Positions 1 to 64,000 of a stretch of DNA of 64,000 nt are shown piece after piece (positions within the stretch are counted from its first letter, which is position 1; each line of letters starts with the position of its first letter). A model generated the notes under the pieces. It saw only the letters and a list, made by a program, of their open reading frames with translations, was not told the origin of the DNA and did no database searches. The stretch comes from Ruania alba (GTDB lineage Bacteria; Actinomycetota; Actinomycetes; Actinomycetales; Beutenbergiaceae): the NCBI RefSeq assembly GCF_900105765.1, contig NZ_FNTX01000002.1, positions 2,294,001 through 2,358,000 on the forward strand, given 5' to 3'. Made by a program: the position numbers and the translations under genes.

Positions 1-269
1 TCTCGGTGATGGTGGCCGCCTCCACCTCGATGGTGGGCCCGATCCTGTTCTTCGGGCTGATCGTGGCCAACCTCGCATACTCCTACGTGGGCAGCTTCCG
101 GCACCGGTTCACCCTGCCGGCCGCCGTCGGGCTCGGAATGGTCTGCCTGGTGGGTGGGCAGCTGGTGCTGGAGCGGGTATTCGGCTTCGGCGGCGCCCTG
201 GCGATGATCATCGAGTTCGCCGGTGGCCTGTTCTTCCTCTACCTCGTGCTACGAAAGGGGGCGCGATGA
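1..269 (+). CDS. Siderophore/iron ABC transporter permease (FecCD family), C-terminal fragment
   Basis: The gene enters from the left edge; only about the last 88 residues are present. The visible part is hydrophobic, with the run VGPILFFGLIVANLAY near its start and two further membrane segments ending in LVLRKGAR. That glycine-proline motif followed by a membrane helix is typical of the last third of FecCD/BtuC-type permeases that carry ferric siderophores across the inner membrane. The stop overlaps the start of the ATPase gene by four bases (ATGA), so the two are co-transcribed and translationally coupled. The substrate cannot be read from this fragment; the closest match by motif is the petrobactin/enterobactin type, which is inference. 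Confidence 0.8.
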   Translation, partial: SVMVAASTSMVGPILFFGLIVANLAYSYVGSFRHRFTLPAAVGLGMVCLVGGQLVLERVFGFGGALAMIIEFAGGLFFLYLVLRKGAR

Positions 270-1024
270 TCGTGCTCGACGGCGCTACCAAGCGCTACGG
301 CTCCGCGACCGTGCTCGACCAGGTCTCGCTCACCTTCGGCGGTGAAGGCGTGACCGCTCTCATCGGGCCCAACGGTGCCGGCAAGTCGACCCTGTTCTCG
401 GTGATCGGGCGGCTGATCCAGCCCGATGAGGGTCGGGTGCGCATCGATGACCTCGATGTGGCCACTGCCCCCTCGCGCATCCTGGCCACGCGGCTGGCGG
501 TGCTGCGCCAGGACAACCACATCGCCGCCCGCCTGACCGTGGCGGACCTGGTGGAGTTCGGCCGGTTCCCCCACTCGCGGGGCAGGCTGACCACCGACGA
601 CCGTGACCACGTGGAGCGGGCACTGGACTACCTGGAGCTGCAGCCGTTCCGAGACCGCTACCTCGATCAGCTCTCCGGCGGACAACGCCAGCGGGCGTTC
701 GTGGCGATGGTGCTGGCCCAGGACACCCGGTACGTGCTGCTGGACGAACCGCTCAACAACCTCGACCTCAAGCATGCAGTGGAGATCATGCGGTTGCTGC
801 GCCGGATGGCCGACGACCTCGGCAAGCGCATCGTGGTGGTCCTGCACGACATCAACGTGGCCGCGACCTACGCCGACCGGATCGTGGCGATGCGGGACGG
901 GATCGTGGTCTGCGACGGGCCGGCCGGTGAGGTGATGAATTCGGAGATCCTCGAGTCGATCTACGACATCCCGGTGAGCGTGTGCCGCGTTGAGGGGCGA
1001 TGGGTGGCACTGACAGCCGGCTGA
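266..1024 (+). CDS. Siderophore/iron ABC transporter ATP-binding protein (FecE/YclP type)
   Basis: A 252-residue ATPase that powers the adjacent FecCD-type permease. Walker A is GPNGAGKST at residues 34-42, the ABC signature LSGGQRQR at 136-143 and Walker B YVLLDEP at 156-162, followed by the switch histidine in VVLHDIN. The phrase LDEPLNNLDLKH is characteristic of the iron-chelate subfamily, where most ABC ATPases have LDEPT. Length is usual for the family. Its start codon overlaps the permease stop by four bases. The iron-binding lipoprotein and first permease should lie to the left of the window. Assignment to iron-chelate uptake is firm; the exact siderophore is unknown. Confidence 0.92.
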   Translation: MIVLDGATKRYGSATVLDQVSLTFGGEGVTALIGPNGAGKSTLFSVIGRLIQPDEGRVRIDDLDVATAPSRILATRLAVLRQDNHIAARLTVADLVEFGRFPHSRGRLTTDDRDHVERALDYLELQPFRDRYLDQLSGGQRQRAFVAMVLAQDTRYVLLDEPLNNLDLKHAVEIMRLLRRMADDLGKRIVVVLHDINVAATYADRIVAMRDGIVVCDGPAGEVMNSEILESIYDIPVSVCRVEGRWVALTAG

Positions 1025-1088
1025 GACGACGTGGATGCGTAGAACCGGGCAGGATGCTGCGGGGCGGTACGTATCAGCGTCGGCCCGG

Positions 1089-2066
1089 CTACGAGAAGTC
1101 GGCCATCCCGTACGGGAGACGGCGCATCCGCTCGGCCTCGGCATGCTCGGTCTGCTGACGGCGCGCGGCCGCCTCGTACTCACGGTCCCGCCTGGCCACC
1201 AGGACGGCGGCCAGGAACCTCTCCGGATGCGTCCCCCAGGGTGGGGGTGGAGAGACGTAGGGCTCGATGAGCGCGGCCAACGACCGGGCAGCCTGCTCCC
1301 GGATGTCCGGCCGCAGGCTGCCAGTTCTTCCCAGGAAGATGCGTGCGTGCAGTGCGGGGCCGGACGGGAGACGGCGGATGTCGGCATGGTCGGCCCACCC
1401 GGCAAGGTCCGGGGGCATCAGCAGTGGGGCGAGGGCTGCTTCACTCCCGCGGGCACGGACGGCGTAGGTTCCGGCGAGCAGGTCACCCAGTCGCTTGCCC
1501 TGGGCATTGATCAGGGAGGTGATCACCGCGATCACCCCGAAGGACACCCATACCTCGATCACACCGGTCAGAGCCCGGACGAAGGCTTGCCGGAACCGGA
1601 CCGGTCCGCCGTCGGTACGGACCACACGGATCCCCGTGGCCACCTTTCCGGCGGAGAGCCCGCGGGTGAGGGTCTCGACGGTCGTAGGGATCACCACCAT
1701 GGCCATCGCGAGGGCCGTGATGTAGACCGCACCGAACTGAGCCTGGTTCGACGCGAAATACAACCCGGGAACCAGCACCAGCAGACCGCCGACGACGCTC
1801 ACGGCAATGTCGATCAGACCCGAACCGACCCGACTGAGCAGCATCGCCGGGCGGGCCTCGAGCGCGACCGCCTCTCCGGTCACGATGAGGTCGGTCGGCA
1901 GGCCGACCGGTCGGGTCGTCGTCGATCCGCGCCGTGGTGCGGACGGGTGTGTCAGCCGCTGAGGAACCGTCGCCCGATCCGCGCTCGCCGTGGCATACGG
2001 ATTGCCGGCCACGGGCGTGGCCGGCTCAGCGGTGGGTGGGCCGGACGGCGGCAGCGGGGCACTCAT
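1089..2066 (-). CDS. RDD family membrane protein
   Basis: A 325-residue protein with a proline-rich N-terminal tail of about 70 residues, then an RDD-type membrane region: LLSRVGSGLIDIAVSVVGG, a second helix, and TRGLSAGKVATGIRVVRTDGG, which is the family hallmark after helix two. The C-terminal third is soluble, arginine-rich and probably helical. RDD proteins have no agreed function, with roles in membrane transport or membrane organisation proposed. It is divergent from the SpoIIM-like gene with only 19 bases between starts. This RDD/SpoIIM pair beside DUF58 and MoxR genes is a recurring actinobacterial arrangement. A -10 box TAATCT lies 7 nt before the ATG and there is no Shine-Dalgarno sequence. 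Confidence 0.85.
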   Translation of the reverse strand: MSAPLPPSGPPTAEPATPVAGNPYATASADRATVPQRLTHPSAPRRGSTTTRPVGLPTDLIVTGEAVALEARPAMLLSRVGSGLIDIAVSVVGGLLVLVPGLYFASNQAQFGAVYITALAMAMVVIPTTVETLTRGLSAGKVATGIRVVRTDGGPVRFRQAFVRALTGVIEVWVSFGVIAVITSLINAQGKRLGDLLAGTYAVRARGSEAALAPLLMPPDLAGWADHADIRRLPSGPALHARIFLGRTGSLRPDIREQAARSLAALIEPYVSPPPPWGTHPERFLAAVLVARRDREYEAAARRQQTEHAEAERMRRLPYGMADFS

Positions 2067-2073
2067 CTATGGC

Positions 2074-2079
2074 AGATTA
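2074..2079 (-). promoter_or_regulatory. Predicted -10 box of the RDD gene, leaderless start
   Basis: TAATCT read on the minus strand, seven bases before the ATG at 2066. The spacing puts the transcription start at or next to the A of the ATG. No good -35 box is visible. Confidence 0.5.
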
Positions 2080-2085
2080 GCTGGT

Positions 2086-3081
2086 GTGGACATTGATGCG
2101 TTCGTTGCGGTGAATGCCGCGCGGTGGGACCGCCTCGACACGCTCGTGCGCGCGCGGCGCCGGACCGGTGCCGAGGCGGACGAACTCGTCCAGCTCTACC
2201 AGCTCACCGCGACCCACCTGTCGAAGGTGCGTACCTCGGCACCGGACCCGACGGTGGTGACCCGCCTCTCCGGTCTGCTCGCCCGAGCCCGTGGTGTGAT
2301 CGCCGGAGCACACGAGCCGGCGTGGAGCGACGTGACGAGGTTCGTGGTGATCTCGTTGCCTGCGGCGTTCTACCGGGCCAGATGGCTCACCTTGGCCGCC
2401 CTGGCCTTCTTCTGCATCGTCGGGGTCGCCACAGGGATGCGCGCGGTGGGAGACCCGGAGCTGCTTGCCCAGATGGGCACCCCGAGCGAGCGTGAGCAGT
2501 ATGCGAACGAGTTGTTCGAGGCGTACTACTCCAACAGCCCGGCGCCGGACTTCGCCGCCCAGGTGTGGACGAACAATGCCTGGATCGCGGCGCAGTGCAT
2601 CGCCGGTGGGATCACGGGGATCTTCCCGGTCTACGTGCTCGTGCAGAATGCGGTGGGCGTGGGGATGGCCGGTGCGGTGATGGCCGAGCACGGTCAGCTC
2701 GACCTGTTCTTCGCCCTCATCCTCCCACACGGACTGATGGAGCTGAGTGCGATCTTCATCGCCGCCGGAGCGGGGCTGCGGTTGTTCTTCGCGTGGGCGT
2801 TCGCCGGGCCGCGTACCCGGTCCAGGGCGCTCGCGGAGGAGGGCAGGGCAGTGTTCACCGTGGCGATCGGGCTGGTGGTCGTCCTCGGGGTGAGCGGCCT
2901 CGTCGAGGGGTTCGTAACACCGTCGGACCTGCCCACCGGAGTGAAGATCACCATCGGAGCCATGGTGCTGGCCGCCTACTGGATCTACACGATCGTGCTG
3001 GGCCGGCATGCAGTCCGGGATGGTGAGACCGGCGACGTACGTGCCGAGCATGCCGAGGACACGGTAGCCATGGCGGCTTGA
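2086..3081 (+). CDS. SpoIIM-like (DUF95) integral membrane protein
   Basis: About 331 residues. I choose the GTG at 2086 (VDIDAFVAVNAARWDRL) because the frame open upstream overlaps the divergent RDD gene and because homologues begin with this helix. An N-terminal soluble helical domain of about 100 residues is followed by five membrane segments. The central motif LILPHGLMELSAIFIAAGAGL is diagnostic of the SpoIIM/DUF95 family. In Bacillus SpoIIM belongs to the peptidoglycan-remodelling DMP complex during engulfment. In non-sporulating actinobacteria its role is undefined, but it travels with the DUF58/MoxR/DUF4129 genes found to the right. No sporulation genes are present here. Confidence 0.85.
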   Translation: MDIDAFVAVNAARWDRLDTLVRARRRTGAEADELVQLYQLTATHLSKVRTSAPDPTVVTRLSGLLARARGVIAGAHEPAWSDVTRFVVISLPAAFYRARWLTLAALAFFCIVGVATGMRAVGDPELLAQMGTPSEREQYANELFEAYYSNSPAPDFAAQVWTNNAWIAAQCIAGGITGIFPVYVLVQNAVGVGMAGAVMAEHGQLDLFFALILPHGLMELSAIFIAAGAGLRLFFAWAFAGPRTRSRALAEEGRAVFTVAIGLVVVLGVSGLVEGFVTPSDLPTGVKITIGAMVLAAYWIYTIVLGRHAVRDGETGDVRAEHAEDTVAMAA

Positions 3082-3160
3082 CCCGTTCCCATCGCGCCAC
3101 GCCCCGCGCTGCCCCGGCCTGCGTCACCCTGCTGCGTAGCCACCGCCCACCTACCGCGCA

Positions 3161-3185
3161 TTGGAACGCCGGAATGGCGTTCCAA
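3161..3185. repeat. Perfect inverted repeat, 10-bp arms
   Basis: Arms TTGGAACGCC (3161-3170) and GGCGTTCCAA (3176-3185) enclose GGAAT. The right arm continues as GTTCCAACG (3179-3187), a nonamer that recurs twice after the next gene, at 4355-4363 and 4374-4382. It could be an operator or a recombination/mobility mark around that gene. No U-tract follows, so a terminator for the SpoIIM-like gene is possible but not obvious. Confidence 0.6.
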
Positions 3186-3228
3186 CGGGTGAGGAGTACG
3201 CATCCACCGGCTGCGCGCCGATGCACGA

Positions 3229-3237
3229 TTATCCACA
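3229..3237 (+). other. Isolated consensus DnaA box
   Basis: TTATCCACA, an exact match to the classical DnaA box, lies about 50 bases before the AbiEi-like gene. No second box or AT-rich region is nearby, so it is not an origin. It could be a DnaA titration or regulatory site, or chance. Confidence 0.3.
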
Positions 3238-3280
3238 AGTGCGCGGTGGCCGCCGGCGAGGGCCCGGCGCGTGTGATGGC

Positions 3281-4299
3281 ATGCCGGCCATGGGTACTCC
3301 GGAGCGCAAACCGGCACGCGAGCTGATCACCTTCGCCGACGCCTCGGCGTCCGGGCTGGACGGGAGTCTTCGCCGCGCTCATCGCGACGGTCGTCTGGTG
3401 CGCGTGCGGCGTGGGGTGTACCGGCCGGCGGCAGCCCAAGAGGCTGGGACGAAGGCTGAGCGCGCTGCGGCGAGGTATCGCGATCAGGTGCTTGCGGTGG
3501 CATGCAACCGCCGCGATCCCGTCTTCACCGGTCCGTCCGCTCTCGTACTACTGGGTCTGCCGATCATCGGTCCCTGGCCGAAGGACGTCTTCGTCATGTC
3601 TGGTACCGCGCACGGACGGCGTAGCACAGGCGTGGTGGAGGTCGCACGGCGCACCATAGTCCCCACCTCGACGGCCCAGGGGGAGGAGATCACGGATGTG
3701 AACTTCTCCCTGATCCAAACTGCTCGGCGGATGCCGCTGCTCGCCACTCTCGTCGCGGCCGACGCAGCATGCCGGATCCACCGGTTCGCGGACACGCCAC
3801 CGCTGACGACTCCGGAGGCGTTGCACGCGGAGCACGAACGGATGCTTCCCTACCACGGCTCGCAGCGCATGCGACCGGTCCTTGATCGAGTCACGATCGG
3901 AGCGGAGTCTCCGCTCGAGACGCTCAGCGGACTGCTCATCGAGCAACTCGGCTTCGCTGCGCCACGGCGCCAGGTGGCGATCGAGGTGCCGTCGGGGGTG
4001 GTGTACGTCGACTTCTACTGGGAGGAGGCGGACATCGTCGGTGAGGCCGACGGCGACATCAAGTACCGCAGTGCAGGGACGGGCGCCGGCGCGGCGAGGA
4101 GAGTGATCGATGAAAACGGCGAGAGGATGAGCTGCGCGAGCAGGTGCGCGGCCTGGCCCGGTGGGGATGGCGAGACTGCTGGCGGCGGGTGCGGACGACG
4201 GGTGGCGCCGAACGGCTGGTCCCGAGCCCGGATCGCCTCGAGCGAAAGCTGCTCCGCGCCGGCGTCCCCAGGACCCGTCGCGGGCGACGGTTGCTGTAG
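3281..4299 (+). pseudogene. AbiEi-antitoxin-like / DUF559-type protein, frameshifted near its C-terminus
   Basis: Residues from MPAMGTPERK onward show an N-terminal winged-helix region (SGLDGSLRRAHRDGRLVRVRRGVYRP) like the AbiEi antitoxin domain. After a middle region comes the endonuclease-like stretch VYVDFYWEEADIVGEADG, resembling the Vsr/DUF559 fold. The frame then runs into nonsense. Reading on in frame 1 after the AAAA run at 4113-4116 restores EDELREQVRGLARWGW and ends RRGRRLL with TAG at 4297-4299, as expected for the family. One base is therefore missing near 4113. No toxin partner lies next to it. Start choice (3281 or 3290) is uncertain. The gene is flanked by GTTCCAACG copies, suggesting a mobile or strain-variable cassette. 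Confidence 0.65.
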
Positions 4300-4307
4300 G
4301 TTCGCTC

Positions 4308-4382
4308 GAACGGGGTTGCGTCGTTCGAACGGACTTAGGTGCGCCCGCAAGGGTGTTCCAACGCCGTAACCCCGTTCCAACG
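4308..4382. repeat. Repeat cluster downstream of the AbiEi-like gene
   Basis: Three elements overlap here. Arms GAACGGGGTT (4308-4317) and AACCCCGTTC (4368-4377) form a 10-bp inverted repeat. Between them is the palindrome CGTTCGAACG (4322-4331). Two direct copies of GTTCCAACG lie at 4355-4363 and 4374-4382, matching the copy before the gene. The rest of the gap up to 4482 is very GC-rich and shows no gene. Confidence 0.55.
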
Positions 4383-4482
4383 TGGGGTGGGCTGGGCGCG
4401 GTTGGCTGGGGCGCGGGTGGGGTCGGGCGCGGGAGAGAGGTGGAGCGCCTGGAGGTGGGGGCGCCGTGAGTCGGCCGCCCGG

Positions 4483-5775
4483 TCAGAGCCGCCCGGCAGC
4501 CTTCAGCGCCAGATAGGTGTCGGCCACTCCGGGCGGGAGCGACTCCGGGTCCCGCTCCACCACCTCAGCGCCGGTCCGGCGCAACCGACCGGCCAGCGCG
4601 TCCCGCTCGAGGTCGCCCCGTTCGGCCGCAGCCGCGTCGAAGACGTCGGCCGAGGTCTCCCGCGAAAGAAGCAGCGCGGCTGCATCGGGGTCCGTGGCGG
4701 AGGCCACGATCACCTGATGATCCCGGGCGATCGTCGCCACGGTGGGCAGCAACCCGGACTCGGCAGCGCCCGCCTCCAGACCGGTGATCACGACCACCAG
4801 GGCCCGCTGGGAGAGGGTGTCGCGCACTGCCTGGGTGATCTGCGGCCAGTCCGGTTCCACCAGTGCGGGGGTGACCTGGGAGAGCCCGTCGGCCATCGCG
4901 GGCATCACTGCCGCTCCATGGGTGCCACGCACCCGGGCTCGTACCCCGTCGTCGACGGCGATCAGGTCGACCCGGTCGCCCGCCTTCGTCGCGAGCGCAG
5001 CCATCAGCAGGCACGTCTCGATCCCGGCGTCCAGGCGTGGGGCCTCGCCCAACCGGGCGGCCGAGAGTCGGGAGAGGTCCAGCACCAGCAGCACCCGGCG
5101 GTCCCGCTCGGGGCGCCAGGTGCGCACCACGACCTCCTGACGGCGTGCGGTGGCTCGCCAGTCGATGGCTCGCACGTCGTCGCCCACCACGTACTCACGC
5201 AGCGAGTCGAACTCCGTGCCCTGTCCACGCACGTTGACTGCGGTGCGGCCGTCCATCTCCCGCAACCGGGCCAACCGGGAGGGCAGGTGCCGCCGAGAGG
5301 AGAACTCGGGAAGCACCCGGATCACCCCGGGAACCTCGCGGGAGGCCTGCCGTGCGGCGAGCCCGAGGGGACCATAGGCGCGGATCGTGACCTGGTCGGC
5401 ATACAGGTCCCCGCGCCGCCGGGGTCGCAGGGTGGTGCGCACCCGCTGCGCCTCATCGACAGTGATCCGCAGCCGGTGCCGATTGTTGTCGGCCCCCGCG
5501 GTGGGCTGCCAGGCATCGCGGACCACACCACGCAGCCCGCGGCGTCCGGTGTTGGTCAGCGTGAGAGTGGACTCGGCGCGCTCGCCCCGGCGTACGGCAC
5601 CGGCGGTTGCACGCTCCACCTCGATGGCGGTCGGGGACGCCGCCAGCAGCGTGTCCGCGGTCAGCACGAGCGCAACCGCCACGGCCCAGGCGACCACGGT
5701 GGTCACCTCCGGTACGAGCAGCACCGGAACCACGCCCAGCGCCACGAGCAGGACCGCCCGACCCGTGATCGCCAT
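4483..5775 (-). CDS. DUF58 domain-containing protein
   Basis: A 430-residue protein starting [10 protein letters not shown], with two closely spaced N-terminal membrane helices and a large cytoplasmic part. The signature GTEFDSLREYVVGDDVRAIDWRATAR is spread over the middle of the protein and identifies the DUF58 family; a von Willebrand A-like fold follows (LLVLDLSRLSAARLGEAP). DUF58 proteins pair with MoxR AAA ATPases and are thought to be clients or partners in chaperone-like assembly of membrane or metal-dependent complexes. The ATG overlaps the moxR stop as TGATG, so it is translated after MoxR. The longer open frame upstream is inside moxR and is rejected as coding. Confidence 0.9.
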   Translation of the reverse strand: MAITGRAVLLVALGVVPVLLVPEVTTVVAWAVAVALVLTADTLLAASPTAIEVERATAGAVRRGERAESTLTLTNTGRRGLRGVVRDAWQPTAGADNNRHRLRITVDEAQRVRTTLRPRRRGDLYADQVTIRAYGPLGLAARQASREVPGVIRVLPEFSSRRHLPSRLARLREMDGRTAVNVRGQGTEFDSLREYVVGDDVRAIDWRATARRQEVVVRTWRPERDRRVLLVLDLSRLSAARLGEAPRLDAGIETCLLMAALATKAGDRVDLIAVDDGVRARVRGTHGAAVMPAMADGLSQVTPALVEPDWPQITQAVRDTLSQRALVVVITGLEAGAAESGLLPTVATIARDHQVIVASATDPDAAALLLSRETSADVFDAAAAERGDLERDALAGRLRRTGAEVVERDPESLPPGVADTYLALKAAGRL

Positions 5776-6953
5776 CAGCGCGGGACCGGGACCGACCCGA
5801 GGATCCCGTCCAGCACGGACTCGGTGCTGATGCCCTCGAGCTCGGCCTCGGCGCGCAGCTGCACCCGGTGGCGCAGGGTCGGGTGCGCGAGTGCCTTGAC
5901 GTCGTCCGGAGTCACGTACCGGCGACCCGACATCCAGGCCCACGCACGTGAGGTGGCGAGCAACGCCGTCGCACCTCGGGGGGAAACTCCGAGGGAGAGC
6001 GAGGGCGAGGTGCGGGTGGCGCGGCAGATGTCCACGATGTAGGCGAGCACGTCCGCCCCCACCTCGACTCTGGCGACGTCCTCCCGCGCGGCGGCCAGCT
6101 CGTCCGGTCCTGCCACCTGGCGCACCCCGGCGGCGGCCAGGTTGCGCGGATCGAAGGCGTGCGCGTGCCGGTTCAGCACCTCGATCTCGGCGGCCCGCTC
6201 GGGCAGCGGTAGGATGAGCTTGAGCAGGAACCGGTCCAGCTGCGCCTCCGGCAGCGGGTAGGTGCCCTCGTACTCGACCGGGTTCTGGGTGGCGATCACC
6301 ACGAAGGGGTCCGGCAACAAACGTGGTTCACCGTCCACGCTCACCTGCCGCTCCTCCATCGCTTCCAGCAGGGACGCCTGCGTCTTCGGAGGGGTGCGGT
6401 TGATCTCGTCGGCGAGCATCAGGTTCGTGAAGACCGGACCTTCACGGAACGAGAACTCCGCGGTACGCGCGTCGTAGACCAGTGAACCGGTCACGTCACC
6501 GGGCATCAGGTCCGGGGTGAACTGCACCCGCTTCATCTCCAGGTCCAACGAGGCACCGAGCGTGCGCGTGAGCAGCGTCTTGGCCACCCCGGGAACCCCC
6601 TCGAGGAGCACGTGCCCGCGGCAGAGCAGCGCGATCACCAGCCCGGTGACGGCCGCATCCTGACCCACGACGGCCTTGGCGACCTCGGCGCGCACCCGCC
6701 CCAGCGAGGTGCGGATCTCCTGCTGCTGGTCCGACTCCACCGGTGCAGCCTCGGCGGGCTTCGGGGGAACCCCGGGCGGCGGGCCCGTCGGGCCCGCGTA
6801 GGCAGGTCCCGACGGCGGAGGTCCAGCGGGTGCAGCAGCCGTCGGCGGGTACTCGGGCGGGGCCGCCGGTGCCGGCGACGCCTCGCCGTGCGAATACGGG
6901 GTGCGGGGGCCCTGGTCGGGCTGTGGGCCGTGTCCCGGTGGGGTGGTCGTCAT
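5775..6953 (-). CDS. MoxR family AAA+ ATPase
   Basis: A 392-residue AAA+ ATPase. The first 75 residues are proline-, glycine- and alanine-rich and unlike the family core. The core has Walker A GVPGVAKT, Walker [23 protein letters not shown] and sensor motif [22 protein letters not shown], all diagnostic for MoxR. The C-terminal lid begins at about residue 280. The start MTTTPPGH at 6953 overlaps the upstream gene stop as ATGA. MoxR ATPases act as chaperones that mature partner proteins; with DUF58, DUF4129 and the polytopic proteins here it probably forms a membrane-associated complex. The substrate is unknown. Confidence 0.92.
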
Positions 6954-8121
6954 GTGCGATGAACCTCGCCTTCCAAGATGTCCAGAGCGTGCGTGAGCGC
7001 CAGCAGGGACGCGTCGTCGGTGGGTGGTGGGCCGTACAGGAGGGAGTCGATCGCCTCGGGGTCCGCCCGCTGGCGCGCGCGAGGGTGTCCACGACCTCGG
7101 CGGGTTCGGCGGTGCGGCTGATGCCGGTGCGGCGTGCCAGGCGTCGGACAGCGCCGGCGCGTAGCGCGGACCCGGCGTGCGCGAAGGCCCGGCTGCGTCG
7201 GTACAACCGGCCACGACCACGGGTTGTCTCGGTCGCGCGCACCACCACTGGTAGGTGCTCGACCACCACCGGCCCTAGGCGGCGTCCGCGCCACAGCACC
7301 AGGGCGAGCGCCAGCAGGCCCCCGAATGCCACCAGCGAGGGCGGGATCAGCGTGGGTGCGCGATCGGCCGACGGGGTGCCGAAGGAGTCGGTGGGATCGG
7401 GGACGTACCAGACGACGTGCTCGTGCTGGCCGAGCAGGCGCAGCACGAGGGCGGCGTTCCCAGCGTTGGCGAGGCCGGCGTTGGAGAGCGGGGCGGCATT
7501 CGGTAGTACAGACCAGCGCTGCCCGTCCTCGGTCCAGGTGGCCAGCGCGTAGGAGGTCTGCGCTCCCTCGCCCTCGATCGGGAAGCAGCCGTCGACGCCG
7601 TCGGAGATCTGCACGCCCGGTCCGGCGGTGACGATCTCGGCCGCTGCCGTGGCGTGCTCGTCCGCGCACTGCGCGTCGTAGGAGGTCTCGGGTCCGCCAC
7701 CGGTCAGTGTCACCCGGTCGGTCATCTCGGCGATCGAGCCGAAGGGCAGGTCCACCACCACAATGTCGGCGTCGACGCCACCGAGCGCGGTGAGTTGTTC
7801 CGGACGGAGCATTCCGGGGTCGGTGATCAGCAGGGTGGAGCCGGCGCCGGCGGCATCGAGGACTGCCTGGGTGGTCTGTACCTCCTGGACGTCCACCCCG
7901 TGCTCGCCGAGGATCTGCGCGGCGGCGCGGGCGCCGGGCGGCTCAGGGTTGGTCGCGCTCAACGGTGCCGAGCTGGTCGGTGGAGCGAGGAGGCGGAGCA
8001 TGAGCGTGCCGAGCAGGAGCACCACCACGGCGCCGACGGCGATGAGCACTCCCTTGCGGTTGCTGGTGCGCGAAGCAGCGGGGCCGTCGGCGCGCTCACC
8101 CTGGGCGACGAAGGTGCTCAC
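6950..8121 (-). pseudogene. DUF4350 domain-containing membrane protein (frameshifted as read)
   Basis: Starts at a GTG at 8121 (VSTFVAQGERADGPAAS), overlapping the DUF4129 stop as GTGA. One membrane helix (GVLIAVGAVVVLLLGTLML) precedes a soluble DUF4350 domain beginning RAAAQILGEHGVDV; a second helix (LIPPSLVAFGGLLALALVLW) follows near residue 270. After EVVDTLARASGR the frame turns to nonsense, but the next frame gives DPEAIDSLLYGPPPTDDASL and ends at 6950, in a perfect ATGA overlap with moxR. A one-base loss at about 7062-7070 therefore splits it. In such a conserved operon, a sequencing error is at least as likely as real decay. Confidence 0.75.
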
Positions 8122-8777
8122 GGGGCTCCCACCGCCGCCGGACGCTCGCGCTGCGGACGTGCGCTCCCCACAGCCCGATCCACCTCGCACAGGTGCTCGT
8201 AGTCAGCCGCCGTCGGTGCGGTGTGGCCATAACAGACCTCGTCGAAGAGGCGCGAGGCACTGAGCAACTGCTCGGCACACGCGGGAAGGCGAGTGCCGCC
8301 GTCGACGGCTGCCTCGTGAGCGGTGCGGCCGGGCCGGTCCTCCAGGATGACCCGTTCGTCCATGCCCCGCACGATGGCACGGAAACGCTCCAGCACAGCG
8401 CGTGAGAAGTCGCCTGCCCGGGCGGCTGCCTCGGCGGCCGCCCGCAGATCGGCGGCGGACCGGTCGTCGTCGGCACTGAGCACCTCACTACTGCCGGCGC
8501 GGGCGAGCCGCCGGCGGCGGACCGGACCGCCGAGGAGCAGCGCGACCACCGCGAGCACCCCCACCACGGCCAGCACGACCAGGGGTACCAGCACCGGCCC
8601 GAGCGAGGAGTTCATCCCGACGATCTGCTCCCAGAGCTGCCAGAGCCAGTCGGCCAGTCGCTCCAGGATGGTGGGTTCGTCGTTGTAGATCCCCTTGGCC
8701 AGCTCGGCTTCCGCCCACGCCTGCGCCTCGTCCGCAGACGGGGTGAGCGGGACATCCCTTGTGACGAAACCGGCCAT
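8118..8777 (-). CDS. DUF4129 domain-containing protein
   Basis: A 219-residue protein. Residues 1-60 form a helical, presumably extracytoplasmic region with two tryptophan-rich turns (LADWLWQLWEQIVG). One membrane helix follows (VLVPLVVLAVVGVLAVVALLL), then a cytoplasmic helical domain with DFSRAVLERFRAIVRGMDER and FDEVCYGHTAPTAADYEHL, the DUF4129 signature. In many bacteria DUF4129 is fused to transglutaminase domains encoded next to DUF58 and MoxR; here it stands alone. It is the second gene of the minus-strand operon, four bases after the polytopic gene, and it overlaps the DUF4350 gene. Function unknown. Confidence 0.88.
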   Translation of the reverse strand: MAGFVTRDVPLTPSADEAQAWAEAELAKGIYNDEPTILERLADWLWQLWEQIVGMNSSLGPVLVPLVVLAVVGVLAVVALLLGGPVRRRRLARAGSSEVLSADDDRSAADLRAAAEAAARAGDFSRAVLERFRAIVRGMDERVILEDRPGRTAHEAAVDGGTRLPACAEQLLSASRLFDEVCYGHTAPTAADYEHLCEVDRAVGSARPQRERPAAVGAP

Positions 8778-8781
8778 CGAC

Positions 8782-9977
8782 TCAGGCAGCCTCGGCTGCC
8801 CGGGCGAGTTCGACGTCCAGCGCCTCGGTGCGGATGCGCACGTCGATGTACAACAGTGCGGTGACGGCGGCCATGAACGGTGTGGTCACGGCGAGAGAGA
8901 TCACCTGGCCGACCATGCTGGCGACCTGGATCGCCATGAGACTACCGATCAAACCACCGACGATGCCGAACGGATAGCTGACCACCGACGCCAGGATCCC
9001 GACGAGGAGCACGGTGAGCAGGTAGATGCCGAGGATCCGCCAGAAGGAGCGGCGGGTCAGTTGGAAGGACCGGCGCAGCGCGGTGATGATGCCGGAGCGT
9101 TCGAGCACCAGGACCGGGGTGGCGAGCACGGTGAAGACCACCACGGCGATCATGGAGACGAACGCCGTGAGTACCACGACGATCCCCACCAGAGCGATCA
9201 CCCCCGGTTCGCCGGTCGTTGCGGCGAGCGTGACCAGCCCGATGGCCACAGCGCTGATCACCATCAGGATCAGACCGATGACGAGGCTCAGGCCGAGCAG
9301 TCGCAGGATCTGGCCACGCACCGCTGCCCAGACCTGCCCGAGGCTCATCTTCCGGCCGATCACGGACTGGCTCACCGAGTGGATCAGCAGACCGGTCAGG
9401 ACCGTGGTGATGAGGAACGACGCCGCCGTTGAGATCCCGTACCCGAGCAGCCCGGACTGCACTGTGGAGGTCAGGGTGTCCAAGCCTCCGGGGCTGTCCA
9501 GGTCTTCCAGCGCCGCCGGGTCCGACAGCAGGCGGTTCAGGTCCTCGAGCATGCCCCAAGTGGCGATGCCCTGCACCGTGACGACGACGGCGACCAGGAC
9601 GGCGGACAGGGCGAACATGACCACCGGGTTGGCCCGGATCGAGCGGATCGCACCGTCGTAGATCTCGCCCAGGGTGAGCGGTCGCAGTGGAACGATGCCC
9701 GGTTGCGGCGCGAACTGGCCCGTCGGGGGATAGGGACCGGGTGCTCCGGTGCCGTACTGGCCGTAGCTGTTCGGCGGTGCGGGAGGGCCACCTGGCGCGG
9801 ACCCCGGTGGGGGAGCCGGTTGATACCCGCCCGGCTGCTGATAGCCGCCCGGCTGCTGATGCCCACCTGGTTGCTGATAGCCGCCAGGGTCTGGTGCACC
9901 CCATCCCGGTCCGGGATCGGGTACACCCCAGCCGCCGGAACCTCCCGACTCGGGGGTGGTTGCCCGGGGTTCGACAT
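8782..9977 (-). pseudogene. Polytopic membrane protein, GPDPase-membrane-domain-like (frameshifted as read)
   Basis: The true start is the ATG at 9977 (MSNPGQPPP) with the strong ribosome site AGAGGAA. A run of five G on the plus strand at 9952-9956 has apparently lost one base: after it the start frame is nonsense, whereas the neighbouring frame reads GGSGGWGVPDPGPGWGAPDP and then YQQPGG repeats. The remainder has about six membrane segments in the order expected for the family often labelled glycerophosphoryl diester phosphodiesterase membrane domain. It is not itself shown to be an enzyme. It opens the minus-strand operon with DUF4129, DUF4350, MoxR and DUF58, and is divergent from mtrA. 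Confidence 0.72.
9821..9888 (-). repeat. Tandem 18-bp repeats encoding YQQPGG
   Basis: Four imperfect 18-base units on the minus strand encode YQQPGG, HQQPGG and YQQPGG variants in the cytoplasmic N-terminal tail of the polytopic protein. Such low-complexity tails are common in actinobacterial membrane proteins of this module and can vary in copy number between strains. Confidence 0.7.
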
Positions 9978-10066
9978 CGCGTTCCTCTCACGTCTGGGGA
10001 GTACCTTCGCCATCTTCGCACGTGCACCTCCCGCGGTCTCACGTGTTGAAGTGCGACGATAGGGAC

Positions 10067-10750
10067 ATGAACGCACGCGTCTTGGTGGTCGACGACGATG
10101 CCGCTCTCTCGGAGATGATCGGTATTGTCCTGCAGTCGGAGGGGTTCGAGACGGAATTCTGCGCACACGGGTCGAAGGCGATGGAGACGTTTCACTCCGT
10201 CCAGCCCGACCTGGTGCTGCTCGATCTCATGCTCCCGGGGATGGATGGGATCGAGATCTGTCGGCGGATCCGGGCAGAGTCAGGTGTTCCGATCATCATG
10301 CTCACGGCCAAGGGGGAGACGACCGACGTCGTCCACGGCCTCGAAGCGGGGGCTGACGACTACATGGCCAAGCCCGCCAAGCCGACCGAGCTGGTGGCTC
10401 GCGTGCGGGCGCGGCTGCGCAACCGGGACAACGAAGGCACTGAACGGCTGCTGATCGGCGATCTCGTGATCGATGTGCCGGGGCATCGGGTGATGCGCGG
10501 GGAGGAGATGATCAACCTCACCCCGCTCGAGTTCGACCTGATGGTCGCTCTCGCCCGCAAGCCCTGGCAGGTGTTCTCCCGCGAGGTGCTGCTGGAACAG
10601 GTGTGGGGTTACCGGCACCAGGCGGACACCCGGCTGGTGAACGTGCACGTGCAACGTCTGCGCGCCAAGGTCGAGCGTGACCCGGAGAACCCGGAGGTCG
10701 TTGTCACGGTGCGTGGGGTCGGGTACCGGGCGGGCACTCCGGTCCAGTGA
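10067..10750 (+). CDS. mtrA: Two-component response regulator MtrA
   Basis: A 227-residue OmpR/PhoB-type regulator. The receiver domain (1-115) has the acidic pair in VVDDD, the phospho-acceptor Asp53 in LLDLMLPGMDG and the lysine in ADDYMAKPAKP. Most MtrA proteins read KPFKP here, so the alanine is slightly unusual. The C-terminal winged helix contains LTPLEFDLMVALARKPWQVFSREVLLEQVWGY and TVRGVGYR. MtrA controls cell-wall hydrolases, division and osmotic response and couples to DnaA and oriC in mycobacteria. I take the ATG at 10067, where MNARVLVVDDD begins. mtrB follows with a GTGA overlap and lpqB after that, the classical actinobacterial order. Confidence 0.96.
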   Translation: MNARVLVVDDDAALSEMIGIVLQSEGFETEFCAHGSKAMETFHSVQPDLVLLDLMLPGMDGIEICRRIRAESGVPIIMLTAKGETTDVVHGLEAGADDYMAKPAKPTELVARVRARLRNRDNEGTERLLIGDLVIDVPGHRVMRGEEMINLTPLEFDLMVALARKPWQVFSREVLLEQVWGYRHQADTRLVNVHVQRLRAKVERDPENPEVVVTVRGVGYRAGTPVQ

Positions 10751-12519
10751 CCGGGTCGGATCCGACCGCAGCAGCCGACGCGCCGGACCGCGCCGGGCAC
10801 GCCACCGCTGCTGGATCAGCCCGCCGCACGAACAGGTGGTGGCGCTTGGTGCGCAGGCGGGCTCGCGTGTACGCCCGTTTCGGGATGCGTGCCTGGCGCC
10901 GCTCACTCCGGCTGCGAGTGGCGTTGTCGACGGTCGTGGTCGGGACCCTGGCGCTCGCCCTGCTGGCGGCGCTGCTCTCGGACCAGGTGCGGGACGGGCT
11001 GTTCGAGGAACGGCGGGACCAGGTGCTGGCGGACGCGGCCAGCCGTGCCGAGGTGGCCCAGGAACAGTTCGACTCCGCCACCGTGAGCACCGCCCAGGAC
11101 GCCCAGCAGCTGGCGAACACCGCCGTCGGCACCCTGCAGCAGAGCGCCGTGGGGATCGAGGGCGTCCTGCTGTTGCGCTCGCCGGACCCGGATTCTCCGG
11201 TGCTCATCTTCGCGCCGGTCACGGACGATTCGCTGCGCCCGGCGATCAGCGAGGAGTTGCGCGAGCAGGTGCGCGAGGAGCAGTTCCAACAGTGGCAGTC
11301 GGTGGACCTGGCGACCGGTGACGATCCCGAGCCGGGGATGGTTGTCGGCTCGCCGGTCACGATCCCGGTGGCCGGCGCCTACGAGCTGTACATCGTGTAC
11401 TCGCTGGCGCCCGAGCAAGCGAACCTGGAGCTGCTGCAAGGAGTGCTCGCTGTCGGGGCGATCAGCCTGGTCGTGCTGCTGCTGGTGATGACCTGGTACC
11501 TGACCCGTCAGGTACTGGACCCGGTGCGCCAGGCCGCCCGCACAGCTGAACGCCTCGCCGACGGACGGCTCACCGAGCGGATGGAGATCCGCGGACACGA
11601 CGAGCTGGCCCGACTGGGCATGTCCTTCAACGAGATGGCGGCCAGCTTGCAGGACCAGATTGAGCGGCTTGCCCACCTCTCCCGGATGCAGCAGCGATTC
11701 GTCTCCGACGTCTCGCACGAGCTTCGCACCCCGTTGAGCACAGTCCGGATGGCCGCGGAGGTTCTCTACCTGGCACGTGCCGACTTCCCGCCCACCCAGG
11801 CGCGTTCGGCGGAACTGCTGCAGAACCAGCTCGATCGCTTCGAGAGCCTGCTGGTGGACCTGCTGGAGATCTCCCGGTTCGACGCCGGCGCGGCCGTGCT
11901 GGACGTCGAACAGCTCGACCTGCGTGGTGTGGTGGAGCGCGTGGTCGAGATCACCGAGCCGATCGCCGCCGAACGGGGCTCAAGCCTCAGTGTGGACGTG
12001 CCGGACCAGCCCTGTACGGCCGACATGGACGCCCGCAGGGTCGAGCGCGTGCTGCGCAATCTCCTCGTCAATGCCATCGAGCACGGAGAAGGGCGCCCGA
12101 TCGAGGTCCGGGTCGCGATGCACGAGACGGCGGTCTCGGTGCTGGTGCGTGACCATGGCATCGGGATGACCGCCCCCGAGGCAGCACGCGTTTTCGACCG
12201 CTTCTGGCGCGCCGATCCCGCACGCGCTCGTACGCTCGGGGGCACCGGCCTGGGGTTGGCGATCGCTCTGGAGGATGCCCGCCTGCACGGAGGCGGCCTG
12301 GACGCATGGGGGAGCCCGGGCGAGGGCGCCGCGTTCCGACTCACGCTGCCCCGACGTGCCGGGATGGAGATCGGGCGCCCGCCGCTGGAGCTGCACCCGG
12401 TGCGCATCGAGCGTGAGCCGACCCACGAGCACGACCCGGCGGGCCCGGCGGAGCTTCCCGAGCTGGGCACCCCGGCGGGCGGGATACCGACGGTCACCGG
12501 TGAGGAGGACCCCCGATGA
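10747..12519 (+). CDS. mtrB: Sensor histidine kinase MtrB
   Basis: A 590-residue membrane kinase partnered with MtrA. A basic 50-residue cytoplasmic tail leads to membrane helix one (about 56-78), an extracellular sensor region (79-230), helix two (232-252) and a HAMP linker (TRQVLDPVRQAARTAERLADG). The phospho-acceptor His324 is in DVSHELRTPLSTVRM. The ATPase domain has the N box LRNLLVNAIEHGEG, then DHGIGM and GTGLGLAI. The C-terminus carries an acidic/proline-rich tail. The GTG start overlaps the mtrA stop (GTGA), and the stop overlaps the lpqB start (ATGA), so all three are coupled. The signal is probably cell-wall state, by family knowledge. Confidence 0.95.
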   Translation: MTGSDPTAAADAPDRAGHATAAGSARRTNRWWRLVRRRARVYARFGMRAWRRSLRLRVALSTVVVGTLALALLAALLSDQVRDGLFEERRDQVLADAASRAEVAQEQFDSATVSTAQDAQQLANTAVGTLQQSAVGIEGVLLLRSPDPDSPVLIFAPVTDDSLRPAISEELREQVREEQFQQWQSVDLATGDDPEPGMVVGSPVTIPVAGAYELYIVYSLAPEQANLELLQGVLAVGAISLVVLLLVMTWYLTRQVLDPVRQAARTAERLADGRLTERMEIRGHDELARLGMSFNEMAASLQDQIERLAHLSRMQQRFVSDVSHELRTPLSTVRMAAEVLYLARADFPPTQARSAELLQNQLDRFESLLVDLLEISRFDAGAAVLDVEQLDLRGVVERVVEITEPIAAERGSSLSVDVPDQPCTADMDARRVERVLRNLLVNAIEHGEGRPIEVRVAMHETAVSVLVRDHGIGMTAPEAARVFDRFWRADPARARTLGGTGLGLAIALEDARLHGGGLDAWGSPGEGAAFRLTLPRRAGMEIGRPPLELHPVRIEREPTHEHDPAGPAELPELGTPAGGIPTVTGEEDPR

Positions 12520-14207
12520 GACGACCGATCGCACGCGCTGTGGCTGCGGCGGCGCTCGGCGCCCTGCTGGCCGGGTGTGCGAGCCTGCCGACCTCCGGTC
12601 CGGTAGAAGCCGGAGTCGAGGCCGACCCGGACCAGGGCGTCGGGTACGTCGCGGGTGACGGCCCCGCCCCAGGTGACGCGCCCGGTGCGATCGTGCGCGG
12701 GTTCCAGTCCGCGTCGGTGGTGGGTACCAACGACGACTTCGTCCAGGCCCGCGCGTTCGTCACCAGCGACGCGGCGGCCGCCTGGGCTCCCACGGACCAG
12801 GTGGCCGTCTACGACGCTTCTGTGCCCCTGCGGTACTCCGAACCCGATGAAGGAACGGTCGAGGTGACGGCCACCATCGTGGCCACCGTGAACGCCGTCG
12901 GGATCTATACGCAAGCCTCGCCGGGATCAACCACCACGTTCACCTATGAACTGGTGCAGGATTCCGGTGAGTGGCGGATCGAGTCGCTGCCCGACGGCGT
13001 GCTGATCTCCGAGGTGAACTTCAGCACCGTGTACCGGCAGACACCGCTGTACTACCTGTCCGCCGACGGGTCCGCGCTCGTGCCGGACCCGCGCTGGTTC
13101 CCCCAGCGCAACGCCGCGACATATGCCATCCGCGGGTTGCTCGCCGGGGCGTCGGAGTGGATGAGCCCCGCGGTGGTTTCGGCTATCCCGTCCGGGACCG
13201 GGTTGTCGATCGACTCGGTCACGGTCTCGGCGGGTGTCGCGTCGGTCCCGTTGACCGAGGAGGTGCAGTCGGCCTCGGCGACGGACCGAGCCCTGCTGCT
13301 GGCGCAGATCAACCAGACCCTGTCGGGACTGCCCCGGGTGACGAGCGTCTCGGTGACCGTGGACGGTGTGCCGTTGGAACTGGTGCCGGACCAGGAACCA
13401 CCCGAACTGGTGGTGGACCGCTCCGTGGGACGCTCCCCGCTGATGCTCAGCGACACCCACGAGTTGGTCGCGTTCAACGGGGCTGAGCTGACCCCGGTGC
13501 CGGACGTGGCACCGCTCTCGGGGATCGGCGCCGCGGACTTGGCACTGCCCTACGACAACGACGCTCCGGCCGTGGTGCTTGCCGGGGCGAATCGGTTGGT
13601 TGCTGTACCGCGCACCGGGGCCGACCCGGAGACCTTGTACACCGGGCCACACCTGCTGGCACCCTCCTATGGCCCGAACGGCTGGGTGTGGACGGGATCC
13701 GAGCAGAACGAGGGCGAACTGGTCGTCGTCCGTCCGACGGCGCAGCAGACCCGCGCCACCGTGGAGGCGGAGGCACTCGCAGGTCAGCAGGTCCGGGCGA
13801 TCCGGGTGAGTCGGGACGGCGCTCGACTGGCCGTGGTGGTCGAGGACGACGGGTCCACTCAGGTGCTGGTGTTCTCCGTGGTGACCGGCACCGGTGGGGT
13901 GCCGGCCGCTCTTGGGGGATCGCTTACCGTGGCCCGGGGGGTCGATGACGTCACCGACGTGGTCTGGCTGGACAGCTCCAGCCTGGCCGTGCTGGGGACC
14001 ACCCAACAGACCGAGACTGTCCACCTGGTGCCGATCGGAGGCCCGATCACACGGTTGCCGAGCGTGCCGGACACCGACGACATCGCTGCCGGGAATGGCG
14101 AGCGTGAGCTGTACCTGAGCACCGAGGACGGCACGCTGTACGGGCGTTCCGGTAACGGGTGGGCACAGTTGGCCACCGGGGTGCACGCCCCCGCGTTCGC
14201 CGGCTGA
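12516..14207 (+). CDS. lpqB: Lipoprotein LpqB
   Basis: A 563-residue secreted lipoprotein with a lipobox ending at Cys21 (GALLAGC). The N-terminal half carries a GerMN-like domain (TPLYYLSADGSALVPDPRWFP and TEEVQSASATDRALLLAQI), and the C-terminal half is a beta-propeller-like LpqB domain (RVSRDGARLAVVVEDDG). LpqB is the accessory protein that binds the extracellular part of MtrB and tunes its signalling. Length and position directly after mtrB match the family. It overlaps mtrB by four bases. Confidence 0.95.
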   Translation: MRRPIARAVAAAALGALLAGCASLPTSGPVEAGVEADPDQGVGYVAGDGPAPGDAPGAIVRGFQSASVVGTNDDFVQARAFVTSDAAAAWAPTDQVAVYDASVPLRYSEPDEGTVEVTATIVATVNAVGIYTQASPGSTTTFTYELVQDSGEWRIESLPDGVLISEVNFSTVYRQTPLYYLSADGSALVPDPRWFPQRNAATYAIRGLLAGASEWMSPAVVSAIPSGTGLSIDSVTVSAGVASVPLTEEVQSASATDRALLLAQINQTLSGLPRVTSVSVTVDGVPLELVPDQEPPELVVDRSVGRSPLMLSDTHELVAFNGAELTPVPDVAPLSGIGAADLALPYDNDAPAVVLAGANRLVAVPRTGADPETLYTGPHLLAPSYGPNGWVWTGSEQNEGELVVVRPTAQQTRATVEAEALAGQQVRAIRVSRDGARLAVVVEDDGSTQVLVFSVVTGTGGVPAALGGSLTVARGVDDVTDVVWLDSSSLAVLGTTQQTETVHLVPIGGPITRLPSVPDTDDIAAGNGERELYLSTEDGTLYGRSGNGWAQLATGVHAPAFAG

Positions 14208-14273
14208 CCACCGCCGTCCACAGCTCGTGGTCGTGGCCTGTCCCGCGTGAGCCTGACGCGTCATCCTGGTGCG

Positions 14274-15080
14274 ATGAATGGGCAGACCGAAAGTGGCGGG
14301 ACCTGGCGTGCGGGCGTGCTCGCGGCCTGGCGCGACCTGATCGGTCTGGTGCTCCCGCGTCATTGTGCCGGGTGCGACGCCCCGGACCGGTCGCTTTGCG
14401 CGCGATGCCGACGGCTGCTCTCCGGACCTCCGCAACGTTGCGAGGAAGACACGGTTTTCCTGGCCGCCGAGGAGTATCTCCCCGCACTCGGCCTGCCCAC
14501 CTGGTCGCTGGCCGTCTACGCCGGCCCGGTGCGCCGGGTGGTCCTGGCCTGGAAGTCCGGACAACGCCCGGATCTCGACGAGGAACTGATGCGCGTGGCG
14601 CGGGGCGGGATCGTCGCGGTGGCGGACACCGTGGTCCCGGCACGCGACGCCGACGACGGTGCCGAACCTGCCCTCGTGGTGGTTCCGGCCCCGTCGGGGT
14701 GGCGCAGACGCCTCCGTCGACGCCTCGTCGCGCGCACCCTTGCGTTCGGCACGGCCGAAGGGTTGACCGAGGCGTCCGGGCGAACGGTCTGGGTGGCCGA
14801 CCTGCTCCGGCGCCGCGGCAGGTCTGGGCACGCACTCGGCGCGCGGGCCCGCCGTCGCGCCGGCCGGACGGCGACCCGGTGCCTCGGCCCGATCCCTCCG
14901 GGGACCGCATGCCTGCTCGTGGACGACGTGGTGACCTCAGGTGCCACCCTGGACGCCGCGCGCGCCGCGCTCGAGCACGCCGGTGCCCGGGTGGTGGGAG
15001 CCGTCGTGCTCGCGGCCACGCCACCGCCTGGGACGACCGGTTCGGCGGTTCACCTGTCGCAAACCCTCCCGGTGGACTAG
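14274..15080 (+). CDS. ComF family phosphoribosyltransferase-like protein
   Basis: About 268 residues from the ATG at 14274; a GTG at 14247 is an alternative. An N-terminal zinc ribbon is visible (CAGCDAPDRSLCARC), then a degenerate type I phosphoribosyltransferase domain ending in the PRPP loop LLVDDVVTSGATLDAA. ComF proteins take part in handling imported single-stranded DNA during natural transformation in some bacteria; in actinobacteria the role is unclear. Position between lpqB and hpf is the standard order for this group, which supports the call more than it explains function. No other competence genes are in the window. Confidence 0.88.
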   Translation: MNGQTESGGTWRAGVLAAWRDLIGLVLPRHCAGCDAPDRSLCARCRRLLSGPPQRCEEDTVFLAAEEYLPALGLPTWSLAVYAGPVRRVVLAWKSGQRPDLDEELMRVARGGIVAVADTVVPARDADDGAEPALVVVPAPSGWRRRLRRRLVARTLAFGTAEGLTEASGRTVWVADLLRRRGRSGHALGARARRRAGRTATRCLGPIPPGTACLLVDDVVTSGATLDAARAALEHAGARVVGAVVLAATPPPGTTGSAVHLSQTLPVD

Positions 15081-15259
15081 CGTCATGTCATGGAACTTCT
15101 CCCGGACCGGCTGCAGCGATTCGCTTGGCGCCGGTCCGGGTGCAGGGGAGGTGATCCCGCCAGATAGAACGCCGTGCCGAAGGCCGGCGCGGCAGCATTC
15201 GTCCCGGGACGGCAGGGCCGCCCCCGGGGCTCACCTGGAAAGACCTGTGGAGGTTCGTC

Positions 15260-15919
15260 ATGGAGATTGTCGTGGTCAGCCGTCACACCGAGGTGCCGGA
15301 GCGTTTCCGGCGCCACGTCGAGGAGAAGCTGGCCAAGGTGCCGCAGTTCTCTCCGTACGCCCAGCGCGTCGACGTCGAGGTGTCCCACGAGAACAACCCG
15401 CGTCTGGCTGAGAAGTCCGAACGGGTAGAGCTCACGGTGCGGGCCAAAGGCCCGGTGGTGCGAGCGGAGGCCGCTGCCTCCGACCGGTACGGAGCACTCG
15501 ACCTGGCCACTGCCAAGCTTCTGGAGAGGTTGCGCCGCGCGCGTGACCGGCGTAAGACCCACCACACCCGCAAGCCGGCACCGCCACCGGTGGTGCCCGA
15601 TCTCGAGCCTGCCAAGGAGGAGGTCGAGCCCCAGGATCTCGACTTCACCCCGCACGCACCCAGCGAACCGGGCGTCGCGGTGGAGGCCCAGCTCGGCGAT
15701 TCACCGGTGGTGATCCGCCAGAAGGTGCACGAGACGGCCCCGATGACCGTGGACCAGGCGCTCGCGGAGATGGAGCTGGTGGGGCACCCGTTCTTCCTGT
15801 TCGTCGACTCCGAGACGATGCAGCCGTGCGTGGTCTACAACCGGCGCGGCTGGACCTACGGCGTGATCCGGTTGAACTACGAGGCCACCGAGGCGGTGCG
15901 CGCGGAGGCGACAGCCTGA
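15260..15919 (+). CDS. hpf: Ribosome hibernation-promoting factor, long form
   Basis: A 219-residue long HPF. The N-terminal S30AE ribosome-binding domain (residues 1-100, MEIVVVSRHTEVPERFRRHVEEKL) is joined by a charged linker to the C-terminal dimerisation domain that includes VVIRQKVHETAPMTVDQALAEMELVGHPFFLF. This form dimerises 70S ribosomes into inactive 100S particles in stationary phase. The ATG at 15260 sits just after GGAGGTTC, a good ribosome site. The gene stands alone, with 179 bases upstream that hold no other convincing gene. A strong hairpin follows the stop. Confidence 0.95.
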   Translation: MEIVVVSRHTEVPERFRRHVEEKLAKVPQFSPYAQRVDVEVSHENNPRLAEKSERVELTVRAKGPVVRAEAAASDRYGALDLATAKLLERLRRARDRRKTHHTRKPAPPPVVPDLEPAKEEVEPQDLDFTPHAPSEPGVAVEAQLGDSPVVIRQKVHETAPMTVDQALAEMELVGHPFFLFVDSETMQPCVVYNRRGWTYGVIRLNYEATEAVRAEATA

Positions 15920-15932
15920 TCCTCACCTGACA

Positions 15933-15975
15933 GCGACGGCGCCGGTCGACCCGCCGGGTCGGTCGGCGCCGTCGC
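15933..15975 (+). terminator. Strong hairpin after hpf
   Basis: Twelve-base arms GCGACGGCGCCG and CGGCGCCGTCGC enclose an inner 6-bp stem CGACCC/GGGTCG with a GCC loop. There is no U-tract, as is common for terminators in high-GC actinobacteria. Confidence 0.7.
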
Positions 15976-15992
15976 ATGTCGGTGCGATCTCC

Positions 15993-15998
15993 TACTGT
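15993..15998 (+). promoter_or_regulatory. Predicted -10 box of the YcaQ-like gene, leaderless start
   Basis: TACTGT lies seven bases before the ATG at 16006, right behind the hpf terminator. No Shine-Dalgarno sequence is present, so transcription probably starts at the ATG. Confidence 0.5.
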
Positions 15999-16005
15999 GA
16001 CGCCC

Positions 16006-17235
16006 ATGGCCCGCACTCTCACCCTGAGCCAGGCACGCCGTATCGCCGTGGCCGCGCAGTTGCTCGACCGATCCACGCCCCGGCCGCACCGGCCGACCAT
16101 GGCGCACCTGCAGCGCACCGTCGATCGGCTCGGGGTGCTGCAGATCGACTCGGTGAACGTGCTGGCCCGTGCCCATCTGCTGCCGCTGCAGGCGCGACTT
16201 GGCGACTACGATCCTGCCCTGCTGGACCGCGCCACGCGGGGGACACCCGCCCGACCCCGGCGGCTGGTGGAGTACTGGGCGCACGAGGCCTCCTATGTCT
16301 CGCCCACGACGTACCAGGCGTTGCGGTGGCGGATGGACTCGCCTCGGATGCGGCGCCTGGACGATCGCCTCCGGCGAGAGCATCCCGAGACCATGGCGGC
16401 AGTGCTGGAGATCATCGCCGCCGACGGTCCGCTCACCGCGGCACAGGTGCATCAGCGGCTCGGGCACGGCAGCGGGCCCAAGGTGCACTGGGGTTGGAAC
16501 TGGACCGTCGCGAAGGAAGCCCTCGAGGCGCACTTCGCACGTGGCCGGGTGATGGCGGCCCACCGGACCACACAGTTCGAACGGGCCTACGACCTACCGG
16601 AGCGGGTGCTGCCGCCGGCCGTGCTCACCGCCCCCGTCCCCGATCGCCCGACGGCGGTACGCACCCTGGTCGAGACCGCTGCACGTGCGCACGGGGTCGG
16701 GACGGCGCGGTGCCTGGCGGACTACTTCCGCGTGCCGGTGGCCGATGCGCAGCGGGCGATCGCCGAGCTCGTGGCCGACGGCGTGCTCGAGGAGGTGAGC
16801 GTGCGTGGGTGGGAGCGTCCGGTGGTGCTGCACAGCGCCGCGAGGATCCCGCGTCGCACCCGCGGCCGGGCGCTACTGGCCCCGTTCGACCCACTCGTCT
16901 TCGAGCGGCGGCGGCTCCTTGAACTGTTCGGCATGCACTACCGCATCGGCATCTACACCCCAGCGGCGCAACGCACCCACGGCTACTACGTGCTGCCATT
17001 CCTGCTGGGAGACCGGCTCGTGGCCCGGGTGGATCTGAAGACCGATCGTGAGCGTGGTGCGCTGCTGGTGCGGACGGTGTTCGCTGAACCCGGGGCCCTG
17101 GCGGAGACGGCCGACGAGCTGGTGGCCGAGCTCAGGGAGATGGCCGCGTGGCTGGGGGTGGACCAGGTGCTGCTGGACGAGGGTATTCGCGGGGATCTCG
17201 CAGTGCCGGTGGGGCGTGTGCTCGCGGCAGCCTGA
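16006..17235 (+). CDS. YcaQ/AlkZ-like DNA glycosylase (winged-helix family)
   Basis: A 409-residue protein of the COG3214 winged-helix family. The motif LGVLQIDSVNVLARAHLLPL contains the QxD catalytic pair (Gln46, Asp48) known from AlkZ and YcaQ, enzymes that remove alkylated bases and unhook DNA interstrand crosslinks. Further family blocks are LVEYWAHEASYV, HWGWNWTVAKEALEAHFARG and LLAPFDPLVFERRRLLELFG. The ATG at 16006 is preferred over the ATG at 15976, which lies directly at the terminator hairpin. Substrate range is unknown; in antibiotic producers paralogues give self-resistance, but no such cluster is visible here. Confidence 0.85.
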   Translation: MARTLTLSQARRIAVAAQLLDRSTPRPHRPTMAHLQRTVDRLGVLQIDSVNVLARAHLLPLQARLGDYDPALLDRATRGTPARPRRLVEYWAHEASYVSPTTYQALRWRMDSPRMRRLDDRLRREHPETMAAVLEIIAADGPLTAAQVHQRLGHGSGPKVHWGWNWTVAKEALEAHFARGRVMAAHRTTQFERAYDLPERVLPPAVLTAPVPDRPTAVRTLVETAARAHGVGTARCLADYFRVPVADAQRAIAELVADGVLEEVSVRGWERPVVLHSAARIPRRTRGRALLAPFDPLVFERRRLLELFGMHYRIGIYTPAAQRTHGYYVLPFLLGDRLVARVDLKTDRERGALLVRTVFAEPGALAETADELVAELREMAAWLGVDQVLLDEGIRGDLAVPVGRVLAAA

Positions 17236-17249
17236 GAGGTTCGCGCGCC

Positions 17250-17277
17250 TTGCCAGGGTGAGGCGACCTGGAATACT
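17250..17277 (+). promoter_or_regulatory. Promoter of the aldolase-like gene at 17285
   Basis: A -35 box TTGCCA (17250-17255) and a -10 box AATACT (17272-17277) are 16 bases apart. The start codon follows seven bases later, consistent with a leaderless transcript. Confidence 0.45.
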
Positions 17278-17284
17278 CGGGCCG

Positions 17285-18178
17285 GTGATCGATCCGGCTC
17301 CGCTGACGCCAACGACCTGTCTGGCCGCGGTGCTGACGCCGACAGCTGCCGATGGGTCGACCGATCTCGATGTCGCACGGCGGTACTTCGCCAGCGTGAT
17401 GGACGACGGCGTGGACGGGCTCGCGGTGGCGGTGCACACCGGCCGCGGAGACCGTCTGGATATCGAGGCACGCTCTACCTTGATATCCCGGGCCCGGGAG
17501 GTGTCCGGGCAGGTGGTCACGGCGGTGTGGTCGGGTGACGACCCGGTGTGGCCTGCGGAAGCTGAGGGCGCCGGCGCGACGGCACTGCTCATCGCTCCCG
17601 GCTATCCGGATGATCCCGGTGTCGAGGCGCAACGCCTCGATCGGATCGCCGAAGCGAGCGCATTGCCGCTGATCGCCTTCGACCTCTACCTGCGCCCGTA
17701 CGACGACGTGACGCGCGAGGCCGTGCTGGCTCACCCGGCCGTGCGAGCCTTCAAGTCCGCTCGGATGCATGACGCGATTGCCAGTCAGAGCGGGATCCGC
17801 GCGGCACAGCGGCACGGTGTGCCAGTGCTCACCGGTGAGGATCGGATGTTCGTCCCGTCCCTGATGTGGGGCGCCACTGGTGCTCTGGTGGGGATCGGGG
17901 CCGCGGCCACCGCGGTGACCGTCCGCGCACTCTCGGCCTTCCGCGCGGGGGACGGGATCGTGGCTGCCTCCCGGGCGCTCGACTCCCTCGCTGAGGCGAC
18001 TTTCAGGCCGCCGTTCGACGGATACGTCCAGCGGATGGCCTGGATCGCTGCCGCTGAAGGGCGTATCCCGGCCGAGTTCGCGCATGACCCTGCGCGTCCG
18101 GCCCAGCTCAGCGACGACGAACGCGACGGGGTCGTCCGTGCCGCCGCCCGTGCGATGCGCGGGTTGCCATTGCACTGA
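17285..18178 (+). CDS. Dihydrodipicolinate synthase-family aldolase/lyase
   Basis: A 297-residue TIM-barrel protein of the DapA/NanA superfamily, started at the GTG at 17285. Recognisable blocks are LAAVLTPTAADGSTDLDVARRYF at the N-terminus, GVDGLAVAVHTGRGDRL, and AVRAFKSARMHD, whose lysine is the expected Schiff-base residue. The GTGD motif of true DapA is not seen, so it is more likely a sugar-acid or 2-keto acid aldolase/dehydratase than a lysine-biosynthesis enzyme. It precedes the sulfated-glycan locus and may belong to it functionally, but it has its own promoter and lacks the palindromic operator. The product is not predictable. Confidence 0.75.
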   Translation: MIDPAPLTPTTCLAAVLTPTAADGSTDLDVARRYFASVMDDGVDGLAVAVHTGRGDRLDIEARSTLISRAREVSGQVVTAVWSGDDPVWPAEAEGAGATALLIAPGYPDDPGVEAQRLDRIAEASALPLIAFDLYLRPYDDVTREAVLAHPAVRAFKSARMHDAIASQSGIRAAQRHGVPVLTGEDRMFVPSLMWGATGALVGIGAAATAVTVRALSAFRAGDGIVAASRALDSLAEATFRPPFDGYVQRMAWIAAAEGRIPAEFAHDPARPAQLSDDERDGVVRAAARAMRGLPLH

Positions 18179-18191
18179 CTATTCATCGTCA

Positions 18192-18221
18192 TTGACACAG
18201 CACCACACTGTCCGCTAATTT
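18192..18221 (+). promoter_or_regulatory. Near-consensus promoter of the beta-propeller gene
   Basis: TTGACA (18192-18197) and TAATTT (18216-18221) are separated by 18 bases. This is the best vegetative promoter match in the window, and its -10 box abuts the palindromic operator. Confidence 0.7.
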
Positions 18222-18233
18222 CGGTCCGGACCG
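18222..18233. promoter_or_regulatory. Palindromic operator CGGTCCGGACCG, copy 1
   Basis: A perfect 12-bp palindrome directly downstream of the -10 box, covering the expected transcription start, so a bound protein should repress. The same 12-mer, extended to CGGTCCGGACCGTTA in both places, is found at 31842-31853. The half-site GGTC-GACC resembles FadR-type GntR sites by family knowledge. Confidence 0.7.
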
Positions 18234-18291
18234 TTAATCAGAGATGATCCGAGCGGTCGCACCGCTGTCGATGACGACCAAGGAGTGCAGG

Positions 18292-20580
18292 ATGAGATCC
18301 CGACCATCTGCCACGATCGCGCTGGCGGCCTCGGCCGCCATGCTGCTGGGGGCCGCCATCGGCGTGCCCGCCTCGGCCACTATCCACCCGCCCTCGGCCG
18401 TCGGTATCGAGGCGACCGGGTCTACCGGTGATCCGGTCACCGACCTGGGGGAGGCCGTCCGGAAGACCCAGGTGCTCGCCTCGGCCACGGGAACAGCGCC
18501 TGACGGCGTCCCGTACGGCTACTACGTCGTCTCCGGCAATCAGAACACCACGGCGGAGTTCGCCGTCGTGGATCTGCGCACCGAGGAGACCGTGCTGCGC
18601 ACGCGGTTGCCCTACGGTGCGAGCAGCCAGCGTGCGCTGGACGTCTCTCCGGTCGACGGCACGGTCTACTTCGGCACCTCCGACGTCGGCCACGTCTACC
18701 GCTACGTGCCTGGCGCCGATGACGTCGAACACCTGGCCGAGCTGCCCACCGGTGTCCGCGCCTGGGGCCTGGCGGTCGATGAGGACGGTGTCCCGTGGAT
18801 CGGCGGGTACCCGACCGGTGCGTTGTACTCCCTCGACGCGGACTCGGGCGAGCTCACCAACCATGGGCAGGCGATCGAGGGTGAGCAGTACATCAACGCG
18901 ATCGCACCTGTGGGCGAGACCATCTACGTGGGGACCAACGCGAACGCCAAGCTGGCCGAGTTTGACCGGGCGACGGGCACGTTCACCGAGATCGCCATGC
19001 CGGCCGGCCACAGCGGCACGAACGTGACCGCGCTCGACGTGCGCGGTGATCTGATGTTCGTCAGTACCACCAACATGTACGTGCGGAACCTGGCTACCGG
19101 TGAGTGGGTCGACCGGATCACGGGCGTCAGTGCCCGGGTGTCACCGGTCTCGCCCACCGATCCGGACGCCGTCTACCTGCGACAGGGGCGGGAGGTGAAG
19201 CGCTATGACCTGAGCACCGGGGAGATCACCGGAACGGGGAACTTCCCCAACGCCACACCCGAGTCCTGGGGGTGGATGGATGTCGACGGAACCGGCCCCT
19301 ACCTGACGCTCACCTACTGGCGGGACGGCCGCACCTACGGCTGGAACCTGGCCACTGGCGCGGGCTTCTACCTCGTCCCCGACGTCGAAGGCGCCGGTGC
19401 GCCGCTGATCAGTCTCGGCACCGGTCCGCTGGGCAACATCTACGCCGGGGCCTTCCTCAGCCCGCCCGGATCGGGGATGTACGACCCGGACGGCGAGGGC
19501 ATCACGCTGCTGAACGGCACCAGCCAGGTCGAGGGCTGGGGCACGTTCGACGGCAACGTCGTCTTCGGCCGCTACCCGCAGGGCTCGGTCTACCTGTACG
19601 ACCCGGAGCAGCCCTGGAGCTACGGCAGCAACCCCGACACTCCGCCGCTGGAGCTCGGCAACGGGGTGAGCCGCCCGCAGTCGCTCATCGAGCTGACCGC
19701 CGTGCCTGACACCGTGGCTGTGGCCTCGGTGCCGAAGCCCGGCGAGCACGGCGGGGCGATCACCTTGTGGCAGCCCTATGAGGGGACCCACACCGTGTAC
19801 CGGAACGTGGTCCAGGACCAGACCCCGGTCGGTTTCGTCCAGCACGAGGGTCTGCTGTTCGGTGGCACCTCCATCGAGGGCGGGTACGGCATCGACCCGA
19901 TCACCGATGAGGCCGTGCTGTTCGCCTGGGACCCGGTCAGCACTGAGACAATGTGGACCGCCGCTCCGATCCCGGGGGCCGAGACCCTCGCCGGCTTCGC
20001 CATCGACGATGACGGTCACCTGTGGGGCGTCGCGGACAGTCGCACGGTCTTCGAGTTCGATCTGGAGAGCCAGACGTTGCTGCGTACGGTCACGATCGAC
20101 GGCGATGCTCCGATCGACCGATTCGGGGACAACGACCGGCTGCTCGTCGACCATGGTCGGCTGTTCGGCTCCGTGGCTGACCGGTTGTTCGTCCTCGACC
20201 AGGTGACCAGCGAGGTCACCAGCCTGTACGGGACGGACAGTGGCCGCAGCGACGGCGTCACCCAGGTGCATGAGCTGGCACAGGACCGCTACGGCGACCT
20301 GTACGTCATCAGCGAGGGCACCCGGTTGGCGCGCTACGACCTGCCGGAGGACGTGACGGCACCCGAGGTCACGGTCGACGCGCGCGGAGCGGCCGTGTGG
20401 TTGTCCGCTACCGACGACCAGGACGACGCACCCAGTATCGACTACCGGGTCGACGGCGGGGACTGGCAGAGCTACGACGGTGAGGATCCGATCGTGGTGT
20501 ACCCCGGTGCGGAGCTGGAGTACCGCGCCATCGACGCCGCGTGGAACTCCTCCGAGGTGGCCCGCCACACGTTCGGATGA
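18292..20580 (+). CDS. Secreted beta-propeller protein with C-terminal Ig/FN3-like domain
   Basis: A 762-residue protein. I take the ATG at 18292, behind AAGGAG, where a signal peptide begins (RPSATIALAASAAMLLGAAI, cleavage near PASA-TIH). The body shows many repeated blade-like units, such as LDVSPVDGTVYFGTSDVGHVYRY, GLAVDEDGVPWIGGYPTGALY and FAIDDDGHLWGVADSRTVFEFD. The last 80 residues (TAPEVTVDARGAAVWLSATD through YRAIDAAWN) form a separate beta-sandwich-like domain. No catalytic residues can be named. Propeller-fold polysaccharide lyases and glycan-binding proteins look like this, and its operator ties it to the sulfatase/import regulon, so an extracellular depolymerising or capturing role is plausible but unproven. 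Confidence 0.75.
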   Translation: MRSRPSATIALAASAAMLLGAAIGVPASATIHPPSAVGIEATGSTGDPVTDLGEAVRKTQVLASATGTAPDGVPYGYYVVSGNQNTTAEFAVVDLRTEETVLRTRLPYGASSQRALDVSPVDGTVYFGTSDVGHVYRYVPGADDVEHLAELPTGVRAWGLAVDEDGVPWIGGYPTGALYSLDADSGELTNHGQAIEGEQYINAIAPVGETIYVGTNANAKLAEFDRATGTFTEIAMPAGHSGTNVTALDVRGDLMFVSTTNMYVRNLATGEWVDRITGVSARVSPVSPTDPDAVYLRQGREVKRYDLSTGEITGTGNFPNATPESWGWMDVDGTGPYLTLTYWRDGRTYGWNLATGAGFYLVPDVEGAGAPLISLGTGPLGNIYAGAFLSPPGSGMYDPDGEGITLLNGTSQVEGWGTFDGNVVFGRYPQGSVYLYDPEQPWSYGSNPDTPPLELGNGVSRPQSLIELTAVPDTVAVASVPKPGEHGGAITLWQPYEGTHTVYRNVVQDQTPVGFVQHEGLLFGGTSIEGGYGIDPITDEAVLFAWDPVSTETMWTAAPIPGAETLAGFAIDDDGHLWGVADSRTVFEFDLESQTLLRTVTIDGDAPIDRFGDNDRLLVDHGRLFGSVADRLFVLDQVTSEVTSLYGTDSGRSDGVTQVHELAQDRYGDLYVISEGTRLARYDLPEDVTAPEVTVDARGAAVWLSATDDQDDAPSIDYRVDGGDWQSYDGEDPIVVYPGAELEYRAIDAAWNSSEVARHTFG

Positions 20581-20596
20581 GCACAGTGCTCGCGGT

Positions 20597-20633
20597 GCCC
20601 GGCAGGGCGACGGATCTCGTCGCCCTGCCGGGC
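20597..20633 (+). terminator. Strong hairpin after the beta-propeller gene
   Basis: Perfect 16-bp arms, GCCCGGCAGGGCGACG (20597-20612) and CGTCGCCCTGCCGGGC (20618-20633), with a five-base loop and no U-tract. It should separate the propeller gene from the regulator gene that follows. Confidence 0.75.
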
Positions 20634-20734
20634 GCTGCTGCTGTCCGGCTCCACATCCGGCGAGGTGCCGCAGGCGACGGCAGCGCCTGTGGCACGATGA
20701 ACGGCACCTGCAGCCGTCGCGGAACGGGAGACAT

Positions 20735-21967
20735 ATGACACCGGTCGTGGGCGTCGTCGGCCCGGCCGATCTCGTCCCGGGCGTGGCCGAGTCGGTCAGT
20801 GAGGTGTCCGGACTTGAGGCCATCACGCTCCCGTACTCCCACGAGTCCGAGACTCCCGACCTCGTGCGCGAGAACGCCGCGTCGGTCGATGCCTGGCTGT
20901 TCACCGGAATCGTCCCCTACACCCTCGCCAAGGGAACCACGAGCCGGCCGGCGGCGTTCGTCGACTACACCCGGGAGACGGTGCTGCGGTCGTGGGTGCG
21001 CCTGGCGCGGGAAGGGCGTGACGTCGCCCGTACCTCCATCGATACGGTGGGCATTCCGGAGCTGCGGGAGATCGCGGATGCGGTGGGCCTACCTGCGGAC
21101 CGGCCGCGTTCACTTCCACACCGGGTGGACCAGCGCGTGTCGCAGCTGATCGATTTCCACCGCAACAACCCCGACGACTCCTGGACGGCCATCACGTGTG
21201 TCTCCAGCGTGTACGAGGCACTCCGTGAGGAGATCGCGATCGTGCGGCTGGTGCCGTCGGAGAACGCAATCAGGACGGCGATCAGCCGGTTGACGCTGAC
21301 GATCAACAGCCAGGTCAGCGAGGACTCGCAGGTGGCGGTGGGTCTGCTGGCCGCTGACGACATGACCCGGGCGGCCCCCTTCCTCAAAGCGCAGGCGACG
21401 GCGCTCGCAGGCACGGTAGCCCTGGCTGAGACGGGGGAGATGCTGCTGGTCACCACACGGGGCGCCCTGGCGATCGCCTCGTACCAGTTCTCCCAGCCGC
21501 CGCTGCTGCGGCGATTGTCGGAGGCCGGCATCAGTGCCAACGCCGGGTTCGGAGTGGGACGCACGGCCCTGGAGGCCGAACAGCTGGCGCGCCGGGCACT
21601 CAACCGCGCCCGAGCGCATCCGGGACCGACGGCGGTGGTCTCGTTCCGTAATGATGTGGACCTCGCGCTCGGTCTCGGTGCCGAGAACAGTGAGGCACCC
21701 GGGGAGCAGGAGGCTCCGGCACTGGGCACCATTGCGACCCGGGTGGGCGTGGCCCTGCAGACCCTGACGCGTCTGCGCGATCTGGCACACCACCATCCGG
21801 ACGAGCCGCTGACCTCCCGGGTGGTGGCCGAGGCACTGGATGTCCAGTTGCGGACCGCGCGGCGGATGTTGCAGCGGCTGGAGCGCGGAGGATATGCCGA
21901 ACGGGTGGGAAACGAAGCACGAGAGTCCAGCGGCAGGCCGCTCACGCAGTACCTGCTGCATCTGTAG
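20735..21967 (+). CDS. Putative transcriptional regulator with degenerate GGDEF-like domain and C-terminal winged helix
   Basis: A 410-residue cytoplasmic protein started at the ATG at 20735 (MTPVVGVVGPADLV) behind GGAACGGGAG. Residues 1-130 look like an alpha/beta sensor domain (VDAWLFTGIVPYTLAKG, FVDYTRETVLRSWVRL). The middle (about 190-310) resembles a nucleotidyl-cyclase/GGDEF fold in AGFGVGRTALEAEQLARRAL but has no GGDEF active-site motif. The last 70 residues form a winged helix (VVAEALDVQLRTARRMLQRLERGGYAE). I do not recognise a named family. It lies just before the two sulfatases and after the operator-controlled propeller gene, so it may sense a pathway intermediate and regulate this locus. 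Confidence 0.55.
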   Translation: MTPVVGVVGPADLVPGVAESVSEVSGLEAITLPYSHESETPDLVRENAASVDAWLFTGIVPYTLAKGTTSRPAAFVDYTRETVLRSWVRLAREGRDVARTSIDTVGIPELREIADAVGLPADRPRSLPHRVDQRVSQLIDFHRNNPDDSWTAITCVSSVYEALREEIAIVRLVPSENAIRTAISRLTLTINSQVSEDSQVAVGLLAADDMTRAAPFLKAQATALAGTVALAETGEMLLVTTRGALAIASYQFSQPPLLRRLSEAGISANAGFGVGRTALEAEQLARRALNRARAHPGPTAVVSFRNDVDLALGLGAENSEAPGEQEAPALGTIATRVGVALQTLTRLRDLAHHHPDEPLTSRVVAEALDVQLRTARRMLQRLERGGYAERVGNEARESSGRPLTQYLLHL

Positions 21968-22039
21968 ACCACGAGATCCGGAGAACATGGATCCGGGGTG
22001 CGTGGAAGTGTCCCCATGATTCGACGACGAGGAGATGCG

Positions 22040-23851
22040 ATGAAGCGCGCCATCATGCTGATGTTCGACAGCCTGAACCGGCACATGCTGCCGCCCTACG
22101 ATCCGCAGACGTGGGTGCAGGCACCGAACTTCGCGCGGCTGGCCCGGCGCGCTACCCGGTTCGAGAAGTTCTACGCAGGGTCACTGCCCTGTATCCCTGC
22201 TCGGCGTGAGCTGCACACCGGGCGGTACAACTTCCTGCATCGCAGCTGGGGACCGCTGGAGCCGTTCGACGAGTCGATGCCGCAGATCCTCCGAGACGCG
22301 GGCGTGCACAGCCACCTCGTCTCCGACCACCCGCACTACTGGGAGGACGGCGGAGCGACCTATCACACCCGCTACACCACCTGGGACTTCCATCGCGGGC
22401 AGGAGGGGGACCCGTGGAAGGCAGTCGTGCAGTCCGGACCGCGCGGCGCCGGCGGGCATGAGCGGGCCAGGGTGCAGGACCGGATCAACCGCACCTCCAT
22501 GCCCACCGAGGTCGAGCACGTGCAGACCAGGACGGTCGACGCGGGCCTGGAGTTCCTCGAGACCAATCACGCGGCGGACGAGTGGCTGCTCCAGCTGGAG
22601 CTTTTCGATCCGCACGAGCCCTTCTTCACTCACCAGCAGTACAAGGACCTGTACCCGGCGGACCATGACGGCTCGGCGTCGCCGGAGGCAGGGACCGACT
22701 GGCCGGACTACCGGAAGGTCACCGAATCCCCCGACCAGCTCGAGCACGTCCGCCGCGAGTATGCCGCGCTGGTCTCGATGTGCGACCGCTCGCTGGGCCG
22801 GGTTCTCGATGCGATGGATGAGTATCACCTCTGGGAGGACACGATGCTCATCGTCAACACCGACCACGGCTTCCTGCTCGGTGAGCACGGATGGTGGGCC
22901 AAGACCGTGATGCCCTGGTTCGAGGAGCTCGTGCACCTGCCGTTCTTCCTGTGGGACCCGCGATCTCCCGAGGGTGCGCAGGACACGACGGCGGTGGCTC
23001 AGACCATCGACATCGCCCCCACGTTGCTGCGCTACTTCGGGATGACGCCGCCGGAGAGCATGCAGGGCAAAGATCTGGGACTGACCAGTGCAGCTGGAGA
23101 TACCGGCGCAGTCGCCGGGACGCTCGCCGAACGCGAGGGTGGTCTCTTTGGCATCCACGGCGGGCACGTGAACGTCACCGACGGCAGGTACGTGTATATG
23201 CGCTCGGCTGCGACGCCGTCGAACGCCCCGCTGGAGCAGTTCACCCTGATGCCCACCCACATGCGTGAACGATTCCCCGTGAGCGAGCTGGCCGCCTGGG
23301 AGCCCGCGGAGCCGTTCTCGTTCACTCAGGGGCTGCGGACGATGCGCATGGAGACGCCGACCCGGTGGATGAACCCGTGGCCGCACGGGACGTTGCTCTT
23401 CGACGTGGAGCGCGATCCGCAGCAGCGTGAGCCGCTCCTCGATGACGAGGTGGAGTTGCGCATGCTGGATCTACTGGTGCGGCTGATGCGCGAGAACGAT
23501 GCACCGGCCAGCCAGTTCGCCCGGTTGGGGTTGCCCGTCGAAGGACCCGTGGGAGTCGAGCACCTCATGGCCGGCCGCGACGCCGAACGCGCCGCTGCCA
23601 CCGCGCAACCGATGCCCGACCTTGCCGGGCATCCCGCTCGGGCCGACTTGGATCGCCCGGTGGGGGAACTCCTGGGTGAGCCACGGACTCGCGACACGCT
23701 TGCCGCACATGCACCCGACCTGGCACAGACCGAGTTGCTGACGGTCTCGCCGGGGACCACCTTGATCGACCTCGCGGCCTCAGGTGCGCTCCCTGCGGCC
23801 GCACTGACCGCGATCGCCGACGATCTGGCCGCGATGGCCACTCAGCCGTGA
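22040..23851 (+). CDS. Sulfatase (formylglycine type, family S1), 603 aa
   Basis: Begins at the ATG at 22040 after GAGGAG. The sulfatase signature CIPAR is at Cys51, in GSLPCIPARRELHTGR; this cysteine is converted to formylglycine by a maturation enzyme not in the window. Metal and substrate residues are visible in MFDSLNRHML and NTDHGFLLGEHGWWAKT. After the usual C-terminal subdomain there is an extra, alanine-rich 110-residue tail (from about residue 490) unlike its neighbour. No signal peptide is present, so the enzyme should act in the cytoplasm on imported sulfated sugars. Overlaps the second sulfatase gene by four bases. The sugar substrate is not predictable. Confidence 0.88.
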   Translation: MKRAIMLMFDSLNRHMLPPYDPQTWVQAPNFARLARRATRFEKFYAGSLPCIPARRELHTGRYNFLHRSWGPLEPFDESMPQILRDAGVHSHLVSDHPHYWEDGGATYHTRYTTWDFHRGQEGDPWKAVVQSGPRGAGGHERARVQDRINRTSMPTEVEHVQTRTVDAGLEFLETNHAADEWLLQLELFDPHEPFFTHQQYKDLYPADHDGSASPEAGTDWPDYRKVTESPDQLEHVRREYAALVSMCDRSLGRVLDAMDEYHLWEDTMLIVNTDHGFLLGEHGWWAKTVMPWFEELVHLPFFLWDPRSPEGAQDTTAVAQTIDIAPTLLRYFGMTPPESMQGKDLGLTSAAGDTGAVAGTLAEREGGLFGIHGGHVNVTDGRYVYMRSAATPSNAPLEQFTLMPTHMRERFPVSELAAWEPAEPFSFTQGLRTMRMETPTRWMNPWPHGTLLFDVERDPQQREPLLDDEVELRMLDLLVRLMRENDAPASQFARLGLPVEGPVGVEHLMAGRDAERAAATAQPMPDLAGHPARADLDRPVGELLGEPRTRDTLAAHAPDLAQTELLTVSPGTTLIDLAASGALPAAALTAIADDLAAMATQP

Positions 23852-25341
23852 CCGACACACCGGGAAGGAACGATGTGGCCGAACGACCTAATGTCTGGTT
23901 CGTCATGACCGACCAGCAGCGATGGGACTCGATGGGGTACGCCGGCAACGACGTCATCGAGACCCCCAATCTCGACCAGCTCGCCTCCGAGGGGAGCTGG
24001 TTCGAGCACGCCTACAGCGCGACACCCTCGTGCATCCCGGCACGAGCGAGCCTGATGACCGGGCAGGACCCCTGGCACACGGGGATCCTCGGCATGGGGG
24101 AGGGCCAAGGGCCCGCGCAGTGCCTCGAGAACACGCTGCCGGAGTCGCTCGCGCGGGCCGGCTATCACACACAAGCAGTGGGGAAGCTGCACGTGCACCC
24201 GCAGCGTGACCTGATCGGCTTCCATCACACCGTGCTGGACGAGTCCGGTCGGCGCGAACATCCGCAGGTCCCGACCGATTACGATCGGTGGCTCCATCGC
24301 GAGGTGCCCGATGCGGGCACGGATTCGCATGGGATCGGGTGGAACTCGTTGCACAGCCGGGCGTGGCACCTGGCCGAGCGTCAGCATCCGACGTATTGGA
24401 CGGCGACCGAGTCGATCGACTTCCTGCGGCGGCGGGACCCGTCGAAACCGTTCTTCCTGATGACCTCCTTCGCCCGGCCGCACTCACCGTACGATCCGCC
24501 GGAGCCGCTGCTGAACCAGTACTTGGATGCCGATCTTCCGGAGCCGTGGATCGGGGATTGGGCCGCACGCCATGCCGTCGCCAGCTGGGCGCCGGATGCC
24601 TGGCGGGGGGTGCGCAGCCGGGAGCAGGTGCGTCGTACCCGCGCCGGCTACTACGGCACGATCACCCACATCGATCAGCAGATCGGCCGCATCCGGTTCA
24701 ACCTCGAGCGGGAGGGACTCCTGGACAACACGATCATCGTGTTCACCTCCGACCACGGTGACATGCAGGGCGATCACCACCTGTGGCGCAAGACCTACGC
24801 TTATGAGGGCTCGGCCCACATCCCGCTGTTTGTCGTGCTGCCGCAGGCGATCCGGGAGCGGTACGGCATCGAGCCCGGGACCCGGAGCGAGGCCCCCGTC
24901 TGCCTCCAGGACGTGATGCCCACCATCCTCGACGCCTGTGGGATCGAGATCCCGGAGAGCGTCGATGGCCGCAGCGTGCTGCCGGTGCTCGCCGATCCGG
25001 ATGCCCCGTGGCGGGATGCGATCCACGGTGAGCACTCCACCTGCTACGACGCCAGCCAGGAGATGCAGTACCTCACCGACGGCAGGCAGAAGTACATCTG
25101 GTTCGCTCAGGACGGTGCCGAGCGGCTGTTCGATCTGGTTGCTGACCCGCACGAGGAGAGGGATCTGGCCGCGGACCCTGCATACGCCGAGACGCTCGAG
25201 CACTGGCGCAACCGGCTCGTCGAGATCGTCGACGCACGCGACTGTGGCTGGACCGAGAACGGACGGATGGTCCCGCGAGGTGACGGCCGGCCGTTGGTCT
25301 CACCGCACTACGCGCAGCGGCTCGCCCGGCACGGGGTCTGA
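23848..25341 (+). CDS. Sulfatase (formylglycine type, family S1), 497 aa
   Basis: The S1 sulfatase core is complete: NVWFVMTDQQRWDSMGYAGN with its metal-binding aspartates, the formylglycine motif CIPAR at Cys62 (ATPSCIPARASLMTGQ), GKLHVHP, and FTSDHGDMQGDHHLWRKTYAYEGS. Length is typical. The GTG at 23848 overlaps the stop of the preceding sulfatase (GTGA); a second GTG at 23875, right behind GGGAAGGAACGAT, may be the real start. There is no signal peptide. The sequence resembles choline-sulfatase and glycan-sulfatase subfamilies in general layout. The context of sugar import and sugar-modifying enzymes favours a glycan substrate over choline sulfate. Confidence 0.9.
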   Translation: MTDTPGRNDVAERPNVWFVMTDQQRWDSMGYAGNDVIETPNLDQLASEGSWFEHAYSATPSCIPARASLMTGQDPWHTGILGMGEGQGPAQCLENTLPESLARAGYHTQAVGKLHVHPQRDLIGFHHTVLDESGRREHPQVPTDYDRWLHREVPDAGTDSHGIGWNSLHSRAWHLAERQHPTYWTATESIDFLRRRDPSKPFFLMTSFARPHSPYDPPEPLLNQYLDADLPEPWIGDWAARHAVASWAPDAWRGVRSREQVRRTRAGYYGTITHIDQQIGRIRFNLEREGLLDNTIIVFTSDHGDMQGDHHLWRKTYAYEGSAHIPLFVVLPQAIRERYGIEPGTRSEAPVCLQDVMPTILDACGIEIPESVDGRSVLPVLADPDAPWRDAIHGEHSTCYDASQEMQYLTDGRQKYIWFAQDGAERLFDLVADPHEERDLAADPAYAETLEHWRNRLVEIVDARDCGWTENGRMVPRGDGRPLVSPHYAQRLARHGV

Positions 25342-25357
25342 CTCGGCGAGTCGCAGC

Positions 25358-25654
25358 TCAGAGGTGTCGGTCGACGTCCATACGCTGATGCAGGACGCGG
25401 ATGACGTCGACCCCCTGAGGTTGGGTTCGGTAGAAGATGAGATGTGAGCCAGAGGCGTACCGACGGTAGCCCTGACGGATCTCGTCGCAGGATCGTCCCC
25501 GCTGGGGATCCGTGGCAACCCGTTCGATCGCCTGACGCAGATCGCCAAGGTAGGACTCTGCTTGTGCGACATCCCAGTGCTCCACGGTGTAGTCCCAGAT
25601 CGAGGACAGGTCACGCTGTGCTGCCGGAGTGAGCCGATAGAAGCCCTTGGTCAT
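25358..25654 (-). CDS. parE: ParE-like toxin of a type II toxin-antitoxin system
   Basis: A 98-residue RelE/ParE-fold protein beginning MTKGFYRLTPAAQRDLSSIWDYT, with the family features YLGDLRQAIERVATDP and GYRRYASGSHLIFYRTQPQG. ParE toxins poison DNA gyrase. The start overlaps the antitoxin stop (ATGA), the usual antitoxin-first order. It is convergent with the sulfatase gene, 16 bases away. The pair lies between two parts of the sulfated-glycan locus and may help hold this accessory block in the genome, which is inference. Confidence 0.92.
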   Translation of the reverse strand: MTKGFYRLTPAAQRDLSSIWDYTVEHWDVAQAESYLGDLRQAIERVATDPQRGRSCDEIRQGYRRYASGSHLIFYRTQPQGVDVIRVLHQRMDVDRHL

Positions 25655-25887
25655 CCCCGAGCCTTGTCGGCCATGAACTCATCGAAGTCAAACTGCTCCG
25701 GCTCGCCGCTTTGTTCTCCGGCAATGAGGGCCGAGCGGAGTGCCCCCAACTGGGTCTCCCTGTCCTCCAAGAGTCGGAGTCCAGCACGGATCACCTCACT
25801 CGCCGACTGGTAGCGCCCTGTAGCAACCTCGCGGGCGACGAAGTCGCGGAAGTGAACATCGAGGCTGATCGAGGTGTTGGTGGCCAT
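25651..25887 (-). CDS. parD: ParD-like antitoxin (CopG/RHH family)
   Basis: A 78-residue protein beginning MATNTSISLDVHFRDFVAREV, with GRYQSASEVIRAGLRLLEDRE, the ribbon-helix-helix DNA-binding region of ParD. The acidic C-terminus (EPEQFDFDEFMADKARG) is the usual toxin-neutralising tail. The start at 25887 is chosen by homology; the open frame extends upstream without family similarity. A -10 box TATCGT lies seven bases before the ATG, so the message is probably leaderless. A TACCA/TGGTA palindrome over the promoter is a good autoregulation site. Confidence 0.92.
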   Translation of the reverse strand: MATNTSISLDVHFRDFVAREVATGRYQSASEVIRAGLRLLEDRETQLGALRSALIAGEQSGEPEQFDFDEFMADKARG

Positions 25888-25894
25888 ACGCCCG

Positions 25895-25913
25895 ACGATA
25901 CCAAAATCTGGTA
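25895..25913 (-). promoter_or_regulatory. parDE promoter and operator
   Basis: On the minus strand, TATCGT (25900-25895) is the -10 box. The inverted repeat TACCA-AAATC-TGGTA (25899-25913) overlaps it and is placed for repression by the ParD-ParE complex. Confidence 0.55.
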
Positions 25914-26003
25914 CATCGCTCGTGGGCTGCTCGAGGCATGGATCGCCGATCCCGAGCGCGGACACCATCGAAGCCGTCCTACGCTGAAGGAGCTATTCGC
26001 CGA

Positions 26004-26663
26004 CTACGCGGCCAGGCTCCGCACCTCGAAGTTCGCGTACTCGGCGATCATCGGGGACATCTGCCGGAACCCGAACCGCCCTCGCCCCAGTGCAGGCCCA
26101 CCAGTCGATCCGTCGTCGTGCCACGCCAGCACCGGCAGGTCGTCGACGAACATCGCGACGTCCTTCCCGGCATGCCGGACCCGGATCCGGTACGGGGGCA
26201 CTGCCGTGGCGACCGGCGGGATCGGATCGGGCGCCGTGGCGACCAGGTGGAAACCATGGCTCTTCCGCAGGTTGCATGTGTGCAGACGTGGGTCGATCCG
26301 CCGTCGGAAATAGGAGAGGTGATAGGTATCGATGTCTCCGGAGTGGTACTGCGGGTAGTCGCCATCACGCGGGGAGAGCGAGGCGTCGAACAGATCGACA
26401 CCCCCTCGCCCGCGTGCGGCGAAGAACACGATGCACAGGCCGGGTTCGCGGATCGGCCAGAAGTCCCACGAATACTCCACATCGGGCCCGAACTCCTCCG
26501 GGCACCACAGCACGAAGTTGCCCTGCGTGGAGTCGTCGCTGATCACCGTGCTTTCCACCCGCATCCGACCTTGCGGGAAGCTGAGCGTCACCGGACCCTC
26601 GGCGTGAAAGCCGGCCACATCTGCCTCGGTCGCCAGCGGGTTTCGGTACATCGTCTCCGTCAT
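26004..26663 (-). CDS. DUF1961 family protein (YesU-like)
   Basis: A 219-residue protein with no signal peptide. Family-typical blocks are GNFVLWCPEEFGPDVEYSWDFWP, CIVFFAARGRGG, and DIDTYHLSYFRRRIDPRLHTCNLRKSHGFHLV, ending in GRFGFRQMSPMIAEYANFEVR. The fold is a concanavalin-type jelly roll, as in YesU of the Bacillus subtilis rhamnogalacturonan cluster. Function is not established; members may be intracellular lyases or sugar-binding proteins. It is the last gene of the operon encoding the 26.7-29.8 kb sugar importer, which supports a role in processing the imported oligosaccharide. Confidence 0.85.
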   Translation of the reverse strand: MTETMYRNPLATEADVAGFHAEGPVTLSFPQGRMRVESTVISDDSTQGNFVLWCPEEFGPDVEYSWDFWPIREPGLCIVFFAARGRGGVDLFDASLSPRDGDYPQYHSGDIDTYHLSYFRRRIDPRLHTCNLRKSHGFHLVATAPDPIPPVATAVPPYRIRVRHAGKDVAMFVDDLPVLAWHDDGSTGGPALGRGRFGFRQMSPMIAEYANFEVRSLAA

Positions 26664-26682
26664 GGCTCGCCTCCTTCGGGTG

Positions 26683-27552
26683 TTATCCCTTGATCCCGCT
26701 CGCTGCCACGCTGTTGACGATGTAGCGTTGCAGGACGGCGAACACGACCAGGCACGGAATCACCGTGACCGCGGCTGCGGCCATCAGCGTGGACTGGGAC
26801 ACGGCCTCCTGGTTCAGGCTCGCCAGCCCCACGGTCAGCGTCCGCATCTCGTCGGTCTGGGCCAGGATCAGTGGCCAGAGGAAGTCGTTCCAGTGCCACA
26901 GGAACACGAAGATCCCGAGCGTGGCGAGGATCGGTTTCGTCAGGGGGAGGACGATGCGCCAGAAGATCGTCCACTCCCGCGCGCCGTCGATCTTGGCTGC
27001 CTCGAAGAGTTCGTCGGGCAAGCCCATGATGAACTGCCGCATCAGGAACACCGCCTGGGAGTTCGCCAGTGTCGGCACGATCAGCCCCCAGAAGGTGTCG
27101 ATGCCCTCGAGCCTGGCGACCAGCACGAAGAGCGGGATGATGGTGGCCTGGGTCGGCACCATCAGGGTGGCCAGGAACGACCAGAACACGATCTCCCGGC
27201 CAGGGAAGCGCTTCTTCGCGAAGGCGTACCCGGCCATCGCCGCCGTGATCAGCACCAGTACCACGGAGACGATCGAGTAGATGGCCGAGTTCACCGTCCA
27301 GCGTAGGAAGTTGCGTGCGCTCAGGATGCCGATGAGGTTGTCGAGGGTCCACGCCTCCGGCAGCTGGTAAGGGATGGTCCGGGCGCCCTCGGGGCTGAGT
27401 GCCAGGATGAAGACGGCCACGAATGGCACCAGCGTGCCGATGGCCAGTAGTGCTGCCACCAGGATCGTTCCTGGCCGGATCGACCGCCGACGCTGGCGAA
27501 GCCCGGAGGGTGTGCCGGTCCTCTCCTCGTTCCGGATAAGCGTGGCGGTCAT
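26683..27552 (-). CDS. Carbohydrate ABC transporter permease (MalG type)
   Basis: A 289-residue permease with six membrane segments. The EAA loop that docks the ATPase is EAAKIDGAREWTIFWRIVLPL. The ending VNSVAASGIKG is standard for MalG-like proteins. It overlaps the MalF-type gene by four bases (ATGA) and sits 19 bases before the DUF1961 gene. There is no ATP-binding gene in the operon. Confidence 0.93.
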   Translation of the reverse strand: MTATLIRNEERTGTPSGLRQRRRSIRPGTILVAALLAIGTLVPFVAVFILALSPEGARTIPYQLPEAWTLDNLIGILSARNFLRWTVNSAIYSIVSVVLVLITAAMAGYAFAKKRFPGREIVFWSFLATLMVPTQATIIPLFVLVARLEGIDTFWGLIVPTLANSQAVFLMRQFIMGLPDELFEAAKIDGAREWTIFWRIVLPLTKPILATLGIFVFLWHWNDFLWPLILAQTDEMRTLTVGLASLNQEAVSQSTLMAAAAVTVIPCLVVFAVLQRYIVNSVAASGIKG

Positions 27553-28463
27553 GTGTTGCTCCGATCGAGGAAGCGGCGCTGGATCAGGGAGATGACGAAC
27601 ACGAGCAGGAAGATCACGACGCCGATCGCCGCCGCGTACCCGAAGTCGAAGAACTTGAAGCCCTGGTCATACAGTGCGTAGACGAGCGAGTAGGACGCGC
27701 GAGAGGGGCCGCCGCCGGTCATCACGTAGATCGTGTCGAAGACCTGGAAGGCAGCGATCGTCTCGATCACCAGCACGAAGAACACCACAGGCCGCAGCAG
27801 TGGCAGCGTGATCCGGAAGAACCGCTGGGTCGCGTTTGCCCCGTCCAGGGTGGCCGACTCCAGGAGATCCTCGGGGATGTTCTTCAGACCCGCCAGCAGG
27901 ATCAACATCGTGTACCCGAATCCGCGCCACGCCGAGACGATCGCGAGGGAGCTCAGAACCTGCCCCTGATTGCCGGTCAGGAAGGGGTAGGGGTCGATCC
28001 CGACGGCGGAGAGCGTGCCGTTGACGAGTCCGTCCGTGGCGAAGATCCACAGCCAGATCACCCCGGCGAGGACGAGTGAGGTCACGTAGGGCAGGAAGAG
28101 CGCGCCGCGGAAGAAGCCGGTGCCCCAGACCAGCCGGTTCAGCACCAGCGCCGTCACCATGGACACCACGACGACGAGCGGGACATAGATGACCGCGTAG
28201 ACCAACGTGGTGGTCAGGGCACCGAGGACGACCTCGTCGCCGAGCATCCGCGTGTAGTTGTCGAACCAGACGACGGAGTAGTCCCCGCTGAGCTGATAGT
28301 CCGTCAGGCTCATCCCGAGCGCGCCCAGGGTGGGCACGAACCGGAAGATGACGAACAGCACGAGCATGGGCAGCACGAAGAGGATGCCCGCCCACATCCC
28401 GTTGCGCGTGGCGGTCGAGCCGCGTCGCTGCCGCTGGCCCGCCGATGCGGAGGTGGAAGTCAT
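27549..28463 (-). CDS. Carbohydrate ABC transporter permease (MalF type)
   Basis: A 304-residue permease from the ATG at 28463 (MTSTSASAGQRQ), with a short cytoplasmic tail and six membrane helices beginning GILFVLPMLVLFVIF. The EAA-type loop is ESATLDGANATQRFFRITLPLL, followed by the conserved FDTIYVMTGGGPSRAS. It forms the heterodimeric channel with the adjacent MalG-type protein. The substrate is set by the lipoprotein encoded just upstream. Confidence 0.93.
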   Translation of the reverse strand: MTSTSASAGQRQRRGSTATRNGMWAGILFVLPMLVLFVIFRFVPTLGALGMSLTDYQLSGDYSVVWFDNYTRMLGDEVVLGALTTTLVYAVIYVPLVVVVSMVTALVLNRLVWGTGFFRGALFLPYVTSLVLAGVIWLWIFATDGLVNGTLSAVGIDPYPFLTGNQGQVLSSLAIVSAWRGFGYTMLILLAGLKNIPEDLLESATLDGANATQRFFRITLPLLRPVVFFVLVIETIAAFQVFDTIYVMTGGGPSRASYSLVYALYDQGFKFFDFGYAAAIGVVIFLLVFVISLIQRRFLDRSNT

Positions 28464-28519
28464 GGTCTCACTCTCGATCGAGTGCGGTGGGGCGCCGGGA
28501 CGCCCCACCGCTGGGGTCG

Positions 28520-29773
28520 CTACATGCGAGAGATGGCGTCCCGTGCCTCTGCGGCAGCGTCCGCCATGGCTTCCTCGGCGGTCTTCTGCCCCTGCAGGGC
28601 TGACTGGATGTGCGTGGCGAGAATCGACATCACCTGCCGCGCTCCCGGCGCCGCCTCGCCCGGGTTGGACACCGCGAGGGAGTCGAACAATGCCTGGGTG
28701 GCGTCGTCGTCGATCGTGATCTCGGCGTCCTCACGGGACGGGAACCAGCCCGCCGCTTCGAACATCGCGGACTGCGCCTCCGGCGCCGCCAGGGCGCGCG
28801 CCACCTCAAGAGCAGCTTCCTCGTCCTCATTGATCGTGGTCAGGCCGATGATGCCCGGTGTGCCGAAGGACGCCTGGACCGCACCGGTGAGCGGAGCGCC
28901 CACCGTCACGTTCTCCTCCCCGACGGCCGCCTCCAGCTGGTCGACCGAGGTGCCCGACATCGAGTACGACATCGCCGCCGTCTCCAGCGCGAGCGGCCCA
29001 CCCTCCACGGCGTTCGTCTTGGTCGCCGCATCGGCGGGCAGCCCACCGGCTTCCTGCAGGTCGAGCAGGAACTGCAGGGCGGCGACCCCCTCCGGGCCGT
29101 CGAAGGCGATGTCACTGCCGTCCTCGGTAAACACCGTGCCGCCTGCCTGCCACAGCAGTGGGTAGAAGGAGATGTTGAGCGTGGTCTCGGCCGAACCGGA
29201 GTAGTCCATGACGGAGACGCCGTTCTCGGCCAGGGCTGGTGCGGCGTCCAGGATCTCGTCCCACGTCTGCGGGAGCTCGGTGATGCCCGCCTCCTCGAAC
29301 AGTGCCGTGTTGTAGGCCGTCGCGTTCGCGGTCTGGTAGATCGGCAGTCCGTACACCTCACCGTCGAAGGTGCCGCCGGCGAGGGCACCCTCGAAGTAGA
29401 CGCTTTCGTCGTCGATGGCGCCGTCGATCGGCTTGAGACCGCCGGTGTCGTAGAAGTTTCTCGCCAGGTCCGGCACGAGCAGCACCAGGTCCGGACCGGT
29501 GTCGGCGGCGATCGCGGTCCCGATCTTCTCCTCCCGGTCCGACCAGGGCTGCAGCTCGATCGAGAGATCGATGTCGGAGTGCTCGGCCTCGAAGTCGGAC
29601 TCGAACGTCTCCCAGTACTCGCGGCTGGCGTCCGCGTCCTCGATCACGGGGTACATCCAGAGGGTGATCTCGCTGGATCCACCGTCGGCTGAGCCATCGC
29701 CCGAGGAGCAAGCGGTCAGCGCGAGCGCTGCAGCCGCTCCGACGGCGATCGTGGCTGTGGTTCGGGTTCTCAT
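28520..29773 (-). CDS. Sugar ABC transporter substrate-binding lipoprotein
   Basis: A 417-residue family-1 solute-binding protein. The lipobox ends at Cys22 (LALTAC), followed by a serine/glycine/aspartate linker. The mature part has the typical start EITLWMYPVIEDADASREYWETFESDFE and the hinge block GEVYGLPIYQTANATAYNTALFEEAG. It delivers an oligosaccharide or sugar derivative to the permease pair encoded downstream. Given the sulfatases and the shared operator, a sulfated oligosaccharide is a reasonable guess, but binding-site residues do not prove it. Confidence 0.93.
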   Translation of the reverse strand: MRTRTTATIAVGAAAALALTACSSGDGSADGGSSEITLWMYPVIEDADASREYWETFESDFEAEHSDIDLSIELQPWSDREEKIGTAIAADTGPDLVLLVPDLARNFYDTGGLKPIDGAIDDESVYFEGALAGGTFDGEVYGLPIYQTANATAYNTALFEEAGITELPQTWDEILDAAPALAENGVSVMDYSGSAETTLNISFYPLLWQAGGTVFTEDGSDIAFDGPEGVAALQFLLDLQEAGGLPADAATKTNAVEGGPLALETAAMSYSMSGTSVDQLEAAVGEENVTVGAPLTGAVQASFGTPGIIGLTTINEDEEAALEVARALAAPEAQSAMFEAAGWFPSREDAEITIDDDATQALFDSLAVSNPGEAAPGARQVMSILATHIQSALQGQKTAEEAMADAAAEARDAISRM

Positions 29774-29822
29774 GAATCCTCCAGGGGTAGGGTGATGCGT
29801 CCTCGCATCAGGGTCGGGCCGG

Positions 29823-30797
29823 TCATCGCAGCCACTCGCTGCGACGATCCGCGATGAAGTGCTCGTCCGAGGTCCACGGGTACCGAGCCAGGGCAGTGCG
29901 GATCCGGTCGGCCTGACCGGCCGAGAGCGTCTCGCGCGGGTTTAGACAGCGCATGCTCGGAAGCAGGCCCTGCCACCAGAGCACGGCGTTGACTCCCGCG
30001 ATGCACCCGCGGAGGCCGTTCTCGGCGTCGAACACTGCCGCGTTCAGCTCGGTGAGCTGCGGGGCGCGGGCGGTCAGTGCCCGGACTGCCCCGTCATCGC
30101 CCGCACGTGCCCGGTGCACCGTGGTCATCAGTTGTGCCGCCGCGTGGGTACCGACCGCCCACTGACCCAGCAGGCCGCCGTCGATCCAGCGCCCGCCGGG
30201 GAACGGAGCGACCTTCACGGCCACGACGTTCTCGATCTCGGCGAACTCTCGCCAGAAAGCCCCCGACATGCGCGGTCCGCCGATCGCCTCCTGCAGGTAG
30301 AAGCCGATCACCGGGAGTACCTCGGCCACGGACCGGGCCCGGTCGAGCATCTGCGACTCCTCCACCGCACAGTCGCGCGGAGGGCTCAGCAGCACGGCGT
30401 CATAGCCGAGCCGGGCGGCGAGCTCGGCCTCCGCAACGGCTGCGTCCTCGTCACCTGCCACGCCAGCGATCCGCACCAGCCCCGGGCTCTCGGCCAGCAC
30501 CTCGGCGGTCAGCTCGAGGACCGGTTCCAGCAGCCGGGTGCCCCGGTCGCGGATCTCGAACTGCGTCGTGTGCACGGCCGCTGCCACACCACCGGCGCCG
30601 GCCGCTGCGTAGTAGCGCACGACGGCGGCCTGGTACCTCTCGTCGAAGGTGCCGTCCTCCCGTAGGGCCAAGGGGAGGGCAGGAATGACCAGCCCGTCGC
30701 GCAACCGCGCCGTGATCTGCTCCCGCGTGCGGCGCTGTGCTGCCGGCCCGATCAGAACTGACCGTCCTGCCGCTGGAACTTCGTCGGCTTGTCCCAC
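29823..30797 (-). CDS. Dihydrodipicolinate synthase-family protein, possible internal deletion
   Basis: DapA/NanA superfamily TIM-barrel. Recognisable parts are GLVIPALPLALREDGTFDERYQ, GAGGVAAAVHTTQFEIRD and VVAVKVAPF, whose lysine should form the Schiff base. Directly after VKVAPF the sequence jumps to PGGRWIDGGLLGQW. As I know this subfamily, about 40 residues containing a YTGNDDHI-like block normally lie between these, so an in-frame deletion is suspected and activity is doubtful. The start is uncertain: the GTG at 30797 overlaps the preceding gene by 46 bases; no ATG is available. Co-transcribed with the importer genes. Confidence 0.65.
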   Translation of the reverse strand: MGQADEVPAAGRSVLIGPAAQRRTREQITARLRDGLVIPALPLALREDGTFDERYQAAVVRYYAAAGAGGVAAAVHTTQFEIRDRGTRLLEPVLELTAEVLAESPGLVRIAGVAGDEDAAVAEAELAARLGYDAVLLSPPRDCAVEESQMLDRARSVAEVLPVIGFYLQEAIGGPRMSGAFWREFAEIENVVAVKVAPFPGGRWIDGGLLGQWAVGTHAAAQLMTTVHRARAGDDGAVRALTARAPQLTELNAAVFDAENGLRGCIAGVNAVLWWQGLLPSMRCLNPRETLSAGQADRIRTALARYPWTSDEHFIADRRSEWLR

Positions 30798-31793
30798 AGC
30801 ACGCCTCCCTTCGCGATCCAGTTGGCCTGCCACTCGATCAGGGTGCGGGCGGGCACGTCGGGGTAGCCGAACAGGTCGTGGCAGCGAGCGGCATCGGCGA
30901 GCAGGGCGCTGTCGGACTCCTCGCCCTCGAAGACCACGTCCCTGCCGAGCGCCGCAGCGAGAGCGTGCGCGGCGGTACGCACCGAGAGCGTCTCCGGGCC
31001 AGTGAGGTTGATCCGGAACGGCTCCGGTGCACTGGCGTGCAGGAGCGAGCGCAGCACCACCTCATTGGCGTACCGCTGCCAGACGACGTTCACGAACCCG
31101 GTCGTCAGGTCCACCGGCCGACCATCGAGGATCGTGCGCGCCAGGTCCGCGAAGACGCCGTAGCGCGGTTCCACGGCGTAGTTCAGACGCACCAGCGCGA
31201 GACGTGTGCCGCGGGTGGCAGTGGCGGCCTCGAAGACGCGCTCGCGGCCCAGGCAGCTCATCGCATACTCGCCGACCGGCCCGGTCGGGGACTCCTCACT
31301 CGGTGCGGGTGAGCGCAGATCGGTCAACGGGTAGACGTTGCCGGTGGACAGGGCGGAGATCCGCGTCGGGATAGCGCTGGGTCACCGTGTGCGGGAGGGC
31401 GGCGTTCGTCAGCCACGCCCGGTACTCCTGCCCGGTGACCCCGAACTTGGCGCCGACCATGAAAACCACATGTCCGCCGTCGGGAAGCTGTGACTCGACT
31501 CCGGGAGAGGCAAGATCGGCCACCACGGTGGACACCCCTGCGGACTCGAGCCGCTCGCGGACCTCGGCATCGCTCCAGCGGGAGACGGCGTGCACGACCA
31601 CCTCGCGGCGTCCCGCCTCGTCCAGGGCGCGTCGGGCCATCATCGCCAGGGTCGGACCCATCTTTCCGCCCGCGCCGAGGATGACCAGGTCACCGTCGAT
31701 CTGCGCGGCGTCCTGGACGAGTCCGGGGGAGGGGGAGGAGAGTCGGCGCTCCACGGCCTCATCGCCACCGGGGGCGCCGGATTCGGTCGTCAT
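30752..31793 (-). pseudogene. NAD(P)-dependent sugar epimerase/dehydratase family protein (frameshifted as read)
   Basis: First gene of the minus-strand operon. The N-terminal frame from 31793 gives the Rossmann motif DLVILGAGGKMGPTLAMMARRAL, then HVVFMVGAKFGVTGQEYRAWLTNAALPHTV and RYPDA before going astray. The neighbouring frame picks up as ISALSTGNVYPLTDLRSPAP and continues EYAMSCLGRERVFEAAT (YxxxxxGRE-type active site) to the stop at 30752. The break lies at about 31358-31366 and needs one base removed or two added. All conserved blocks are otherwise present, so the gene is either recently broken or mis-sequenced. Its promoter holds the palindromic operator. Confidence 0.7.
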
Positions 31794-31831
31794 CGCTGGA
31801 GATCCTCCGCTGGGGCGTCATCGGCAGTTGT

Positions 31832-31863
31832 TTCATATTTACGGTCCGGACCGTTATTGTCAA
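31832..31863. promoter_or_regulatory. Divergent promoters with palindromic operator CGGTCCGGACCG, copy 2
   Basis: The palindrome is at 31842-31853, extended to ACGGTCCGGACCGT. On the minus strand TTGACA (31863-31858) and AAATAT (31840-31835) flank it with a 17-base spacer. On the plus strand TTCATA (31832-31837) and TATTGT (31855-31860) flank it, also with 17. The operator therefore lies in both spacers. Its centre is 54.5 bases from each start codon (31793 and 31902). Confidence 0.7.
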
Positions 31864-31901
31864 TCCATCACGGATGACGATCACGTAACGGAGGGCGCCA
31901 G

Positions 31902-32660
31902 ATGCGGATCCTGCTCATCGGAGGAGGCGGTGTCGTCGGCACCGCCCTGGCCATGCGCATGCGGGACCGCCACGAGGTGACGATCCTCGACGTCCGCCAC
32001 GTCACCCTGCCCGGGGTGAGTAGCGTGGTCGGGGACGCGAACGAGCACGAGTCTCTCGAGGACCTCGTGCCGGCGGCAGATGCCGTAGTCCACCTCGCCG
32101 CGATCGTCCCGCGCGGGGCTGAGGCGGCGCGCCAGATCGATGCGGCAGTACGTCTGAACGTGGGCAGCGTGATCCAGGCCCTGACCCTGAGCGTGCGGGA
32201 AAGGGTGCCGTCGTTCGTGCACATCAGCTCACTGTCGGTCTTCCAGGAGTTCGGCCGGCACCCGATCCGCGCCGGTGCGGTGCCGGATGCGATCGCCCCG
32301 TACGGGCTCAGCAAACGGCTCGCCGAGCAGGCGTGCGCAGCGCTGGCCGCCGAGCCGACCACCGTGACCTCGCTGCGGTTGGCGTTCCCCGCTCAGGCCG
32401 GCGACTGGCCGCGGTGGCGTTCGCCGTCGGCACCCGAGGTGTCCGGGCCCCGGACGCTGCGCCTGGCCGACCGCACGCCGTATCCGGCGCTCCACCCCGA
32501 CGACCTCACCGATGCGGTCGAGCGAACCCTGACCCGGCGGGGCGAGTACGCGGCCATCGCGCTGGCCGCCGACCCGCGGACCATCGACGACGACACGGCG
32601 CTGCGGCTCCTCGGGTGGTCGGCACAGACCGGGCGCGGTTCCGTCGACTGCGTGCGGTAG
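31902..32660 (+). CDS. NAD(P)-dependent epimerase/dehydratase (extended SDR)
   Basis: A 252-residue protein behind GGAGGG. The nucleotide-binding motif is MRILLIGGGGVVGTALAMRM, the central block is ADAVVHLAAIVPRG, and the catalytic YxxxK is YGLSK in DAIAPYGLSKRLAEQACA. It is shorter than typical sugar-nucleotide epimerases (about 310 residues), mostly at the C-terminus. Divergent from the importer operon and under the same operator, so it is expected to act on the imported sugar or a derivative. Confidence 0.85.
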   Translation: MRILLIGGGGVVGTALAMRMRDRHEVTILDVRHVTLPGVSSVVGDANEHESLEDLVPAADAVVHLAAIVPRGAEAARQIDAAVRLNVGSVIQALTLSVRERVPSFVHISSLSVFQEFGRHPIRAGAVPDAIAPYGLSKRLAEQACAALAAEPTTVTSLRLAFPAQAGDWPRWRSPSAPEVSGPRTLRLADRTPYPALHPDDLTDAVERTLTRRGEYAAIALAADPRTIDDDTALRLLGWSAQTGRGSVDCVR

Positions 32661-32682
32661 ACGCCGCAGCGAGCCGGGGTGG

Positions 32683-33606
32683 TCAGCGCGTCGGGACAGC
32701 GCTCAGTGTGATCGCCTCGGCCAGCAGATCCACCACCGCCCGGGTCTGCTCCCACGGCACTGGCGACGGCGCAGCCTCGTCGACCATGGCCACGAATCGC
32801 TGCGTCGTGGCCCGGTAACCCAACGGGTCGGTCGTGCCGGCGGGCAGGTGCACGCGGCGCGGACCGTCGACCGTCTCGACGTCGATCTCGTATCCCTCGT
32901 GCTCGGTGACCCCGACGATGGAGATCGTCCCGAGGATGCCGCCCTCCCAGCGGATCGTCAGGGTGCCTGTGTCGCCGCTGACCAGGCCCTGGTGCCACCG
33001 GGTGGACATCGTGCTCGAGACCACGTGCGCGTGCGGGCCGAGCAGCGAGACGAGCAGCTCGACCCCGTGCAGCCCCATCGTCCCGATCAGGCCTCCGCCG
33101 ACGGTCGGATCGTCCTGCCAGGGTGTCGAGCCGCGCGTCCAGCGCCCGACGTCGTGCCGCACAGTCACGTGGGCCGAGAGCACACGCTGGAGGTCGAGCT
33201 CGCCCCGAAGTGCCTCGACCTCGGCCGCGAACCTCAGCACCGAGCTGGTGAACAGGCGTTGGGCGGAACTCGTCCATATGGGCTCCAGCGCGTCGCGCTG
33301 GGCCCCGGTGACGGCGACCGGCTTGTTCACGAATGCCGGCACCTCCCGCCGGGTCACCTGGGCGAGCACCTGCGCCACCTGGTGCGGGCGGACTGTGACG
33401 ATGGCGCCCGCTGCCTGCGCGAGCGCATCCTCGACCCGGGTGTGGGCCCGGTGGCCGGGAAACCGGTCCTCGAACATGGCCAGACGTTCGCCGTCGGGCT
33501 CCCAGACATCGAAGACCGTTCCGGGGTGCAGATCCAGCAGCGTGGCCGCATCGGAGTACGGATGACTCGTGGCTAACCCGAGGAGCGCGATCGGTGCTCG
33601 AGACAT
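32683..33606 (-). CDS. Gfo/Idh/MocA family oxidoreductase
   Basis: About 307 residues from the ATG at 33606 (MSRAPIALLGLATSHPYSD). The N-terminal Rossmann domain is followed by the substrate/cofactor motif VNKPVAVTGAQ, where EKP is usual; the C-terminal alpha/beta domain contains GGGLIGTMGLHGVELLVSLLG. These enzymes oxidise or reduce sugars, inositols or amino sugars with NAD(P). Convergent with the SDR gene, 22 bases apart, with no operator in front; it may still serve the same pathway. The NKP variant is seen in some members and does not exclude activity. Confidence 0.82.
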   Translation of the reverse strand: MSRAPIALLGLATSHPYSDAATLLDLHPGTVFDVWEPDGERLAMFEDRFPGHRAHTRVEDALAQAAGAIVTVRPHQVAQVLAQVTRREVPAFVNKPVAVTGAQRDALEPIWTSSAQRLFTSSVLRFAAEVEALRGELDLQRVLSAHVTVRHDVGRWTRGSTPWQDDPTVGGGLIGTMGLHGVELLVSLLGPHAHVVSSTMSTRWHQGLVSGDTGTLTIRWEGGILGTISIVGVTEHEGYEIDVETVDGPRRVHLPAGTTDPLGYRATTQRFVAMVDEAAPSPVPWEQTRAVVDLLAEAITLSAVPTR

Positions 33607-33759
33607 GATCGGCAGTCTTCCACACCCCCTTCCGCCCGGCTCTTGGCGGGTCACCTCGCGCGAGGTGAATCTTCAGTGGGACTGGACCGGACGCCGTCGG
33701 GGGCTGGGAGCAGTTCTGCTGGCAGCGATCGGCCGTGCGGCGTGCCCGGCGGGCTCGCA

Positions 33760-33765
33760 TACGAT
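33760..33765 (+). promoter_or_regulatory. Possible -10 box for secA
   Basis: TACGAT, 56 bases before the chosen secA start. No convincing -35 box accompanies it. The remainder of the 215-base gap before secA shows nothing else. Confidence 0.3.
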
Positions 33766-33821
33766 GGAGGGTGCATCGGTGCCGCCTGGCACCGATCGGA
33801 CCGACCCGACCGGGAGTGTGC

Positions 33822-36680
33822 GTGCCTGCGATCCTCGACAAGATCCTGCGGATGGGCGAGGGCAAGATCCTCAAGAAGCTGCACGGTCTCACCGCTCAGG
33901 TCAACGCGCTCGAAGACTCGGTGGCCGACCTCACCGACGACGAACTGCGCGCCGAGACCGAGGCGTTCAAGGCACGTGTGGCCGAGGGGGAGTCCTTGGA
34001 CGCGCTCCTGCCCGAAGCCTTCGCGGTGGTGCGCGAGGCCGCGACGCGCACCCTCGGGCAGCGCCACTTCGACGTCCAGATCATGGGTGGCGCGGCGCTG
34101 CACCTGGGCAACATCGCTGAGATGAAGACCGGTGAGGGCAAGACCCTGGTGGCGACCCTGCCGGCGTATCTGAACGCACTCTCCGGCAAGGGCGTGCACA
34201 TCGTCACGGTGAACGACTACCTCGCCAAGTACCAGAGTGAGCTGATGGGCCGAGTGTTCCGCTTCCTCGGCCTGACCACCGGGGTGATCCTCTCCGGGCA
34301 GAAGCCTGCCGAACGGCGCGAGATGTACGCCGCCGACATCACCTACGGCACGAACAATGAGTTCGGCTTCGACTTCCTGCGCGACAACATGGCCTGGGCC
34401 ACGGACGAGCTGGTCCAGCGCGGGCACAACATGACCATCGTGGACGAGGTGGACTCGATCCTCATCGATGAGGCCCGGACCCCGCTGATCATTTCCGGCC
34501 CCGCCTCCGGCGACGTGAACAAGTGGTACGTGGAGTTCGCCCGCCTGGTGCGCACGATGAACGCCGAGACCGACTACGAGGTGGACGAGAAGAAGCGCAC
34601 CATCGGCGTGCTCGAACCGGGGATCGAGAAGGTCGAGGACCACCTCGGTATCGACAACCTGTACGAGTCGCTGAACACCCCGCTGATCGGGTTCCTGAAC
34701 AATGCGGTCAAGGCCAAGGAGCTGTTCACCCGCGACAAGGACTACGTGGTGACCAACGGTGAGCTGCTCATCGTGGACCAGCACACCGGCCGCATCCTGC
34801 CCGGACGGCGCTTCAACGAGGGCATGCACCAGGCCCTCGAGGCAAAGGAAGGGGTGACGATCAGAGCCGAGAACCAGACGCTGGCCACGATCACCCTGCA
34901 GAACTACTTCCGCCGCTACGACAAACTCTCCGGGATGACCGGTACCGCGATGACCGAGGCCGCGGAGTTCCAGGGCACCTACGAGGTGGGTGTGGTGCCG
35001 ATCCCGCCGAACAAACCGATGGCCCGGATCGACCAGTCCGACTTCGTGTACAAGACGGAGCTGGCCAAGTTCGAGGCCGTCGTCGAGGACGTCGTGGAGC
35101 GGCACGCCGCCGGACAGCCCGTGCTCGTGGGAACCACGAGCGTGGAGAAGTCCGAGCTGCTGTCGAAGATGCTGAAGAAGAAGCGCGTCCCGCACGAGGT
35201 GCTGAACGCCAAGCAGCACGACCGTGAGGCGTCCATCGTCGCGATGGCGGGCCGCAAGGGCGCGGTCACGGTGGCCACCAACATGGCCGGCCGCGGGACC
35301 GACATCATGCTCGGCGGTAACGCCGAGCACATCGCGATCGAGGCGCTCGCGAAGCAGGGGCTCGATCCGCACGAGGCGCCGGAAGAGTACGAGGAGGCGT
35401 GGCCCAAGGCTCTTGAGGAGGCGCAGGCCTCCGTCGCGGCCGAGCACGACGAGGTCACCGAGCTCGGTGGCCTGTACGTGCTGGGCACCGAGCGGCACGA
35501 GTCCCGCCGGATCGACAACCAGCTGCGGGGCCGGTCCGGACGTCAGGGCGACCCGGGGGAGTCCCGCTTCTACCTCTCCCTCGAGGACGACCTGATGCGG
35601 ATGTTCAACTCCGCGATGGCCGAGCGGTTCATGGGCTCGTCGTTCCCGGACGACGTGCCGCTGGAGTCGAAGATGGTCAGCCGGGGCATCGAGAGCGCTC
35701 AGGGACAGGTGGAGCGACGCAACCAGGAGATCCGGAAGAACGTCCTCAAGTACGACGACGTCCTGTCCCGTCAGCGTGAAGTGGTCTACAGCACCCGGCA
35801 CGAGCTGCTCTCCGGTGGCGACCTGCACGAGCAGGTCGCGGGATTCGTGGAGGACGTGATCACCGGTGTGGTCACCGAGGCGACCTCCGGTCCGCACCCG
35901 GAACAGTGGGACCTGGACCAGCTCTGGACGGACCTGCGCACCATCTACCCGGTCTCGATCACTCCCGAGGAAGTGATCGAGGAGGCCGGTCACGCGACCC
36001 GGCTGACCACCGAGCAGCTCGTCACCGAGCTGGTCTCGGACGCGAAGGTGGCGTACGCCGCCCGCGAGGAGGAGCTCACCAGCGAAATCCTGCGGCAGGT
36101 GGAGCGTCGCGTGGTGCTCTCCGTGCTGGACCGGAAGTGGCGCGAGCACCTCTACGAGATGGACTACCTCAAGGAGGGCATCGGCCTGCGAGCCATGGCT
36201 CAGCGCGACCCGCTGGTGGAGTACCAGCGCGAGGGGTACCAGCTGTTCCAGGCGATGAACGAGTCGATCAAGGAAGAAGTGGTCGGCTACCTGTTCAACC
36301 TTGAGGTGAAGAAGAAGGACGACGCCGAGCAGGCCGAGGGTGCCTCCGCGCAGGTCCCGGCGGTAGCCCCCGACGGCGGAGCCTCCCAGGGAGGGGCCGC
36401 CGGCCGGCAGCAGGGTTCCGGTGGGCGCCGCGCCGCACCCAAGTCCGTGCCGCAGGCTCCGGCCGCTCAGGCGGAGGATCCGCTCGGGCTCGGTGCTCCG
36501 CAACGCGCCACCGCCCTGCAGTACTCGGCACCCAGCACGGACGGGGACGGGGGCACCACGGTTCGTGGTGCGAACGCTCCGGCCTCCGACAGGGGGTCGG
36601 CCTCGGGTGGCTCTGGAGGGGGCGCGAACCGTGAGGCGCGCCGTCGCGCAGCAAAGGCGGCCAAGAAGCGCCGAGGCTAG
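33822..36680 (+). CDS. secA: Preprotein translocase ATPase SecA
   Basis: The motor of the Sec export pathway, 952 residues from the GTG at 33822 ([20 protein letters not shown]); GGGAG at 33812-33816 is the ribosome site. Walker A is MKTGEGKT, Walker [17 protein letters not shown], and the second ATPase domain has [20 protein letters not shown]. The helical scaffold follows at [12 protein letters not shown]. The C-terminus is a glycine/alanine/proline-rich linker ending [10 protein letters not shown], without the cysteine-rich SEC-C zinc finger, as in many actinobacterial SecA1 proteins. The stop overlaps that of the convergent Rv3235-like gene by four bases. Confidence 0.97.
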
Positions 36681-37183
36681 CCGATCCGAACCGCCGTGGC
36701 CCGCCACCGGCCGCGGTGGTCCTCCAGGCGCACGGCGGCGGCCCGCACGCGTGTCCCGTCGTCGAGCACCACCGAGCACTCCCAGACGCCGTCCGTCACC
36801 TCGCACGGGTGTACCCGCCGGACAGCGACCGCACGGGGCCGGCGGGGACGCCCGGCGATCTGCACACCGAGCGTGGCTCGGCGGTTCAGTGCAGTCCACA
36901 CGGCCGGGTCGAGCCAACGGCTGAGCTGAGCGGCCGGTCGCATCCCGAGCAGGGTTTCGGCACTCGCGCGGACGATGACTCCTGCCCACTCGGCAGGATC
37001 GGGTCGCTCGGCCGTGCGACCGTTCGACCAGACCAGGCGTGGTGCGTGGTCCTCCTCGGCGACCCCTGGTGGTGTCTCGGCGGCGCAGGCATCGAAGCGC
37101 AGCCGGTCCCAGCGATCCTGCGGTGCGGCCGGGACCGGCCGTGGTGCGGCGGCCGGGTAGTCGAGGGCGGGGGCGGTACTCAT
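36677..37183 (-). CDS. Rv3235 family protein (DUF6459)
   Basis: A 168-residue protein with a proline-rich N-terminus and a conserved C-terminal half ([61 protein letters not shown]). The family is found next to secA across actinobacteria and its function is unknown. It overlaps the LysM gene upstream by four bases and ends convergent with secA. Confidence 0.82.
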
Positions 37184-37947
37184 TGGTCGACCTCCTCGGG
37201 GGTGGGGGCGTGCAGCTGCGTGCCCGGCTGGATCAGGTGCGGATCAGTGCCGATCGCGTCGGCGTTGGCCGCGTACCACCGCGGCCAGGTCTCGGCGATC
37301 TGGATGTCGGAAGCGTCGTCGGGAAGGTGCGCGGCAGCGATCGACCAGAGCGAGTCCCCAGGCAGAACCTCATAGGGGCTGTCCTGGTCCCGGGGTGGGT
37401 CCGGCTCGTCGTCGGCGGGGGACTGGCGGTGCGGTGCCTCCCGCCCGGACGGTGAACTGGTCCCGTCTGACCCGCCTTCCCGGTTCGCCCCCTCCGCGTC
37501 GCTCGCCGGAGCGGCGCCCCAGCCAAGGTCGTCCGGCGGGACGGCGCGGGCGGGTGCGGCAGCGGCCGTGACCGGGTCGGGTGCTGGGGCGGCGGCCTGG
37601 GCGGGAGCGGCGAAGAACCCCGCGGCGAGCACCGCCGAGGTGCCGGCACTGACCAGCCGGGCCATTCCGGGCGCGCCGCGGCGGCTGATCGCGCGTTCTC
37701 CCGCAGCCCAGAGGCCCCCAGCGTGGCGCACGAGCACGCAGACCACACCGACGAGCGCGCTGATCGCATACCAGCAGGCCACGAGGGCGCCCACCGCCGC
37801 CGCGGCCGCGGTGAGCAGATCGTCGATGCGGACCGCCTCCGGCGGAGTCGCGAACTCAGTGATGGCGACGACCCCGAGCGCCAGCGTGATCGCTCCCGAA
37901 CCGGCCGCTGTGCAGGCTCCGATCGCCAGCCGACTCCCTGTACTCAT
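37180..37947 (-). CDS. LysM peptidoglycan-binding domain membrane protein
   Basis: About 255 residues from the ATG at 37947 (MSTGSRLAIGACTAAG), preceded by AAAGGGG; an ATG at 37980 has no ribosome site. Two or three membrane segments occupy residues 1-75, a further hydrophobic stretch (LVSAGTSAVLAAGFFAAPAQ) lies near 110, then a charged low-complexity linker. The C-terminal LysM motif is YEVLPGDSLWSIAAAHLPDD, ending GTDPHLIQPGTQLHAP. The LysM part should face the cell wall. It is the first gene of a two-gene operon with the Rv3235-like gene. Confidence 0.85.
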   Translation of the reverse strand: MSTGSRLAIGACTAAGSGAITLALGVVAITEFATPPEAVRIDDLLTAAAAAVGALVACWYAISALVGVVCVLVRHAGGLWAAGERAISRRGAPGMARLVSAGTSAVLAAGFFAAPAQAAAPAPDPVTAAAAPARAVPPDDLGWGAAPASDAEGANREGGSDGTSSPSGREAPHRQSPADDEPDPPRDQDSPYEVLPGDSLWSIAAAHLPDDASDIQIAETWPRWYAANADAIGTDPHLIQPGTQLHAPTPEEVDQ

Positions 37948-37980
37948 CGCGGGTACCCCTTTGATCGATCCTTCGTGCAT

Positions 37981-38017
37981 CGTGTCAGATCATGTCAGTT
38001 CGTGTCGATACGTGACT
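37981..38017. repeat. Four direct repeats with a 10-bp period
   Basis: Successive units CGTGTCAGAT, CATGTCAGTT, CGTGTCGATA and CGTGACT start every ten bases, one helical turn. They lie between the divergent LysM gene and the gene at 38099. Such head-to-tail arrays suit a protein that binds cooperatively as a multimer. Confidence 0.55.
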
Positions 38018-38086
38018 ATGAATGCATATAGGTGTACATGGTGTGCGGGTGGGATGTCGAGTGGTGGTCTCTGTTGTGGACAGCCG

Positions 38087-38092
38087 TACGCT
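38087..38092 (+). promoter_or_regulatory. Predicted -10 box of the gene at 38099, leaderless start
   Basis: TACGCT lies six bases before the ATG. No Shine-Dalgarno sequence is present between them. Confidence 0.45.
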
Positions 38093-38098
38093 GGTCAG

Positions 38099-38605
38099 AT
38101 GCGCTGGGACGATGTCTTCTCCGACCTGCAGGCGGAGTTCGACGAGGCACTGCGCAGCGAGGACGAGGCGGAGATCGCCGAGCTGGTTCGTGCCGAGGTG
38201 GCAGGCATTTCCCTGGCTGACCGCTGCCGTGCGCGCCGCGGTCAGGAGCTCACGGTGCGCCTGTGTGACGGCAGCGACCGCAGCGGCCTCGTCCTCGAGG
38301 CGAATCGCGCGTGGCTGTTGCTCGGTGCCGGCGAGCGCCGCGTGCTGGTGCCGATCGATGCGGTCGTGCTCGCCTGGCCGCTCGCGTCGGCGGCTCCCGA
38401 GCCTGGCGTGGTGGAGGCCAGGGCGGGGCTGGGGCGCGCTCTACGGGCCCTCGCGCAGAACGGGACCGAGGTCCTGGTGCGGACCGTCGCAGGTGACCAT
38501 CGCGGCCGACTTGCCAGGGTCGGTGCCGATCACTGTGACGTGATCACGTCACAGGCGGTGATCAGTGTGGCCTGGGCCGGGCTGCTCAGCGTGGAGTCGC
38601 ACTGA
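38099..38605 (+). CDS. Conserved hypothetical protein
   Basis: A 168-residue soluble, acidic-to-neutral protein starting MRWDDVFSDLQAEFDEALRSED. The N-terminal 45 residues are helical and acidic; the rest alternates short beta strands (LTVRLCDGSDRSGLVLEANRAWLLL, RVLVPIDAVVLAWPL, VLVRTVAGDHRGRLARVGADHCDVI) in a pattern reminiscent of two Sm-like or PRC-type barrels. I do not recognise a named domain. The ATG is preferred over the much longer open frame because the -10 box and the initiation context fall there. It is followed by the HTH gene on the other strand. Confidence 0.72.
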   Translation: MRWDDVFSDLQAEFDEALRSEDEAEIAELVRAEVAGISLADRCRARRGQELTVRLCDGSDRSGLVLEANRAWLLLGAGERRVLVPIDAVVLAWPLASAAPEPGVVEARAGLGRALRALAQNGTEVLVRTVAGDHRGRLARVGADHCDVITSQAVISVAWAGLLSVESH

Positions 38606-38620
38606 CCGAGTGCACCGCAG

Positions 38621-38836
38621 TTACTGGTCGGGCTCCCCGGTGTGCAGCCGCTCCGCTGTGCGCGCGTACATCCGCTCGATATAGGCCTCGAGCTCGGAAT
38701 TCTCCACGCGCCAGACGCCCTTGCCGCCGATCTGGATGCCGCGGAGCTCGCCGGTGCGCACCAGGGCGCGTGCCTGCGACATGGTGATCTGCAGGATCTC
38801 GGTGACGTCCGCGAGTGAGAGGAACCGCTGCTCCAT
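38621..38836 (-). CDS. BldC-like helix-turn-helix DNA-binding protein
   Basis: A 71-residue protein, MEQRFLSLADVTEILQITMSQARALVRTGELRG, followed by a wing (IQIGGKGVWRVENSELEAYIERMY). This is the MerR-type excisionase/BldC fold with a single winged helix and no effector domain. The ATG at 38836 follows AGGAG. BldC of Streptomyces is known to bind arrays of direct repeats cooperatively; a 10-bp direct-repeat array lies 600 bases away at 37981. Convergent with the gene at 38099 and divergent from the SAF gene. Confidence 0.82.
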   Translation of the reverse strand: MEQRFLSLADVTEILQITMSQARALVRTGELRGIQIGGKGVWRVENSELEAYIERMYARTAERLHTGEPDQ

Positions 38837-38969
38837 GCTCCTAGTCTGACACTGAATCGACGAGACGTCGGCGGACGCGTCCCTGCCTGTGGACAACCGG
38901 CTCCTCGTCAGCACGGATCGGCGCACTTTGGCAGCATGGGGTCGTTCGTCGACACAGGGGGAGTCTGAG

Positions 38970-39596
38970 ATGACCGCAAGCGCAGCGTCACGTATCCGCC
39001 GGCCGAGCTGGCGCGATCCACGTCTCGGGGTCGGCGTGCTCCTGGTCGCAGGCTCCGTCGCTCTCGGTTCGTGGGTGGTCTCCGAGGCAAATCGGACCGT
39101 CGAGGCCTACGCGGCGCCGGAGGTGCTCACCCCCGGGGACGCGGTTCCGGTCGAGGAACTGGAGATCGTCTCGGTGACCGTGCCCGAGGTGGACAGCACC
39201 TACCTGACGCCGCAGAGCCCACTGGAGGCCGGCGCCGTCGTCGTACGGACGATCCAGCCTGGTGAGCTGGTTCCGCTCGCCTCCGTGGGATCCGCGGCTG
39301 ACGTCGACGTGCGGACCGTCACGGTGCCGATCGGGTCAGCGCTCGCCGAAGGGATCGGGGCAGGGTCACGGGTCGATCTGTGGGTCGGTCCCGGAGACGA
39401 CGCGGGCGAACCCGAGCTGCTGGTCAGCGGCGCAGAGATCGCGGCCGTGCACGAGGACACGTCGTTGTTCTCCGGCCCGGGCACCATGCAGGCGCACCTG
39501 CTGGTGCCGATCGATGCGTTACCGGTGGTGCTGGCAGCGATCGGCGCGGAGTCCGCGATCACGGTGGTGCCCATCCCGGGGAGCGGGCCCGCATGA
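38970..39596 (+). CDS. SAF domain-containing membrane-anchored protein (CpaB-like)
   Basis: A 208-residue protein from the ATG at 38970 behind GGGGGAG. One N-terminal membrane helix (LGVGVLLVAGSVALGSWVVS) leads to an extracytoplasmic SAF domain (VLTPGDAVPVEELEIVSV, GAVVVRTIQPGELVPLASVG). The layout matches CpaB/RcpC-type pilus-assembly proteins, but no Tad/Flp pilus genes are nearby. It overlaps the next gene by four bases (ATGA), so the two products probably work together. A sequence TGTGGACAA (38888-38896), a reverse DnaA-box match, lies in the upstream gap. Confidence 0.82.
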   Translation: MTASAASRIRRPSWRDPRLGVGVLLVAGSVALGSWVVSEANRTVEAYAAPEVLTPGDAVPVEELEIVSVTVPEVDSTYLTPQSPLEAGAVVVRTIQPGELVPLASVGSAADVDVRTVTVPIGSALAEGIGAGSRVDLWVGPGDDAGEPELLVSGAEIAAVHEDTSLFSGPGTMQAHLLVPIDALPVVLAAIGAESAITVVPIPGSGPA

Positions 39597-40879
39597 CGTC
39601 GGGTGTGCTCCTGGCCCTCTCCGGCGCCGTGGAAGAGGAGCTCGTCGCGCGCATCGCACGCCGCCCGGATCTCCAGGTGGTGCGCCGCTGTGCTGATACG
39701 GCCGAGCTGGTCGCCGCCGCAGTGGCTGGACTCGGCCGCGTCGCCGTGCTCGACGACGAGGACGCCATCGACCGTCGCATGCTGGCGCGGCTGAGGTCGG
39801 CCGGCGTGGCGGCCCTGGTGCTGTGCGAGAGCGCGGACTGCGATCGATACTCCGAGCTCGGGGCGATGGCCGTCCCGCACGGGGTGGACCCGCTGCCCGC
39901 GATCGAAGCGCTGGCCGGAGGTGCGACGAACGCGCCGGTCCCGGACGAGATTCCCGAGCCCGTCACGGACCCTGGTGAGGTGAGCCCTCCGGCGTTGTCG
40001 GCCGACCCCCGCGTGGTCGCGGTGACGGGGGCGCCGGGCGCCCCCGGGCGCACCAGCATGGCCATTGCCCTCGCGGACGAGCTGGCCGCCACCGGTGCCT
40101 CAACGGTTCTCATCGATGCCGATCTGTGGGGCGGGTCGATCGCGCAGACGCTCGGGCTGATGGCGGACTCGGCCGGGCTCTCCGCGGCGATCCGTGCTGC
40201 CGACCGTGGCAGCCTCGACGATGCGGCCCTGGACCGGCTCCTGCTGACCCTCCCGGATGGTCTGCGGGTGCTGACCGGGTTGGCGCGAGCGGCACGCTGG
40301 CGGGAGGTCGGTCCGGACAGCATGGAGGTGCTGCTCGAGCGCGCCCGGAAACGAGCCGCCTGGGTGGTAGTCGAGGTACCGGTCCTGGTGCCCGATGATG
40401 AAGGGCTCGAGCTCGGTCCCGGACGCAACGCGGTGGCGCACAGCGTGCTGGCTGCTGCGCAGGACGTGCTCGTCGTCGGAGCCGCCGAGCCGATCGGCAT
40501 CCAGCGGCTCGTGCAGACCCTGCTCGACCTGCAGGACGTCCCGGGGATCGAGTCCCGCAGGACCATCGTGAACCGGCTACGGCTCTCGGCGGCAGGGCCG
40601 CAGCCCGACCTCTCCGTCCGCGAGGCGCTCGGGCGGTTCGCGGGGGTACCGGACCCGATCCTGGTACCCGACGACCGTGCGCTCGCCGACCGTGCCGTGC
40701 TCACCGGGACCACCTGGCGCAAGGCGGGGCCGCTCTCTCCGGCGCGTACCGCCGTCCGGGATCTGGCGCGCATGCTGCTGGCCGAGGCGGGTCAGGCGGA
40801 GGTGACCGGACGCCGTCGGGAGCGATGGCGTACCGGGCGGCGGGGTCGCCGCCGTGGTGGAGAACGTAGGGCAGACTGA
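39593..40879 (+). CDS. CpaE-like P-loop ATPase
   Basis: A 428-residue protein. Residues 1-110 form a receiver-like alpha/beta domain (RRCADTAELVAAAVAGLGRVAVLDDED). The MinD/ParA-type ATPase domain starts VVAVTGAPGAPGRTSMAIALADELA. Its P-loop has arginine where the catalytic lysine normally stands and lacks the deviant-Walker lysine as well. VLIDADLWGGSIAQTLGL and VVVEVPVLVPDD are the A' and B regions. The C-terminus is strongly basic (GRRRERWRTGRRGRRRGGERR). The family is found in actinobacteria as an Rv3660c-type septum-site or pilus-localising protein; ATP binding may be weak or absent. Confidence 0.8.
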   Translation: MTSGVLLALSGAVEEELVARIARRPDLQVVRRCADTAELVAAAVAGLGRVAVLDDEDAIDRRMLARLRSAGVAALVLCESADCDRYSELGAMAVPHGVDPLPAIEALAGGATNAPVPDEIPEPVTDPGEVSPPALSADPRVVAVTGAPGAPGRTSMAIALADELAATGASTVLIDADLWGGSIAQTLGLMADSAGLSAAIRAADRGSLDDAALDRLLLTLPDGLRVLTGLARAARWREVGPDSMEVLLERARKRAAWVVVEVPVLVPDDEGLELGPGRNAVAHSVLAAAQDVLVVGAAEPIGIQRLVQTLLDLQDVPGIESRRTIVNRLRLSAAGPQPDLSVREALGRFAGVPDPILVPDDRALADRAVLTGTTWRKAGPLSPARTAVRDLARMLLAEAGQAEVTGRRRERWRTGRRGRRRGGERRAD

Positions 40880-40883
40880 GGCC

Positions 40884-41333
40884 ATGCGCGTCTACCTGCC
40901 CGCCACTGTGCCCGCACTGGCCGACTCTCGCGGCCTCTCTGCCCGTGCCGGCCGTGCGGTGACGCCAGGATTGCGGACCGCCCTCGGAGCCGAAGCCGAC
41001 GAGGAGATGGCCGAGTACGCCGCACTCGTGCTCGCGGCCGAGGACTCGCTGGCCCTTCTTGCCGGCTCGGACGCCCCGCGCAGGGTGGTGGTCGCGGCTG
41101 ACGTCGCCGACTCGGTGGTGCGGGTCGACGACGCCGAGCTGGCACGGGTGCATGTCGCCGAGGTGCCCGTCACGGACATGGTGAGCTTTCACGTCGACGC
41201 GGCCGACGAGAGTGTGCGCGCCCTCGTCGCCCGGGCCGTCGGCGGTGACCAGCAGGCAACGGCCGACCTCGGTGACGAAGACCTGCTCTGGTATGACATC
41301 AGCGAGCGCGAGGCGTTGGTCGCCGAGGGGTGA
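40884..41333 (+). CDS. DUF6912 family protein
   Basis: A 149-residue protein starting MRVYLPATVPALADSRGLSARAGRAVTPGL. The N-terminal MRVYLPAT and the later VTDMVSFHVD and DLLWYDISEREAL are typical of this actinobacterial family of unknown function. It begins four bases after the CpaE-like gene and ends convergent with hisN. No membrane segment or catalytic motif is seen. Confidence 0.8.
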   Translation: MRVYLPATVPALADSRGLSARAGRAVTPGLRTALGAEADEEMAEYAALVLAAEDSLALLAGSDAPRRVVVAADVADSVVRVDDAELARVHVAEVPVTDMVSFHVDAADESVRALVARAVGGDQQATADLGDEDLLWYDISEREALVAEG

Positions 41334-41340
41334 GGCGGCC

Positions 41341-42144
41341 TCAGTGCCGCTGCAGTTGGGTGAGGACCGTCTCGTGCAGGTGCCCGTTCGTGGCCACAGC
41401 GTTCCCGCCGAACGGGCCGTCCGCGCCGTCGAGCGAGGTGAAGCGGCCACCCGCCTCGGTGACGATCGGCACCAGGGCGGCCATGTCGTAGAGCTCGAGC
41501 TCGGGCTCACAGGCGATGTCCACCGCGCCCTCGGCCACCAGCATGTAGGACCAGAAGTCGCCGTAGGCGCGTGAGCGCCACACGCTCGCCTCGAGCACGA
41601 GGAACTCGTCCAGGAGGTCCTGCTCCTCCCAGCCCGCCAGGCTGGAGTAGGACAGGGACGCATCGTTGATGTCACGCACGCCGGAGGCCTGGATTCGTGT
41701 GGCTGTGGAGAGGGACCGGCCTGTCCAGGCACCCGAGCCGGATGCCGCCCACCAGCGGCGGTTCAGCGCGGGGGCGCTCACCACGCCGAGTACCGGCTGC
41801 CCGTCGGCGATGAGCGAGATGAGCGTGGCCCACACCGGCACGCCGCGGACGAAGTTCTTGGTGCCGTCGATCGGGTCGATGACCCACTGCCGTGGCCCGT
41901 GCCCGGTGGTGCCGAACTCTTCGCCGAGAACCGCGTCGCGCGGGCGGGCCCGGGAGAGCTGGGAGCGCACGATCTCTTCGGCGGAGCGGTCGGCGTCGGT
42001 GACCGGCGTGGTGTCCGGCTTGGTCTCCACGGCGAGGTCCAGGGCCTTGAAGCGGGACATCGTCTGGGCGTCCACCTGGTCGGCGATCACGTGCGCCAGC
42101 CGGAGGTCGTCGTCGTATCGCGGCGCGTCAGAAGTGGTGGCCAT
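41341..42144 (-). CDS. hisN: Histidinol-phosphatase, inositol monophosphatase family
   Basis: A 267-residue metal-dependent phosphatase. Metal ligands are in GEEFG and DPIDGTKNFVRGVPVWATLIS; a second motif, ELYDMAALVPIVTEAGGRFTSLDG, lies near the C-terminus. This is the HisN form used for histidine synthesis in Actinobacteria, where the gene often lies away from other his genes, as here. The ATG at 42144 (MATTSDAPRY) is chosen because a -10 box TACGTT is six bases before it; the open frame extending further is noncoding. Inositol-phosphatase activity is the alternative. Confidence 0.9.
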   Translation of the reverse strand: MATTSDAPRYDDDLRLAHVIADQVDAQTMSRFKALDLAVETKPDTTPVTDADRSAEEIVRSQLSRARPRDAVLGEEFGTTGHGPRQWVIDPIDGTKNFVRGVPVWATLISLIADGQPVLGVVSAPALNRRWWAASGSGAWTGRSLSTATRIQASGVRDINDASLSYSSLAGWEEQDLLDEFLVLEASVWRSRAYGDFWSYMLVAEGAVDIACEPELELYDMAALVPIVTEAGGRFTSLDGADGPFGGNAVATNGHLHETVLTQLQRH

Positions 42145-42150
42145 GGCCGC

Positions 42151-42156
42151 AACGTA
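42151..42156 (-). promoter_or_regulatory. Predicted -10 box of hisN, leaderless start
   Basis: TACGTT on the minus strand, six bases before the ATG, with no ribosome site in between. Confidence 0.45.
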
Positions 42157-42211
42157 TCGCGCCGAGCCGGTCGAGCGGTGCAGGCAGGGCCTGAGGGGGT
42201 TGTGTCCCGAC

Positions 42212-42238
42212 TGATCAAGTGATGTGATGACTTGATCA
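42212..42238. promoter_or_regulatory. GntR-type operator before the DUF5005-like gene
   Basis: Perfect 9-bp arms TGATCAAGT (42212-42220) and ACTTGATCA (42230-42238) with a 9-base spacer. The 11-mer GATCAAGTGAT inside it recurs exactly at 43442-43452 in front of the gntR gene. Confidence 0.65.
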
Positions 42239-42273
42239 TTGACTGATCTGCCTGTCCTGGCAAAGGAGCCACC

Positions 42274-43425
42274 ATGAGACCCGCTCGCCTTCTCGCCGGC
42301 GCGACCGCCGGCGCCACCGCCCTGGTCATGCTCGGCGCCGCCCCGTCCGTGGCCGGCAACGACCGACCGTCCGAGCGCTGTGATCTGCTCGATGCGGAGC
42401 TCTCCACCTCCGCGCAGGTGCACGATGAACTCACCGACCGGTTTGTCGACTATGGCGACTCCGGGCAGGGATGGACCGGTGGCGACTCCACGTACTCCAT
42501 CCCGATGTCGGACGGCCGCACGGTGTGGGTCTTCTCGGACACCTTCCTCGGCCCGGTGAACGACGACGGCACGCGCCCACTGGAGACCCCGTTCCTCAAC
42601 AACAGCTTCGTGGTGACCGACGGCGACGACACGAGCACGGTCACCGGCGGGACGGCTGCTGAACCGACGTCGCTGATCGAGCCGCCTGAGGACGGCGGCT
42701 GGTACTGGGTCGGCGACGGTGTCCAGGCCTCGGACGGCACCGTCCAGCTGACCGCTCTGCAGTTCTGGTACGGCGGCGGGGGATCATTCGACTTCGGCTG
42801 GGAGAGCAACCACCTCGCCCGCTTCGACCCCGACACCCTCGAGCTGCTCTCGCTCACCGATCTCCCCTCGGCCTCCGGGGTGCAGTGGGCGAGCTGGATC
42901 GAGCCGGCCGGGCGCTACACCTACATCTACGGGGTCGATGACGGCGGAGCGGAGAAGTTCCTCCACGTCGCCCGGGTCCGGGGTACTGATCTCACCGGTC
43001 GCTGGCAGTTCTGGGCCGGGAACCGGTGGAGCTGGGACGAGACGCACACGGTGCCCCTGATGGACGGTGTTGCGAACGAGTACAGCGTCTCCGCGCTCGC
43101 CGATGGCTACCTGCTGATCACCCAGGACACCCACGAGCTGTTCAGCCGCAACGTCGAGGCCTATGTCGCGTGCTCACCGACCGGCCCGTTCCGCTCGATC
43201 GGCACCGTGTACGAGATCCCGGAGGTGGGCGCCGGTGGGAGCTATGCGAACCCGAACGTCTTTGCCTACAACGCCCATGAGCATCCCGAGCTGCGCGAGG
43301 TGACCGAGGACGGCCTCACCACGGTGCTTACGTACAACGTGAACAGCTTCGACTCGAGCGAGCTGTATGAGGACGTCACGATCTACCGGCCGCGATTCGT
43401 CGAGCTGGCGCTCACCTTCGAGTGA
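42274..43425 (+). CDS. Secreted DUF5005/DUF4185-like beta-propeller protein
   Basis: A 383-residue protein behind AAAGGAG, with a signal peptide (LLAGATAGATALVMLGAAPSVAG). The mature part begins with WTGGDSTYSIPMSDGRTVWVFSDTFLG, the typical start of DUF5005/DUF4185 five-bladed propellers, and later shows HLARFDPDTLELLSL, NEYSVSALADGYLLITQD and SYANPNVFAYNAHEHPEL. This superfamily is related to glycoside hydrolases and binds or cleaves extracellular glycans. A FadR-type operator shared with gntR lies 49 bases upstream (centre to start), so it should be induced together with the importer operon downstream. Confidence 0.78.
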   Translation: MRPARLLAGATAGATALVMLGAAPSVAGNDRPSERCDLLDAELSTSAQVHDELTDRFVDYGDSGQGWTGGDSTYSIPMSDGRTVWVFSDTFLGPVNDDGTRPLETPFLNNSFVVTDGDDTSTVTGGTAAEPTSLIEPPEDGGWYWVGDGVQASDGTVQLTALQFWYGGGGSFDFGWESNHLARFDPDTLELLSLTDLPSASGVQWASWIEPAGRYTYIYGVDDGGAEKFLHVARVRGTDLTGRWQFWAGNRWSWDETHTVPLMDGVANEYSVSALADGYLLITQDTHELFSRNVEAYVACSPTGPFRSIGTVYEIPEVGAGGSYANPNVFAYNAHEHPELREVTEDGLTTVLTYNVNSFDSSELYEDVTIYRPRFVELALTFE

Positions 43426-43428
43426 GGG

Positions 43429-43461
43429 TTGCACGCGATGAGATCAAGTGATTAGATCACT
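43429..43461 (+). promoter_or_regulatory. gntR promoter with autoregulatory operator
   Basis: TTGCAC (43429-43434) and TTAGAT (43452-43457) are 17 bases apart; the ATG follows six bases later. The palindrome AGTGAT-TAG-ATCACT (43447-43461) and the shared 11-mer GATCAAGTGAT (43442-43452) cover the -10 box, so the regulator should repress itself. Confidence 0.6.
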
Positions 43462-43463
43462 CT

Positions 43464-44159
43464 ATGTCTTCCGTTCCATCGTTGCGTCGCAACCTCTCCG
43501 GTGATCTCGCCCAGGCCGTGGTGGCGCTGGTGGAGCAGGAGGGGTTGCGGCCCGGCGATCCGTTGGAGTCGCTGAAGGCGCTCGCTGCACGCTTCGATGT
43601 CGCGGTGCCGACGATGCGGGAGGCGTTGCGCCGCCTAGAGGGGCTGGGGCTCGTCGATTTCCGGCACGGGTCCGGGATCTACGTCGGGATCAATGCCGGG
43701 CGTCGGGTCTTGGCCAACCCGGTGCAGTCCCGTCCGGATGCGGATCAGCTGGTCGAGCTGCTCGAGGCGCGCCGGCAGATCGAGCCGTCTCTTGCCATGC
43801 TCGCTGCTCAGGTGCGTGACGAGGCCGGGATCGCCCTGATGGAGGAGTCCCTGGCCAGTGCGCAGGAGCAGATCGCCTCAGGTGACGACGCCCTGTGGCT
43901 GACCAACCTCGACTTCCACCGCGCGGTGGCCGCTGCCGGTGGAAACAGTGTGCTGGTGGAGGTGCTCGACTCGATCGTGCTCGTGCACGCCGAGGACCAG
44001 CGCGAGATCCTCCGGCTACACGGCGATGCCAGCGCCGACTATGCCGAGCACGCCCGTATCGCCGAGTGCGTGCGCCGCGGCGACCCTCAGGCCGCGCGGG
44101 ACGCGGCCTACACCCACCTCGACCACGTGGTCGAGGTGATCCGGGCTCGGCGCGGCTGA
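43464..44159 (+). CDS. FadR-type GntR transcriptional regulator
   Basis: A 231-residue regulator. The winged helix is LESLKALAARFDVAVPTMREALRRLEGLGLVDFRHGSG, and the C-terminal FCD effector domain is all-helical with metal-site-type residues in LDFHRAVAAAGGNSVLVEVLD and YAEHARIAECVRRGD. Such proteins release DNA on binding small carboxylic acids or sugar acids. It begins without a ribosome site directly after its own -10 box. It heads the 43.5-57.4 kb locus whose enzymes (dehydratase, lactonase) handle sugar acids, matching the usual ligand class. Confidence 0.92.
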   Translation: MSSVPSLRRNLSGDLAQAVVALVEQEGLRPGDPLESLKALAARFDVAVPTMREALRRLEGLGLVDFRHGSGIYVGINAGRRVLANPVQSRPDADQLVELLEARRQIEPSLAMLAAQVRDEAGIALMEESLASAQEQIASGDDALWLTNLDFHRAVAAAGGNSVLVEVLDSIVLVHAEDQREILRLHGDASADYAEHARIAECVRRGDPQAARDAAYTHLDHVVEVIRARRG

Positions 44160-44224
44160 GTCCACTCCACCCCAGACCGGCGACCGTGACAGCCGGCCCG
44201 TCCACACACGAAGAGGTGTCCGTG

Positions 44225-45514
44225 ATGAGAAGTACCCCGATAGCTGCGCTCGCTGTCTTGACGAGCGCTGCGCTGGCGTTGGCAGCCTGTTCCGGAGGCT
44301 CCGATGGCAATGGCAACGACAATGGCAACGGATCCGCAGACGGCGGTGACACCAGCGAGGTCACCCTCGACTTCTTCACCGACAAGGCCGCCTGGGAACC
44401 CTCCTTCGACGACATGAACGCTGCTTCTGACGGGGTGGCGCCGCAGCTGTCGTTCACGGGGTACTCCGACCCCACCGCCTACGACGCCTTCATCAAGCAG
44501 TCCTTCCGTACGAACGAACGGCCCGACCTGTTCACCTGGCACACCGGCGACCGGCTCGGTGAGTTGGTCGAGCAGGGTCTGGTGGCCGAGACCACCGAGA
44601 TCTGGGACCAGGCGATCGCGGACGGCTTCGTCACCGAGGAGCTCGCGCAGAGCTACACCTACGACGGCAAGCAGTACTGCGTGCCGCTGCACGTCGTGTA
44701 CTGGGTGATGTATTACAACACCGAGATCTTCGCCGAGCACGACCTCGAGGTGCCCACCACTTGGGAGGAGTTCACCGCCGTCGCCGACGCGCTGGTCGAG
44801 GCCGGCGTGGTGCCGCTGCACCAGATGAACATCATCTTCGAGTTCGTCTGGTTCCAGGCGATCCTCGCCGGCTCAGACCTGGAGGCCTACCACGGGCTCT
44901 CCGACGGCAGCGTGAGCTACACCGATCCGCCGGTGGTCGAGGCGATGGACACCTGGCACCAGATGCAGTCCGACGGCTACTTCATCGACCCGGGCGTGAC
45001 GACCGACCCGCAGACCCTGCTGCAGACCGGGGAGACGGCGATGGCCTACTTCGGCACGTTCTTCACCGGTCAGCTCACCGACCTGGGCATGGCCTCCGGT
45101 GAGGACTACGGCATGTTCGTCCTTCCCAGCGTGAACCCAGAGATGTCCGAGACCCCGGTCGCGGTGGAGACCGGCCCCCTGTGCGTGGGGACCGACAGTG
45201 AGAACCAGCAGGCGGCCCTGGACTACAGCGCCTGGTGGATGGGCACCGAGGCACAGTCCGCGTGGAGCGAGTCCCGCGGCGACGTCTCCTTCAACCCGAA
45301 CGCCACCGTCACCGACGAAGCGCTCGCCGAGATCACCGCGCAGGTCACCGGGGAGGGGCACGTCCAGTACGGCCGCTACCTCGAGGCCACCCCGAACACG
45401 ATCTACACGGTGGCCGCGGAAGAGTTCGGCGCCTTCGTCACCAACAACGACGATCCGATGGGGCACCTGGAGGCGATCCAGGCGGAGGCAGATGCCTATT
45501 GGGCCGAGCAGTGA
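44225..45514 (+). CDS. Sugar ABC transporter substrate-binding lipoprotein
   Basis: A 429-residue family-1 solute-binding protein with lipobox ending at Cys22 (LALAAC) and an Asn/Gly/Asp linker (SDGNGNDNGNGSADGG). The mature start is VTLDFFTDKAAWEPSFDD; the hinge block is DGKQYCVPLHVVYWVMYYNTEIFAEHDLEVPTTW. It overlaps the first permease gene by four bases. Paralogous to the protein encoded at 49458, with the same motif order but clearly diverged, so the two importers probably take different ligands. Confidence 0.93.
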   Translation: MRSTPIAALAVLTSAALALAACSGGSDGNGNDNGNGSADGGDTSEVTLDFFTDKAAWEPSFDDMNAASDGVAPQLSFTGYSDPTAYDAFIKQSFRTNERPDLFTWHTGDRLGELVEQGLVAETTEIWDQAIADGFVTEELAQSYTYDGKQYCVPLHVVYWVMYYNTEIFAEHDLEVPTTWEEFTAVADALVEAGVVPLHQMNIIFEFVWFQAILAGSDLEAYHGLSDGSVSYTDPPVVEAMDTWHQMQSDGYFIDPGVTTDPQTLLQTGETAMAYFGTFFTGQLTDLGMASGEDYGMFVLPSVNPEMSETPVAVETGPLCVGTDSENQQAALDYSAWWMGTEAQSAWSESRGDVSFNPNATVTDEALAEITAQVTGEGHVQYGRYLEATPNTIYTVAAEEFGAFVTNNDDPMGHLEAIQAEADAYWAEQ

Positions 45515-46431
45515 CCCAGCCCACCCCACGGCAGGCCGATCTGCTGCCGGCGGCGCGGCGGACCCGGAACCAGTACTGGCTCTCCAGCGCCGGCTTCGTG
45601 GCCCCGGCCGTGCTGCTGGTGGCGGTCGTCCTCTACCTGCCCTTCATCTGGACCACCTGGATCAGTTTCACCGAGTACAACGGGCTCGGTGACCCGGCAT
45701 GGGTGGGGCTGGCGAACTATCGGGAGATGTTCGCCGACCCCGAGTTCCTCACCTCGATCCGGAACACCCTGTTCTGGGTAGTCGGCACGATCGCCCTCCC
45801 GGTGGGCCTCGGGCTGCTCATCGCCACGCTGAGTCATGGCATGCCGAACGCGACGCTCTTCCGGCTGCCGTTCCTCATCCCGTATGCGGTCTCGGGTGTG
45901 GCCGTCGGGGTGATCTGGTCGTTCGTGCTGCAGACGAACGGGGCCCTCAGCCAGGCGCTCGAGGTGCTGGGACTACCGGGCTCGGAGCTGCGCTGGTTGC
46001 TGGACGACCCGCTGAACACCTTTGTGATGATCGGCGCCGCCACCTGGCAGGGCGCCGGGGTGAACGCTCTACTGTTCGGGATCGGCCTGCAGTCCATCCC
46101 GAAGGAGCCGATCGAGGCCGCCCGGGTGGACGGTGCGAGCGGGTTCACCCTGTTCCGCACGATGACCTGGCCGATGCTCGCACCGCTGACCACGGTGGTG
46201 GTCGGCCTGGCGATCGTGGGCAGCCTGAAGACCTTCGATGTGATCTGGGGGATGACCAAGGGAGGCCCGGGCCGGGTCTCGGAGACGCTCGCGCTGACGA
46301 TGTTCAAGGAGACGTTCGTGAACAACGCCTACGGTCTCGGGGCAGCTGTTGCCCTCTTCCTCACCGTGGTCACGGTGCTTGCCTCGGTCCTCTACCTGCG
46401 CCGTCAGCTTGCTGACTCGCGGTCGATCTGA
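45511..46431 (+). CDS. Carbohydrate ABC transporter permease (MalF type)
   Basis: A 306-residue permease from the GTG at 45511, overlapping the binding-protein stop (GTGA). Six membrane helices begin GFVAPAVLLVAVVLYLPFIW. The EAA loop is EAARVDGASGFTLFRTMTWPML, followed by FDVIWGMTKGGPGRVSE. Works with the MalG-type permease ten bases downstream. No ATPase gene is nearby. Confidence 0.93.
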   Translation: MTQPTPRQADLLPAARRTRNQYWLSSAGFVAPAVLLVAVVLYLPFIWTTWISFTEYNGLGDPAWVGLANYREMFADPEFLTSIRNTLFWVVGTIALPVGLGLLIATLSHGMPNATLFRLPFLIPYAVSGVAVGVIWSFVLQTNGALSQALEVLGLPGSELRWLLDDPLNTFVMIGAATWQGAGVNALLFGIGLQSIPKEPIEAARVDGASGFTLFRTMTWPMLAPLTTVVVGLAIVGSLKTFDVIWGMTKGGPGRVSETLALTMFKETFVNNAYGLGAAVALFLTVVTVLASVLYLRRQLADSRSI

Positions 46432-46441
46432 GGAGGCGGGA

Positions 46442-47251
46442 ATGCTCATCCGACGGATCGTGCTCGGCACCCTCGGTGTGCTCTGGCTGGTGCCGGTCTA
46501 CCTGCTGCTCGCGAACGCTTCCAAGCTCCCGGCCGAGTTCGGGGACTACGGTCTCTGGGAACCGGGCACCCTCGGCGGGCTCTGGGCGAACTTCGCCGAG
46601 GCGTGGGACCGCGGCAAGCTCTCCGGTGGCCTGCTCTCCACGACGGTCTACGCCATCGTCAGTCCGTTGATCGCGGTGATCGTCGGTGCGGCGGCCGGAT
46701 TCTCCATCGTGGCGCTGCGGTTGCGGCACGGGTTCACCTGGTTCGTGGTGATCTTCGCTAGCTCGATCTTCCCGCTGCAGATGATCCTGATGCCGCTCTT
46801 CGTCGGCTATGCAGAGACGGGCCTGTTCAACACCCGGGTCGGGATGATCGTGGTGTACACCGTGATCGCGGTGCCGTTCTCCGCGTTCGTGCTGCGCAAC
46901 TTCTTCACCGGGATCGCCCACCAGGTGTTCGAGGCCGCGGTGGTGGACGGAGCGTCCACCCGGCGGATCTTTGCCCAGATCTACCTGCCGATGGCCCGGC
47001 CCGCGCTCATCGCGGTCTTCATCCTGCAGGCCACGTTCATCTGGAACGACCTGCTGCTGGGGCTCACCCTCACCCAGTCCGCTGAGGTGCGCCCGATCGT
47101 CACGGCGCTCTCGGCGCTGCAGAGCACCTATGGCGGATCGGCCATGTCGACCGTTCTCGCCGGTGGCCTGCTCGTCTCGCTTCCCACGGTGGTGCTGTTT
47201 CTGGCCACCCAACGCGTGTTCACCCGCGGCCTCTCGCTTGGCCAGTTCTAG
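46442..47251 (+). CDS. Carbohydrate ABC transporter permease (MalG type)
   Basis: A 269-residue permease behind GAGGAGGCGGGA. The EAA loop is EAAVVDGASTRRIFAQIYLPM, with ATFIWNDLLLGLTLTQS and the C-terminal TQRVFTRGLSLGQF, as in many actinobacterial MalG proteins. The next gene (SDR) begins nine bases later, so importer and catabolic genes form one operon. Confidence 0.93.
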   Translation: MLIRRIVLGTLGVLWLVPVYLLLANASKLPAEFGDYGLWEPGTLGGLWANFAEAWDRGKLSGGLLSTTVYAIVSPLIAVIVGAAAGFSIVALRLRHGFTWFVVIFASSIFPLQMILMPLFVGYAETGLFNTRVGMIVVYTVIAVPFSAFVLRNFFTGIAHQVFEAAVVDGASTRRIFAQIYLPMARPALIAVFILQATFIWNDLLLGLTLTQSAEVRPIVTALSALQSTYGGSAMSTVLAGGLLVSLPTVVLFLATQRVFTRGLSLGQF

Positions 47252-47259
47252 GAGGTTTC

Positions 47260-48117
47260 ATGTCACAGTCAACGCCCGACGGCGGCCCGCACCAGGCCGT
47301 GGTGGTCACCGGTGCCGCTGCCGGTATCGGAGCAGGTGCCGTGCGCCACCTGGTGGCGCAGGGACGGCGCGTGTATGCCATCGACCGGGATGCAGCGGGC
47401 GTGGCCGCCCTGGCCGCCGAGGCGCCCGAGCAGATCCTGCCGGTGCCCGCTGACGTGGCCGACGAGTCGGCCATGCGCGCCGCCTTCGCCACGATCGCCG
47501 ACGACGCAGCGCGCCCTGGGCAGGGTGTCGGTGGACTGGTCTGTGCGGCCGGCATCCAGACCTACGGAACGGTCGACAGCACCGACATGGCCACCTACGA
47601 CGCGGTGATGGGCGTCAACGTGCGGGGCGCGTTCCTTGCGGCACATTTCGCGATCCCGCTCATCCGCACGACCGGACGCGGCGGGAGCGTCGTGCTGGTC
47701 TCCTCGGTACAGGCCTATGTGGCACAGCAGGGGGTGGCCGCCTATGCCGCCACCAAGGGGGCGCTACTCTCCCTCACCCGGGCGATGGCCGTGGACCACG
47801 CAGCCGAGGGAATTCGGGTGAACGCCGTCTGCCCGGGGTCGGTCGACACCCCGATGCTGCGCTGGGCGGCCGGTCTGCACGCCGGCGATGCGGGCGGTGA
47901 GGGCAGCGCCGACCCCGCCGCGGTCGATGCCATCGTGGCCGATTGGGGCCGATCGCACCCACTGGGCCGGGTGGCCCGCACCGACGAGGTCGCGGACGTG
48001 ATCGGCTATCTGCTCAGTGATCGCGCCTCCTTCGTGACCGGTGCGGATCTGAAGGTGGACGGCGGACTCACGGCGGGCAACGCCGTCGTGCTGCCCGAGG
48101 ACGGGAGCGAGAAGTGA
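47260..48117 (+). CDS. SDR family oxidoreductase
   Basis: A 285-residue classical short-chain dehydrogenase. The cofactor motif is [19 protein letters not shown], the structural motif [11 protein letters not shown], the catalytic serine is in [11 protein letters not shown], and [15 protein letters not shown] contains the YxxxK pair. The ending [14 protein letters not shown] is standard. It probably oxidises a sugar, aldose or deoxy-sugar acid to feed the dehydratase encoded next, whose GTG overlaps its stop. Confidence 0.9.
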
Positions 48118-49397
48118 ACACCAGCGGGCTGAGCATCGCCGCGATCCGGGCCACCACGGTGACCGTGCCTCTGGAGGCGCCGTTGCGGCACTCCAACGGC
48201 GCCCACTGGGGGCGGTTCGTGCGCACCATCGTGGAGGTGGAGGCCAGCAACGGGCTGATCGGGCTGGGCGAGCTCGGCGGGGGAGGGCAGAGCGCGGAGG
48301 CCGCCATCGAAGCGCTCACCCCGTACCTGGTGGGGCACGACCCGGCGAACACCGAAGCGCTGCGGTTCATGATCGCCAACCCCACCGCGAGCCTGTACAA
48401 CAACCGCACCCAGCTGCTCGCCGCCGTCGAGTTCGCCTGCCTGGACCTGGTCGGCCAGCATGTAGGCCTGCCGGTGCACGCCCTGCTCGGCGGCAAGGTC
48501 CGCGACGAGGTGGAGTTCGCCTCCTACCTGTTCTACCGCTATGCCGGACCGGACGGCACGGGCGAGGTGCGCACCGCCGACCAGCTCGTGGCCGAGGCCC
48601 GCCGCCTCAAGGAGACCTACGGCTTCCGGGTACACAAGCTCAAGGCCGGGGTTTTCGCTACCGACCACGAGCTGGAGTGCTACGAGGCGCTCGCGGACGC
48701 GATGGGCCCCACGGACCGGCTGCGCTACGACCCGAACGGTGCGCTCAGCGTGGAGGAATCGATCCGGTTCGCCCGCGCGATCGAGGACCTCCCGAACGAC
48801 TACCTGGAGGACCCGGTCTACTCGATGACCGGGATGCGCCGGGTGCGGGAGAACACCCCGATCCCGCTGGCCACGAACACCGTGGTGGTCAATGCCGAAC
48901 AGCTCGCAGCGAACGTGCTGCACCCGGCGGCGGACGTGATCCTGCTGGACACCACGTTCTGGGGTGGGATCCGGTCGTGCATGAAGGCCGGTGCCATCTG
49001 CGAGGCGTTCTCCCTCGGTGTGGCGGTGCACTCCTCCGGGGAGCTGGGCATCCAGCTCGCCACCATGCTGCACCTGGGCGCCGCGCTGCCGAACCTGACG
49101 TTCGCAGCCGATGCGCACTACCACCACCTCACCGACGACATCGTGGAGGGCGGCCTGCGCCCGTACGTCGACGGGAAGATGACCGTGCCCACCGAACCCG
49201 GGCTCGGCGTGCGGCTGGACCGGGACAAGGTAGCTGAGTACGCCGAGCTCTATCGCGAGCTCGGCGGATACCCCTATGACCGGGACCCCGGCCGACCGGA
49301 CTGGTACCCGCTGCTGCCGAACACCTCGTTCGCCGACCACACCGACGACACGCTGCCCGAACCGCTCGCGGCCGAGTACGCCCGCCGGCGGCGCTGA
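48114..49397 (+). CDS. Acid-sugar dehydratase of the enolase superfamily (glucarate dehydratase-like)
   Basis: A 427-residue enolase-superfamily enzyme. The N-terminal capping domain is followed by the barrel with the KxK base (HKLKAG), metal ligands in RYDPNGA, YLEDPV and ATNTVVV, and the catalytic histidine region [13 protein letters not shown]. The ATN motif in place of a third Asp/Glu is characteristic of the glucarate dehydratase group. The reaction expected is dehydration of an aldonate/aldarate to a 2-keto-3-deoxy acid. The substrate cannot be fixed from sequence. GTG overlaps the SDR stop. Confidence 0.85.
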
Positions 49398-49457
49398 CCG
49401 ACGCGTCGGCCGATGCCGGCGTCACTGACCTGTATCACTGACCGCGAAGGAACGATC

Positions 49458-50726
49458 ATGAGACGTAGAACCTTGGCCGCAGCAACGACAGCCGTGGCCG
49501 CGGTGATGCTGGCCGCCTGTACCCAGGGGTCGCAGACGGCGGACTCCGGGGAGAACACCCTCGACTACATCGGCGATGAAGCAGCGGTGCTTCCGCAGAT
49601 CACCGCGGCGGCGGATGCCGTTGAGGAGGTGACCGAGCTGCAGTTCGAGTCCCGGACCGTGCAGTCCACCGAGAACTACCAGCAGGTGATCCGCTCGTCG
49701 TTGACCTCCGACAGCGCTCCCGACCTGCTCAAGTGGTGGAACGGCTATCGCTTGCAGGAGCTGGCCAGGAGCGATGGGCTGCTCGACATCACGGCGCAGT
49801 GGGACGAAGCGGTCGAGAACGGCTGGCTGGATGATTCCACCAGAGACGCGTTCTCTTACGACGGCAGCGTCTATGCGATGCCGTTCGACGCGAGCTACTG
49901 GGTGGTCTACTACAACAGAGGCGTCTACGACGAGCTCGGCCTCGAGGTGCCGACGACCTGGGACGAGTTCATGTCCAACGCGCAGACGATCGCCGATGCC
50001 GACATCACGCCGTTCTTCGCCACGATCGACGGCGGATGGACCTCGTTCATCTGGTACGAGGAGCTTCTCAGCAAGTCCGACCCGCAGCTGTACATGGATC
50101 TGACCAGTGGTGCGGCGAGCTACACCGACCCGGGCTCGCGCGAGGTGATGGAGCTCTGGCTCGACATGTACGACCGCGGCTTCTTCACCCCGGCGGACAC
50201 TCCGTGGGCGGACGAGCCGGCGATGCTCGCCTCCGGGAACGTGGCCATGACGGTGGCCGGGGCGTGGCGGAACGGCGCCTTCATCGAGGCAGGCCTGACG
50301 GAGGACGACTATGGCGCCTTCGTCATGCCGACGGTTGATGAAGGAACGACACCGAGCGTGATCTCGGAGAGCGGCATCATTGCTGCCGCCTCGGGCGGAA
50401 GTCAGCCTGAGGACGCCGCCACCTGGCTGCTGAACCTCGTCGGTACCGATGCCCAGGAGGCGGCACTCGGTGAGTCCCAAGGGATGAGCCCGAACCCGCA
50501 GGTGAGCCCGCCCAACCCGGTGCTGCAGTCGGTCGCCGAGGACGTCGCCGCGGATGACTATCTGATCCTCACCCGGTACTGGGAGGCGAGCCCGCCGGCC
50601 ATCGTCGAGGGCAACGTGCAGGATCTCGCGGCATTCATGGCCAACCCGTCGGACGGGTCGATCGACAGCACCCTGGCGTCGATGGATGAGCGCTCCGAGT
50701 CCGGCTGGGCGGAGTGGAACGAGTAA
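49458..50726 (+). CDS. Sugar ABC transporter substrate-binding lipoprotein
   Basis: A 422-residue solute-binding protein with lipobox ending at Cys21 (VMLAAC), started at the ATG at 49458 behind GAAGGAACG. The hinge block is DGSVYAMPFDASYWVVYYNRGVYDELGLEVPTTW. It opens a second importer set in the same locus, 60 bases after the dehydratase gene, and is followed two bases after its stop by the permease gene. Confidence 0.93.
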   Translation: MRRRTLAAATTAVAAVMLAACTQGSQTADSGENTLDYIGDEAAVLPQITAAADAVEEVTELQFESRTVQSTENYQQVIRSSLTSDSAPDLLKWWNGYRLQELARSDGLLDITAQWDEAVENGWLDDSTRDAFSYDGSVYAMPFDASYWVVYYNRGVYDELGLEVPTTWDEFMSNAQTIADADITPFFATIDGGWTSFIWYEELLSKSDPQLYMDLTSGAASYTDPGSREVMELWLDMYDRGFFTPADTPWADEPAMLASGNVAMTVAGAWRNGAFIEAGLTEDDYGAFVMPTVDEGTTPSVISESGIIAAASGGSQPEDAATWLLNLVGTDAQEAALGESQGMSPNPQVSPPNPVLQSVAEDVAADDYLILTRYWEASPPAIVEGNVQDLAAFMANPSDGSIDSTLASMDERSESGWAEWNE

Positions 50727-50728
50727 GC

Positions 50729-51628
50729 GTGAGTCGTGCGACGTCCACCCGCAGCCGGTCGACCGTGCCGCTCAGGGTGCAGAATGCCACCTTCCTGGGA
50801 CCGGCGGTCCTCATCGTCGGTGTGCTCCTCCTTGTCCCGTTCGTCCTGACCACCTATCAGAGCCTGACGGCCGACAATGGCCTCGAACCGGCGACGTTCA
50901 TCGGGTTCGACAACTACGCGGCGCTGATGCGAGATGCCGGATTCCTTCACTCGCTGCTGAACACCGTCCTGTGGACCGCAGGTGCCGTCCTGCTGCCGGC
51001 GTCGGTGGGTCTGGCGATCGCGACCTTCACGCGGCCATTGCGGTTCGGGCGGATCTTCCAGCTCGTGTTCATCGTGCCGTACGCACTCTCCGGTGTGGCG
51101 ACCGGGACGATCTGGTCGTTCCTGCTCAGCACGGAGGGTTCGATCAATGCGATCCTCGGAGAGATGGGGCTCGGTGAGCTCGCCCGCGGGTGGTTGCTGA
51201 CCTGGCCCACCAACACGCTCGTGATGATCGGCGTCTACGTGTGGCAGGTGTCCGGCGTGGCGGTGATCCTGTACCTCGTCGGCCTGGACTCGGTGCCGCG
51301 GGAGACCGTGGAGGCCGGTCAGCTCGACGGCGCTCGCGGGGCGTCACTGTTCTGGCACATCATCTTCCCCCAGTTGCGGGCGATCACTGTGGTGGTCGTC
51401 GGCATCTCGCTGACGAACGGCCTGCGGGTCTTCGACCTGATCTGGGTACTCACCGGCGGCGGTCCGGGCCAGGTGAGCGAGGCGCTCGCCGTCACCATGT
51501 ATCGACGAACTTTCGTGCTCGGTGACTACGGCGTCGGCTCGGCGGTCGCGGTGATTCTCACCGTGATCGTGGTCATCACGTCATGGATCTACCTGCGCGC
51601 GCAGATGCCCCGGAGGCGACAGGCATGA
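50729..51628 (+). CDS. Carbohydrate ABC transporter permease (MalF type)
   Basis: A 299-residue permease from the GTG at 50729, two bases after the binding-protein stop. Membrane helices begin GPAVLIVGVLLLVPFVL. The coupling loop is EAGQLDGARGASLFWHIIFPQL, where EAA is changed to EAG, followed by FDLIWVLTGGGPGQVSE. Paralogous to the protein encoded at 45511. Confidence 0.93.
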   Translation: MSRATSTRSRSTVPLRVQNATFLGPAVLIVGVLLLVPFVLTTYQSLTADNGLEPATFIGFDNYAALMRDAGFLHSLLNTVLWTAGAVLLPASVGLAIATFTRPLRFGRIFQLVFIVPYALSGVATGTIWSFLLSTEGSINAILGEMGLGELARGWLLTWPTNTLVMIGVYVWQVSGVAVILYLVGLDSVPRETVEAGQLDGARGASLFWHIIFPQLRAITVVVVGISLTNGLRVFDLIWVLTGGGPGQVSEALAVTMYRRTFVLGDYGVGSAVAVILTVIVVITSWIYLRAQMPRRRQA

Positions 51629-52437
51629 TCAGACGCACCATTCGCTACGTGCTCCTGACCGCGATCTCGGTGGTCTGGCTCGTCCCGCTCTACCTCCTCG
51701 TGGTCAATGCCATCACGCCGGTGAGCGAGTACGCCGGCACCCAGACGTGGTGGCCGAGCGGATTCGGTCTGCTGGAGAACCTCGAGATCGCCGTGGCTCA
51801 GGCCGACATCGGAACAGGTCTGCTGAACTCCACGCTCTACGCCGTTGCGGGAGGTGTGGGTGCCGTCCTGGTGGCTGCGCTGGCGTCGTTCGCCGTGGTG
51901 GTGATGCCCGTGCAGCGGCCCGCTGTGTGGTTCTGGCTGATCTATTCGGGCACGCTCCTGCCGCTGCAGATCTTCCTGCCGCCACTGTTCCGGGCGTACA
52001 ACAGTCTCTCCGTGTACGACACCCAGGCGGGGATGATCGCGATCTACGCGGCGATCTGTATCCCGTTCGCCCACTTTCTGATCCGTAACTACCTCACGAC
52101 CATCCCGGAGGAGATCTCCGAGGCCGCCCAGCTGGACGGCGCCGGATGGCTGCGGTTGTTCCTCCAGATTCACCTGCCACTGCTGAAGTCCATCCTCCTG
52201 GCGGCCTTCGTCTTCCAGTTCACCTGGATCTGGAACGACCTGCTGTTCGGGATCACCCTGTCCACCAGCCCGGAGATTCGCCCCGTTCAGGCGGCCCTGG
52301 CGCAGTTGACCGGCGGCATCTACAGCGTCGGCCCGCCGGTGGCGCTCGCGACGGCACTGGTCGTCTCGATCCCCACGCTGGTTCTCTTCCTGAGCGCCCA
52401 GCGGTTCTTCGCAGCCAGCCTGACGATGTCGCGATGA
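51625..52437 (+). CDS. Carbohydrate ABC transporter permease (MalG type)
   Basis: A 270-residue permease with a four-base overlap to the preceding gene (ATGA). The coupling loop is EAAQLDGAGWLRLFLQIHLPL, then FTWIWNDLLFGITLSTS, and the C-terminus SAQRFFAASLTMSR. The esterase gene follows 13 bases later. As with the other two importers here, no nucleotide-binding subunit is encoded. Confidence 0.93.
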   Translation: MIRRTIRYVLLTAISVVWLVPLYLLVVNAITPVSEYAGTQTWWPSGFGLLENLEIAVAQADIGTGLLNSTLYAVAGGVGAVLVAALASFAVVVMPVQRPAVWFWLIYSGTLLPLQIFLPPLFRAYNSLSVYDTQAGMIAIYAAICIPFAHFLIRNYLTTIPEEISEAAQLDGAGWLRLFLQIHLPLLKSILLAAFVFQFTWIWNDLLFGITLSTSPEIRPVQAALAQLTGGIYSVGPPVALATALVVSIPTLVLFLSAQRFFAASLTMSR

Positions 52438-52450
52438 GGAGTGCTCGCTG

Positions 52451-53428
52451 ATGCCCCGGTTCGACCTTCCGCTCGAGGACCTGCAGCGGTACCGCAGCCC
52501 CCGTCCGGCGCCGCCGGGGCTGGTCGAGTACTGGGAGCGCACCCTTGCCGAGGCCCGTGGTGCCGATACGGCCGGGGTGCGGTGCGTCCCCGCTGAGTCT
52601 GCGCTGGTCACGGTGGACGCCTACGACGTGACCTTCCCCGGGTTCGCGGGTGAGGAGATCAAGGCATGGTGGCTGCTGCCTACCCGCTCGGGTGGCGCCG
52701 ATCGTCTACCGGTCGTCGTCGAGTTCCTCGGCTATGGCGGCGGACGCGGTCTGCCGCACGAACGCCTGCACTGGGCCAGTCACGGCTTCGCTCAGCTCGT
52801 GGTGGACAGCCGCGGCCAGGGCAGCATCTGGAACACCGGCGCCACCGATGACCCGCACGGCTCAGGGCCGGCCTCCCCGGGGATGCTCACCCGCGGGGTG
52901 GATCACCCCGACCACCTGTACTACCGCCGTCTGATCACCGACGCCGTCCGTGCGGTCGACGCCGTCGCTCACCTGCCGGGCGGGGACCGGGACCGCGTAG
53001 CGACGGTGGGGCACAGCCAGGGCGGAGCACTCGCCCTGGCGGCCGCCGCACTGCACCCGGGTGTGGCTGCGACGGCGGCCCGCGCCCCGTTCCTGTGCGG
53101 GATTGCCCGGGCGGTCGAGCTCACCGATGCTCCGCCCTACGGTGAGCTGGGCGGGTATCTGGCCGTGCACCGGACCACTGCTGAGGACGTGCTGGGCGTG
53201 CTCGATCACATCGACGTGACGCACCTGAGCTCCCGGATCACCTGTCCCACCTGGATCTCGGTGGGCCTGACCGACGTGACCTGTCCGCCGTCGGGAATCT
53301 TCGGTGCTGTCAACGCGATGGACTCGGCCACTCCGCTGGTGCGGGTGTGGCCGTGGAACGGCCACGAGGCCGGGGGAGCCGACGACGATGCGCACCTGGC
53401 CCGATGGCTCACCGAGACCCTCACCTGA
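52451..53428 (+). CDS. Acetylxylan esterase-type deacetylase (CE7, AXE1 family)
   Basis: A 325-residue alpha/beta hydrolase of the CE7 family. The nucleophile is in VGHSQGGAL, the acid in GLTDVTCPPSGIF and the histidine in WPWNGHEAGG. The oxyanion-side stretch VVEFLGYGGGRGLPHE and the family motif DSRGQGSIW are present. CE7 enzymes remove acetyl groups from short xylo-oligosaccharides and other acetylated sugars inside the cell, consistent with the absence of a signal peptide here. It is co-transcribed with the second importer and the glycosidase gene. Confidence 0.9.
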   Translation: MPRFDLPLEDLQRYRSPRPAPPGLVEYWERTLAEARGADTAGVRCVPAESALVTVDAYDVTFPGFAGEEIKAWWLLPTRSGGADRLPVVVEFLGYGGGRGLPHERLHWASHGFAQLVVDSRGQGSIWNTGATDDPHGSGPASPGMLTRGVDHPDHLYYRRLITDAVRAVDAVAHLPGGDRDRVATVGHSQGGALALAAAALHPGVAATAARAPFLCGIARAVELTDAPPYGELGGYLAVHRTTAEDVLGVLDHIDVTHLSSRITCPTWISVGLTDVTCPPSGIFGAVNAMDSATPLVRVWPWNGHEAGGADDDAHLARWLTETLT

Positions 53429-53441
53429 TTGCGAGAAGTGA

Positions 53442-55538
53442 ATGAACCCGCTGATCCCCACCTGCACCGACCTCGCCTCGGACGAGGTGACCGACGCGTT
53501 CGACGACATGGTCAACCCGCCCGGGCTGACCAACCACTGGGCCACTGCACAGGTGGACCACGACGTGCTGGCGGTGCGCAGCCTGAACGTCCCGCCGGTC
53601 TCCCAGGGGGACTCGATCTCCGGCCAGCTCTATCTCGGTGGACGGCTGGCGCGGTCCTACGGGCAGCCGGTGCACACCCGCTGGCGCCCGGACCGGGTGG
53701 AACGCCGCACCACGATCGACGGATGGGAACTGCGCACCGAGACGGTGTGCCCGACCGGTGAGCCTGGTGTGCTCGTGCGGCTCACCATCACCAACACCCG
53801 GGGTGAGCGTCGGCTTCGTCTCGGCGCCTGGCTTACCTCCACCGTGACCCGGTCGCCCCAGGCGTGGCGGGCTGCCGAGCCGCCGCAGGCGGAGAACACC
53901 CTGACGCGCGACGCGGCTCGGGTGACCGGGACCGACGAGACTGCCTGGTCCGTACAGGAGCTTCGGCCACCGGAGGATGCCACGGTCCTCGACGGGACAG
54001 CCCGGGTGGTCGAGGCGGAAGTCTGGGTCGGCGCGGGGGAGTCGTGCACCTGGACGTACCTGCACGCCATCGCCGCGACGTCCGAGGAGGCATCGGCCGC
54101 CGCGGACCGGCTGGCAGCGGCAGCGGAGACCGCCGTGGCCACCAGCGAGGAGGCGTGGAACCGTTCGCTGGCCGCACTGTTCGATCCGGACAGCCCGGAG
54201 TTCTCCGGCAGCCTGCCGGTGCTGGACACCAGCGATGCGGACCTGCGCCGGCTCTACTGGTGGGGCGCCGTCGGGGTGCTCTGGTTCCGCCGGGACAACC
54301 CAGCCTCAGTGCTCGGGCGCACCTACGACACGTTGATGCCCCGCTACTGGCAGACCACCACCTTCATCTGGGACTACTCCCTCTCCTCCCACGTGCACGC
54401 CCAGCTCGACCCGGCCGTGATGCGCCGTCAGATCGCGCACTGGGTGGGCCTGGACATCGAGCAGCACTTCGGCACGGAGTGGCTCACCGGTGGCCCGGTC
54501 GGCTACTGGTACTCGGTGAACCACTATGCGATGACCCGCCTAGTGCGGGACTACATCGCCTTCACCGGGGACTGGGCGTTCCTCGCCGAGGAGCTCACCA
54601 CGCCCGACGGCGGCACCCGTCCCCTGCGGGAGCACCTGCGCTCCTGGGCCCGGCACTGGCACACCCTCCGCTCGGGCAGCGGGCTGGCCGACTACGGCGA
54701 GATCGACAACCTGCTGGAGTGCGTCTCCTCCTACGTGCACGAGGTGGCCAGCCTGAACGCGGCGAACGTGTGGTGCCTGCGCACGGCCGCCCGGTTCGCT
54801 GAGTTGGACGGGGACACCGGCGAGGCGGCCGGGCTGCGCGCCGAGGCCGATGAGCTGGTGGCGCTCGTGCGGGACCTGTACATCCCGGGTGCGGGGCACT
54901 TCCACGCCCGGCAGCCGGACGGCACGCTGGTGCCCACGAAACACTGCTACGACTTCGCCACGGTCGGGACCACCATCGCCCAGGACCTGCCGGAGCAGGT
55001 GCGTGGCGAGATGGTGCGCTTCTTCGACACCGAGCTGCGGACGCCGTCGTGGATGCGGGCCCTGTCCGCACACGACCCCGACGCCGGGTACTCGCTGCGC
55101 GCGGACCACCAGTGGAACGGTGCCTATCCAGCATGGCCGCCGGACTCGGCGCGCGCGGCGATCGCGCTCGGGCACCCCGAGGCGGTCGCGGACTGGCTGC
55201 CTGGCCTGGCGCGCACGGCCAATCAGGGACCGCCCGGGCAGGCGCACTTCGTGGAGGAGGCGGCCGAGCCGGTGCACGGGGGTGCGCGTAAGACACCGCC
55301 TCAGTTCCCGTACCTGATCGACTGGTCCTGCTCTTCGGCCGGGTCGTTCGTGGAACTGGTGATCGGCGGGATCTTCGGTGTCGAGGTGGATGTCGACGGT
55401 GCGGTGACCGCCGACGGGTGGGTCGCTAGGCTCGACCCGGACGCAGCGCTGCGCGGCCTCCAGGTGGCCGGCAGGCGCTACGACATCGCGGGCGGTCAGG
55501 TGACCGCCCGGACCGACGATCGGAAGGACGGCCAGTGA
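53442..55538 (+). CDS. Intracellular (alpha/alpha)6-barrel glycoside hydrolase, family not fixed
   Basis: A 698-residue protein with an N-terminal beta-sandwich domain (about 1-220) and a C-terminal six-hairpin toroid (from about 250). Blocks such as MPRYWQTTTFIWDYSLSSHVHA, GSGLADYGEIDNLLECVSSYVHEVASLN and YSLRADHQWNGAYPAWPPDS resemble clan GH-G/GH-L enzymes (GH63/GH37-like) and GH116. The acids in ADYGEIDN and FIWD are catalytic candidates. There is no signal peptide, so it should cleave imported oligosaccharides. It overlaps the next gene by four bases. The bond it cuts is unknown. Confidence 0.7.
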   Translation: MNPLIPTCTDLASDEVTDAFDDMVNPPGLTNHWATAQVDHDVLAVRSLNVPPVSQGDSISGQLYLGGRLARSYGQPVHTRWRPDRVERRTTIDGWELRTETVCPTGEPGVLVRLTITNTRGERRLRLGAWLTSTVTRSPQAWRAAEPPQAENTLTRDAARVTGTDETAWSVQELRPPEDATVLDGTARVVEAEVWVGAGESCTWTYLHAIAATSEEASAAADRLAAAAETAVATSEEAWNRSLAALFDPDSPEFSGSLPVLDTSDADLRRLYWWGAVGVLWFRRDNPASVLGRTYDTLMPRYWQTTTFIWDYSLSSHVHAQLDPAVMRRQIAHWVGLDIEQHFGTEWLTGGPVGYWYSVNHYAMTRLVRDYIAFTGDWAFLAEELTTPDGGTRPLREHLRSWARHWHTLRSGSGLADYGEIDNLLECVSSYVHEVASLNAANVWCLRTAARFAELDGDTGEAAGLRAEADELVALVRDLYIPGAGHFHARQPDGTLVPTKHCYDFATVGTTIAQDLPEQVRGEMVRFFDTELRTPSWMRALSAHDPDAGYSLRADHQWNGAYPAWPPDSARAAIALGHPEAVADWLPGLARTANQGPPGQAHFVEEAAEPVHGGARKTPPQFPYLIDWSCSSAGSFVELVIGGIFGVEVDVDGAVTADGWVARLDPDAALRGLQVAGRRYDIAGGQVTARTDDRKDGQ

Positions 55539-56590
55539 CCGAGGCATACGTGAGCGAAGTGGATCTCGGCAACGGATGGACCGGGCTGCGCCTGAGCGCG
55601 GATGAGCTCGAGGTGACGATCCTGCCGCAGCAGGGCTGCGACGTGCATTCCCTGGTGGACCTGCGCACCGGTGTGGACGTGCTCTGGAAGACGCCCTGGG
55701 CGATGCCGCCGATCGGGGCGGGGCGGTGGAACGCCGAGGACGAGGCCGAGTGGCTGGAGCGGTACTCCGGAGGCTGGCAGTTGCTGTGCCCGAACGGGGG
55801 CGACGCCAGCGAGGCACCCGGCGGCCTGACCTGGGGCTGGCACGGAGAGGCCTCGCGGGTGCCGTGGCAGCTGGCTGACTTCGGGGTCGACGACGAGGGC
55901 ACGGCCTTCGCCGACCTGCGGACCCGGCTGACCAGGGCGCCCTTGCAGATCGAACGACGGGTCGCCGTCCGCGGTGGCGTGCTCAGCATTGACGAGTCGG
56001 TCACGAACACCAGCCCGGACCCGGTCGAGATCATGTGGTCGCACCACCCGGCCTTCGGCGAGCCGCTGATCGGTCCGGCCACCCGGATCTACACCAGCGC
56101 CACCACGATCACGGCCGACGCCACCGACGCCGGCGCCGACCTGGAGCCCTCGGCCACGGCCGCCTGGCCGCATCCGCAGGCTCCAGCGGGCGCCGAGCCG
56201 GCTGACTTCTCCCGCATTCCGAGCACCCCGCGGGCCACGTTGGCCTATCTCGGTGAGTTCGAGGAGTCGGGCTGGTACGCCATGGTGAACCCGGAGATCG
56301 ACCTCGGGGTGGCGCTGCGCTGGGACGCCGACCTGTTCCCGCACGCCTGGTACTGGCAGGAGCTACGGGCGAGCGGCGGGGCGCCGTGGTGGGGCGAGGT
56401 GTACGTGACGGCCATCGAACCGGCGTCCACGATTCCTGGGCACGGCATCGCCCACGCGAAGGCGCAGGGGGCCAACCTGGTGAAGCTGGCGGGCGGGGAG
56501 ACCCGCAGCACCCGGATCGAGGCCACCACCTTCGCGCCGACCGGTGAGGTGCGCCGGATCGGCCCGGACGGCGCCGTCGAGCAGGGCTGA
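55535..56590 (+). CDS. Aldose 1-epimerase-like protein (galactose mutarotase fold, DUF4432-like)
   Basis: A 351-residue beta-sandwich protein. LEVTILPQQGCDVHSLVDLRTGVDVLWK is the typical N-terminal block of mutarotase-like proteins; the probable catalytic histidine region is EIMWSHHPAFGEPL, and a later block is YWQELRASGGAPWWGEVYVTAIEP. It likely interconverts sugar anomers or binds the sugar product. GTG overlaps the glycosidase stop (GTGA); the lactonase gene follows three bases after its own stop, so all are one operon. Confidence 0.82.
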   Translation: MTEAYVSEVDLGNGWTGLRLSADELEVTILPQQGCDVHSLVDLRTGVDVLWKTPWAMPPIGAGRWNAEDEAEWLERYSGGWQLLCPNGGDASEAPGGLTWGWHGEASRVPWQLADFGVDDEGTAFADLRTRLTRAPLQIERRVAVRGGVLSIDESVTNTSPDPVEIMWSHHPAFGEPLIGPATRIYTSATTITADATDAGADLEPSATAAWPHPQAPAGAEPADFSRIPSTPRATLAYLGEFEESGWYAMVNPEIDLGVALRWDADLFPHAWYWQELRASGGAPWWGEVYVTAIEPASTIPGHGIAHAKAQGANLVKLAGGETRSTRIEATTFAPTGEVRRIGPDGAVEQG

Positions 56591-56593
56591 GAC

Positions 56594-57415
56594 ATGGCCA
56601 CCGCCCACATCTTCCACGACGGGCCCCTCACCGAGCCGCGCCTGGACCACCCCGAGGGGGTGGCCGTGCACCCGGACGGGAGCATCTGGTGCGGCGGTGA
56701 GCGTGGTCAGCTGTACCGGGTGGCACCCGACGGCGGATCGCGTGAGCAGGTGGCCAGCACCGGTGGGTTCGTGCTCGGGGTGGACATCGCCCCTTCTGGT
56801 GCCGTGTACCTGTGTGATCTTGCGCACCGAGCGTTGTACCGGTATGCGCCGTCCACGGGCCTGGAACAGCTCACCCGCGGGGGAGCTCACCCCTTCGTCA
56901 CGCCGAACATGGTGCGGGTGGCGCCGTCGGGTGCGCTGTACGTCACGGACTCGAACGTGCAGGGCCAACCGGGCGGCGGGGTGTACCGGTTCGGTCCCGA
57001 CGGCGCTGGTGGGCGCTGGTACGACGAGCCGCTGGACTTCGCGAACGGCGTGGCGGTGTCGGCGGACGAGACCAGCGTGTACGTGGTCGAGACGTTCGCC
57101 TCCCGGGTGGTGCGGATCCCGATCCTGCCCAACGGCGGTCCCGGCACCGCCGAGGTGGTCGCCACGATGCCAGGCGTGCTACCCGACGGCGTCACGATCG
57201 GCCCGGACGGTCTGCTGTACGTGGGCTGTTACGAGCCCTCCCAGGTGCTCCGGGTGGACCCGGGCAGCGGTGCGGTGAGCGTCGTGTTCGCCGATCCGAC
57301 GGCGCACCTGCTGTGCCATCCCACCAACGTCGCCTTCCGGGGATCGGAGCTGTTCACCTCCAATTTGGGTCGCTGGCACCTCACGGTGATCGACCTCGCC
57401 GAGGAAATTGTGTGA
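56594..57415 (+). CDS. SMP-30/gluconolactonase family protein
   Basis: A 273-residue six-bladed propeller. Family motifs are HPEGVAVHPDGSIWCGGERGQLYR, the metal-site asparagine in DFANGVAVSADETSVYVVETF, DGVTIGPDGLLYVGCY and CHPTNVAF. Such enzymes hydrolyse sugar lactones to aldonic acids. Together with the SDR and dehydratase genes upstream, this gives a plausible route: sugar to lactone to aldonate to 2-keto-3-deoxy acid. It is the last gene of the GntR locus; the following 81 bases hold the sdhC promoter. Confidence 0.88.
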   Translation: MATAHIFHDGPLTEPRLDHPEGVAVHPDGSIWCGGERGQLYRVAPDGGSREQVASTGGFVLGVDIAPSGAVYLCDLAHRALYRYAPSTGLEQLTRGGAHPFVTPNMVRVAPSGALYVTDSNVQGQPGGGVYRFGPDGAGGRWYDEPLDFANGVAVSADETSVYVVETFASRVVRIPILPNGGPGTAEVVATMPGVLPDGVTIGPDGLLYVGCYEPSQVLRVDPGSGAVSVVFADPTAHLLCHPTNVAFRGSELFTSNLGRWHLTVIDLAEEIV

Positions 57416-57483
57416 CACGAATCGTTCATATCTCGGTGATGTCACGGCGCGTGCTCGGTGCGCGCAGACCTCGTCCGAGGCGT

Positions 57484-57489
57484 TAGGTT
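57484..57489 (+). promoter_or_regulatory. Predicted -10 box of sdhCAB, leaderless start
   Basis: TAGGTT lies seven bases before the sdhC GTG, with no ribosome-binding sequence between. No clear -35 box is visible. Confidence 0.5.
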
Positions 57490-57496
57490 AGGGCCC

Positions 57497-58219
57497 GTGG
57501 CAACGCGAACGGAGAACTCGACCTCCCGAATCCCGGTGTGGCGCTCGACCGTCGTCCTGAAGGCCGCGATGGCTGTCAGTGGTCTCGTGCTGGTGGGCTA
57601 TTTGCTCGCGCACATGTACGGGAATCTGAAGGTCTTCGCCGGCCAGGAGGCGTTCGACGAGTATGCCCACCACCTGCGCGAGCTCGGTGAGCCCATGCTG
57701 CCCTACGCGGGTGCGCTGTGGATCATCCGCGTCGTGCTGCTGGCGGCGATCGGAGCTCACATCTACTCCGCGGTGACGCTGTGGCGCCGATCGCGCGCTG
57801 CGACCGGCGGTCAGGGTGGGAACCGGTACGCCAGCTCGAAGGCCAAGCGTGGCAGTCAGCGGAGCTACGCCTCGTTCACGATGCGCTGGGGTGGTGTGGT
57901 GATCGTGCTGTTTGTGATCTACCACCTCATGCACTTCACCTGGAACACCGTGGCACCCGGTGGCGCCTCGGACAGCCCATACGAGCGGGTGGTGAATGGC
58001 TTCGAGATCTGGTGGGTGGTGCTGAGCTACACGATCGCGCTGCTGGCCGTCGGTTTCCACCTGCGCCACGGTGTCTGGGCCTCGCTGGCCAGTCTCGGTG
58101 CCAACACGAGCCCGCGGCGTCGCCGTCAGCTCAACATCCTGGCGACCGTCGTCGCCGCGGTCATCACGGTGGGCTTCCTGCTCCCGCCGTTCGGAATCTT
58201 CTTCGGATTGGTCGGCTAA
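57497..58219 (+). CDS. sdhC: Succinate dehydrogenase cytochrome b subunit
   Basis: A 240-residue membrane anchor of the single-polypeptide type (type B succinate:quinone reductase). It has five membrane segments, including STVVLKAAMAVSGLVLVGYLLAHMYGN, where the histidine is a likely haem ligand, and IVLFVIYHLMHFTWNT and AVGFHLRHGVWASL with further histidines. There is no sdhD. The GTG at 57497 (VATRTENSTSR) is chosen because a -10 box lies seven bases before it. The sdhA GTG follows immediately after the TAA. Confidence 0.93.
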   Translation: MATRTENSTSRIPVWRSTVVLKAAMAVSGLVLVGYLLAHMYGNLKVFAGQEAFDEYAHHLRELGEPMLPYAGALWIIRVVLLAAIGAHIYSAVTLWRRSRAATGGQGGNRYASSKAKRGSQRSYASFTMRWGGVVIVLFVIYHLMHFTWNTVAPGGASDSPYERVVNGFEIWWVVLSYTIALLAVGFHLRHGVWASLASLGANTSPRRRRQLNILATVVAAVITVGFLLPPFGIFFGLVG

Positions 58220-60172
58220 GTGAGCGTCACGTCCCAGCCCTTCTACACCGACGGCGAACCGATCGCCGACACCAAGGCACCCGAGGTGCCGATGAGCCAG
58301 AAGTGGGACCAGCGGCGCTTCGACGCCAAGCTGGTGAACCCCACGAACCGGCGCAAGCGGTCCGTGATCATCGTGGGCACCGGTCTCGCCGGTGGTGCGG
58401 CTGCCGCCACTCTGGGCGAGGCCGGCTATCACGTGAAGAACTTCTGCTATCAGGACTCCCCGCGCCGGGCGCACTCGATCGCCGCGCAGGGTGGGATCAA
58501 CGCCGCGAAGAACTACCGCAACGACGGCGACAGCATCCACCGCCTTTTCTACGACACCGTCAAGGGCGGCGACTACCGCTCCCGCGAGTCGAACGTGTAC
58601 CGCCTCGCGCAGACGAGCGTGGAGATCATCGACCAGTGCGTGGCCCAGGGCGTGCCCTTCGCACGGGAGTACGGCGGGCTGCTGGACAACCGGTCCTTCG
58701 GAGGCGTGCAGGTCTCCCGGACCTTCTACGCCCGCGGGCAGACCGGCCAGCAGCTGCTGATCGGTGCCTACCAGGCGTTGGAGCGCCAGATCGCCGCCGG
58801 CACCGTGGAGATGCATACTCGCCACGAGATGCTCGACGTGATCGTCATTGACGGTCGCGCTCGTGGCATCGTCGCGCGGGACATGGTCACTGGTGAGGTC
58901 GAGACCCACATGGCGGACGCCGTCGTGCTCGGAACCGGCGGCTACGGCAACGTCTTCTTCCTGTCCACGAACGCGATGGGCTGCAATGTCACCGCCTCCT
59001 GGCGGGCCCACCGTAAGGGGGCCTACTTCAGCAACCCCTGCTACACGCAGATCCACCCGACCTGCATCCCGGTCTCGGGGGACCACCAGTCCAAGCTCAC
59101 CCTGATGAGCGAGTCGCTGCGGAACGACGGCCGGATCTGGGTTCCCCGGGACGGTGACGACAAGCGCGACCCCCGCCAGATCCCGGAGTCCGAGCGGGAC
59201 TACTACCTGGAGCGGCGGTACCCCGCGTTCGGCAACCTCGTTCCCCGTGACGTGGCCTCCAGGGCTGCCAAGCAGGTCTGCGACGAGGGCCGCGGTGTGG
59301 GTCCGGGCGGGCGTGGTGTGTATCTCGACTTCGCGGACGCGATCGAGCGGATGGGTCGTGAGACCGTCGAGGCCAAGTACGGCAACCTGTTCGACATGTA
59401 CGCCCAGATCACTGGGGAGAATCCGTACGAGACGCCGATGCGGATCTACCCGGCGGTGCACTACACGATGGGCGGGCTCTGGGTCGACTACGACCTGCAG
59501 AGCTCGGTGCCGGGGCTGTTCGTGATCGGTGAGGCGAACTTCTCTGACCACGGTGCCAATCGCCTGGGTGCGAGTGCGCTCATGCAGGGCCTCGCGGACG
59601 GCTACTTCGTGCTCCCGCCGATGCTGAGCCACTACCTCGCGGAGGCACCGTTCGGCGAGGCCGGTGCGGACCATCCAGAGGCTGTCGCCACGGCCGACGG
59701 CGTGCGCGCACGGATCGAGACGTTCCTCTCGATCGACGGATCCCGGACGGTGGATTCCTTCCACCGCGAGCTCGGCCACATCATGTGGGAGTACTGCGGG
59801 ATGGAGCGCACCAAGGAAGGGTTGACGAAGGCGATCGGCCTGATCCGCGAACTGCGCGAGGAGTTCTGGCGAGATGTGAAGGTCAGTGGGGTGAACGAGG
59901 AGCTCAACCAGACCTTGGAGCGGGCGGGTCGCGTCGCGGACTTCATCGAGCTCGGTGAGTTGATGTGCATCGACGCCCTGCACCGTGAGGAGTCTTGCGG
60001 CGGTCACTTCCGTGCCGAGCACCAGACCGAGGAAGGCGAGGCGTTGCGCGACGACGAGAACTTCGCCTATGTGGCGGCCTGGGAGTTCGGTGGGGACGGC
60101 GGCAGTCCGATCCTGCACAAGGAGGACCTGGTCTACACCGAGATCGAGATGAAGCAGCGGAGCTACAAGTGA
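58220..60172 (+). CDS. sdhA: Succinate dehydrogenase flavoprotein subunit
   Basis: A 650-residue flavoprotein. The FAD Rossmann motif is [19 protein letters not shown], and the histidine for covalent FAD is in [24 protein letters not shown]. Substrate-site residues are in [12 protein letters not shown] and [14 protein letters not shown], and [26 protein letters not shown] is the expected C-terminal FAD block. Members with this kind of sequence pair with one-subunit anchors. The start is a GTG adjoining the sdhC stop; the stop overlaps the sdhB GTG. Confidence 0.96.
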
Positions 60173-60915
60173 ACATCACCCTTCGCATCTGGCGACAGAA
60201 GAACTCCGACGCCCCGGGCGCGATGCAGACCTATCAGGTGGCCGATGTCTCCCCGGACATGTCGTTCCTGGAGATGCTGGACGTCCTGAACGAGCAACTC
60301 ACCGTGGCCGGCGATGACCCGATCGCGTTCGACAGCGACTGCCGCGAGGGAATCTGCGGCATGTGCGGGCTCGTGATCAACGGCCTCGCGCATGGACCGA
60401 ACGACATGGTCACCACCTGCCAGCTGCACATGCGCAGCTTCTCCGACGGCGACGTGATCGACGTGGAGCCGTGGCGCGCGCAGCCGTTCACGGTGATCAA
60501 GGACCTCATCGTGGATCGGTCCTCCTTCGACCGGATCATCCAGGCCGGTGGCTACATCAGCGCCCCGACCGGCACCGCGCCGGACGCGCACGCCGCTCCG
60601 GTACCGAAGGCCGATGCCGATGCCGCGTTCGACGCCGCCACCTGCATCGGCTGCGGTGCCTGTGTGGCAGCGTGCCCGAACGGGTCGGCGTCGCTGTTCG
60701 TGGCGGCGAAGATCACCCACCTGGGTCTGTTGCCGCAGGGGCAGCCGGAGCGGGACTCCCGCGCTCTGGACATGCTTGCCCAGCACGACCACGAGGGCTT
60801 CGGCGGGTGCACGCAGATCGGTGAGTGCACGGCCGCCTGCCCGAAGGGGATCCAGCTCGATCTGATCTCGCGGATGAACCGGGACGTGCTCGGCGCACTC
60901 TCGCACCGCCGCTGA
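60169..60915 (+). CDS. sdhB: Succinate dehydrogenase iron-sulfur subunit
   Basis: A 248-residue electron-transfer subunit. The 2Fe-2S ligands are in [18 protein letters not shown] with a later cysteine in VTTCQLHM; the 4Fe-4S and 3Fe-4S ligands are in [15 protein letters not shown] and [15 protein letters not shown]. The GTG overlaps the sdhA stop by four bases. The stop is directly adjacent to that of the convergent rsgA gene (TGATCA), with no visible terminator between. Confidence 0.96.
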
Positions 60916-61932
60916 TCAGGAGTCGCCGGCCTGCCGGCTGGTGAGGAGACGGCGGAACGAGTTCAGCCGTGCGCGGTCGGAGGTGCTGCCCTGCTCCGCC
61001 CACGGGTCGAGGGCGCAGTCGGGGGCGTCGTCGGCATGGGTGCATCCCCGAGGGCAGCCTGCTGCGACCTGTGCGAGGTCGTCGAATGCTGCGACGAACT
61101 GATCCGGATCCACGTGGGCGAGCCCGAAGGACCGCACCCCTGGAGTGTCGATGATCCACCCGCCGGCCGGCAGCGGCAGGGCGACGGCGGACGAACTGGT
61201 GTGGCGCCCCCGGCCGGTGACCTCGTTCACATCGCCGGTGGCCCGGTCAGCATCCGGGACCAGGGCGTTCACCAGGGTCGACTTGCCGACGCCGGAGTGC
61301 CCGACGAGGACGGATACGCGCCCCGTCAGGTGCTCGGCGACCGCGTCGACCCAGGCGGTGCTGTCGCGGTCGCGGCGGGTCGCCACTGACCGCACGTCCA
61401 AGGTGGCGTACCGGTCTGCGAAGTCGGCTGCGTAGGAGTCGCTGACCAGGTCGGCCTTGGTGAGCACCAGCAGCGCCTCCATTCCGGCGTCGAAGGCGGC
61501 CACGAGGAACCGGTCGACCATGCGGGGCCGTGGCTCCGGGTCCGCCAGCGCCGTGACGATCACGAGCTGATCGGCGTTCGCCACGATCCCGCGCTCGGTG
61601 GGGTCGGTATCGTCGGCGGATCGGCGCAGCAGCGTCTGCCGTTCCTGGACGCGCACCACGCGCGCCAGCGTGCCTTCGGATCCGGAGACGTCCCCGACGA
61701 GGTCGACCCGGTCGCCGACCACCACGGCACCCCTGCCCAGCTCTCGTGCCTTCACTGCGACTACCGGGACGCCTGTATCGGTGAGCACCTGGTAGCGGCC
61801 GCGGTCCACGGCGGTGACCAGTCCGGGGACGGCGTCGGCGTGCTCGGGGCGCTGCTTCGAGCGTGGCCGCGAACCGCGCCGGTTCGGGCGTACCCGGACG
61901 TCGGCCTCGGTGTATGCCTCCCGTCGGACCAT
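60916..61932 (-). CDS. rsgA: Ribosome small-subunit GTPase RsgA
   Basis: A 338-residue circularly permuted GTPase. An OB-fold (VTAVDRGRYQVLTDTG) is followed by the G4 motif LTKADLV, then G1 GHSGVGKSTLVNAL and G3 DTPGVRSFG. The C-terminal zinc motif is CPRGCTHADDAPDC. RsgA checks late maturation of the 30S subunit and is stimulated by 16S rRNA. The ATG at 61932 overlaps the aroA stop as TGATG, and aroA-rsgA order is the usual one in actinobacteria. Confidence 0.95.
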   Translation of the reverse strand: MVRREAYTEADVRVRPNRRGSRPRSKQRPEHADAVPGLVTAVDRGRYQVLTDTGVPVVAVKARELGRGAVVVGDRVDLVGDVSGSEGTLARVVRVQERQTLLRRSADDTDPTERGIVANADQLVIVTALADPEPRPRMVDRFLVAAFDAGMEALLVLTKADLVSDSYAADFADRYATLDVRSVATRRDRDSTAWVDAVAEHLTGRVSVLVGHSGVGKSTLVNALVPDADRATGDVNEVTGRGRHTSSSAVALPLPAGGWIIDTPGVRSFGLAHVDPDQFVAAFDDLAQVAAGCPRGCTHADDAPDCALDPWAEQGSTSDRARLNSFRRLLTSRQAGDS

Positions 61933-63293
61933 CAGTGCGTGCCGCCGCCGAGCATCGAGTGCCACATGCCGGGGAGGTCGGGGAGGGTCTTGGCTGTGGT
62001 GCCCACGTTGACGACTCCCACGCCCGGTACGGCCAGGCCGATCATGGCGGCGAAGGTGGCCATCCGGTGGTCGTGGTAGGTCTCCACGTCTGCCCCGTGC
62101 AGGTCGCCCCCGCGGATCCAGACGCCGTCTTCGAGCTCTTCGGCGATCCCGCCGAGCCGGGTGATCTCGGTGACCAATGCGGCAAGCCGGTCCGTCTCGT
62201 GACCGCGTAGGTGTGCGATCCCGTGCAGGCGGGACTCGCCGGGGGCGAGGGCTGCGAGAGCAGCGACCGTCGGGGCCAGCTCACCCGCTGCGGAGAGGTC
62301 GAGGTCCACAGGTGTGATGCTGCCGGTCCCGTGAACGGTCAGGACGCCGTCGGAGAGTTCCACGGTGCCGCCGAGCCGGGTGAGGATCTCGGGCAACAGG
62401 CCACCGGGTTGCGTCGTGGTGGACGGCCAGAACGGCACGCTCACGCTCCCGCCCACGGCCAGGGCGGCACCGAGGAACGGCGCCGCGTTGGACAGGTCCG
62501 GTTCGATCAGCACGTCGCCGCCGGAGATTTCGCCAGGCTCCACTCGCCACTTGCCGGGCGCGACGTCATCGACCTCCACGCCACGCTCGCGCAGGACCGC
62601 GATCGTCATGTCGATGTGCGGCTGGCTGGGCAGCACCTCACCGACGTGGTGCAGGGTCAGCCCGGCTTCGAACCGGGGCGCGGCGAGCAGCAGGCCGGAG
62701 ATGAACTGAGAGGACGTCGACGCGTCGACGTCGATCTCGCTGCCGCGGATCCCTCCGGTGCCGTGGACGGCCACGGGCAAGTACTGCGGCACCGTGTCGG
62801 GATCCTGGCGGCCGGTGCTGTCGGTGGCGGAGGGAGCCCTGCCGGACGCCGTCACCGGTACTCCGAGGGCAGCGAGGGCGCGCAGCACGGGGCCCATCGG
62901 TCGCACGCGTGCTCCGGGGTCACCGTCAAGGTGCACCGGCCCGTCGGCGAGGGCAGCGATCGGTGGCACGAACCGCATCACGGTTCCCGCGAGGCCGCAG
63001 TCGATACTCACGTCGCCACGTAGGGGACCCGGACGCACCTCGAGGGTGGCACCGTGGTCACTGCTGGAGATCTCGGTGCCGAGCGTGCGCAATGCGCCGA
63101 TCATCAGATCGGCGTCGCGGGAGCGCAATGCCCCGCGGATGGTCGTGGGTTCGGCGGCGATCGCGGCCAGGGGGAGAGCTCTGTTCGTGAGGGACTTCGA
63201 CCCCGGAACGATGACTGTTGCGTCAAGCGGTGCTGCGGCAGTCGGGGCTGGCCAGATGTCGGAGGTGTCGCTGAGAACGGGAGAAGTCGCCAC
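61932..63293 (-). CDS. aroA: 3-phosphoshikimate 1-carboxyvinyltransferase (EPSP synthase)
   Basis: A 453-residue enzyme of the shikimate pathway. The N-terminal motif is PGSKSLTNRALPLAAIA; other blocks are DCGLAGTVMRFVPPIAALADGPVHLDGD, IDVDASTSSQFISGLLLAAP and TYHDHRMATFAAMIGLAVPG. The start is a GTG at 63293, six bases after a TAGGCT -10 box, so it is probably leaderless. rsgA follows with a TGATG overlap. Length and motif order are normal for the actinobacterial enzyme. Confidence 0.95.
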   Translation of the reverse strand: MATSPVLSDTSDIWPAPTAAAPLDATVIVPGSKSLTNRALPLAAIAAEPTTIRGALRSRDADLMIGALRTLGTEISSSDHGATLEVRPGPLRGDVSIDCGLAGTVMRFVPPIAALADGPVHLDGDPGARVRPMGPVLRALAALGVPVTASGRAPSATDSTGRQDPDTVPQYLPVAVHGTGGIRGSEIDVDASTSSQFISGLLLAAPRFEAGLTLHHVGEVLPSQPHIDMTIAVLRERGVEVDDVAPGKWRVEPGEISGGDVLIEPDLSNAAPFLGAALAVGGSVSVPFWPSTTTQPGGLLPEILTRLGGTVELSDGVLTVHGTGSITPVDLDLSAAGELAPTVAALAALAPGESRLHGIAHLRGHETDRLAALVTEITRLGGIAEELEDGVWIRGGDLHGADVETYHDHRMATFAAMIGLAVPGVGVVNVGTTAKTLPDLPGMWHSMLGGGTH

Positions 63294-63299
63294 GAGGTC

Positions 63300-63305
63300 A
63301 GCCTA
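63300..63305 (-). promoter_or_regulatory. Predicted -10 box of aroA, leaderless start
   Basis: TAGGCT on the minus strand, six bases before the GTG, with no ribosome-binding sequence. The rest of the gap to 63433 is GC-rich and shows nothing else. Confidence 0.5.
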
Positions 63306-63433
63306 CTGGGCTGGTGGGCGGCGCCGGCTGTCGCTGGTGCGCGATAGCGGTCGACCGCGGGGCTCAATCTGGCTCCCGGACATGCCGAGGCCCCCGCTGA
63401 CGGGTGGTGTCGGCGGGGTTCGGGGTGGGGTGG

Positions 63434-64000
63434 TCAGTCTGGTGGTGGGTCGGTGTGGCCGGGCAGGTTTGGCCGCGGTGGATCAGCGACGCACTCGCTG
63501 TGTGGCTGGTCAGGTCTGCTCTCGGGCGGACCGCTGCCACGGGGGCTGCCCCGTCCGTTTCGTGGCCTATTGCCGGCGGTGGGGATGGGGTAGGTGCCAG
63601 AAGGTGTCACCAGATAATGGACACCATCGGGTGCAGCCCAGTAATACACCCCAGGGGTGATCATCGAATACGACCACCCGGTATGGGTTTTCGCCCGGTG
63701 GTGACGTCGACACAAAGCGGCCATATTCACCGAACTCGTTCGACCACCCTGGTCGTAGGGAACACTATGATCCAGATCGGCAGAACGCGCGGAGCGATTG
63801 CAATAGGGAAACCGGCACCGCCCGTCACGAAGAATGATCCGCTCGCGCAGTGTCGGGCTGGCCTCATACGTGGTGGCATCGGTGTGCCCGGCCAGATCGA
63901 TCACCGGACGCACCAGGATTCGTCCCGCAGTGGCACACCATTGACGAATCTGCTCTTTCGAGACCGGTGATTTGGTGTTTTCGCACCGGCCCACGATCCC
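63434..64000 (-). CDS. HNH endonuclease, DUF222 family, C-terminal fragment
   Basis: The gene enters from the right edge; about 188 residues of its C-terminus are visible. The HNH motif is complete: LRDGRCRFPYCNRSARSADLDH, then NMAALCRRHHRAKTH, with paired cysteines for zinc. This matches the C-terminal half of the DUF222 (13E12-repeat-like) HNH proteins that occur in many copies in Micrococcales genomes. The DUF222 half must lie beyond the window. The last 45 residues are proline-rich and low in complexity. No intein or phage context is visible. Confidence 0.88.
   Translation of the reverse strand, partial: GIVGRCENTKSPVSKEQIRQWCATAGRILVRPVIDLAGHTDATTYEASPTLRERIILRDGRCRFPYCNRSARSADLDHSVPYDQGGRTSSVNMAALCRRHHRAKTHTGWSYSMITPGVYYWAAPDGVHYLVTPSGTYPIPTAGNRPRNGRGSPRGSGPPESRPDQPHSECVADPPRPNLPGHTDPPPD

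Follow-up and report, generated by a model that had tools for sequence, protein, structure and literature searches.

A palindromic site common to the propeller and importer units of a Ruania alba gene cluster and REG, its probable cognate regulator

Gene content of the locus

The window, i.e. the whole 64-kb (64,000-nucleotide) stretch of the Ruania alba genome analysed here, includes a putative plus-strand unit consisting of genes coding for the propeller protein PROP, the putative regulator REG and two sulfatases, a putative minus-strand unit running from SDR to DUF1961, and the gene SDR2 to the right (Table 1). The REG gene follows that of the propeller protein, precedes those of the sulfatases and was missing from the gene list of the preliminary description.

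Table 1 Features of the locus (window coordinates)
Feature	Coordinates	Strand	Basis or remark
Promoter-like hexamers TTGACA-18-TAATTT, propeller unit	18192..18221	+	read from sequence
Operator 1	18222..18233		core CGGTCCGGACCG; TTTCGGTCCGGACCGTTA including flanks; matrix 34.2; abuts -10-like hexamer
PROP, first gene of unit 1	18292..20580	+	secreted double beta-propeller, C-terminal beta-sandwich domain
REG, probable cognate regulator, 410 aa	20735..21967	+	domain architecture; operator tracks protein
SULF1, S1-type sulfatase	21998..23851	+	PF00884 E 1.6e-29; CIPAR formylglycine motif
SULF2, S1-type sulfatase	23848..25341	+	PF00884 E 1.4e-51; CIPAR motif; no signal peptide seen
DUF1961 (YesU family), last gene of left unit	26004..26663	-	PF09224 E 4.4e-83; 1oq1 YesU E 1.6e-61
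PermG, sugar ABC importer permease (name by eye)	26683..27552	-	ORF; homologues beside SBP
PermF, sugar ABC importer permease (name by eye)	27549..28508	-	ORF; homologues beside SBP
SBP, importer substrate-binding protein	28520..29773	-	PF01547 E 9e-35
DHDPS2, aldolase-like, DHDPS superfamily	29823..30833	-	PF00701 E 5.5e-06, above cut-off
SDR, first gene of left unit	30752..31793	-	ORFs and comparison with G004, G006
Overlapping divergent promoter-like hexamers	31832..31863	both	read from sequence
Operator 2	31842..31853		TTACGGTCCGGACCGTTA including flanks; matrix 36.0
SDR2, NAD-dependent epimerase/dehydrogenase-like, right unit	31902..32660	+	profile match; kept in G002

The N terminus of PROP reads as signal-like by eye, and its structure model has a mean pLDDT of 87. 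The SDR gene is split into two frames (31793-31296 and 31381-30752), with a 2-base gap relative to the Ruania relatives G004 and G006, where both parts adjoin. Against PDB sequences, DHDPS1 matched DHDPS enzymes (best E-value 4.4e-13), and searches with a Nonomuraea SDR, DHDPS2 and SDR2 gave either no match or one weak match.

Both sulfatases match PF00884 above the cut-off and possess the C-x-P-x-R formylglycine motif, in the form CIPAR, which places them among the S1 sulfatases. Their genes overlap by 4 bases; SULF1 perhaps starts at 22037, and no signal peptide was seen in it. The nearest solved chain to SULF2 by sequence is 7oz8, listed in the table of a review as BT1918, a 3S-GlcNAc sulfatase (PMC10154620), a likeness not used here to assign a substrate to SULF2. 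The DUF1961 protein shares its Pfam family with YesU of Bacillus subtilis (1oq1), for which preferential binding of fucosylated glycans is stated in PMC6120924.

REG can be divided into a PrpR_N-like region (residues 1-195), a domain with the cyclase/GGDEF fold (198-315) and a winged helix (about 328-410). The N-terminal region was found to have the PrpR_N fold, with no match to Pfam at E 0.01, and the protein as a whole reaches no curated Pfam or NCBIfam cut-off. Among winged-helix and helix-turn-helix models it gives only sub-cut-off Pfam matches, to HTH_IclR (19.9 vs the cut-off of 22), MarR_2 (18.6 vs 27), Rrf2, HTH_23, HTH_24 and Fe_dep_repress, scores that do not assign it to the IclR or MarR family. 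No GGDEF string is present according to a reading by eye confined to that string among the cyclase residues.

Operator sites and their promoters

The 12-mer CGGTCCGGACCG was located at both places given in the preliminary description, named here operators 1 and 2, and both copies continue into the same 15 bases, CGGTCCGGACCGTTA, as had been claimed. Operator 1 occupies the start region of the TTGACA-18-TAATTT promoter, its first base directly following the -10-like TAATTT (18216-18221), which is separated by 18 bases from TTGACA (18192-18197); TTGACA and GCTAATTT of this promoter are conserved in 4 of 4 aligned genomes. Operator 2 lies within the 17-base spacers of two divergent promoters, TTGACA (31863-31858) and AAATAT (31840-31835) on the minus strand and TTCATA (31832-31837) and TATTGT (31855-31860) on the plus strand, with its centre (31847.5) 54.5 bases from either start codon, the minus-strand ATG at 31793 and its plus-strand counterpart at 31902. 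The hexamers around operator 2 are conserved in four genomes.

A genome search for the 15-mer, suggested in the preliminary description as a check, showed that it is not common in unrelated promoters; TWWCGGTCCGGACCGWWA with at most one mismatch occurs only at the two operator places in the 4.83-Mb Ruania-group genome, with 0 matches for the control. The 12-mer alone is at genomic background and proves nothing, having three copies, the third within a gene, versus two for the reversed control. With at most two mismatches it is found 29 times in the window (20.3 expected; 29 reached in 4 of 100 shuffles), and CGGTCNNGACCG three times (0.61 expected; three reached in 2 of 100 shuffles). At up to three mismatches there are 147 forward matches of the 12-mer in the genome versus 79 for the control, an excess given no weight in the conclusions. 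When one mismatch is allowed, WWNCGGTCNNGACCGNWW has three extra places in the genome (5 forward in total vs 3 for the control), which are read as chance; one is in an ORF of 406 aa and two are in open frames of 342 and 364 codons, one of the latter having a permease homologue (about 31% identity) some 0.8 kb away.

Conservation and recurrence of the operator

Both operators are unchanged in G004 and G006. In a third relative, G002, both are present with one common altered core, CGGTCCCGACCG and its reverse complement, and SDR2 adjoins operator 2 there as well; the pair is still kept in G002 despite the lack of sulfatases, DUF1961 and aldolase-like genes at that locus. Ruania genomes with a close REG contain two to three sites of WWNCGGTCNNGACCGNWW, while G001, G003, G005 and G007, which have no close REG, contain 0, 0, 1 and 0, respectively. 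The third strict site of G004 is at the start of an ORF coding for a LacI-type regulator (named by eye) and is perhaps that protein's own site.

Outside Ruania, 118 copies of CGGTCNNGACCG were found in 63 loci with a REG homologue, and 98 of them, from 42 loci, are at the starts of homologous cluster genes as projected by tblastn, namely SDR (34), SBP (30), REG (30) and four others (1 each), compared with a maximum of 6 and a median of 0 for 29 control palindromes. The median distance from the site centre to the projected start is 10 bases for SDR, 24 for SBP and 30 for REG. Since the loci are related to one another, many being from Nonomuraea, these counts overstate their independence. In 21 loci no projected start carries a strict site; 20 of these have a match of at least 15 to the site matrix, often weaker or away from a labelled start, and the remaining one (L161) has no such match; at this threshold 43 of 168 matches are away from labelled starts. 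Most Kribbella loci have only variants such as TTTCAGCCATGACCGTAA, located between REG and the propeller match, and in G010 some 21 kb separate REG from the strict site.

The matrix trained on non-Ruania sites ranks the two operators first in the 64 kb, with scores of 36.0 and 34.2 and the next match at 1.4. Among nine pieces outside the training set with a REG of at least 38.5% identity, eight score from 15.7 to 36, and L051, a 20-kb piece around REG, has no match above 2.1. The top score in 22 loci with a distant REG (25-31% identity), also outside the training set, is 8.7, although 11 of them carry homologous cluster genes. In 394 genomes of the class, strict TTNCGGTCNNGACCGNAA was present in 9 of 18 with a close REG and in 9 of 376 without one (Fisher 3.4e-9). 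The sites are thus conserved and co-occur with REG, the palindrome (WWNCGGTCNNGACCGNWW set) being found at promoters of clusters that encode a close REG. The site of G142, for which no REG match is listed, lies inside a narG-like ORF (named by eye).

The core set of SDR, DHDPS-like protein, importer, propeller and regulator recurs across actinobacteria. The preliminary description named no described system with this gene set, and no description of the operator, the cluster or the regulator was found in the literature searched, which covers few subscription papers; the core set itself is not peculiar to the Ruania genome.

Proposed regulation

Because the flank-extended sequence is unique in the genome, kept in relatives and recurrent elsewhere, the operator pair goes beyond chance, and the palindrome very probably serves as a genuine control switch, one that other actinobacteria have too. 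The earlier proposal that one operator links the propeller gene with the importer and enzyme units very probably stands in this respect; the regulator families and the substrate label that it put forward are not supported. REG, encoded between the two sites, matches none of the suggested GntR/FadR, LacI and TetR families (the Pfam run on the longer REG ORF gave no GntR, LacI or TetR match), and is itself the probable regulator. Site scores follow close REG and not the cluster homologues, which makes a local regulon of REG probable. Judging from these sequence comparisons, there is good reason to expect that REG binds the palindrome and so controls these units.

As a one-component regulator encoded inside its own cluster, REG would bind its operator WWNCGGTCNNGACCGNWW, presumably as a dimer. 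Through operator 1 the propeller-REG-sulfatase unit, and hence REG synthesis itself, would come under its control; through operator 2 both divergent promoters would, that of the predicted SDR-DHDPS2-importer-DUF1961 operon and that of SDR2. Should REG bind, it is likely to repress, most probably by covering the promoters, since the short median site-to-start distances given above are those expected of a repressor. Release of REG would follow when its PrpR_N-like domain binds a small-molecule ligand, which probably derives from breakdown of the imported sugar. Activation by REG, or either action depending on ligand, is unlikely: PrpR, which has the N-terminal fold in common with REG, is an activator, but the sites here occupy spacers or the -10, or are close to start codons, and do not precede the -35.

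It is also unlikely that this is a sulfated-glycan regulon with the sulfatases at its centre, as the preliminary description proposed. Two overlapping sulfatase genes do follow REG on the same strand and are kept in G004 and G006, so that 3 of 4 cluster-bearing Ruania genomes have them, but they are missing from the G002 locus despite both sites (SULF2 is absent from all of G002 at E 1e-60) and, together with DUF1961, were found by tblastn (1e-6) in only one of 82 REG loci, each spanning at most about 10 kb on each side. This one is L114, a Ruania locus from the G006 genome; the 81 non-Ruania loci gave no match, although copies may exist elsewhere. In this the DUF1961 protein, found in three sulfatase-bearing Ruania clusters, differs from YesU. 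The sulfatases are not a conserved part of the regulon; they look like an addition to the REG unit that is specific to the Ruania lineage, and the label fits at most a Ruania add-on.

Binding of the palindrome by some other regulator encoded elsewhere, e.g. a HutC/GntR protein recognising DasR-like sites and acting by coincidence on these clusters, REG being a mere neighbour, is quite improbable. The core GGTCNNGACC resembles DasR half-sites, and there are the nine genomes with a strict site and no close REG; against this, the site goes with close REG, not with the cluster genes, and precedes the REG gene in 30 of the 63 loci, and among the 14 protein families found in at least 4 of 21 loci (selected for REG presence, with unlabelled families named from one or few members each) REG is the sole DNA-binding family. 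That a GC-rich palindrome was simply repeated by chance, as the background frequency of the 12-mer alone might suggest, is next to impossible given that it is conserved in relatives and reappears in other genera at the promoters of the corresponding homologues.

More tentatively, and with the odds somewhat against it, REG could represent an undescribed actinobacterial family of widespread one-component regulators in which a PrpR_N ligand pocket and a nucleotide-cyclase-fold domain are joined to a C-terminal winged helix, maybe responding jointly to a nucleotide signal and a sugar catabolite, and controlling via WWNCGGTCNNGACCGNWW an undescribed amino- or acidic-sugar pathway (two DHDPS-like proteins, SDR, Gfo/Idh, DegT aminotransferase, amidohydrolases, ABC importer and secreted double propellers) extended in Ruania by the sulfatases and a lectin-like protein. 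The palindrome and its genes would provide a likely DNA site and regulon for a regulator type unnamed in the curated libraries searched and turn an anonymous cluster, recurring in many actinobacterial genera, into a testable pathway, with the operator and REG as a ready reporter for the inducing sugar.

Relation to known systems

In REG, the place of the NtrC-type ATPase carried by PrpR is taken by a domain of cyclase fold plus a winged helix; identity to PrpR, whose PrpR_N sensor domain is represented by the solved structures 2pju and 2q5c, is 13%. The DasR operator TGGTCTAGACCA, a known GntR/HutC site, is similar in look to the palindrome, and the DasR-type HutC/GntR sugar regulons of actinobacteria likewise combine a palindromic operator, a GGTCNNGACC core and sugar import; unlike these regulators, REG matches no GntR domain in Pfam, and its architecture differs. 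For PROP, Foldseek gives its best E-values with BT4663 and BT4673 (sensor domains, 4a2m and 3va6), Bacteroides hybrid two-component sensors whose kinase and DNA-binding parts PROP lacks; they are parallels in shape, with low TM-scores of 0.26-0.31 by query length and 11-13% identity. The fold searches return generic propellers, and the propellers of PROP superpose equally on many unrelated proteins.

Palindromic sites and predicted transcription units in the window

The palindrome pair, its extension to 15 bases, the promoter-like hexamers and the distances of 54.5 bases to the start codons are present in the window just as they were read in the preliminary description. The surrounding genome (4.83 Mb, two contigs) contains three copies of the 12-mer versus two of the reversed control, so the 12-mer count by itself is background; the third copy lies within a 406-aa ORF. 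When the AT flanks are included (TWWCGGTCCGGACCGWWA, at most one mismatch), the genome retains just the two window sites, and matches are found in 6 of 149 genomes including this one (G000, G002, G004, G006, G082 and G142), with the G142 match being intragenic. By eye, the 406-aa ORF adjoins a sulfatase-like ORF, which is assumed to be a coincidence.

Features discussed in the text; predicted transcription units are based on gene coordinates
Feature	Position (strand)	Composition or location	Spacing
Operator 1	18222-18233	propeller unit	
Operator 2	31842-31853	between divergent units	
Unit 1		propeller-REG-SULF1-SULF2	gaps ~154 and ~30 bases, then overlap
Left unit		SDR-DHDPS2-SBP-PermF-PermG-DUF1961	gaps at most ~50 bases
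Right unit		SDR2	
Propeller gene	18292-20580		
REG, putative cognate regulator	20735-21967 (+)		
SDR gene	30752-31793 (-)		
ParD/ParE-like antitoxin-toxin pair (by eye)	25356-25885 (-)	between sulfatases and DUF1961	
ORF with third 12-mer copy	L001 85-1961		
Third strict site of G004	L238 2927-2938	start of LacI-type ORF (by eye)	

The window genes for DHDPS1 and the Gfo/Idh protein are not downstream of either site. Compared with its counterparts in G004 and G006, the SDR gene has a 2-base gap and falls into two frames, reflecting either a genuine frameshift or an error in the assembly.

Close relatives

The cluster is the same in G004 and in G006 (same genus in the grouping used, REG 93-94% identical), with both sites unaltered. 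In the G002 locus the cluster genes are limited to those for the propeller protein, REG, the importer and SDR2; both sites are kept, 7 kb apart, and carry an identical changed core, CGGTCCCGACCG one way and its reverse complement the other way, as a common binding protein predicts. No close copy of SULF2 was detected anywhere in the G002 genome (E 1e-60), and DHDPS2 has only remote relatives elsewhere in it. Ruania genomes with a close REG contain two WWNCGGTCNNGACCGNWW sites (G000, G002, G006) or three (G004), and those without it none (G001, G003, G007) or one (G005). The third G004 site is possibly the LacI-type regulator's own operator.

Cluster and site in other genera

Searching the collection with four close REG sequences yielded 64 loci, one from Ruania (L114) and 63 from other genera, chiefly Nonomuraea and Kribbella but also Jiangella, Micromonospora, Actinophytocola and more, with REG 39-48% identical. 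Among 82 loci (these and 18 further fetched), TBLASTN at 1e-6 detected DHDPS2 in 48, the propeller and each of two SDR parts in 47, the permeases in 46 and 44, SBP in 44, DHDPS1 in 35, the Gfo/Idh protein in 31 and SDR2 in 13. The same search detected sulfatases and DUF1961 in a single locus, L114. The proposed name of a sulfated-glycan regulon suits at most the Ruania extension. DegT aminotransferases and Amidohydro_2 proteins recur as unlabelled families in 14, 11, 9 and 7 of 21 representative loci, their identities resting on one or few members each and the family found in 9 loci being under the Pfam cut-off.

The palindrome CGGTCNNGACCG occurs 118 times in the 63 non-Ruania loci. Of these sites, 98, distributed over 42 loci, are located -20 to 250 bases from where a cluster homologue is projected to start (34 for SDR, 30 for SBP, 30 for REG and a single site for each of DHDPS2, SDR2, DHDPS1 and the Gfo/Idh gene); the same count for 29 control palindromes (CGGTC permuted) gave a maximum of 6 and a median of 0. 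A matrix trained on the 98 sites (84 distinct) scored the window operators 36.0 and 34.2 and everything else in the window at most 1.4. At threshold 15 it matched 62 of the 63 loci, a partly circular result as 42 gave training sites, with 125 of 168 matches at a labelled start and 43 elsewhere; 189 codon-shuffled loci gave none. L131, L134, L138 and further Kribbella loci share a variant of the site, TTTCAGCCATGACCGTAA, which is conserved in the interval from REG to the propeller match.

Association of the site with REG

In 22 loci with a distant REG (25-31%), outside the training set, the top score was 8.7, and 11 of them contain homologous cluster genes. Out of nine non-training pieces with REG at least 38.5% identical, some from the same genomes, eight scored 15.7 to 36; the ninth, L051 of G010, scored 2.1, and L113, overlapping it, 15.7. 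The strict site of G010 is ~21 kb from REG, adjoining an SDR-DHDPS2 pair. Across 394 class genomes, the strict palindrome TTNCGGTCNNGACCGNAA, from which the window sites differ by ending in TTA, was present in 9 of 18 with a close REG versus 9 of 376 without (p = 3.4e-9, optimistic because the genomes are related), and within one family in 7 of 14 versus 0 of 8. The distant subfamily (L096-L107, L109, L111, L112; 26-32% identity) has a different recognition helix, and some members adjoin homologous propeller and importer genes.

Proposed control

The location of the sites at the -10 element, in spacers and near start codons suggests repression, with REG as the probable repressor. Its own gene would be under REG control too: 30 non-Ruania loci out of 63 have a site immediately upstream of it, and in Ruania this control would run via operator 1. 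By eye, neither REG nor the two sulfatases have an evident signal peptide, and the sulfatases are therefore predicted to act after import.
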